33,040 bases of DNA. It comes from Flavobacteriaceae bacterium (GTDB taxonomy: Bacteria; Bacteroidota; Bacteroidia; Flavobacteriales; Flavobacteriaceae). A model generated the notes under the pieces. That model made no database searches. It was not told the origin of the DNA and saw only the letters and a program-made list of their open reading frames with translations. The DNA lies in assembly GCA_017851655.1 (NCBI GenBank), contig JAFMMH010000014.1:1-33040 (forward strand), given 5' to 3'. The position numbers and the translations under genes were made by a program. The number at the start of each line of letters is the position of its first letter. Position 1 is the first letter of the stretch. Below are positions 1 through 33,040 of the stretch, piece after piece.

Positions 1-78
1 GCGAATAATGACTGGTATATTTTTATGGGTTTCACAATTTCATTTACCTTTGGCGATCTTCCTTGTTATTGTAAATAA
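1..78 (+). CDS. C-terminal end of a DUF6089-like outer membrane protein (partial)
   Basis: Frame 1 is open from the first base to a TAA at 76-78 and gives 25 residues ending in FTFGDLPCYCK. A beta-strand-like tail with a final Phe-Gly-x-x-Pro-Cys-Tyr motif resembles the C-terminus of the DUF6089 outer-membrane beta-barrel family, which commonly sits just before uppS and bamA in Flavobacteriaceae. Its stop lies 3 bases before the uppS start, so it probably belongs to the same transcript. Only the tail is visible; the family call is inference from the short tail plus gene order. Confidence 0.55.
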   Translation, partial: ANNDWYIFMGFTISFTFGDLPCYCK

Positions 79-81
79 TAA

Positions 82-801
82 ATGAGTACACTACCTAAAC
101 ATGTTGCCATTATCATGGACGGAAACGGCCGATGGGCAAAGCTTCAAGACAAAAGTCGTGTGACAGGGCACCAGCAAGGTGCTAAATCTGTTAGAGAAGT
201 AGTGGAATACGCCGTAAGTCAAAATATTCAGTTCTTAACATTGTTTGCCTTTTCTACTGAAAATTGGAGTCGCCCAAAGGATGAAGTCAGCTTGCTAATG
301 AAGTTACTAGTTACTTACCTCAAAAAAGAATTCACTCGAATGCTTCAAAACAACATTCGTCTTCAAACTGTTGGCAACATTGATGAATTACCAACCATTG
401 TAAAAAATGAATTGCATAATGTTATCGACAAAACAAAGAATAACTCTGGAATGGTACTTACATTGGCTCTTAATTACGGTGGAAAAGAAGACTTAACCCA
501 AGCAATGAAAGCCATCGCCTTTAAAGTTAAAAATAGTATAATTTCACCTGAAAAAGTTGACCAATCCACCATAAATGAGCATCTTTACACGCGAAATTTA
601 CCTCCTGTAGATCTAGTTATCAGAACCAGTGGCGAGGAACGAATTAGTAACTTCTTGTTATGGCACATTGCCTATGCAGAATTGTATTTCACCGAAACGC
701 TTTGGCCTGATTTCAAAAAAGAAGACCTACAGAAAGCACTAACAAATTACGCTAAAAGAGAAAGAAGATTTGGAAAAACGAGCGAACAACTCACTACATA
801 G
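82..801 (+). CDS. uppS: Isoprenyl transferase (undecaprenyl diphosphate synthase)
   Basis: Cytoplasmic cis-prenyltransferase that adds isopentenyl units to farnesyl diphosphate, making the C55 carrier lipid for peptidoglycan and surface glycans. The 239 residues are normal length. All hallmark residues are present at a constant offset of 13 from the E. coli enzyme: Asp13 in the MDGNGRW motif, His30, Ser58, Asn61, Trp62, Arg64, Arg181 and Arg187 in RTSGEERIS, and Glu200. The ATG at 82 is 3 bases after the previous stop, and the bamA start lies inside the 3' end, so translation is probably coupled through the cluster. The function call is secure. Confidence 0.97.
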   Translation: MSTLPKHVAIIMDGNGRWAKLQDKSRVTGHQQGAKSVREVVEYAVSQNIQFLTLFAFSTENWSRPKDEVSLLMKLLVTYLKKEFTRMLQNNIRLQTVGNIDELPTIVKNELHNVIDKTKNNSGMVLTLALNYGGKEDLTQAMKAIAFKVKNSIISPEKVDQSTINEHLYTRNLPPVDLVIRTSGEERISNFLLWHIAYAELYFTETLWPDFKKEDLQKALTNYAKRERRFGKTSEQLTT

Positions 802-3334
802 GCCATTTTATGGCTATTTTCTTTTTGGACTCCTCCTTTTCTTGAGTTTAGGAACTCAAGCTCAAACTGAAGGTTTTGTTAAGGGAAAGTCTTATGTTAT
901 TGACTCTTTAAAGGTTTCAGGTCTAAAAAGTTTTAATGCCCAAACAGTAATTTCATACAGTGGATTACGAAAAGGACAGTCTGTAAACTTACCAGGCGAA
1001 GAAATTAGTGGAATCGTTAATAAACTCTGGGGACTCGAATTATTTAGTGACATCAATATTTTTGTAACTAAAGTGAATGGAAACAAAATCGACCTGGAAA
1101 TTGAAATCGAAGAACTTCCCACCCTTACAGACGTCAAAATAAATGGGTTGAAAAAAGGAAAGATTGAATCTATCATAAAGGACACAGAGCTCACTACTGG
1201 TAAAAAATTATCAGAAAGCTTTTTAACCAATACTCAAAATTACATCCAAAATAAGTTTAGAAAAGAAGGATTTTTGAATACTAAAGTTACTTTAAACACT
1301 ATTTTAGACACTGTAGGTAAAAATACCTATAAAATGGTTGTTAATGTTGACAAGGGACCCCGTGTGAAAATTGATGAAATTAATTTTGAGGGAAATGAAA
1401 TATTCAAAACCAGAAAACTTCAGTTCAAACTTAAAAAAACCAAACACAAAAAATCTGTTCGTTTTTGGAAAAAATCCAAATTCATAGAAGCTGATTTCAA
1501 AGAAGACCTCACCAAATTAATAGACTTCTATAAAGAAGAAGGATATCGTGATGCCAGAATTTTATCCGACACACTCATCAGAGATCCCGAGAATCCTAAG
1601 TCTGTGAGTCTGAATTTAGATATAGAAGAAGGAAAAAAATACTATTTCGGCGATATTAAATATATTGGGAACACGGTGTATAGCAACAGTATTCTTCAGC
1701 AAATTTTAGGATTAAATAAAGGAGATACTTATAACGGGATACTTTTAAAGAAAAGGATTGCAGACAACTCCAAGCCTGATGCAAATGACATCACAAACCT
1801 GTATCAAAATAGTGGTTACTTATTTTCAAATATCAACGCTGTAGAAGTCAGTGCAATTAATGACACCATCAATTTTGAAATTCGAATTACAGAAGGCAAA
1901 CAAGCCAATTTTAATAAAATATCAATCAAAGGAAATACCAAAACTAATGACCATGTAATTTATCGTGAATTGCGAACTAAACCTGGAGAACTTTACAGTA
2001 AAGATAAGATCGTCAGAACTGTTCGTGAGCTTGGACAATTAGGCTTTTTTGATGCTGAACAGATCAATCCTGAAATGGAAAATGTAGACCAAAATGCAGG
2101 AACTATTGATGTCAAGTTTGATCTTGTAGAGTCTGGTGCCAGTCAGATAGAACTTCAGGGAGGTTATGGTCAAGGAGGCTTTATTGGTACCCTTGGTCTT
2201 TCTTTTAATAATTTTTCCATGCGAAATATTCTTGATGGAAAATCATACAAGCCGCTCCCTATGGGTGACGGTCAAACCCTCGCCCTTCGACTACAAGCCA
2301 GTCAGTTTTACAACACATATAGTTTTAACTTTTCAGAGCCTTGGTTAGGAGGTGAACAACCTGTTCAGTTTTCAACTTCTTTACAACATACCATCCAGTA
2401 TCGATATGATTTCTTTACAGGTCTTGCTGATAAAACGCAATCATTCCAGATCAGCGGGATTACTTTGGGATTAGCAAAGCGTCTTCAAATACCTGATGAT
2501 TTTTTCCAATTGTCTCAAGCAATCTCCTATCAATATTATAATCTTCAAAACTACTATACAGGACTTTTTACCTTTGGAGATGGAGAAGCGAATAATTTAG
2601 CATACACCGTTAGTCTTTCACGGAATAACACCCGTATAAACCCTATTTTCCCAACTGGAGGATCTTCATTTAACATTAGTGCAAAATTCAGTCCTCCTTA
2701 TTCTCTGATTTCAGGAACTGATTTTTCCAATTTAGAATCACTTCCTGAATTTCAAGACGAGAATGGAGATCCTTTGGCAGATAAAATTGATCAAGAGCGT
2801 TTTCGTTGGTTAGAGTTTTATAAAATTAAATTTAACGGCACATGGTACACACGGATTTTCGCTGATTTAATTCTGAAGACTCAAGCTGATTTTGGGTTTA
2901 TTGGGACGTATAACAAAGACCGAGGAGATATCCCTTTTGAACGCTTTTTCTTAGGTGGAGATGGTATGGTTAGCTACGCACTTGACGGCAGAGAGACCAT
3001 TGCTCTCAGAGGATATCCAAACCAATCTTTATCTGGAAACGATGGATCTGTTATATATAATAAATTTTCTATTGAACTCCGATATCCGATAACATTAAAG
3101 CCTAGTGCGTCTATTTATGCACTCACATTTTTAGAGTCGGGTAATGGGTACAACAATTTCAGAGAGTTTGATCCCTTTAATTCGAAAAGATCCGCAGGGG
3201 CTGGAGTACGAATTTTTATGCCTGCTTTCGGTTTATTAGGTATCGATTTTGGTTATGGATTTGATAATGCAGACCCAAACGTAACCACAGCAAATGGTTG
3301 GGAAACGCATTTTATAATCGGTCAGCGTTTTTAA
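770..3334 (+). CDS. bamA: Outer membrane protein assembly factor BamA
   Basis: Central channel of the BAM complex, which folds beta-barrel proteins into the outer membrane. The 854 residues hold a hydrophobic signal segment (about 13-31, ending GTQAQ), about five POTRA repeats (roughly 45-455) and a C-terminal barrel (about 460-854). The conserved barrel-loop motif appears as Arg-Gly-Tyr-Pro at 747-750, and the chain ends in the aromatic beta-signal GQRF. The start is a TTG at 770, inside uppS and preceded by the purine-rich AAAGAGAAAGAAG. The nearest ATG, at 810, is out of frame. Skp genes follow after 61 bases, which fits a joint outer-membrane assembly operon. The exact start is less certain than the identity. 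Confidence 0.96.
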   Translation: MEKRANNSLHRPFYGYFLFGLLLFLSLGTQAQTEGFVKGKSYVIDSLKVSGLKSFNAQTVISYSGLRKGQSVNLPGEEISGIVNKLWGLELFSDINIFVTKVNGNKIDLEIEIEELPTLTDVKINGLKKGKIESIIKDTELTTGKKLSESFLTNTQNYIQNKFRKEGFLNTKVTLNTILDTVGKNTYKMVVNVDKGPRVKIDEINFEGNEIFKTRKLQFKLKKTKHKKSVRFWKKSKFIEADFKEDLTKLIDFYKEEGYRDARILSDTLIRDPENPKSVSLNLDIEEGKKYYFGDIKYIGNTVYSNSILQQILGLNKGDTYNGILLKKRIADNSKPDANDITNLYQNSGYLFSNINAVEVSAINDTINFEIRITEGKQANFNKISIKGNTKTNDHVIYRELRTKPGELYSKDKIVRTVRELGQLGFFDAEQINPEMENVDQNAGTIDVKFDLVESGASQIELQGGYGQGGFIGTLGLSFNNFSMRNILDGKSYKPLPMGDGQTLALRLQASQFYNTYSFNFSEPWLGGEQPVQFSTSLQHTIQYRYDFFTGLADKTQSFQISGITLGLAKRLQIPDDFFQLSQAISYQYYNLQNYYTGLFTFGDGEANNLAYTVSLSRNNTRINPIFPTGGSSFNISAKFSPPYSLISGTDFSNLESLPEFQDENGDPLADKIDQERFRWLEFYKIKFNGTWYTRIFADLILKTQADFGFIGTYNKDRGDIPFERFFLGGDGMVSYALDGRETIALRGYPNQSLSGNDGSVIYNKFSIELRYPITLKPSASIYALTFLESGNGYNNFREFDPFNSKRSAGAGVRIFMPAFGLLGIDFGYGFDNADPNVTTANGWETHFIIGQRF

Positions 3335-3395
3335 AAAATCCTCAAAGAGATAAAGTTCTTATACTATATAAGACATTAGATCGTTATATATTCAT

Positions 3396-3992
3396 ATGAA
3401 GTGTAACCTACAATTAAAGTTGTTTTTAACAGTATTATTCCTGTCTTGCTTCTTTGTACAAGCCCAGCGAGGAACTACCGTTGGCTATATTGACATGAAT
3501 TATATTTTGGAATCCGTAGATGAATATAAAAAAGCAAGCCAAATTCTTGATAATAATATAGAAAAGTGGAAGAAAGAAATTGAACTGCAAAAACTTAAAT
3601 TGCAGCAATATCAAGATCAACTAAATGCAGAACGTATCATCTTGACCCCCGAACTTATAAGCGATAGGGAATTAGAAATTCAAGACTTTGCATCAGAAAT
3701 CATCTCCTTACAAGAAAAACGTTTTGGCCCTAGAGGTGACATGATTATTCAGCGCTCTAAACTCATACAACCACTTCAAGATCAGGTCTTGACTATTGTA
3801 AAACAGATTGCTGAAGAAAAAAAATATGATTTTATTTTTGATCGATCTTCAACATCAACTATGCTATATTCCGCAAAAAATTACGATATTAGCACCCTTG
3901 TAATACAAAGAATTAATAGGCTACAAAAAATACAAAACAGAAAAGAACAAATTGAAAAATTAAAATCAAAAGCTTCTGCATTAAAAAACTAA
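3396..3992 (+). CDS. OmpH/Skp family periplasmic chaperone (first copy)
   Basis: Periplasmic holdase of the Skp/OmpH family, expected to carry unfolded outer-membrane proteins towards BamA. The 198-residue product has a signal peptide (about 1-24, cleaved near VQAQ), then the typical VGYIDMNYILE strand. A long Lys/Glu/Gln-rich helical region follows (about 45-120), forming the coiled-coil tentacle, and then a second core segment (KKYDFIFDRSS). A charged tail after about 165 makes it longer than E. coli Skp (161 aa). A second paralogue starts 13 bases downstream. Confidence 0.92.
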   Translation: MKCNLQLKLFLTVLFLSCFFVQAQRGTTVGYIDMNYILESVDEYKKASQILDNNIEKWKKEIELQKLKLQQYQDQLNAERIILTPELISDRELEIQDFASEIISLQEKRFGPRGDMIIQRSKLIQPLQDQVLTIVKQIAEEKKYDFIFDRSSTSTMLYSAKNYDISTLVIQRINRLQKIQNRKEQIEKLKSKASALKN

Positions 3993-4005
3993 TATAATTC
4001 AAAAT

Positions 4006-4512
4006 ATGAAAAATTTAATTACCCTTCTTTTTAGCTTGATGGTCTTTATTGCACCACTAAATATTTCGGCACAATCTAAGGTTGCCCACATCAATACGCA
4101 ACAACTTATTAGCGAAATGCCAGAAGTTATTGCAGCTCAAAGTGAATTGAAAAAACTTGAAGATCAGTATGCTAAGGAAATGGAGAATTCTGTAAAAGAA
4201 TTTCAAACCAAAGCACAAACTTACCAAGGAGATGCGCAAAATCAAACAGATTTGATAAACCAACAACGTCAAGTTGAGTTGCAGGAAATGCAGCAACGTA
4301 TTCAAGAGTTTAGAGAAACTGCCGCTCAAGAACTACAAAAGCGTTCAGCTGATATGATGCGTCCACTTTATGACAAAGCACGTGCATCCATTGAAAAGGT
4401 AGCTGCAGCACAAGGATTCGATTACGTATTGGATTCTAGTCCAGGTGGAAGTGTTATCATGGCTTCTGGAAAAGATCTTATCGCTGATGTTAAAACAGAT
4501 TTAGGGTTCTAG
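4006..4512 (+). CDS. OmpH/Skp family periplasmic chaperone (second copy)
   Basis: Second Skp-type chaperone, 168 residues, close to the usual family length. It has a signal peptide (about 1-22, ending NISAQ), the core strand VAHINTQQLISEMPE, a Gln/Glu-rich coiled-coil region (about 40-110) and the C-terminal core motif GFDYVLDSSPGGSV. The last strand resembles the one in the first copy (KKYDFIFDRSS), so the pair is an old, divergent duplication. It is the last gene of the plus-strand cluster; a strong hairpin and T-run follow within 25-55 bases. Glutamate racemase, often the next gene in related genomes (from memory), is absent here. Confidence 0.93.
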   Translation: MKNLITLLFSLMVFIAPLNISAQSKVAHINTQQLISEMPEVIAAQSELKKLEDQYAKEMENSVKEFQTKAQTYQGDAQNQTDLINQQRQVELQEMQQRIQEFRETAAQELQKRSADMMRPLYDKARASIEKVAAAQGFDYVLDSSPGGSVIMASGKDLIADVKTDLGF

Positions 4513-4535
4513 AATTCTTTCTAATTATTACACTT

Positions 4536-4566
4536 AAAAAAAACCATCTGTTGATGGTTTTTTTTT
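4536..4566. terminator. Bidirectional rho-independent terminator
   Basis: The stem AACCATC (4542-4548) pairs with GATGGTT (4553-4559) across a TGTT loop. A-tract and T-tract flank both sides, so it can end transcription from the second skp gene (plus) and from the carbonic-anhydrase-like gene (minus), whose stop codon lies in the T-tract. Confidence 0.88.
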
Positions 4567-5080
4567 ACCCTTTTTCAAACCATGATGCATAAAGCACATA
4601 ATTCTTAGCAATGCGTTCTATCTCATTTTCTTGAAGTTCTCGAGAAAGGCTTTTTATTTTTTTAGCAGGCACACCCCCATAAACAGAACCCGATTCCACA
4701 ATAGTCCCTTGAGGAACTACTGCACCTGCTGCTATGATACTGTTTGATCCTATAACACAATGATCCATCACAATACTCCCCATACCTATTAGAACATTAT
4801 CTTCTATAGTACAACCGTGAACAATTGCATTATGACCAATCGAAACATTATTTCCTATAAGTGTAGCTGCTTTTTCATAAGTAGCATGAATGACTGCTCC
4901 ATCCTGAATATTTACAAAGTCCCCTACTCGAATACTATTAACATCACCACGGACAACTGCTTGATACCATACTGAACAACCTTGACCCATCACTAGATCA
5001 CCGATTAATGTAGCATTTTCAGCAATAAAACAATTCTCACCATAAGTCGGAGTAAAACCTCTAACTGATTTCAGTAACAT
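4565..5080 (-). CDS. Gamma carbonic anhydrase-like hexapeptide protein
   Basis: Left-handed beta-helix protein of the gamma carbonic anhydrase (YrdA/PaaY/CaiE) family, 171 residues, normal length. Hexapeptide repeats run from about 20 to 135, and a C-terminal helix covers about 145-168. The three zinc ligands of the family are visible as His65 (AVIHATY), His83 (IGHNA) and His88 (IVHGC), and the metal-site-lining Arg44-Gly45-Asp46 and Gln59-Asp60 are kept. Carbonic anhydrase activity is therefore possible, but many members have no proven activity or act on CoA thioesters. It is a single gene, convergent with the skp cluster and divergent from nifU. Confidence 0.9.
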   Translation of the reverse strand: MLLKSVRGFTPTYGENCFIAENATLIGDLVMGQGCSVWYQAVVRGDVNSIRVGDFVNIQDGAVIHATYEKAATLIGNNVSIGHNAIVHGCTIEDNVLIGMGSIVMDHCVIGSNSIIAAGAVVPQGTIVESGSVYGGVPAKKIKSLSRELQENEIERIAKNYVLYASWFEKG

Positions 5081-5191
5081 AAGGATCTAGATTTACTCTT
5101 AAAATTACAAAAAAAAAATCCTTCAATTTGAAGAAAATGATCCTAATATATCTTCAAGCTTTAACTATTTTTGGAAAAAGAAAAAGTGCAT

Positions 5192-6082
5192 ATGAAAAGC
5201 TTTGAACTACAGACTAAATCCGAAAAAGGAAATCCCTGGGCGTCTTTTGAAATGAATCGGGAAATTGGTCCTGAAGAAGAAATTCTTTATAAAAATATTG
5301 ATGATGCTAAAGGCGCACCCTTGATCCAACAACTATTCTATCTCCCCTTTGTGAAAACCGTTCGCTTATCTAAACAAAAAATTGATGTAGAGCGATTTAA
5401 TATCCTTGAATGGAGTGAGGTTATAGAAGAGGTAAAAGAACAGCTTGAAGACTATCTGAACGACGGTGGTGCAATAATTGAGGTGACTTCTAATGATAAA
5501 ATACCTGTAAGTGTTTATGCCGAAAGTACTCCAAACCCTTCGGTAATGAAATTTGTAGCAAATAAAGCCTTAGTGACACAAAGTATTGAGTTTAAAAATA
5601 TAGATGAAGCCAGTGTTTCACCACTAGCCCAAAAGCTTTTTCATTTTCCTTTTGTAAAAGAAGTTTTTATAGATGCAAATTATGTTTCTATTACTAAATA
5701 TGAAGTTACAGAATGGGATGCTGTAGTAATGGAGGTCAGAGAATTTATTAGAAATTTCGTTGAAGAAGGCAATCTTGTTTTAAAGGAAATTCCTCAAGAA
5801 GGAACAACTTCTAAAGAACATCAAACGACAAAATCGTTAAATCCAATAGAAACCCAAATTGTTTCCATTTTAGATGAATACATTAAGCCTGCTGTAGCTT
5901 CAGATGGGGGGAATATCCAATTTGATTCTTACCATGCTGAGGAAAAAAAGGTGCAAGTTATCTTACAAGGTGCATGTAGTGGTTGTCCTTCTTCCACTTT
6001 TACTTTAAAAAATGGTATCGAAAATATGCTTAAAGAAATGATGCCAGGAAAAGTTGAAAGTGTGGTTGCACTAAACGGTTAA
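5192..6082 (+). CDS. nifU: Nfu/NifU-type iron-sulfur cluster scaffold with two Nfu-N domains
   Basis: Assembles and hands over [4Fe-4S] clusters. In the 296-residue product the NifU C-terminal domain (about 216-296) carries the cluster-binding motif CSGC (Cys262, Cys265). It is preceded by two tandem Nfu-N-like modules, about 10-92 and 107-193. Both contain the same core (YKNIDDAKGAPLIQQLFYLPFVK and FKNIDEASVSPLAQKLFHFPFVK, aligned here). Only the second keeps the STPNPSVMKF entry motif; the first is degenerate there. I chose the ATG at 5192; an in-frame TTG at 5171 would add seven residues but has no good ribosome site. The gene converges on tsaB with two bases between the stops. Confidence 0.92.
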   Translation: MKSFELQTKSEKGNPWASFEMNREIGPEEEILYKNIDDAKGAPLIQQLFYLPFVKTVRLSKQKIDVERFNILEWSEVIEEVKEQLEDYLNDGGAIIEVTSNDKIPVSVYAESTPNPSVMKFVANKALVTQSIEFKNIDEASVSPLAQKLFHFPFVKEVFIDANYVSITKYEVTEWDAVVMEVREFIRNFVEEGNLVLKEIPQEGTTSKEHQTTKSLNPIETQIVSILDEYIKPAVASDGGNIQFDSYHAEEKKVQVILQGACSGCPSSTFTLKNGIENMLKEMMPGKVESVVALNG

Positions 6083-6084
6083 AC

Positions 6085-6771
6085 CTATATTTTCTGTTGT
6101 TTTGGAGGCGTAACTTGAAAATCTTTCAAATAAAAAGGTTCAAAATAAGCCAACGACTCAAAATCATTTTTAGAGAATTTTACCCAAGCCATAGCTACCA
6201 TGTCTTCAGCATTTGGGAAATGAACTTCTGGAAGATATTTAGCATTTATTTTTGATTGTAATTCTTTAAGTTTTGAAGCACCATCACCAAAAAGTAAACA
6301 CCGTTTTAATCCAACTATATCAAGATAGGCATCCTCTGATAAAACTAGAGCGGATGTTTCTTGAACCCACTTTTTTTCAGCATCAAAAATAGCCGTATAG
6401 ACTTCCATTCTCCGGGCATCTAACATGGGGATTATATAATCAAATCCGTCCGTATTTTGGGGTATCACCATGACTTCTAGTGAATTCAATGCAATCAGCG
6501 GAAGATCTAATGCAAAACAAAGTCCTTTAGCTGCAGCAACACCAATTCTTAATCCAGTATAGGACCCAGGCCCCTTACTGATAGCGATAGCGCCCAAGTC
6601 CTTGGGAGTTAAACCCGCTTCTTGAAGAACCTCATTGATAAAAAGGTGTAGTTTCTCACTATGACTAAAACTATTCAAATTTAAGACTCTGGATTTCAGT
6701 AATTTTCCTTCAAAAGCGAGTGCTACGGAACATTGTTTTGTAGAAGTTTCAAGATGAAGAATGTAAGCCAT
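6085..6771 (-). CDS. tsaB: tRNA threonylcarbamoyladenosine biosynthesis protein TsaB
   Basis: Partner of TsaD and TsaE in making N6-threonylcarbamoyladenosine at position 37 of ANN-decoding tRNAs. The 228 residues have the ASKHA fold start YILHLETSTKQCSVAL and the diagnostic loop SKGPGSYTGLRIG at 65-77, followed by AAAKGLCFALDLPL. Length and motifs are typical. It starts 16 bases after the short-chain dehydrogenase stop, so the two are probably co-transcribed, although no functional link between them is known to me. Confidence 0.95.
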   Translation of the reverse strand: MAYILHLETSTKQCSVALAFEGKLLKSRVLNLNSFSHSEKLHLFINEVLQEAGLTPKDLGAIAISKGPGSYTGLRIGVAAAKGLCFALDLPLIALNSLEVMVIPQNTDGFDYIIPMLDARRMEVYTAIFDAEKKWVQETSALVLSEDAYLDIVGLKRCLLFGDGASKLKELQSKINAKYLPEVHFPNAEDMVAMAWVKFSKNDFESLAYFEPFYLKDFQVTPPKQQKI

Positions 6772-6787
6772 AAAATATCAAAAATAA

Positions 6788-7582
6788 TTATAAAATTCCA
6801 CCAGAGCTTCCGCCATCAATTTTAATCACAGAACCATTTGTGGCACTAGACAGAGGACTGCAAAGATAAGCAATGGTTTGGGCAACTTCATTCACATTTA
6901 TAAATCGTTGTAAAGTTGAATTCGGCCTTTCAGATTGAAAAAAGGATTGTTCAACTTCTTTGACATCTTGACGCTGTTCCATAGCTTTCTCCTCAAGAAA
7001 AACTTTTGCACCCTCAGTTAGCGTAGATCCTGGAACTATAGTATTGACCGTTACCTTAGAGGATTTTGTAAGTTGAGCCAAACCTCTTGAAATTGCATGA
7101 AGCATGGCTTTGGTTGCACTATAAGAAATCATATCCTGAGGGACTAAATAAGCGCATTCACTAGAAATAAAAAGAATTCTTCCCCAGTTTTGCTGAAGCA
7201 TGCCAGGCATAAAATGTTGTGAAAGCTGAACACTACTCATTACATTCACCTGAAATTGCCTTTCCCAATCTTTTGCACTGGTCTCAAAAAAAGACTGGGA
7301 CTTGTAAATTCCGACATTATTAATTAAAATGTCAATTTGATCAATCCGGTTTAATTGATTTTCAACTTCTTCTGGATCATTAAAATCGGCTATAAAACTT
7401 TTGATTTCAGCCTGAGGCAAAAACTTTTTAAGTTTTTGAATCGCCTCATTCACACGCTTTTCCACCCTACCGTTAATGTAAACGACTGCTCCTTCTTGTA
7501 AAAGAATTTTTGCTGTCTCATATCCAATTCCCGAAGTTGAGCCCGATATTAATGCTGTTTTACCTTTTAATTTAAGATTCAT
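6788..7582 (-). CDS. Short-chain dehydrogenase/reductase (SDR, FabG-like)
   Basis: NAD(P)-dependent oxidoreductase of the classical SDR family, 264 residues. The Rossmann cofactor motif is Gly14-Ser-Thr-Ser-Gly18-Ile-Gly20, the structural NNVG is at 88-91, and the catalytic set is Asn113, Ser141, Tyr154 and Lys158 (YSATK). The C-terminal motif SATNGSVIKIDGGSSGGIL is normal for FabG-like enzymes. The substrate cannot be read from sequence; the insert rich in Glu/Gln at about 195-220 (lid region) is not diagnostic. A perfect 7-bp inverted repeat lies just upstream, which may control this gene and tsaB. Confidence 0.9.
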   Translation of the reverse strand: MNLKLKGKTALISGSTSGIGYETAKILLQEGAVVYINGRVEKRVNEAIQKLKKFLPQAEIKSFIADFNDPEEVENQLNRIDQIDILINNVGIYKSQSFFETSAKDWERQFQVNVMSSVQLSQHFMPGMLQQNWGRILFISSECAYLVPQDMISYSATKAMLHAISRGLAQLTKSSKVTVNTIVPGSTLTEGAKVFLEEKAMEQRQDVKEVEQSFFQSERPNSTLQRFINVNEVAQTIAYLCSPLSSATNGSVIKIDGGSSGGIL

Positions 7583-7598
7583 AATACATCTTTTGGAT

Positions 7599-7620
7599 GA
7601 CTAAAATACTGTATTTAGTC
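7599..7620. promoter_or_regulatory. Inverted repeat upstream of the SDR gene, possible operator
   Basis: Arms GACTAAA (7599-7605) and TTTAGTC (7614-7620) are perfect inverted repeats around an 8-base centre. The element sits 16-38 bases before the SDR start and after the tolC stop on the same strand. No T-run follows on the minus strand, so it does not look like a terminator. A repressor or activator site is the likelier reading, but no bound protein is known. Confidence 0.4.
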
Positions 7621-7680
7621 TCCTAAAGGAAAGAAAAACATCAAAACAAAAATTCAATTTAAAAGAAAGCAAATGAAAAA

Positions 7681-9099
7681 TTACAACTCAAGACCAAAAT
7701 AGAATTCTAAAACTTTAAGTTTAAAAATGTAATCAAATTTAGCCCGAATAATATCGGATGCTGCTATCTGATAGCGCTGTCTAGATTGAACATAATCGAA
7801 AGAATTCATAACGCCTGCATCAAACCGCTGTTTTGCGATTTCGAAAGCTTGTTGACGTGCAAACAATGTTTTTTCTGAGGCTTCATAAAATTTAAAGGCT
7901 CCTTTGGCATTATTATAGGCCTGATTGATCGTATTCTCAAGATCTAATTTTGTTTGTTCAAATTGATTTTCTAAACGAGTTAAATTCAAACGACGTCTTT
8001 TGATATTGTTTTTAACAGAAAGCCCGTTAAAAATCGGAATATTTAAAGACAGTCCATAACTTTGACCGTCATTTTGTCCGAACTGCTTAGAAAAAGAAAG
8101 TGGAGCAACAATTTCTCTTTGAGGAAATTCACTAACAACAATTGCCCCATTCTGTTTTACTATTCCAATGGGAGTTTCTATTGTTTTTCCTGAATCAATA
8201 AATCGATCACTGTAAGAAATTCGTGTATTGTAATTATAAAAAGCCGATAAAGTGGGCATTAAAGCACCTTTTGCTAAATCAATATCTTTTTCTGCAATTT
8301 CGATATTCGTTATGCCAAATTTAATGTCATTTCTTAGAGTCAGTGCTTTTTCATAGATAACCTTCGGGTTTTCGGTTAGAATTTCTGAAAATGGTATATC
8401 AAAATCTTCTTTGGCTATATCAAAATTCTCGTAGTCCGTAATTAAGAGTAATTGCGCCAAACTGATTTTAGATAATCTGTAGGCATTTTCAGCTTGAATA
8501 ACTGCCTGTTCTTGTGAAGCTATATTTGCCTCAATCTCAAACACCTCAGCTTCAGTGAGGACTCCTGCCTCAATACTCAACTCAGTTCGTTCAAGCTCTT
8601 GCTCTGCTAATTCAAGCTGGTAGCGTTGTACTTGTTCTAACTCGCGGTTAAACATTACTTGTAGATAGGCATTTGCCACAAAAAGACTGACATCATCTTT
8701 CATATTCTCAAGCTGGTACTGACGAGCTAAAATATTCAAATTTGCACGAGACAATTGATTTATATTTTGCTTTCCATTGAATAGAGTCACCCCAATATTT
8801 CCTCCAAAAGAAGAGAACTGGGTAGTTAAGTTTTCGATCAATCCATTTGTGATGTTCTGACTTAAACCATTGTTCCAAATATGTTGTGACTGTGCATTTA
8901 TACGTGGCATAAAACTTCCAATTGCATCGTCTTTGTCAATCTCAGCTGAAGCTAAATCCAATTCAGATTGTTGAATACTAATGTTCTTTTCAAGAGCTAA
9001 AAGGACACACTCCTCTAAAGTATATGCTTTCGTTTGTGCAGAAACAGCAATTGTAAAGAAGAATAGTGAAGTAGATAAAACTAGTTTAATATTTCTCAT
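7681..9099 (-). CDS. TolC-family outer membrane efflux channel
   Basis: Outer-membrane factor that forms the exit duct of the tripartite pump encoded directly upstream. The 472 residues start with a signal peptide (about 1-21, ending AVSAQ). They then show two OEP repeats: a first long helical half beginning YTLEECVLLALEKN and a second beginning near ALTLRNDIKFGITNIEIAEKDI (in two pieces). Each holds strand segments and long Gln/Glu/Ala-rich helices, as expected. It is the last gene of the five-gene operon and lies 61 bases after the adaptor. The substrate is unknown. Confidence 0.92.
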   Translation of the reverse strand: MRNIKLVLSTSLFFFTIAVSAQTKAYTLEECVLLALEKNISIQQSELDLASAEIDKDDAIGSFMPRINAQSQHIWNNGLSQNITNGLIENLTTQFSSFGGNIGVTLFNGKQNINQLSRANLNILARQYQLENMKDDVSLFVANAYLQVMFNRELEQVQRYQLELAEQELERTELSIEAGVLTEAEVFEIEANIASQEQAVIQAENAYRLSKISLAQLLLITDYENFDIAKEDFDIPFSEILTENPKVIYEKALTLRNDIKFGITNIEIAEKDIDLAKGALMPTLSAFYNYNTRISYSDRFIDSGKTIETPIGIVKQNGAIVVSEFPQREIVAPLSFSKQFGQNDGQSYGLSLNIPIFNGLSVKNNIKRRRLNLTRLENQFEQTKLDLENTINQAYNNAKGAFKFYEASEKTLFARQQAFEIAKQRFDAGVMNSFDYVQSRQRYQIAASDIIRAKFDYIFKLKVLEFYFGLEL

Positions 9100-9160
9100 A
9101 GGTTGAAATTGAGTTTTTCAATTCATTAAATTAGGTTGACTAAGGTGTTTTGTTTAATCA

Positions 9161-10303
9161 TCATCCTCCTGATCCTGAACTATTTTCTTGATTTTCATCA
9201 TCCCCTAGCTTTATAGGTTCTGTTTTATTCCAAACTTTAATCTTGTCCTCAAGAGAAAGACCAGAAAGAACTTCAACATTTATTCCGTCAGAAATTCCAA
9301 TTTTAATATCGCGCTTTTCAAATTTTTGCTCTCCTGTTAAAACTTCTACATAAGGTTTTTCAGTTTTACGATCGAACTGAAGGAGTGACTCAGAAACGAC
9401 CATGATACTATCCTTTCTTTCCAAAACTAATGAAGCGTTTGCGCTATAACCTGCTCTTATAAATATAGAATCCTTTAAAAATAAATCTGCTTCAATAATA
9501 AACTGAACTGCTCCTTGTTCTTCATTTCCTTTAGGTGCTATAAATTTAAGTTGAGCATCTAGTATTTGATCTTCTATCGCACCAAGACTAACCTCTAGTG
9601 GCATTCCAACTCTTAATTTACCGACTTCAGCCTCATCTACTTTTCCTTCAAAAATCATTTTATTCATGTCAGCGATAGTTGCTATAGTAGTTCCTGCATT
9701 AAAGCTATTACTTGCGATGACCTGAAAACCTTCTTCTACTGGGATTTCAAGAATGGTACCCGGCACAGTGGCACGAATATTCGTATTCGCTGATGCTGCT
9801 CCCCCTGCAGAACCTGAACGAATAATTTCCAAATCCGATTCAGCATTTTTTACATTTTGTATGGACTGATTATACTGCAACTCAATATTTTGAAATTGTT
9901 GCTTGGCTATAATTCCTTTTTCTAGAAGATCTTTATTTCTGTCAAATTCAATTTTTGAATTTCTCAATACAATTTTTGAATTTTGAAGTCTTCCTTTTGC
10001 ACTATTCAAGTTTTGTTCGTTTGGAACAACTTTGATTTTTGCTAGTAGATCTCCTGTTTTAACCAAGTCCCCTTCTTCAACAAAAAGACCTTCAATAATT
10101 CCTTGAATTTGAGGCTTTATCTCAACTTCATCTTCAGGAATTACTTTCCCAGTTACAACTGTTTTTCGTTCAATATCCGAAATCATGGGCGTTTCGGTTT
10201 CATATTCGATGGTGGACTTGTTATTGGTTTTGATGAAATAAGCGGTGGCAAATAAAGCCCCAAATATTACAAGTGCAATTCCAATGTATTTTAAAATCTT
10301 CAT
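9161..10303 (-). CDS. MacA-type periplasmic adaptor (HlyD/RND membrane fusion protein)
   Basis: Membrane-fusion protein that joins the inner-membrane MacB-type transporter to the TolC-type channel. The 380 residues have an N-terminal membrane anchor (about 4-24). A barrel-sandwich half motif follows (about 60-90, with VEEGDLVKTGDLLAKI), then an alpha-helical hairpin (about 100-165), the second lipoyl half (PGTILEIPVEEGFQV) and a beta-barrel domain. The C-terminus is a short low-complexity Ser/Gly tail. It begins 22 bases after the second permease and precedes tolC, which fits the MacA role. Confidence 0.92.
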   Translation of the reverse strand: MKILKYIGIALVIFGALFATAYFIKTNNKSTIEYETETPMISDIERKTVVTGKVIPEDEVEIKPQIQGIIEGLFVEEGDLVKTGDLLAKIKVVPNEQNLNSAKGRLQNSKIVLRNSKIEFDRNKDLLEKGIIAKQQFQNIELQYNQSIQNVKNAESDLEIIRSGSAGGAASANTNIRATVPGTILEIPVEEGFQVIASNSFNAGTTIATIADMNKMIFEGKVDEAEVGKLRVGMPLEVSLGAIEDQILDAQLKFIAPKGNEEQGAVQFIIEADLFLKDSIFIRAGYSANASLVLERKDSIMVVSESLLQFDRKTEKPYVEVLTGEQKFEKRDIKIGISDGINVEVLSGLSLEDKIKVWNKTEPIKLGDDENQENSSGSGG

Positions 10304-10325
10304 AGTTGTTGTTATATAAATTATT

Positions 10326-11600
10326 TTATTCTTCTCTTAATGCGTCTATAGGTTTTATGCTAACTGCTCTTTGTGCAGGAATAAGTCCAATAAGAGTTCC
10401 TAAGAAAACCATTATAAATAATGCTCCAAGAATATAAGGAATAGGAACTGTAGGATTTGTGTATGGGAAGTCTGTTAAATCCAAGGTTGCTGCATTGATT
10501 CCTGCTAATACAAAAGCACCCAGTATAATCCCTAAAATTCCAGCAACGAGTGTTAAAAAAACAGATTCGATGATGATTTGATTCCTCACCTCTGCGGGAG
10601 TGGCTCCCAACGCACGTCGGACTCCAAGTTCTTTAGTCCGCTCTTTAACGGAAATCAATAATATATTTCCGATCCCGATTACCCCAGCGATGATTGTGGC
10701 TATTCCAACGATTAAAGACAAAAGCGTCATTCCTTTTGAAAACCCAACGATTTTATTAAAGATTTCACCCAAATTAAAGCCTCCAAAAGCGCGTTCGTCA
10801 TCGGGGGATACCCTGTGAATTCTTTTTAAAACCGCTTTTATGTCTTTTTCTACTGCTACTACATCTGCATCATCATAGGCTGCAATAGTAAACCATTGTA
10901 CTGATTCTCCTGAGTTATAAATTTGGCGATACGTTTCAAAGGGTATGAAAATATCTCCATCACTTTCAAAACCTCCTCCAGGCACATACTTGTGTACTCC
11001 TATTACTTGAAAATAAATGTTGTCTATTCTCACATATTGTCCGATAGGGTTTTCATCTTCAGCAAAGAGTTCCGTCTGAGTCCGCTCTCCAATTACACAA
11101 ACTTTTCTTCTGTATTTGATGTCTTCCTCGTTAATAAAACGGCCTCCATCATAAATTTTCTTAGTTGCAATTTTGGTGTATTCTGGAAAATCACCATACA
11201 CATTATAATTGCTTGATTTATTCTTCCGAACTACCAGCGGACTAGTACCTCCAAAAACGCCTCTTGCATTTCGAGGGGCTACAAACTCAATCTCAGGGAC
11301 TCGTTTTTTAAGATATTCAATATCTGATAGTTTTAGTTCAATATTTCTTCCAATCTTAAACCCATCATAAGGGATGCTTGTTCTTTGAGCCCATACAAAC
11401 ATAGAATTCATGGCAATGTTTTCAAACTGACGCTCGAATCCATTATCCAAACCTTTGGCAGCACCAGACAAAGCAATGTAAATAAAAATGCCCCATAATA
11501 CACCAATCACCGTGATAACGGTTCGTGTTCTGTTTTTGGAAATTGATCCAAAAATTTCCTGCCAAGTGTCTTGGTCAAAAAGAGCTTTCAAACTATTCAT
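10326..11600 (-). CDS. MacB-type ABC transporter permease (second subunit)
   Basis: Inner-membrane permease of the MacB/FtsX type, 424 residues, without an ATPase domain. Topology is one N-terminal transmembrane helix (about 26-45), a large periplasmic core (about 50-285, MacB_PCD) and three C-terminal helices. The FtsX signature ERTKELGVRRALGATPAEVR precedes the second of these, and the end is PAQRAVSIKPIDALREE. It overlaps the first permease by 8 bases, so the two are translationally coupled. A heterodimer with the neighbour is likely. MacB-type systems export peptides, lipoproteins or macrolides; the substrate is unknown. Confidence 0.93.
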   Translation of the reverse strand: MNSLKALFDQDTWQEIFGSISKNRTRTVITVIGVLWGIFIYIALSGAAKGLDNGFERQFENIAMNSMFVWAQRTSIPYDGFKIGRNIELKLSDIEYLKKRVPEIEFVAPRNARGVFGGTSPLVVRKNKSSNYNVYGDFPEYTKIATKKIYDGGRFINEEDIKYRRKVCVIGERTQTELFAEDENPIGQYVRIDNIYFQVIGVHKYVPGGGFESDGDIFIPFETYRQIYNSGESVQWFTIAAYDDADVVAVEKDIKAVLKRIHRVSPDDERAFGGFNLGEIFNKIVGFSKGMTLLSLIVGIATIIAGVIGIGNILLISVKERTKELGVRRALGATPAEVRNQIIIESVFLTLVAGILGIILGAFVLAGINAATLDLTDFPYTNPTVPIPYILGALFIMVFLGTLIGLIPAQRAVSIKPIDALREE

Positions 11601-12822
11601 CTCTTAGGGCAACAATGGGTTTAATTCTAGAAGCACGTTTAGCAGGAATATAACCGGCAATAGCTCCGAAAATAATTAAAATAATTGTAGCTGCAAAAGC
11701 AGTTCCAAAATCAATAAACGGATTTTTAATAAAATAATCTTCGAGGCTAAGTCCGATATTCTTCAATAGAAGAATTCCAAAAAACAAACCTATATATCCA
11801 GAAATTGCAGTTATGAAAACAGATTCATGTAAAATCATTTGGATTACAGAGCGAGGTGTAGCACCTAATGCTTTTCGAATTCCTAATTCTTTAGTTCGCT
11901 CCTTCACCACAAAAACCATGATATTCGATATCCCAATGATTCCTGCTATTAAGGTCCCTAATCCTACAAAACTGACAATTAATTGAAGTACAACTGCAAA
12001 TTGCTGGCTCTGCTTTAGATCGTCAGTTAAATTTTGAAAATAAATTCCATTGGGGTCTTCAGGATCTATTGATTTTTTGTCCTTAAAATATTTTTTGAGT
12101 GACTTTTCAAATGTCACAGCACCCACATGTCCCATTTCCTTGGGAAAAGTTACGATGATTTGACCAACTTTATCATTGCTTTTTTCTAGTTGCTGACGTG
12201 TGGTATAAGGAATATAGATATAACGTTCCTCATTATCTCCTCCATCATCTTGAAAAACACCTACAACTTTGAATACAGTGGAGCCCACATCGATATAATT
12301 TCCAATAGGGTCTTCTGTTTTAAACAAGTCTTTAGCTACCAATCTGCCAATTACAGCACTTTTAGTTTTATTCTCTACATCCATTTCATTGATGTAACGC
12401 CCTTTCATCAAAATCGTTTTCTCAATAAATTGATGGCCTGGAGCAACAGCTCTTGTAGTATAGGAGTTGCTTTCGTTTTTATATCGTGTGAGCGCACTTC
12501 TAGAAATTCTTGGCGTCACATATTCGGTAAACATTGGGAAATTTTTTTTAATATCCTCTAAGTCTTCATTATCAAATTCAATTCTTCGATTGGCTTTAAA
12601 ACCTTTGTAGGGTAATGATGTTCTTCCGGGATAAAGAAAAATTGCGTTACTGGCATCATCAAGAAAAAACTCTTGAAAAGTATTTTTAAGTCCATTGCCC
12701 AAACCAAAAAGTATGATGAAGATGAAAATTCCCAGTGCAACAGTAAATCCAGATAAAAATGTTCTTAATTTGTTTTTACTGATAGTTTCAAAAATTTCTC
12801 TCCAACGATCTCTATTGAACAT
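11593..12822 (-). CDS. MacB-type ABC transporter permease (first subunit)
   Basis: Paralogue of the following permease, 409 residues, with the same plan: N-terminal helix (about 21-43), periplasmic MacB_PCD core, three C-terminal helices, the signature ERTKELGIRKALGATPRSVI and the end PAKRASRIKPIVALRDE. The start overlaps the ATPase stop by 11 bases. Both permeases begin with the same W-x-E-I-F-x-x-I-S-K-N-x-x-R-T pattern (RWREIFETISKNKLRT here), the cytoplasmic coupling helix expected to contact the shared ATPase. Sequence divergence between the two suggests an obligate heterodimer. Confidence 0.93.
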   Translation of the reverse strand: MFNRDRWREIFETISKNKLRTFLSGFTVALGIFIFIILFGLGNGLKNTFQEFFLDDASNAIFLYPGRTSLPYKGFKANRRIEFDNEDLEDIKKNFPMFTEYVTPRISRSALTRYKNESNSYTTRAVAPGHQFIEKTILMKGRYINEMDVENKTKSAVIGRLVAKDLFKTEDPIGNYIDVGSTVFKVVGVFQDDGGDNEERYIYIPYTTRQQLEKSNDKVGQIIVTFPKEMGHVGAVTFEKSLKKYFKDKKSIDPEDPNGIYFQNLTDDLKQSQQFAVVLQLIVSFVGLGTLIAGIIGISNIMVFVVKERTKELGIRKALGATPRSVIQMILHESVFITAISGYIGLFFGILLLKNIGLSLEDYFIKNPFIDFGTAFAATIILIIFGAIAGYIPAKRASRIKPIVALRDE

Positions 12823-13516
12823 ATTTAGAGGCTATTACTTGTTCTACTTTTTTATCTTCGATTATTACCCCGTCTTTAAGTTGCACAATACGCTTACACA
12901 TTTGTGCAATGTCTGGTTCATGCGTAACTACCAAGATAGTTTTCCCCTCTTGATTGATTTTCTGAATCAAATCCATAACTTCATAAGAAGTTTTTGTGTC
13001 CAAGGCACCAGTAGGCTCATCTGCCAATAAAACTTTTGGTCTTGAAGCCATAGCACGAGCAATAGCAACACGCTGTTTTTGCCCTCCAGATAACTCACTA
13101 GGAAGGTGTGTAGCCCAATCTTTAAGACCTACACGTTGCAAATAATCCAAGGCTAAAACTTGTCGCTCTTTTCTAGCAATACCCTGATAATAAAGAGGTA
13201 ATGAGACATTTTCGAGCGCAGACTTGTAATTAATTAAATTGAACGATTGAAATACGAATCCTAAAAATTTATTGCGATATTTTGCAGCTTTGGTTTCGTT
13301 TAAATCTTTAATTGGAACATTGTCTAAAATATAATCTCCCTCATCAGCAACATCCAACATTCCTAAAATGTTTAGAAGGGTAGATTTTCCTGATCCAGAA
13401 GATCCCATAATAGCAACTAATTCTCCTTCCTCTACCTCAAAATTGATCCCCTTTAAAACATGAAGAGAAGAAGCACCCATTTTGTAGGATTTGTGAAGAT
13501 TTTTTATTTGAATCAT
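12812..13516 (-). CDS. LolD/MacB-family ABC transporter ATPase
   Basis: Energises the adjacent permease pair. The 234 residues contain Walker [10 protein letters not shown] (38-46), a Q-loop at Gln90, the signature LSGGQ (142-146), Walker B VLLADE (162-167) and the switch His199. The family LolD/MacB/FtsE is shown by [14 protein letters not shown] and the overall length. It is the first gene of the operon; 98 bases separate it from the small CxxC gene upstream, and I find no good promoter match there. A separate ATPase with two permeases is the usual Bacteroidota version of the fused E. coli MacB. Confidence 0.95.
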
Positions 13517-13614
13517 GAATGATTTTGTTTTAAAAAGAAAACGAGATTTTAGTTTTTAGATGCATCACAATAATATAGACTGTTAAAACCAAAAAAAGTT
13601 ACATTAATTTGCTG

Positions 13615-13839
13615 CTATTTTTTTAAAATTTGAAAAACTTTCCAACCCACTAATCCGACTAATATGTATGGAATCGCCATGAGGTAAATTATTCCATTAT
13701 TAATTCCCTTTGCTGTAGCTTGTCCTTCTTCAGATTGAAGTACAGCTCTACACATTGAACATTGTGAATAGCCAATATTGTATCCTAAAACAAAAAGGAC
13801 TAGAGTTAAAAAGACAATGATTTTAGCTCTTTTATACAT
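13615..13839 (-). CDS. Small CxxC membrane protein in the oxidase assembly cluster
   Basis: I do not recognise a named family. The 74 residues show a signal-anchor segment (about 6-24), then CSMC (Cys27, Cys30) right after the hydrophobic stretch. A short soluble part (QSEEGQATAKGINNG) and a second transmembrane helix (about 50-70) follow, with a basic end. The Cys pair would face the periplasm if the first segment is a cleaved signal. The start overlaps the DUF420 gene by 8 bases, so it is translated with the Sco1/DUF420 unit. A role in copper or thiol handling for cytochrome oxidase is inference from the motif and the neighbours. Confidence 0.8.
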   Translation of the reverse strand: MYKRAKIIVFLTLVLFVLGYNIGYSQCSMCRAVLQSEEGQATAKGINNGIIYLMAIPYILVGLVGWKVFQILKK

Positions 13840-14365
13840 AATAAGGAGATATCATCAGATAAACTATCACTCCTGTTACAGCTATATACATCCATATAGG
13901 AAAGGTATAACGTGCAATTTTTTTATGCTCTACAAATAAATTTGAAATTGCTCTAACGTAGGAAATTAATACCAGAGGAATAATTCCAATAGAAAGCATA
14001 ATATGTGTGATCAAAATAAAATAATATATGAATCGAATTGCGCCTTCACCACCATAGGGTGTAGGATCAGAAGTCATATGATAAGCTACGTATAATACTA
14101 GAAAAATTAAGGAAAGTCCTATGGAGATTTTCATCAGTTGCTTATGCAACGTAATGTTTTTATTTCGAATCGCTATATATGCGATTAACAACAATAAAGC
14201 AGTAATACCATTAATAGTTGCATAAATGGGAGGCAAAAAGCTTAGGGGTGCTACATTGGGAATACGGATCATAAACAAAAGTGCAACTACAACCGGTATA
14301 AGTATAGAAATTACCCAAATCCAGACTCGATATTTAGAAATATAATTTATGTTTTCATTACCCAT
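13832..14365 (-). CDS. DUF420 membrane protein (YozB/CtaM-like oxidase maturation factor)
   Basis: Integral membrane protein, 177 residues, with about five helices (roughly 13-33, 44-66, 79-97, 112-137, 152-172). The family is DUF420; its member CtaM is needed for an active heme-copper oxidase in Staphylococcus aureus. Four histidines, His74, His96, His121 and His147, lie at or near helix ends and could bind heme or copper, though this is inference. It starts 4 bases after sco1 and overlaps the next small gene, so it belongs to the oxidase maturation operon. Confidence 0.87.
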   Translation of the reverse strand: MGNENINYISKYRVWIWVISILIPVVVALLFMIRIPNVAPLSFLPPIYATINGITALLLLIAYIAIRNKNITLHKQLMKISIGLSLIFLVLYVAYHMTSDPTPYGGEGAIRFIYYFILITHIMLSIGIIPLVLISYVRAISNLFVEHKKIARYTFPIWMYIAVTGVIVYLMISPYYV

Positions 14366-14369
14366 TTTA

Positions 14370-15071
14370 CTATTCTTTTAAAAGCTTTTTAATATCCTCT
14401 ATTAGTAAATCAACTTCTTGGATTTCAACATGCTCTTGATCAAGACCCATATAATAGACTATGGGATTATTAAACTGATCTGTTCGTGAGCGAATATTTC
14501 CTTTTTTATCAATCAAAGCAAAATAGCCCTGATGCTCGAAACCACCTTCTACTCTTGGATTTACCGATGCAAAGATATTAAATCCCTGATTTGCAAGTGC
14601 ATAAATTTTTTCTTTATCCCCAGTCAAAAAATGCCAGTTCTGAGAAAAAACATCATAACTTTCTGCATATTCTTTTAATACAGATGGCGTATCGTGTGTT
14701 GGATCAATAGTGAAAGAAGCTATTCCAAAATCAGATCTAGAACCAAATTGGGCCTCAATTTTCTTCATGTTTTTATTCATGATTGGGCAGATACTCGGAC
14801 AAGATGTAAAGAAAAATTCAACAACGTATACCTTATTTATAAAATCTTCATTAGAAATAAACAAGCTGTCTTGATTCAAAAAGGTAAACTCCGGAACTTT
14901 TTTAGCCTCCCCATTTAATACAATGTATTGCAATGGCTCTGCAGTCTGAGACCTTTCATTTTTTACTATAGAATTGGTTTGTACCCTATCGATGATTTTT
15001 GGAATAAAGAGTATTCCGAAAATAAGAATTACCAAGAAAAGACCAATGTATTTGAACTTGAACATCTTCAT
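14370..15071 (-). CDS. SCO1/SenC/PrrC copper metallochaperone
   Basis: Delivers copper to, or reduces, the CuA site of cytochrome c oxidase subunit II. The 233 residues have one N-terminal anchor (about 8-24) and a periplasmic thioredoxin fold with the copper ligands Cys91 and Cys95 (TSCPSICPIM) and His180 (FEHQG). The family motif TIDPTHDTP is at about 121-129. The start forms a TAATG with the stop of the upstream Sco-like gene, so translation is coupled. All metal ligands are intact, unlike in the upstream paralogue. Confidence 0.95.
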   Translation of the reverse strand: MKMFKFKYIGLFLVILIFGILFIPKIIDRVQTNSIVKNERSQTAEPLQYIVLNGEAKKVPEFTFLNQDSLFISNEDFINKVYVVEFFFTSCPSICPIMNKNMKKIEAQFGSRSDFGIASFTIDPTHDTPSVLKEYAESYDVFSQNWHFLTGDKEKIYALANQGFNIFASVNPRVEGGFEHQGYFALIDKKGNIRSRTDQFNNPIVYYMGLDQEHVEIQEVDLLIEDIKKLLKE

Positions 15072-15724
15072 TATTTTTCTCTACTTGCATTATAAATTTT
15101 TAATGCTAAACGATACTCTGCAAGGATCACTTTAACATCATCTATCATTTTTTTATTGATTTGAGCAACAGATCGGGCATCAAAACCATAAAGGGTACCT
15201 TCCTTCTCATCATCGTTTCTTCCTCTGAGATTACCGTCCTTGTCTATTATAAAAACATAGGGAGTGCTTCCAGACTGATCCAATGTAAATGGGGTTTTTA
15301 AGGATTGGAAATGAGCTTGCATAGATTCCTTTGTGACCGATACAAAATTCCATTTTGAAAGATCAGTACCCACTCCTTCTTTAAGCGATTTTTTTAATGA
15401 TTCAACTTCATCCTCAAAAGCTTCATTTACCATGAAAACAAATTGAAAATCCTCAAATTCATAGAATCTCTTGTAAATTTTCTCATTAAGATTCAATGCC
15501 TCTGCTTGTTTTTCCTCTAAACTTCCTCCCCAGTATCCAAGGATGGTAATTTTATCTTTAAAAGTAATAAGAGTATCCAATGGTTTTATTTCACTAATAT
15601 TCTCAGTGAGAACCGGCAATTTTGCAAAATTATTTTTACCTGATGCAAAAAAAAGATATACTAAAAGAGGAAAAATGAATAAAATTCCTAAAACAATTTT
15701 CTTATTCAAATCTTTCTTTTTCAT
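15071..15724 (-). CDS. Cysteine-less Sco/thioredoxin-like membrane-anchored protein
   Basis: Membrane-anchored protein of 217 residues from the ATG at 15724. One helix (about 10-27) is followed by a thioredoxin-like domain. Where Sco1 has the Cys pair, this protein has GYWGGSLEEKQ with no cysteine, and the copper His is missing. Its C-terminus matches Sco1 closely in pattern: DKDGNLRGRNDD against DKKGNIRSRTDQ, then LYGFD against YYMGLD. It is therefore likely a degenerate Sco paralogue. An upstream in-frame ATG at 15745 lies within a hairpin arm and would add MCHRFFF; I reject it. The role is unknown; an oxidase-assembly function is inferred from context. Confidence 0.82.
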   Translation of the reverse strand: MKKKDLNKKIVLGILFIFPLLVYLFFASGKNNFAKLPVLTENISEIKPLDTLITFKDKITILGYWGGSLEEKQAEALNLNEKIYKRFYEFEDFQFVFMVNEAFEDEVESLKKSLKEGVGTDLSKWNFVSVTKESMQAHFQSLKTPFTLDQSGSTPYVFIIDKDGNLRGRNDDEKEGTLYGFDARSVAQINKKMIDDVKVILAEYRLALKIYNASREK

Positions 15725-15750
15725 AAAAAAAAAGCGGTGACACACCGCTT
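15725..15750 (-). terminator. Terminator-like hairpin directly before the Sco-like start codon
   Basis: On the minus strand AAGCGGTG (15750-15743) pairs perfectly with CACCGCTT (15739-15732) over a 3-base loop. The run of T continues to base 15725, one base before the ATG. It is a textbook intrinsic terminator placed between subunit IV and the Sco-like gene, so it may separate or attenuate the cox and sco halves of the cluster. Confidence 0.85.
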
Positions 15751-15771
15751 GAATTATTTATTAACGTGAAA

Positions 15772-16155
15772 CTAAAAGTTCCAGGAGACAAATCCTGAAT
15801 CCATTACTTCGAATATATAATCTGCTTCAATTAGCAAAATGAAAGCGAGATAAGGAATGAGAATCAATAAAGGCAATACGATAGAATTTTTCAAGCCACT
15901 TCTTTCGTCTCTGATATGCATAAAATCCCATGCAATATAGTATGCTTTGACAATCGTTAAGATGATAAAAATCCAATTGAGAATTTTCATGCGTAAAAAA
16001 GACACCATCAAGGATTCTGGTTTTATAATACCAAGTGCCACTTCAATGGTTGTGACTATGGAAAGGAATATAAGCACTCCCCATATCTTTTGTTGATTTG
16101 ACTTGAACTTTAAAAGTCCTCTGAAAATTGCTAATTTATGTCCTTCTGCAGCCAT
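15772..16155 (-). CDS. Cytochrome c oxidase subunit IV family protein
   Basis: Small accessory subunit of a heme-copper oxidase, 127 residues from the ATG at 16155 (MAAEGHKLAIFRG). Three transmembrane helices are visible (about 25-44, 55-75, 92-113), with the family pattern KAYYIAWDFMHIRDE between helices two and three. The frame is open upstream to an ATG at 16230, but that would overlap the subunit III gene and lacks the expected start, so I use the start 17 bases after the subunit III stop. It closes the cox half of the cluster and is followed by a hairpin. Confidence 0.88.
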   Translation of the reverse strand: MAAEGHKLAIFRGLLKFKSNQQKIWGVLIFLSIVTTIEVALGIIKPESLMVSFLRMKILNWIFIILTIVKAYYIAWDFMHIRDERSGLKNSIVLPLLILIPYLAFILLIEADYIFEVMDSGFVSWNF

Positions 16156-16172
16156 TTTAAAAGTTTTGTGAT

Positions 16173-17147
16173 TTATACGAGATAGAAAAAGGTGAAAACA
16201 AATACCCAAACTAAATCGACAAAGTGCCAATAGAGTCCGACTTTTTCTACCATTTCATAATGTCCTCTTTTTTCGTAAGTTCCTAAGATGACATTAAAAA
16301 AGATAATAATGTTAATGACGACCCCAGATAATACGTGGAATCCATGAAATCCAGTAATGAAGAAAAAGAAATCAGCAAATAAACGATTCCCATACTCGTT
16401 GTGAACAAGATTAGCTCCCTCTACGACAGCTACCGCTTCATTTACCTTCGCTAAAGATTCTGATCTAGACAAAACCGTTTTCTGTCCATTTTCATCAAGA
16501 AGCTGCGTTCGAACAACTAAATTTTCATCTTCTATAAAGCCTTTTTTAACTTCAGCAAGAGCTACTGTAGGTAATGCCGTTTCACTTTGATACCAGATAC
16601 CATTACTTGGTTGGTGTGTCGCGCGATCTGTTTCTACTCCAATGGCAAATTCTTGTATTGCAGCTCTTTTTCCTGTGGTGGTGTCTACAAATTGTAAAAT
16701 TTGTCCTCCACGTGTTTCAAGAGCGCCGTATTCACCTTTGATAAAATTTTTCCATTCCCATGCTTGAGATCCAACAAATATAGCACCCCCAATGATGGTC
16801 AAAAGCATATAAAAAGTAACCTTAGATTTTTGCATGTGGTGACCTGCATCTACTGCAAGTACCATCGTTACTGAGGAAAAGATCAATACAAATGTCATTA
16901 ATGCAACATAATACATGGGTGCATCAATACCGTGTAAAAAAGGAAAGTGGGTAAAAACCTCATCGGCTATAGGCCATGAGTTAATGTTTTTAAAACGTGA
17001 AAATCCATAAGAAACTAGAAAACCTGTAAAGGTCAGGGCATCAGAAACAATGAAAAACCACATCATCAATTTTCCATAGCTCGCGTTTAGAGGTTTATTT
17101 CCTCCTCCCCAAACTTCTTCGTTCTCAGCGTTTACTGTTACTTCCAT
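16173..17147 (-). CDS. Cytochrome c oxidase subunit III (long form)
   Basis: Subunit III of a heme-copper oxidase, 324 residues. The core helices are present: about 26-48, 79-100, 109-128, 258-290 and 303-323. Conserved features include Glu131 in SQAWEW, GFHGFHV (His268, His271) and the final YWHFVDLVWVFVF. An extra hydrophilic segment of about 115 residues (roughly 138-255) is inserted between SQAWEW and the next helix; I recall similar long forms in Flavobacteriaceae. A shorter subunit III gene lies 36 bases upstream. Confidence 0.93.
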   Translation of the reverse strand: MEVTVNAENEEVWGGGNKPLNASYGKLMMWFFIVSDALTFTGFLVSYGFSRFKNINSWPIADEVFTHFPFLHGIDAPMYYVALMTFVLIFSSVTMVLAVDAGHHMQKSKVTFYMLLTIIGGAIFVGSQAWEWKNFIKGEYGALETRGGQILQFVDTTTGKRAAIQEFAIGVETDRATHQPSNGIWYQSETALPTVALAEVKKGFIEDENLVVRTQLLDENGQKTVLSRSESLAKVNEAVAVVEGANLVHNEYGNRLFADFFFFITGFHGFHVLSGVVINIIIFFNVILGTYEKRGHYEMVEKVGLYWHFVDLVWVFVFTFFYLV

Positions 17148-17183
17148 AATATCATGTTAAATTCTGTACAAATTTATTAATTT

Positions 17184-17762
17184 TTAACCGTAGAATGAAA
17201 CGAATAAAAATAAATATAGCCAAAGTATATCAAGAAAATGCCAAAAAGTAACCGCCAATTCAAAACCAAGTGTATTTCCTTCAGAATATTTTCCTTTTAA
17301 AGTCCTAAACAGTACATAGGTAACAATAATAACACCACCTGCAAGATGTGCCAGATGAAGTAATACCAAAACATATAAATAAGAAGTCGTAATAGAACTT
17401 TCTGCCCCAGTGAAATAATAACCCTGTTCAATGATTTCTCCAAATCCTTGAAATTGAAAATAAACAAATGCAAAGGCTAAAGCCAAAGTGATTAAAAGTA
17501 GTGATTGAGCTCGTTTTTTTAATTGCTCTTTGATACTCTTAAACGCTAAATAAAAAGTTCCACTACTACAAAGCATCAGTAGTGTACTCAATGTAAACGC
17601 AAAGGGTAAGTCAATCTGTTCAATCCAATCTGAACGAGAACTACTGACCACATAGGCGCTAGTTAAACCAGCAAAAGTCATGCTCATACTGATCATACCG
17701 AACCAAAGCATCATTTTCTTGGCTCGATTATTCTTTACGATTAAAGAGTCGTTTGTGTTCAT
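17184..17762 (-). CDS. Cytochrome c oxidase subunit III (short form)
   Basis: Second subunit III-type protein, 192 residues with five hydrophobic helices (about 17-38, 51-72, 85-103, 125-148, 168-190). Family signs are SYLYVLVLLHLAHLAGGV (two-His region before a glycine pair) and the final TFWHFLDILWLYLF. Its start overlaps the cyoE stop by four bases (ATGA), so translation is coupled. It is distinct from the long form and has no large insert; both may serve the same oxidase, but this cannot be settled from the window. Confidence 0.92.
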   Translation of the reverse strand: MNTNDSLIVKNNRAKKMMLWFGMISMSMTFAGLTSAYVVSSSRSDWIEQIDLPFAFTLSTLLMLCSSGTFYLAFKSIKEQLKKRAQSLLLITLALAFAFVYFQFQGFGEIIEQGYYFTGAESSITTSYLYVLVLLHLAHLAGGVIIVTYVLFRTLKGKYSEGNTLGFELAVTFWHFLDILWLYLFLFVSFYG

Positions 17763-18661
17763 TGTAATATAAATTTATCAAGTACATAAATCAGCTGAAT
17801 TCCAGTAATGTATAGTATACTTGCTCGAATTAGAAATCTTGCAGCTTTATCTGATTTTTTAGACATTAATTGAATTCCAGAATAGATGAAAAATATTCCT
17901 AAGAGTCCAACTAAAATCGTAGCGGGTAATGTTAGATAAAGTTTTCCTGTGTAATGAAAAGCGGGCAATAAAGAAATTAATACCGTCCAAAAGCTATAAA
18001 ATACAATCTGAAAAGCTGTAATCTGATCTGGATTCCCAGAAGGTAGCATTTTAAACCCTGCCTTTTCATACTGACTATGCATAACCCATCCTATAGCCCA
18101 AAAATGTGGAAATTGCCAAAAAAACTGAATCATAAATAAAACTCCAGGTTCTATTCCAAATTCATTGGTAGCAGCTACCCAACCCAGCATAAAAGGAATC
18201 GCACCCGGAAAAGCACCAACGAAAACAGATAGGGGTGTTTTTTGCTTTAGGGGGGTATACAAACATGCGTATAAAAAAATTGAAATACTTGCAAAAAAAG
18301 CAGTCTTCATATTGATAATATATAAAGAGCCTATTCCAATCAATGTCAGTATTACTCCAATAAAAAGTGCTGTATTAGGATGAATTCTATTTTTGGGTAA
18401 CGGTCTATTTTGGGTACGCTCCATCAATTTATCCAAATCTTTTTCAAAAACTTGATTGAATACATTAGAAGCTCCAACCATAGCATAGCCCCCTATGGTC
18501 AATAATAAAAGAGTACTATAATTTACCACATCTACAGCTAGGAAATACCCAGCTATAGAAGAAATAACTACAGACACAGATAGTCTGACCTTTGTAAGCT
18601 CAGTAAAGTCAGTGATATTAAACCCTGTAAGTGAAAGCAATTTAAAATTATTTTGGCGCAT
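17759..18661 (-). CDS. cyoE: Protoheme IX farnesyltransferase (heme O synthase)
   Basis: Membrane prenyltransferase of the UbiA family that adds a farnesyl group to heme b, making heme O for heme-copper oxidases. The 300 residues have the first acidic motif NVFNQVFEKDLDKLMERTQ, the following NRPLP, the second region PLKQKTPLSVFVGAFPGAIP and eight or nine helices. I use the ATG at 18661; the base triplet before it is a TTG that would add one Met. A Bacteroidota-type promoter lies just upstream, and this gene heads the cox operon. Confidence 0.95.
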   Translation of the reverse strand: MRQNNFKLLSLTGFNITDFTELTKVRLSVSVVISSIAGYFLAVDVVNYSTLLLLTIGGYAMVGASNVFNQVFEKDLDKLMERTQNRPLPKNRIHPNTALFIGVILTLIGIGSLYIINMKTAFFASISIFLYACLYTPLKQKTPLSVFVGAFPGAIPFMLGWVAATNEFGIEPGVLFMIQFFWQFPHFWAIGWVMHSQYEKAGFKMLPSGNPDQITAFQIVFYSFWTVLISLLPAFHYTGKLYLTLPATILVGLLGIFFIYSGIQLMSKKSDKAARFLIRASILYITGIQLIYVLDKFILQ

Positions 18662-18681
18662 CAACCCTCATCTTCATTTTG

Positions 18682-18712
18682 CAAAGATAGTTGACAAATA
18701 GCCAATGTCCAA
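18682..18712 (-). promoter_or_regulatory. Bacteroidota-type promoter for the cyoE-cox operon
   Basis: Read on the minus strand, TTG (18712-18710) is followed after exactly 20 bases by TATCTTTG (18689-18682). This matches the -33 TTG and -7 TAnnTTTG pattern of the Bacteroidota housekeeping sigma factor. The predicted transcript start near 18675 gives a leader of only about 14 bases before cyoE. Confidence 0.75.
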
Positions 18713-18760
18713 TCTATTTGGTATATAATAAAATCTAAAAACCGAATCCTGTTTTTACAG

Positions 18761-19480
18761 CTAATTTTGAAGTCTAAATACAATCGGTATACTAAACGGA
18801 ACCCGAACAGCACGACCTCTTTGTTTTCCGGGTGTCATTTTTGGAAGTTTAGAAATAATTCGTTGTGCTTCTTTTTCTAAGTTCTTATCTGGTCCACGCA
18901 TTCTGATATTCGTAATACTTCCGTCCTTGGATATTATAAAATTTACATATACACGTCCCTGAATTCCCATTTCTTGAGCAATTTCAGGATAACGGAAATT
19001 ATTTCGAATGTGTTTATTTATCTGTTCTTGAAAACAAGCTCTCTGTTCTGATTTCTTCACTCTTTCACAACCAGGAAAAATTGGAACATCTTCAATAACT
19101 GCAAAAGGAACATCTACTTCTTCTATTTCCTCTTCAATTTCAACATCTTCTACTTCAATAATTTCTTCATTATCTGTTTCAGATGATTCTATAATGGTTT
19201 CTTCCACTTCTTCTTCATCTTCTACAATTTCTATTTCTGTTGTAGCCTGAACTGGAGTTGGCGGCGGCGGCGGCGGGGGCGTTTTTAATTGTTCCGTAAT
19301 CGGAATTTCTTCATCATCATCGTCACTAACGTTAACTGATTGATAGTCAAAAAACACTTTTTCATAGGTTCTCCACTCAATAGCACGCCAGGATATAAAT
19401 AAAATGAAACACAAACCAATCACAAAATAGAGTGATGAGTTTTTTCTTAAATCGACCTTGGGGTTTTTTTTTATTTTCAT
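18761..19480 (-). CDS. TonB-family energy transducer (downstream copy)
   Basis: Inner-membrane-anchored protein that transmits proton-motive force to TonB-dependent outer-membrane receptors. The 239 residues have a cytoplasmic basic start, one helix (about 17-31), the EEIPITEQLKTPPPPPPP linker, then a very acidic Glu/Val stretch (about 80-125) and the TonB C-terminal domain (about 155-239). The C-terminal domain has RYPEIAQEMGIQGRVYVNF and ends in FRLQN. A Cys pair flanks its start (FPGC and RACF), common in Bacteroidota TonB proteins. The C-terminal half is nearly identical to that of the neighbouring paralogue. Confidence 0.93.
   Translation of the reverse strand: MKIKKNPKVDLRKNSSLYFVIGLCFILFISWRAIEWRTYEKVFFDYQSVNVSDDDDEEIPITEQLKTPPPPPPPTPVQATTEIEIVEDEEEVEETIIESSETDNEEIIEVEDVEIEEEIEEVDVPFAVIEDVPIFPGCERVKKSEQRACFQEQINKHIRNNFRYPEIAQEMGIQGRVYVNFIISKDGSITNIRMRGPDKNLEKEAQRIISKLPKMTPGKQRGRAVRVPFSIPIVFRLQN
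18784..19114. repeat. Direct repeat copy A (C-terminal half of tonB, downstream copy)
   Basis: This segment aligns without gaps, at a fixed offset of 823 bases, to 19607-19937. Most differences are single bases, and long runs are identical, for example the stretch from GTTCTTATCTGGTCCACGCA onward. The similarity falls sharply in the acidic linker coding part beyond 19115. Confidence 0.85.
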
Positions 19481-19535
19481 GGCTTTGGGGTTTCTCTAAA
19501 AGCCTCAAAAACAATGCCATAAAGCCGTTATTCAA

Positions 19536-19565
19536 ACAAAAAAAACCCATCATTAAGATGGGTTT
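19536..19565 (-). terminator. Rho-independent terminator of the upstream tonB gene
   Basis: AAACCCATC (19543-19551) pairs with GATGGGTTT (19557-19565) over a five-base loop, followed on the minus strand by a T-run (19542-19536). It lies 22 bases after the stop of the upstream tonB gene and separates the two paralogues, so the downstream copy probably has its own promoter in the 55 bases that follow, where I could not identify one. Confidence 0.85.
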
Positions 19566-19586
19566 TTAAATTGTTTTAACTAAATG

Positions 19587-20300
19587 TTATTGCAAACGAA
19601 ACGTAATTGGAATACTAAAAGGAACTCTAACGGCACGACCTCTTTGTTTTCCGGGTGTCATATTTGGAAGTTTAGAAATGATTCGTTGCGCTTCTTTTTC
19701 TAAGTTCTTATCTGGTCCACGCATTCTGATATTTGTAATACTTCCGTCCTTGGATATTATAAAATTAACATACACACGTCCCTGAATACCCATTTCTTGA
19801 GCAATTTCAGGATAACGAAAGTTTTTACGAATGTGTTTATTCATCTGTTCTTGAAAACAATCTCTTCGTTCTGATTTCTTCACTCTTTCACAACCAGGAA
19901 AAATTGGAACATCTTCAATAACAGCGAAGGGAACATCAACATCATCAATTTCTTCTTCGATTTCCACTTCTTCTACTTCTACAATCTCATCCTCATTCGT
20001 TTCTGTTGATTCAATTACAGTTTCTTCCACTTCTTCTTCATCTTCGACTACCTCAATTACTTCAGGAGCTGGAGGTGGCGGTGGTGGCGGTGGTGGCGGT
20101 GTTTTGAGTTGTTCTGTGATTGGAATTTCCTCATCATCTTCATCTTCTACGTTTAAGGCTTCGTATCCATAAAGACTTTTATCGTAAGTTTTCCATTCGA
20201 TAGCCTGCCATGATATAAGCAGGATTAATGCTAGTCCAATGACAAAGTAAAGACTGCTGTTTTTACTTAAATCAACTTTTTCATTTTTTTTGGGTTTCAT
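19587..20300 (-). CDS. TonB-family energy transducer (upstream copy)
   Basis: Same architecture as the downstream copy: 237 residues, one helix (about 17-31), the EEIPITEQLKTPPPP linker with a longer proline run (ten prolines, then Ala-Pro), the acidic region (about 82-125) and the TonB C-terminal domain with the FPGC/RDCF Cys pair. From about residue 125 to the end only a handful of residues differ from the paralogue (for example ERRDC for EQRAC, KLPNM for KLPKM). It is followed by a strong terminator and preceded by an inverted repeat. Confidence 0.93.
   Translation of the reverse strand: MKPKKNEKVDLSKNSSLYFVIGLALILLISWQAIEWKTYDKSLYGYEALNVEDEDDEEIPITEQLKTPPPPPPPPPPAPEVIEVVEDEEEVEETVIESTETNEDEIVEVEEVEIEEEIDDVDVPFAVIEDVPIFPGCERVKKSERRDCFQEQMNKHIRKNFRYPEIAQEMGIQGRVYVNFIISKDGSITNIRMRGPDKNLEKEAQRIISKLPNMTPGKQRGRAVRVPFSIPITFRLQ
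19607..19937. repeat. Direct repeat copy B (C-terminal half of tonB, upstream copy)
   Basis: Partner of 18784-19114 at a fixed offset of 823 bases with no insertions or deletions visible. Identity includes many third codon positions, while the flanking 5' halves of the genes differ freely at third positions. Confidence 0.85.
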
Positions 20301-20312
20301 AGTAAACCAATA

Positions 20313-20331
20313 TTTAGTTAGCTAAACTAAA
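20313..20331. promoter_or_regulatory. Inverted repeat before the upstream tonB gene
   Basis: The 19-base element has TTAGCTAA as a perfect palindromic core and outer arms TTTAG and CTAAA offset by one base. It lies 12-31 bases before the tonB start and is followed on the plus strand by an A-run. An operator site, perhaps for an iron or nutrient regulator, is possible; it does not match a Fur box that I can recognise. Confidence 0.3.
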
Positions 20332-20352
20332 AAAAAAACTAAAACAAACAAG

Positions 20353-20748
20353 TTAATTGTCAATAGAATAATAAAAAAAACGTTTAGAGATCAACCACGC
20401 ACAAAACCCTCCAAAAAGGTTTGCGATAAGATCAACAAAATCAAAGTGTCTCTGAAATATTGGAATTAATTGTAAAATTTCCGTGCACACCCCTATGAGC
20501 ATGGCATAAACATAAGCTTTCAGAAGAGTATTAGTATGGGTGTAAAAAGCAAAAAAATATAGTAGGGTAAGACCAAAATAGCCAATAAAATGAAGTACCA
20601 AATCTGCTCTTATAAAAAGTATGTCCCACGGCTGACTGTCTTCTCCAGGAGGTTTTAAACTTAAAAATAGGAGCGAAAAAGTAGCAAAAAGTGCAACTAC
20701 TTTGAATAGTTTATCCGCCTGTAATAATTGATGAATACGCTTCTGCAT
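20353..20748 (-). CDS. VanZ-like membrane protein
   Basis: Small VanZ-family membrane protein, 131 residues with four helices (about 15-33, 46-68, 72-92, 106-122). Family signs are the HFIGYFGLTLLYFFAF segment, the conserved GVCTEILQLIP and the end DFVDLIANLFGGFCAW. The biochemical role of such VanZ-like proteins is not established; the vancomycin-cluster VanZ gives teicoplanin resistance, but this does not imply resistance here. Its start lies 38 bases inside gcvH in another frame, so translation is probably coupled. Confidence 0.85.
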   Translation of the reverse strand: MQKRIHQLLQADKLFKVVALFATFSLLFLSLKPPGEDSQPWDILFIRADLVLHFIGYFGLTLLYFFAFYTHTNTLLKAYVYAMLIGVCTEILQLIPIFQRHFDFVDLIANLFGGFCAWLISKRFFYYSIDN

Positions 20749-21094
20749 CTAAAAGATTTTGAATTTCTGAAGGATCACTCAATTTTAATTTGATCATCCA
20801 TCCAGAGCCATATGCATCTTCGTTTACCGTTTCAGGTGCATCTTCTAAAAATTCATTCACTTCAATGATTGTTCCTGAGAGTGGCATAAATAAATCTGAA
20901 ACTGTTTTTACAGCTTCAACGGTTCCAAAAACCTCTTCAGCAGCCAATGTTTCGTCTAAAGTTTCAACTTCGACATAAACGATATCTCCAAGCTCTCCTT
21001 GTGCAAAGTCGGTAATTCCAATGGTAGCTTCATCTCCTTCAATTTTTATCCACTCGTGATCCTTAGTGTATTTTAAATCGGCTGGTATATTCAT
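20711..21094 (-). CDS. gcvH: Glycine cleavage system H protein
   Basis: Lipoyl-carrying shuttle that moves the aminomethyl group between the P, T and L proteins of glycine cleavage. The 127 residues are normal length; the start is the family-typical NIPADLKYTKDHEWIKI, and the lipoylated lysine is Lys63 in FGTVEAVKTVSDLFMP. The other glycine cleavage genes are not in this window. It follows sprA by 51 bases and has its own possible promoter there. A lipoyl donor role outside glycine cleavage is also possible. Confidence 0.97.
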   Translation of the reverse strand: MNIPADLKYTKDHEWIKIEGDEATIGITDFAQGELGDIVYVEVETLDETLAAEEVFGTVEAVKTVSDLFMPLSGTIIEVNEFLEDAPETVNEDAYGSGWMIKLKLSDPSEIQNLLDAEAYSSIITGG

Positions 21095-21111
21095 TTGTTT
21101 TTATTATGTCA

Positions 21112-21119
21112 CAAATGTA
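21112..21119 (-). promoter_or_regulatory. Possible -7 promoter element of gcvH
   Basis: TACATTTG on the minus strand matches TAnnTTTG and sits 18 bases before the gcvH start. No TTG is present at the usual 17-23 base distance upstream, so the promoter call rests on the -7 box alone. Confidence 0.45.
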
Positions 21120-21145
21120 AAAGAAATCTCTTATTCCTGATGAAA

Positions 21146-24100
21146 TTAATTTCCAAAGTTATAACGTACAGTAAATCCAGTTCGAATACTTGTTTGAGGA
21201 AATGCAGTAGAAATTGCAAATTCAGAAAAATTATGGTCATAAAAGAAAAGGGCTGTTAGATTTCTAGACAAGGCATAATCCGCTCCAATTTTTATGGCTA
21301 ATAATCTTTGGCCTGCAGTAACCTGATTGTTGTCGAATTCTAAATTTCTCAACACTGTTATATTGTCTCTATAAGATAAATCAGCTTTTATATTTAAATC
21401 TCCTTTAAGTGTAACTCTTCGACCTCCAAAGTTCGTTCTAAAACGAAGATCTTTCACACGATAACCTAGACCTACAATGTATTCATCTCCATTAGATTCC
21501 GTTATTAGATTATTATCTAAACTCAATGAAATAGCACGTTCTTTTCGAAGTTCAGCGAGTAATTTTAAGGAATTATTCATTTCCATATCCAATCGGATCA
21601 AGGGGTTGAATTGTTCTACCAAATTAACATTAGAATACAATTTCTTAGGAATAACATTCCCTAATTTATCTGTTAGATTTGGCTGATCGGGATCAAAATC
21701 AAAGTTGGTTTGAAAGTTCGTTAAAGTATAGCTTGCTCTATAGGCATGGTTTATTGATAAACGAGAAAATATTTTCGAAATTGATTTGAAATTTGTCAAT
21801 CCTGTAAATTTTAAATTCCAATTTGGTAGTGGTACGCTTTTTATCGTATTGAGTTCAATTTGTTCTGGATTTGCACCCGAATAAGCTGCTATAAAGGAAT
21901 GTAAGAGAACTTCTTGCTGATTTTTTCCAAACCCTAAAGGATAACCTTCTTCATTTTTACCTAAGTTCGCAAGAGTTGTATTTTGAGCTAATCGCTCGGC
22001 AATCTGAAAACGAAATGATCTGAAATTTTCAAAATTACTATTCATTGCTCCCCTAGAAGGTTTAAAGGATGTACGAAGTAAAATGGTTGACATTCCAAAA
22101 TTTCCAAAAACATTTGAATTTCTAGGAATATAATTTTGATCTGAAACTCTAAAATTTTCCATGCGATTTTCCATATAATCACGTTCCGCATTAAAATCAA
22201 TTATCAACCCTTTCAAGGGAACTACTTGAGCCGTTGCTTTAAACTTACTCGAATGCATTTGAGTAAACGATTGATTAAAACTAGGATAACCTGTCAACCA
22301 CCCCTGCCTTGCGGCCTCATAGCGAATATCTGCTTGGCTCCCTAAAGTGTAGCCTAAAGTAGGCATAAGCCCTCCAGCAAAACCAACTGAAGGTAAATAT
22401 CCCGGCAGCACTGAACCATTATTCTCACTATAACTCATCTGGACTCGCTTAATTAAAGTCAAAACATCTACTAAACTTGTTAAACTCTTTTTCAGCAGTG
22501 GATTCTTTTTAGCAAGTGTGTCGTTTGGTTTTCTTGCTGCTTGTGTTCTAGAATTAAAAGGATTTTTGGAGGACTTTAATCCAAGCACGGAGTATAATTT
22601 AGCAAAAGAAAATGCTGCTGTCAAATTTTTAATATTGTTATTCTGAAGTGTGTTCACAATACCTAAAGGAATCCCTTCCTCACTAAATACATTTGCTAAT
22701 GCTTCAGATCCCCGTTGCCAATTAAAATTTCCTGTATAATTATATGTTGCATCTACAAAACTCAAAAACGGTATGTACTGAAAAGGAAGCTTGTAATTTA
22801 ATGTAAGTGTTTGGAGATGATTATTGGGTTCGCCCATGTCCAAAAGCCCCTGCCAAAGGGCATTATTATCTGGCTGAAAAGAGTTTGATAATTCATTCCC
22901 CATTAAGTTATTCTGACGGATAATACTGCTGGTAGTGGCATTGAAATTAAAACGGAGAGAACGAGTCAAATTATGACTGAGGGCATAGTTATAATCAAAT
23001 AAGAAATTACGTTGTTGTAGATTTGGTAAACTGCGTTGTAAAGAAGTATCTAGACCCTCCAAATATACTTGTCTAAATTTTTGATTATTCAAAATTCGAT
23101 TAACATTTGCTGAAGCCTGCAATGAAGTTGGCAACAAATTAAAGTTGAGTTGCTGCAACCATTGCCAGTATTTTTTCCGATTAAAAAACTTGATTTTTTT
23201 AAAGGGCTCTAGAGGTTTAGAGTTGAAGGAGTATCCATAATTGGAACCGATTAGCATATTAAATTCTTCCTGTCTCTCTATTTCGTAATCACGGTGAAGT
23301 AATTCATTGTAAGCATAAGAAAAATCAAAATTTTCAGGATTATAAAATCGGGAAGTACCGCTTCCACTACTATTTTTTCTTATCCCAATCATGCTTATGC
23401 TTTTCCTTCGTGTGTAATCTATCGCCTGACTTCTTATCGAATCTTTCTGTGTGGCTCTCTGAGCAGTTTCAAGCCGGTCTTCCAACCTTATGTCCTGATA
23501 AAAAGGGTCGTATTCAGGTGTGATGTACGTTTCTCCGTTAGCAAAACTCAAGGGCAACTGTAGCCCCCATTTTTTTGGAGTAAGTTGTCCTAAATTTACG
23601 TTGGCAATAACATCATATTGGAGAAATTCTTCACGAGTTCTTTCATTTGGGGACTGGTCTATACTCCCAAATCCTATACTTGAATACCTCCCAGTTGCAG
23701 AGAAAGTTGCGAAATCCGCAAGGTTTCCGTCAAGAGCTCCTACAGCAGCCCATCCTCCTTGACTATCTATACCCGAAATCCGCAATTCGTTAAACCAAAC
23801 CTCTCCACACAAAACATCTCCGAGCTGTGTTGATGGATTTTTAACTCCTATCATTAGAGTTTTTATACTCCCCAACGAAGGGTTTCCTCGAATAGCAAAT
23901 TTGTATTTTTTAGCTCCTGGAAGTTGACTGATCGGCGAAAACTCCTGAATAGGGTTAAGCTCTTCATCAAAATATAAGGTCTCCCCCAAACCTAGTTTTT
24001 GAAGCGCAATGGCCTTTAATTTTGCGAGTAAGTCTATTGGCACTTCTATAGAATTCGATTCTGGATTCCAAACCTCTTCTGAGGTTAGTCTATTAGATGT

Positions 24101-27100
24101 ATTTTCAATGTATTCAGAAGGTTTTAATGGAATTTCAATTTGATAATAATTATCTTGGTAATCCGTTCCTAATCGAATAAATGCGACCATTCGTCGATCA
24201 AACTCATCATTCGAACCTTCTCCAGGAAGTGGGTTTTGACCCGGAAGGGATTCTGCATGTAAAAACATTCTGAGTTTACTATATTGCCGCATATCCAAAT
24301 TCAACCCTTTAAAAATTCCACGAGAATCTGAGGGTTGTAAATCACATACTCTAAAAGATAAAGATTGTTCGTTTTGACGAATTATTGAATTGTTATTGTT
24401 GATCTGTTCTCTTTGAATTTCTGGGGGTAAAACATAGTTTATAGGAATCCTGTTTTCGTTTTCTAAAATATTTACAGTACTGATATCTACAGTAGTATTA
24501 TTATTCATTAAAATATCTTCATTGAGAGATTTATTATACCTCCTCCAATCTCCTCTTACCAGATCTAATGTGCCAAAACGGAAAACGACATCCTGCTTAA
24601 AACCTGTGAGAAGCATCCGCATAAATCGGATAGACCTAAGGTCATTTATTGCATTAATCGCATCGAAATAGGTGCTAAAAGAAGTATTCTCATAATAACT
24701 TTTCTGAATAGGAATCTTGAACTGAATCCATCTTGTGGTATACTCATCCCCATTGGGTGCTTTCACTTTCACGTTTTCCCTGACGTCAGTTACAAAAGGG
24801 TGGTTTCCCACCTGCATTCCCTTCCCAATTGGAACCCTATATTCAAAATAACTATCTATAGTATTCATACTCTGATCCCTATTGATGTCTTCTGTATCAG
24901 GTTCAGTGGTATTCCCTCTGTCAGTATCGCTAAAGGCTATAGGCGTATTGTTTTCGAATCCATTATATTTTTTATAACGATCTAGGATCCCTCCTTCTGC
25001 CTGTAAGAAATATTCATAATTATCTCCCGCCGGATCATCAGGGGGTCCATTAAAATAAATAACTTTTTCTTCTTCATCTGTCAACCCGTCTAAACCAACA
25101 TCTTGTAAAATGCGATCTTCTTCAATGGCATTGAATGCATAAACTAGAGACTGGTTCGCTGGCACTTTACCCCAAGTGGTATTGTAGGTTGGTGTGCTCT
25201 CACTTAAACTGGGAAGTCCATTTTCAAATTGTTTCCTCCCATCTCGAAGAATATCCTCAGAGATATTCCCTAAATGAAATACCAATTCTCCAAGCTCGTC
25301 CGAAGATGATTCCTCATCAGAAAAAGTGTCTAATAGCCAGAACTCAATAAATTCTACATTAGATTGCTCAAAATTTGTAGCGTTAATGGAACGACTAATT
25401 CCTGCCCATTTTTCTGAAGTATTAAGCGAAAATTCATCTTGAGGCGCATTATTATAAGGGCCTCTTTCTTTAGGATAATAAGCTAAATCTAACGTAGGGA
25501 GTGTTCGGGGTGTCCCTTGAACTAGATCTTGTTCTGGAAATAACTCGTCAATAAATATTCGTCGGGTTTCATTCAAAGAAATATCATCATTATTAATTCC
25601 ATCGGGCTGTCTAGAATAAAAAACTTGATCAATTGAATACCAAGCTAGCTTAGACCGTCCGTATCCACTTTCAAGTCCTTCTAAAGAAGCCCCAGGGACT
25701 CTGTTAATTGGAACACTCGAAAGGCTCCATGCAATAAACCCTTTAATGTCAATATTCGTTTGTGCTCCTTCAAAATCATCGATATAAACATTGGTCTCAC
25801 CATTCAATTGTGTATTCCTAGGATCATTTGCGGCTAGATTTGCCATCTCCCCACGAAAAGAGAGTTGAGAAGGAATATTAGTCGAAATTGTAGGCCATTT
25901 ATTTACCAATCGTGTTAAAAAAGGAAGTTCAGTAGAGATGTTTGTGTTGACACCCATCATCGTATTGTTCACAGGCTCAGTCCCGTAATTTGCCTTTTGG
26001 GTAAGTGGGTTTTCGCTCAGATTTATCAAAGTACCTCCGATATTGATTTTATCTGAAATGCGATGGTTCATATTAATTCCAGAAAAGCGTTTGTTTTGTT
26101 GGTTAAAAAACGAATTGTTTTCTACTGAAATATCAATTGGAATATTTGAAGCTTTAAGCCCTTCATCTAATATTTTTACACGCCCAATTTCGTAATTGAC
26201 TATATAATCTAATCCCTCTCTGAGTACTCTTCCTCCTGCGGTAACACGAACAGATCCCCGGGGAACATTAAAGGCTCCAATACTGATCCCATCACCACCT
26301 TCAGACTTATACCTCCCTTTTAATTGAAATTTATTTTTTTCTGTAAACTCAAGCGCTGCAGCCTTGGTTAAATCATACATCTCTCTGAAGACATAACGCT
26401 TTTGATTTTTGTTGTAACTACTTTCCAGACTGTAGTTTTCTTTTGCAGAGTTAGGATTCTCTAAAAGGTTAAATAAAAATTCTCCGAACGGCTCTACTTT
26501 AGGAAAAATAATTCTTCCATAACGAGGATCTATTGTGATCCCAGGAATATAATCAAAAAAACCATCCCCACTTGGGACTAAATCTTGATAGGCGTTTAAT
26601 CTATCTAAATCCATAGTATTTAGTAAAACTTCCTTATCTAAGTTTTCTGGCCATATTGATGCATCAACCGGAGTAAGATAGTTTATTGGCGAGGGATCAG
26701 TATATAAAATACTCAACCTAAAGTCTTCTTCAGATAGCTGGAATGCTCCAGTATTGTATATATTTTTCATCATTAAATCCCAAACGGGTTGGCGTACATC
26801 CGTAACACTGCTCTTTAGCATTTTAACGATTAAATTATTCGTCTTAACAACTGCCTGCTGATTGTTTTGAGGTGAAGTATTCCCAGAAGAAAGCAGTGAA
26901 GTTCCTGGTATATCACCATTGGCAAATTCACCCACTTGATATATTCTCCCTTGATAACTGTATTGGTATGCAATACCTAAAATTTCGTCATTACTCAATC
27001 TTTGATTTAAAGAGATATAACCTAACTGAGGATGGAAGGTAAACTCTTGATTACTCAACTTTCTAGCACTTTCTAAAATTGCATAATCATAACCTTCATT

Positions 27101-28618
27101 CGCTTTTATTGCGCCGAATCCACTTTTGACCGTAGCAATATCACGAATATCCTCTGTCAGTAATCCATCTAAGCCAATTTCATCTGGATCCAAACGATTC
27201 ACCTCATTACTTGGAGGATAATTTGCGCTCCCCACAGAGATGAAATTTGGAACACGATCCGCCAAGTTAGTTCGCTCTGGATTTGCTTCCCCCAAATCCT
27301 GAAGCGCAATGATATTTCTAACATTTTGGGTTTGATAGCCCCTATTTGTTACCCAAACTTCAATTCGTGTGATTTGAACTGGAGAATTGATATAGGGATA
27401 GGTTTCCAAAAAAGCATCATAATTATCTCTAAAATATTGACTTATAAAATAATGTCTGTCCTCTTCATAATCTAAGGCATACAAATTAAACTCTTGAAGT
27501 TTTCCTCCACCTTGTGTTGTTATATTTTGAGATTGTGAACGCTGTTCAGAAAAAACCCCTGAAAGTGTTGTATTTCCAAATTTCAAATCTGCCCGTACTC
27601 CAAAAAGACTTTGAGCACCTTGAATTAAGTTACTGTTAATAGGCATACTGATATTTCCTATATCAATATTCTGAAGAATGGCATCTTCTGTAACTTTTCC
27701 TTTTAAATAATCTGCAACACGATTCCCAACCATTTCAGTACTGTTGGGTAATTGATTGACGTTTTGCTTTAAACTCTCAATTTTTTGTCTTGCTTGGTTC
27801 AAGGTATTTTTTCCTTGATTTATTTTTTGCTGTACTTCATTAACTTCTTGTTTTATATCGGATGCAGTGCTTTTAACTTCTTCAAATTTATCTTGAATTT
27901 GTTCAAAAGAAGATCCCAATTCTCCAGGAAGTAAACCAGGAACAACGTCTTGAAGCTCTGAAAGCTGAGGAGGATTGAATTGGATTTTTACCAAATTCTG
28001 AAAATCAAAAGTAGATTCCGTATCATAATTCGCAGTAATCTGAAGCCGCTCCCCTATCTTCCCTAATAAACTTAAACTAATTCGCTGATCGAATTCAAAA
28101 CCTGGGGATCGTCTATTGATTACAGAGGCTATGGGATTATCGTTTTTTTGATAACGGTAACCCAAATCGATTCCAATGGATCCCTGTGGAGCTATATCTA
28201 TTGCATTACTACCAAAAATTGATTCAAAGAATTGATTATTGACATATAATTCGGGAAGCAAGTTTTTTTGACTATCTGCTACGTTTTCTCCCCGACCACT
28301 CAAAGCCTGTACTTTTTCTTGAAAATAAGTCTGCATTTTTTCCTTTAGGACCAATGCTTGGTATTCTTGTACTGTTAAAACTAAAGGGATACTTATCGGG
28401 TAACCTCCAATTTCTTGAGAAAAAATATAGCGATTACTATCAGGATCATATTTGTATTGACTTACTACACTTGAAGGATTGGGTAAACTAATCTCTCCTA
28501 AATCAGCCTTTTCTTGATCCTGAGCTAGTACAATACCACAGCCCACAAGCATCCAAATAAAACAAAGGATGAGCGTTTGGGGTACTTTAAATAGTAGTTT
28601 TTGTTTTATTACAAACAA
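21146..28618 (-). CDS. sprA: SprA, translocon barrel of the type IX secretion system
   Basis: Giant outer-membrane beta-barrel that forms the protein-conducting channel of the Bacteroidota type IX secretion system, needed for surface adhesins, secreted enzymes and gliding. The product has 2490 residues, within the family range of about 2400-2500. A signal peptide covers about 1-33, and the N-terminal plug/barrel motif DLGYRYQKNDNPIASVINRR (about 151-170) is followed by many aromatic beta-strands to the end. An unusual hydrophilic segment at 216-309 holds a coiled-coil-like stretch (236-290). The start is 6 bases after the ruvA stop. Gliding itself cannot be inferred from this gene alone. Confidence 0.96.
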   Translation of the reverse strand: MFVIKQKLLFKVPQTLILCFIWMLVGCGIVLAQDQEKADLGEISLPNPSSVVSQYKYDPDSNRYIFSQEIGGYPISIPLVLTVQEYQALVLKEKMQTYFQEKVQALSGRGENVADSQKNLLPELYVNNQFFESIFGSNAIDIAPQGSIGIDLGYRYQKNDNPIASVINRRSPGFEFDQRISLSLLGKIGERLQITANYDTESTFDFQNLVKIQFNPPQLSELQDVVPGLLPGELGSSFEQIQDKFEEVKSTASDIKQEVNEVQQKINQGKNTLNQARQKIESLKQNVNQLPNSTEMVGNRVADYLKGKVTEDAILQNIDIGNISMPINSNLIQGAQSLFGVRADLKFGNTTLSGVFSEQRSQSQNITTQGGGKLQEFNLYALDYEEDRHYFISQYFRDNYDAFLETYPYINSPVQITRIEVWVTNRGYQTQNVRNIIALQDLGEANPERTNLADRVPNFISVGSANYPPSNEVNRLDPDEIGLDGLLTEDIRDIATVKSGFGAIKANEGYDYAILESARKLSNQEFTFHPQLGYISLNQRLSNDEILGIAYQYSYQGRIYQVGEFANGDIPGTSLLSSGNTSPQNNQQAVVKTNNLIVKMLKSSVTDVRQPVWDLMMKNIYNTGAFQLSEEDFRLSILYTDPSPINYLTPVDASIWPENLDKEVLLNTMDLDRLNAYQDLVPSGDGFFDYIPGITIDPRYGRIIFPKVEPFGEFLFNLLENPNSAKENYSLESSYNKNQKRYVFREMYDLTKAAALEFTEKNKFQLKGRYKSEGGDGISIGAFNVPRGSVRVTAGGRVLREGLDYIVNYEIGRVKILDEGLKASNIPIDISVENNSFFNQQNKRFSGINMNHRISDKINIGGTLINLSENPLTQKANYGTEPVNNTMMGVNTNISTELPFLTRLVNKWPTISTNIPSQLSFRGEMANLAANDPRNTQLNGETNVYIDDFEGAQTNIDIKGFIAWSLSSVPINRVPGASLEGLESGYGRSKLAWYSIDQVFYSRQPDGINNDDISLNETRRIFIDELFPEQDLVQGTPRTLPTLDLAYYPKERGPYNNAPQDEFSLNTSEKWAGISRSINATNFEQSNVEFIEFWLLDTFSDEESSSDELGELVFHLGNISEDILRDGRKQFENGLPSLSESTPTYNTTWGKVPANQSLVYAFNAIEEDRILQDVGLDGLTDEEEKVIYFNGPPDDPAGDNYEYFLQAEGGILDRYKKYNGFENNTPIAFSDTDRGNTTEPDTEDINRDQSMNTIDSYFEYRVPIGKGMQVGNHPFVTDVRENVKVKAPNGDEYTTRWIQFKIPIQKSYYENTSFSTYFDAINAINDLRSIRFMRMLLTGFKQDVVFRFGTLDLVRGDWRRYNKSLNEDILMNNNTTVDISTVNILENENRIPINYVLPPEIQREQINNNNSIIRQNEQSLSFRVCDLQPSDSRGIFKGLNLDMRQYSKLRMFLHAESLPGQNPLPGEGSNDEFDRRMVAFIRLGTDYQDNYYQIEIPLKPSEYIENTSNRLTSEEVWNPESNSIEVPIDLLAKLKAIALQKLGLGETLYFDEELNPIQEFSPISQLPGAKKYKFAIRGNPSLGSIKTLMIGVKNPSTQLGDVLCGEVWFNELRISGIDSQGGWAAVGALDGNLADFATFSATGRYSSIGFGSIDQSPNERTREEFLQYDVIANVNLGQLTPKKWGLQLPLSFANGETYITPEYDPFYQDIRLEDRLETAQRATQKDSIRSQAIDYTRRKSISMIGIRKNSSGSGTSRFYNPENFDFSYAYNELLHRDYEIERQEEFNMLIGSNYGYSFNSKPLEPFKKIKFFNRKKYWQWLQQLNFNLLPTSLQASANVNRILNNQKFRQVYLEGLDTSLQRSLPNLQQRNFLFDYNYALSHNLTRSLRFNFNATTSSIIRQNNLMGNELSNSFQPDNNALWQGLLDMGEPNNHLQTLTLNYKLPFQYIPFLSFVDATYNYTGNFNWQRGSEALANVFSEEGIPLGIVNTLQNNNIKNLTAAFSFAKLYSVLGLKSSKNPFNSRTQAARKPNDTLAKKNPLLKKSLTSLVDVLTLIKRVQMSYSENNGSVLPGYLPSVGFAGGLMPTLGYTLGSQADIRYEAARQGWLTGYPSFNQSFTQMHSSKFKATAQVVPLKGLIIDFNAERDYMENRMENFRVSDQNYIPRNSNVFGNFGMSTILLRTSFKPSRGAMNSNFENFRSFRFQIAERLAQNTTLANLGKNEEGYPLGFGKNQQEVLLHSFIAAYSGANPEQIELNTIKSVPLPNWNLKFTGLTNFKSISKIFSRLSINHAYRASYTLTNFQTNFDFDPDQPNLTDKLGNVIPKKLYSNVNLVEQFNPLIRLDMEMNNSLKLLAELRKERAISLSLDNNLITESNGDEYIVGLGYRVKDLRFRTNFGGRRVTLKGDLNIKADLSYRDNITVLRNLEFDNNQVTAGQRLLAIKIGADYALSRNLTALFFYDHNFSEFAISTAFPQTSIRTGFTVRYNFGN

Positions 28619-28624
28619 CCGTTT

Positions 28625-29206
28625 TTATAATTTATTCAAAGCAGCTTTTATAAGTCCTTCCACGGAACTATCTGGACTACTTTGAATGACGTTATCAATC
28701 ACTTTCTCAGACTGCTTTCTTGAGTAACCAAGAACCTCTAGTGCTGATAACGCTTCTTCTTTGATTGTATTGTTTGAAAATGCTTGAATTTCTTCGCCTT
28801 CAAAGAGATTTAGCATCTTATCTTTTAATTCAATTAAAACCCTTTGAGCTGTTTTCAAACCAATTCCTTTGACTGATTTTATTGTGGCTAAATCTTCAGA
28901 AACAATTGCTCGCTGAATTTGCTGTGGTTCTAGAGAAGAAAGCATCGTTCTAGCAGTACTAGCTCCAATTCCAGAAACAGAAATCAATTGTTTAAAAACA
29001 GCCCGCTCTATCGTAGTAAAAAATCCAAATAGAGTATGAGAATCTTCTTTCACCTGAAGGTGAGTAAAAAGTTTGATATTTTCATCACTACTCAGTTGAG
29101 AAAAGGTGTGTAATGAAATATGAACAATATAACCGACGCCATTACAATCAATAACGACATCTGTTGGGGTTTTTTCTACTAAACGACCTGAAAGCTGTGT
29201 AATCAT
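28625..29206 (-). CDS. ruvA: Holliday junction branch migration protein RuvA
   Basis: DNA-binding subunit that holds the four-way junction while RuvB drives branch migration. The 193 residues from the ATG at 29206 begin with the OB-fold (MITQLSGRLVEKTPTDVVID). Two helix-hairpin-helix motifs follow, SVSGIG (76-81) and SVKGIG (111-116), and then the flexible linker and domain III (about 145-193). The frame is open for ten more residues upstream, but those overlap maeB and do not resemble RuvA. The start lies four bases after the maeB stop. Confidence 0.96.
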   Translation of the reverse strand: MITQLSGRLVEKTPTDVVIDCNGVGYIVHISLHTFSQLSSDENIKLFTHLQVKEDSHTLFGFFTTIERAVFKQLISVSGIGASTARTMLSSLEPQQIQRAIVSEDLATIKSVKGIGLKTAQRVLIELKDKMLNLFEGEEIQAFSNNTIKEEALSALEVLGYSRKQSEKVIDNVIQSSPDSSVEGLIKAALNKL

Positions 29207-29210
29207 TTTC

Positions 29211-31481
29211 CTATTTGTTTTTTGATTGTGCATCAATTACTGCTATTGCAGCCATATTTACAATTTCTTCAACAGTTGCTCCTAATTGAATCACATGAAT
29301 AGGTTCGCTTAGCCCCATTAAAATAGGACCTATGGATAGAGCTTCGTTTAGTTCTTTCATGAGTTTATAAGTAATGTTCGCTGAATCTAGACTAGGAAAC
29401 ACCAAAACATTAACTTTCATTTTACTTAAAGTGGAAAAAGGAAATCCTTTCTGTAACATTTCTTTGTTTAAAGCAAAATCAGACTGGATCGGACCATCTA
29501 CTAAAAGATCTGGATCACTTCGATGCAGTAAGGCAACGGCATCACTGACTTTCTTTGCTTGTGGAAAGCGAGAAGATCCAAAATTTGAGAATGACAAGAG
29601 TGCCATGACCGGCTCCAAGCCAAAAAGTTTGGCAATCTTACCTGTCATCTGAGCTATTTTTGCCAATTCTTTAGCATTCGGATCTACATTGATAGTCGTA
29701 TCTGAAAGAAAAAGAGGCCCAGATTTAGTTAACATTAAATTCGTTGCAGCAACTCGATTTACACCTTTTGCTTTCGCGATGGTCTCTAAAATTGGCTTTA
29801 CTACCGTAGGGTAACTTCTTGAATATCCAGAAATCATGGCATCCGCATCCCCATTTTTAACCATCATTGATGCATAATAATTACGCTCTCGCATCAATCG
29901 TTGTGCATCATATAAAGTATATCCTTTTCTTCGCTGATCCTTCCAAAAAAGCTCTGCGTAGGCCTTTCGCTGTGATTCATGATTCATATCCTTTGGATCA
30001 ATAATCTCAACCTCCTCGTCAAAATCAATCGCCTTTCTCAGTTCTTCAATAATCTCTCTATTTCCAAGTAAAATAGGATGTGCAATCCCCTCTTCTTGAA
30101 CAATCTGAGCCGCTTTTAGAACATCCATATGATCGGCTTCTGCAAAAACCAAACGCTTGGGTGCTGCTTTTGCTTGATCATGAAGAACTCGAACCATTTT
30201 TTGACTGTTCCCTAAACGGCTTTCTAGCTCTTCAGCATAGCGGTCCCAATCCTCGATAGGAGCGGTAGCCACTCCTGATTCAATTGCTGCTTTTGCAACT
30301 GCAGGGGGAATGGTGGTAATTAGTCTCGGATCAAAGGGTTTGGGAATAATATAGTCCCTACCAAAGGTCAATCGAGTCTCATCATAGACAACATTTACCT
30401 GTTCAGGAACAGACTCCTTTGCTAGATCTGCTATGGCTTTTACTGCAGCCATTTTCATTGCCTCGTTAATTGTTGTTGCGCGAACATCCAAAGCCCCCCT
30501 AAATATAAAAGGGAATCCTAAAACATTATTTACCTGATTAGGATGATCAGATCTTCCTGTAGCCATAATTACATCATCGCGAGTAGCACAAGCTAAAGTG
30601 TATTCAATTTCTGGATTTGGATTTGCCATAGCAAAAACAATAGGATCTTTTGCCATTGACAATAACATTTCAGGACTTAGAATATCTGCTTTTGAAAGTC
30701 CAATAAAAACATCTGCATCAACGATGGCTTCTTCTAAAGTGTTTAAATCTCTTGCTGAAGCAAACTCTTTTTTTTCTGACGAAAGATCCTCACGATCTTT
30801 TCGAATAACTCCCTTACTGTCAAGCATGACAATATTTTCCACATTAGCCCCAAAAGCACGATATAATTTAGTGCACGAGATGGCTGCTGCACCAGCTCCA
30901 GAAACAACAATTCTCACATCACCAATTGATTTTTTTATTAATTCCAATGCATTTAAAAGAGCTGCTGCAGAAATAATTGCAGTTCCATGCTGGTCATCAT
31001 GCATCACAGGAATATCTAATTCTTCTTTAAGTCTTCGTTCGATTTCAAATGCTTCTGGTGACTTGATATCCTCAAGATTAATCCCTCCAAATGTTGGAGC
31101 AATTGCCTTCACAGCGGCAATAAATTCCTCAGTGTTTTTGGCGTCTACTTCTATATCAAAAACATCAATATCTGCAAAAATCTTGAATAACAATCCTTTG
31201 CCTTCCATAACTGGTTTGGAAGCTTCAGGCCCTATATTTCCTAAACCAAGGACAGCTGTACCGTTTGATATTACTGCTACTAAATTCCCTTTGTTAGTAT
31301 ACTTATAAACATCTGATTTGTTCTTTTCAATTTCAATACAGGGAAATGCTACACCCGGAGAATAGGCAAGTGCCAAATCACGCTGGGTATCATAATTCTT
31401 AGTTGGCACTATCTCAATTTTACCCGGTCTAGGCTTAGCATGATATACTAATGCGGCTCTCCTTTGTTGTTCTTTGTGCAT
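29211..31481 (-). CDS. maeB: NADP-dependent malic enzyme with phosphotransacetylase-like domain
   Basis: Oxidative decarboxylation of malate to pyruvate with NADPH formation. The 756 residues form the known MaeB fusion: malic enzyme domains (about 1-420) with Tyr40 (AYSPGVA), Lys95 (EGKGLLFK), Glu137-Asp138, Asp162-Asp163 (HDDQHGTAI) and the nucleotide loop GAGAAA (195-200). A phosphotransacetylase-like domain follows (about 430-756, MRVLHDQAKAAPKRLVFAEA onwards, in part). In related enzymes that domain is regulatory, binding acetyl-CoA, and has no transferase activity. It is the second gene after the haloperoxidase-like lipoprotein. Confidence 0.95.
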   Translation of the reverse strand: MHKEQQRRAALVYHAKPRPGKIEIVPTKNYDTQRDLALAYSPGVAFPCIEIEKNKSDVYKYTNKGNLVAVISNGTAVLGLGNIGPEASKPVMEGKGLLFKIFADIDVFDIEVDAKNTEEFIAAVKAIAPTFGGINLEDIKSPEAFEIERRLKEELDIPVMHDDQHGTAIISAAALLNALELIKKSIGDVRIVVSGAGAAAISCTKLYRAFGANVENIVMLDSKGVIRKDREDLSSEKKEFASARDLNTLEEAIVDADVFIGLSKADILSPEMLLSMAKDPIVFAMANPNPEIEYTLACATRDDVIMATGRSDHPNQVNNVLGFPFIFRGALDVRATTINEAMKMAAVKAIADLAKESVPEQVNVVYDETRLTFGRDYIIPKPFDPRLITTIPPAVAKAAIESGVATAPIEDWDRYAEELESRLGNSQKMVRVLHDQAKAAPKRLVFAEADHMDVLKAAQIVQEEGIAHPILLGNREIIEELRKAIDFDEEVEIIDPKDMNHESQRKAYAELFWKDQRRKGYTLYDAQRLMRERNYYASMMVKNGDADAMISGYSRSYPTVVKPILETIAKAKGVNRVAATNLMLTKSGPLFLSDTTINVDPNAKELAKIAQMTGKIAKLFGLEPVMALLSFSNFGSSRFPQAKKVSDAVALLHRSDPDLLVDGPIQSDFALNKEMLQKGFPFSTLSKMKVNVLVFPSLDSANITYKLMKELNEALSIGPILMGLSEPIHVIQLGATVEEIVNMAAIAVIDAQSKNK

Positions 31482-31489
31482 AGTGATTT

Positions 31490-32830
31490 TTAGTTTGTCT
31501 GCTTTTTTTGTGTTTGGAGGCCTTGAACAATGTAATCTCCCACTCCCTGTCCTTGTTTTATTCCTTCTTCAATAGCCATCATATAATGAATTCCTCCATA
31601 AAGTCTTGAAATTGCTGCCTCTTCAGATGCGTGAATAAAAGAAGTATAACTCCTTTCAGGCAAACCGTATGCAATTTCAGTAGTATCTACAAAATCGAAA
31701 TTATCTCCAAATAAATCTGTTAACGTTACCGCTGCAGCCCTTGAAATAACTGAATGTCCACTAGTGTACTCAGGAAAAGGAGGTGTTTGCAAAAGTGGTA
31801 ACCATTCTTCATCATAATATTGATTTATTAGTGTTTCTGGTCTTACAATCAAGGTGTCCCATTTTTCATCCCAACAGCTAATGAACCCGTCAAATAATGA
31901 TATCGTAACGTTAGTAAAAGCATTTATAGTTTCGTCAAATGAACTCTTTGCCTTTCTGGTAGCAATGGCAGTAATTCCCATCCAATGCCCACCAGGAGTA
32001 ATTTTTTTGGTAGCAAACATAGCATGGCCTTTATGATGAGTGACATATGGATTACAATCCCAAAACTTTGCTATATTAATTTGCTCTTCATCCAGGTTAT
32101 TGGTTACCTCAAAAACTTCCATCAGCTGCTTTTGAAAAGGACTACCCTCATTCAAATCAAACGGTAAGGGGTCTTTTGGCGAAAATTGATCAGAAGAATC
32201 TAACACCATGGTTCTTATTTCTTTCCAATGGGGTTCAATACCATCCATATAATCTGGCGGTGTAGGTTTCCAAAATCGGTCTTCCTCTTTGATAGTATAT
32301 TTTGGATAGGTCCGTGTTTGACTATACATGTCTTTTGAAGCCCATTCTTTAATAAATACCGCTACAGCTTGACCATAAGCCTCTGATGCTTTGATGACCT
32401 TTGAAGGCACATTGAGCTCTTTTAATTGAGTTTTAAAGTTCTTTTCAAAAAGTTCCATTTTATTCTCAGAAAAAATCAATGCCTTCCCAACTGTGTTAAA
32501 AGCAAATAACGAGGCAAGATGATAATTTACATTTTTATCTGATGGGGAAGGAATGGTCGATAACTCTTTCACTTGTCCTACTAAAGAGTTGTATTTATTA
32601 GGATACTTTTGAGCTATAATTTCATATGCTGCTACAGTAGGATATAAATAAACTCTAGAGGCTACTGGGGGTGAGAAGATATCATGTACTATGATATCTG
32701 TTAAATTCTGCATTGCACTTTGAAAAAATTCTGGGTTTTGAATTTTTTCAACATACATCGTATTTTTCTCAGTAGTACAATTAATTAAAAAAAGTGAAAC
32801 TCCGACTAAAAAAATTTTCTGTAATATCAT
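31490..32830 (-). CDS. Vanadium-dependent haloperoxidase/PAP2-family lipoprotein
   Basis: Exported lipoprotein of the PAP2/vanadium haloperoxidase superfamily, 446 residues. The signal peptide ends in a lipobox, LINC with Cys18. The superfamily signature is complete: Lys323-x6-Arg330-Pro331, Ser357-Gly358-His359, and Ser408-Arg409-x5-His415. The usual Asp four residues after that His is replaced by Ala419. Upstream family regions HHKGHAMFATKK and GGHWMGITA are present. Activity could be haloperoxidase or phosphatase; sequence alone does not decide. The lipid anchor places it in the inner or outer membrane facing out of the cytoplasm. maeB follows 8 bases after its stop. Confidence 0.88.
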   Translation of the reverse strand: MILQKIFLVGVSLFLINCTTEKNTMYVEKIQNPEFFQSAMQNLTDIIVHDIFSPPVASRVYLYPTVAAYEIIAQKYPNKYNSLVGQVKELSTIPSPSDKNVNYHLASLFAFNTVGKALIFSENKMELFEKNFKTQLKELNVPSKVIKASEAYGQAVAVFIKEWASKDMYSQTRTYPKYTIKEEDRFWKPTPPDYMDGIEPHWKEIRTMVLDSSDQFSPKDPLPFDLNEGSPFQKQLMEVFEVTNNLDEEQINIAKFWDCNPYVTHHKGHAMFATKKITPGGHWMGITAIATRKAKSSFDETINAFTNVTISLFDGFISCWDEKWDTLIVRPETLINQYYDEEWLPLLQTPPFPEYTSGHSVISRAAAVTLTDLFGDNFDFVDTTEIAYGLPERSYTSFIHASEEAAISRLYGGIHYMMAIEEGIKQGQGVGDYIVQGLQTQKKQTN

Positions 32831-32908
32831 GCTCTTCTAGATTATGTTTGGGACGTCTTTGATCAAAACTTAGCAATTAGTTTAACTTTTCATTTTATGA
32901 ACTGATAA

Positions 32909-32916
32909 CAAAAGTA
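32909..32916 (-). promoter_or_regulatory. Possible -7 element of the haloperoxidase-like gene
   Basis: TACTTTTG on the minus strand fits TAnnTTTG, 79 bases before the start. The nearest upstream TTG is 11 bases away, too close for a standard -33 box. The rest of 32831-33013 contains AT-rich sequence with no reading frame of note. Confidence 0.35.
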
Positions 32917-33013
32917 GTATTTTTCATCAAAAGATTTTACTTACTTCTTCAGGTAGTATAAACAAAAAAAAGGGGGTAAAAAAAGATGATTTTATTTTAA
33001 AAGAATTGTAAAA

Positions 33014-33040
33014 TAAAAAAGCCGTTTGAAAATTCAAACG
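33014..33040 (-). terminator. Terminator of a minus-strand gene beyond the right edge (cut by the window end)
   Basis: CGTTTGAA (33023-33030) pairs with TTCAAACG (33033-33040) over a two-base loop, and on the minus strand the hairpin runs into GGC and a T-run (33020-33015). The pairing may extend beyond the edge. It insulates the haloperoxidase-like gene from the next unit. Confidence 0.65.

Follow-up and report, generated by a model that had tools for sequence, protein, structure and literature searches.

A conserved Sco paralogue without metal ligands adjoins the intact Sco of a flavobacterial cytochrome c oxidase operon

The window analysed here, a stretch of 33,040 nucleotides from a Flavobacteriaceae bacterium (contig JAFMMH010000014.1), carries on its minus strand a cytochrome c oxidase operon in the order UbiA-type synthase, COX3-like, COX3, COX4, a Cys-less Sco paralogue (the target of this study), Sco and CtaM/DUF420. 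The features of the operon and of the target are given below, with their Pfam matches in brackets.

17759..18664, minus strand: UbiA-type prenyltransferase (PF01040, 1.1e-55)
17184..17762, minus strand: second COX3-like subunit (PF00510, 1.3e-14)
16173..17147, minus strand: cytochrome c oxidase subunit III (PF00510, 1.7e-12)
15772..16155, minus strand: cytochrome c oxidase subunit IV, COX4_pro (PF03626, 1.1e-13)
15071..15724, minus strand: target, Cys-less Sco paralogue of 217 residues, with ATG at 15724 and the stop included
15644..15718, minus strand: predicted N-terminal membrane helix of the target, residues 3-27 (AlphaFold2 helix H3-27)
15608..15640, minus strand: juxtamembrane motif GKNNFAKLPVL of the target (residues 29-39), which corresponds to GKHNFxxLPY of the operonic single-copy Sco
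15506..15520, minus strand: residues 69-73 of the target, the site of CxxxC (C91, C95) in the active Sco by profile alignment, here L69 and Q73
15266..15268, minus strand: S153 of the target, at the position of the ligand His (His180 of the active Sco) by profile alignment
15080..15169, minus strand: C-terminal helix of the target (residues 186-215), including the tail LAEYRLALK, which is absent from the active Sco
14370..15071, minus strand: intact Sco (SCO1/SenC; PF02630, 1.4e-28), with CPSIC and the ligand His, a different anchor and no tail
13832..14365, minus strand: CtaM (DUF420), oxidase assembly factor (PF04238, 1.1e-43)

From its operon context, the UbiA-type prenyltransferase at 17759..18664 is probably the haem O synthase CtaB. 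Elsewhere in the source genome there is a COX2 match away from the operon (E 6.3e-5, over the cut-off), as well as a further, unlinked Cys-bearing Sco at G000:C127. Several other features of the region were observed. The COX3 protein appears by eye to contain a big extra stretch at about residues 130-240, which lies outside its best Pfam stretch (256-323) and is variable among related loci. The oxidase genes are bordered by two very similar TonB-like proteins in tandem (18761-19480 and 19587-20300, minus strand; TonB_C 9.2e-19 and 1.8e-18), with linkers rich in Pro and Glu. An open stretch of about 75 residues lies 3' of ctaM (13615-13842, minus strand); it apparently encodes a small membrane protein and matches no Pfam family at E up to 0.01. 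Finally, a minus-strand open reading frame of 2490 residues (21146-28618) presumably resembles the gliding/type IX secretion protein SprA.

The target lies directly upstream of the intact Sco, which is followed by ctaM. Its TAA stop (15073-15071, minus strand) overlaps the ATG of the intact Sco as TAATG. This coupling, proposed in the original prediction, is real at this locus but is not general: when start codons are taken mechanically, the two genes lie anywhere between -50 and +225 nt apart, with an overlap in 58 of 131 pairs. The protein has no Cys and a single His in its 217 residues, and the AlphaFold2 model (mean pLDDT 86.6, pTM 0.77) predicts one N-terminal helix, which is conserved and common to operonic single-copy Sco. 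The Sco-like C-terminal pattern that had been claimed for the target can be read from its translation, as DKDGNLRGRNDD plus a YGF loop.

Recognition of the target as a Sco depends on profile-to-profile and fold comparisons, as it has no Pfam match and PF02630 (SCO1-SenC) does not recognise it. Searches of the target against Pfam, NCBIfam, PHROGs and PDB sequences, and of 54 relatives against NCBIfam, returned nothing informative. Among these 54 relatives, weak Pfam matches (E up to 1) were to AhpC-TSA (11), Redoxin (9) and Thioredoxin_8 (6), and SCO1-SenC is not one of the 25 families listed out of the 26 matched. A less diverged Cys-less copy, at locus L151 of genome G193, reaches SCO1-SenC with E 0.0023 and 18.3 bits (cut-off 22.8) and scores better against AhpC-TSA (3.2e-5, 24.3 bits), also under the cut-off (26). 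Two Cys-less genes that stand alone (L215 and L217) are above the SCO1-SenC cut-off, at 48.3 and 59.4 bits. When the profiles of the Cys-less and the active Sco were compared, 148 columns were aligned with an E-value of 3.5e-6 and a probability of 87.6.

VIA-align of the target model ranks the bacterial Sco structures 4hde (Z 14.7) and 1xzo (Z 13.8) first and the next rows at 12.2, with yeast and human Sco1 (Z 12.0 and 11.8) level with peroxiredoxins. Foldseek is less discriminating: it also places Sco first, but ResA and further thioredoxin-like folds come close to it in E-value. The active Sco, used as a control, finds Sco at 1.9e-15. By VIA-align the fold of the target is thus of the Sco-type thioredoxin-like kind. 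A structural match to a thioredoxin-like family other than Sco was sought and the two best matches are bacterial Sco, so that such a family is ruled out by VIA-align, Foldseek alone being ambiguous. The profile comparison, the shared anchor and tail, and the tree described below together indicate that the target shares descent with Sco.

According to the original prediction, the Cys pair had been replaced by GYWGGS. The pair is indeed gone, but the profile alignment puts its site slightly later in the protein: GYWGGS aligns with EFFFTS, immediately upstream of the pair, and C91 and C95 themselves align with L69 and Q73. The loss of the ligand His is also borne out, with His180 aligned to S153 inside a shortened loop. 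Across 132 distinct Flavobacteriales copies, the His column holds Ser in 63, Gly in 41 and His in just 2, and a Cys occurs at neither CxxxC column in any copy; the first of these columns is Leu or Ile in 93 and the second Lys or Arg in 98. Outside the motif, Cys is sparse and scattered. Within the last 200 residues, 106 of the 132 copies have none, 24 have one and 2 have two, and the commonest Cys column is occupied in 14 copies. Thiol chemistry by leftover cysteines is hence unlikely.

The ligand-less form is widespread. Within the genus, a CxxxC-less orthologue is found in 24 of 25 genomes, the source genome included; none of these copies has an internal stop, three carry a single Cys elsewhere in the protein, and the genome without a match (G015) is 57% complete. 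A profile search of the order matched 167 of 296 genomes. Among the genomes listed, 63 of family f1, which we take to be Flavobacteriaceae, have a match (62 at E 8.4e-35 or better and G193 at 1.9e-9); further f1 genomes may be among 109 unlisted ones that have no match. The best 80 loci from the named collection include those of Maribacter ulvicola, Leeuwenhoekiella palythoae and Galbibacter mesophilus. Flavobacterium johnsoniae, a species with genetic tools and an aa3 oxidase (PMC8552683), would be expected to carry the gene too, given its presence throughout the family. Among 195 loci with Sco-like proteins, counted as collected loci after removal of duplicates, 131 have the Cys-less gene together with an active Sco, 61 have a single active Sco and 3 have the Cys-less gene alone. 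A Cys-bearing Sco adjoins 131 of the 132 distinct Flavobacteriales Cys-less copies, and the exception (L007) is cut by a contig edge. Cys-containing orthologues were sought in close relatives and none was found, with a Cys at the motif position in 0 of 132. Given this pairing, and the lack of motif cysteines throughout, the Cys-less form is not a product of local decay.

Family f1 has the tandem arrangement, as do single genomes of f10, f12, f13 and f15. Among the genomes compared, those from f6, f7, f8, f11 and f14 and one from f15 have a single Cys-bearing Sco in this position. The sister-family Sco has the same ends as the target and would represent the single pre-duplication copy. Some loci depart from this general picture. 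L215 (G333) and L217 (G380) lie in other families of the class, outside the order; each is a single operonic Sco that has kept the anchor and has no CxxxC, and a Cys-bearing Sco is present elsewhere in both genomes. These look like separate losses of the ligands. The Cys-less and active pair of L151 does not have the RSR.D..GN insertion of other Flavobacteriales, and may stem from a separate duplication event or from transfer of the operon.

A tree of 83 sequences places all 26 active tandem copies in one group, which 96% of the 200 bootstrap trees recover (93/75). For the Cys-less tandem copies, the best tree requires two changes, with 24 of 26 together (95/49) and those of L151 and L184 outside. 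Neither a single clade of Cys-less copies (p-AU 0.367) nor a grouping of both kinds of tandem copy (p-AU 0.139) is rejected, and neither the free tree nor these p-AU values establish that the Cys-less copies arose once. As the Cys-less branches are long, the exact node of the duplication is unsure. A second tree was made from active Sco only, with 25 unlinked Sco added. Of these, 24 fall in a starred group that contains no active tandem copy, and 25 of the 26 active tandem copies, that of L184 being outside, lie in a weak group (67/82) that includes the remaining unlinked sequence, L239. This unlinked Sco, from family f5, nests inside the Flavobacteriaceae active tandem copies with 100/99 support. 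An origin of the active copy by insertion of an unlinked Sco is ruled out by the separate position of 24 of 25 unlinked sequences, with L239 as the exception. Judging by profile, fold and tree, the target is a Sco paralogue of an old duplication.

To see how the parts of the ancestral protein are shared out between the two copies, an N-terminal model was built from 29 rows of single-copy operonic Sco only. All 26 Cys-less tandem copies score above the 99% shuffle score, compared with 5 of 26 active tandem copies, and the medians are 30.7 bits (lowest 3.0) and -1.1 bits, respectively. For a model of the core, the order is reversed: the active copies have a median of 189.7 bits and the Cys-less copies 26.5, with the Cys-less copy of L025 under the threshold. 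The C-terminal end follows the N-terminal one. Beyond the Glu of LLAEY, single-copy Sco continue for a median of 13 residues, the Cys-less copies for 14.5 and the active tandem copies for 0; 22 of the 26 active copies end at this Glu, as would be expected if the Tyr codon had turned into a stop. The tail model, which is weak by itself, lies above the 99% shuffle score in 16 of 26 Cys-less and 0 of 26 active tandem copies.

When set against linkage, the anchor model exceeds its threshold in 2 of 38 Sco sorted as unlinked and in 15 of 19 sorted as linked. Thirty-seven of the 38 are truly unlinked, the other (L235) being the active partner in L151, cut by a short flank. The 19 linked sequences contain five active tandem copies and at least six rows of the model itself (L236, L244, L251, L253, L257 and L263), so that the figure of 15 of 19 is partly circular while that of 2 of 38 is not. 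The anchor motif thus goes with operon-linked Sco. The original description of the target as a degenerate copy therefore holds for the lost ligands, but not for the ends of the protein: the ancestral anchor and C-terminal tail are kept by the target and have been lost by the active copy. Very probably, then, the target is a conserved ligand-less Sco paralogue with ancestral ends.

Both copies evolve under constraint. Between close pairs of genomes, the median dN/dS of the target is 0.099 (20 pairs, range 0.038-0.526, including four repeats, some shared genomes and one pair at 0.526), and that of the neighbouring Sco is 0.084 (18 pairs); for COX4, CtaM and COX3 the values are 0.048 (19), 0.154 (17) and 0.039 (16). 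Relative to the dS of the whole gene, dN of the target is 0.057 in the anchor part and 0.069 in the C-terminal part, and is highest in the middle (0.173). The lowest mean entropies per ten residues among 54 relatives are likewise those of residues 201-210 (0.19), 21-30 (0.44) and 191-200 (0.46), followed by 81-90 (0.50). It should be noted that this last segment is a helix after the lost motif, and conservation is hence not confined to the ends. The Cys-less copy is kept by selection next to the active Sco. Taken together with the profile, the fold, the tree and the 131 of 132 adjoining pairs, these rates uphold the central claim of a ligand-less Sco paralogue beside an intact Sco.

Genomes of family f5 bear on the question of what the target serves. 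Profile searches found no COX2 and no COX3 in 9 of 9 f5 genomes, and no DUF420 in the 8 tested; since the COX2 profile is weak even in three positive genomes, the absence of COX2 would be unsafe by itself. The Cys-less profile has no match in 7 of 12 f5 genomes and a weak one in 5, of which four are the active Sco and the fifth is that of G121. Cys-bearing Sco were obtained from seven f5 genomes. In this family, then, an active Sco occurs where neither its twin nor the CuA oxidase and ctaM were found, so the active copy can dispense with its twin there. This pattern argues that what the twin serves is the CuA oxidase or CtaM and not Sco itself, and it does not separate CtaM from the oxidase. 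In a wider sample of 22 genomes of the order (20 listed out of the 129 without a profile match, plus the weakly matching G091 and G135), DUF420 is absent from 21, with G066 as the other; G026, from family f3, has a COX3 match and no COX2, DUF420 or Cys-less match.

Covariation of evolutionary rates was compared for 21 gene pairs over 148 branches of 76 species. The target covaries most with CtaM (rho 0.250, p 0.002), followed by Sco (0.203, p 0.013), COX4 (0.173, p 0.035) and, more weakly, the others. Of the genes compared, CtaM and the target evolve fastest. Because other gene pairs reach 0.48 (COX3-like with UbiA), the link between the target and CtaM is only a hint, and the idea that CtaM is the main partner of the Cys-less Sco must be regarded as tentative. 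Bacillus subtilis needs CtaM, whose function is unassigned, for both aa3 and caa3 (PMC9145763). The protein has lately been proposed to export copper that is then bound by Sco (PMC13344008).

We propose that the CuA oxidase operon of Bacteroidota had one Sco gene, placed between COX4 and ctaM, and that this gene was duplicated long ago. Its product would have had three parts, namely an anchor with the juxtamembrane motif, a thioredoxin-like core for copper or thiol chemistry, and a tailed C-terminal helix. The downstream copy would have retained the CxxxC...His core while its anchor became different and its tail was lost; the upstream copy, the target, would have retained the anchor and tail while losing both Cys, the His with its loop, and the pair of strands before the core. 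The target would then perform no copper or thiol chemistry. With its ligands lost and its membrane-anchoring parts kept, it is probably a docking partner rather than a copper carrier, fixed in the membrane where the oxidase is assembled and serving there as a dock or scaffold. Most likely it would present CtaM and/or newly made oxidase subunits to its active twin. Our favoured reading is that the target takes a non-catalytic part in the assembly of the CuA oxidase, by docking, with CtaM and/or the oxidase as the putative partner. That the duplication divided a copper chaperone in two, a docking Sco whose only task is to bind at the membrane (to CtaM and/or the oxidase) and a chemistry Sco as the copper carrier, is a bolder proposal, which we consider possible though doubtful. 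If true, the Cys-less copy would serve specifically to connect Sco with CtaM, the proposed exporter of copper, and Sco would have a second, copper-independent job.

Other readings of the same observations were weighed. The Cys-less copy might, in line with the original prediction, pair domain to domain with the active Sco as an obligate heterodimer, stabilising or regulating it. An active Sco adjoins 131 of 132 Cys-less genes, with overlap in 58 of 131 pairs, some rate covariation exists between the two (rho 0.20, p 0.013), and the helix at residues 81-90 after the lost motif is conserved. Nevertheless, the strongest conservation is at residues 201-210 and 21-30, and the active Sco of f5, whose representative L239 nests among active tandem copies, persists without a Cys-less partner, which argues against an obligate Sco subunit; we regard this arrangement as unlikely, and the heterodimer holding Sco1 is not supported in the form first suggested. 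The long branches and the lost active-site region would also suit a decaying pseudogene or a reading-frame artefact. Such a gene would hardly be intact in 24 of 25 genomes of the genus and across the family, and the median dN/dS of 0.099 rules a pseudogene out, which leaves this explanation next to no probability.

Two further proposals would take the target out of oxidase assembly, and both seem improbable to us. In one, it has acquired a role in redox stress or sensing, as has been proposed for the plant protein HCC2, which has no copper motif, is dispensable for the oxidase and rescues an oxidative-stress phenotype of yeast (PMC3971200, PMC6307045). The target is, however, linked to the oxidase operon and absent from f5, where the oxidase was not found, and thiol chemistry is unlikely with Cys missing from the last 200 residues in 106 of 132 copies. 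In the other, the target would belong to the flavobacterial oxidase, or to a supercomplex of it, as a small structural subunit. The position of the gene between subunit IV and the assembly genes would suit a subunit, as would its absence, together with that of the oxidase, from the f5 searches; its ancestry, in contrast, is that of an assembly factor, and its best match among solved chains has E 0.48, although the complete flavobacterial oxidase may not be among those chains.

No description of a bacterial Cys-less Sco was found in the literature searched; the Sco genome survey of Banci et al. 2007, outside that search, may mention such proteins. Bizionia argentinensis is a flavobacterium. In a survey of its copper genes, two proteins are assigned to the SCO family and one more carries a Sco-like domain; the part of the survey consulted mentions no Cys-less one (PMC11213822). 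Compared with bacterial SCO1/SenC proteins such as BsSco/YpmQ, the target has a thioredoxin-like fold nearest to theirs, one predicted N-terminal anchor, a place in an oxidase operon and the DK.G..R.R region; unlike them, it has no CxxxC, no ligand His and no strand pair before the core, and is missed by the Pfam SCO1-SenC family. Other Bacteroidota have a single operonic Sco (e.g. L207 and L028) with the anchor motif and C-terminal tail of the target and at its position between COX4 and ctaM, but with an intact CxxxC...His. Planctomycete Sco-CtaM fusions also link Sco to CtaM/DUF420, although by fusion and not by duplication, as far as their mention in PMC13344008 goes.

The closest parallel in ligand loss is plant HCC2 (AtSco2), a ligand-less Sco encoded in the same genome as a canonical one (PMC3971200, PMC6696091). 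HCC2 has neither the Cys pair nor the His, and oxidase activity is reported as normal in the knock-out (PMC3971200). In yeast, HCC2 rescues a double mutant that has neither sco2 nor sod1, and its other cysteines remain (PMC6307045). A review adds that it interacts with the metallochaperone module, calls its ability to work without copper ligands very surprising and leaves its function open (PMC6696091). The target differs in being bacterial, operonic and free of Cys, where HCC2 keeps other cysteines (PMC3971200, PMC6307045). From taxonomy, the two presumably have separate origins. The sharing-out of parts between the two flavobacterial copies points to CtaM, whose role is likewise unsettled (PMC9145763, PMC13344008), and makes a copper-independent job of Sco directly testable. 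A loss of ligands like that of HCC2 is thus found here in a bacterial operon, with the active twin adjoining.
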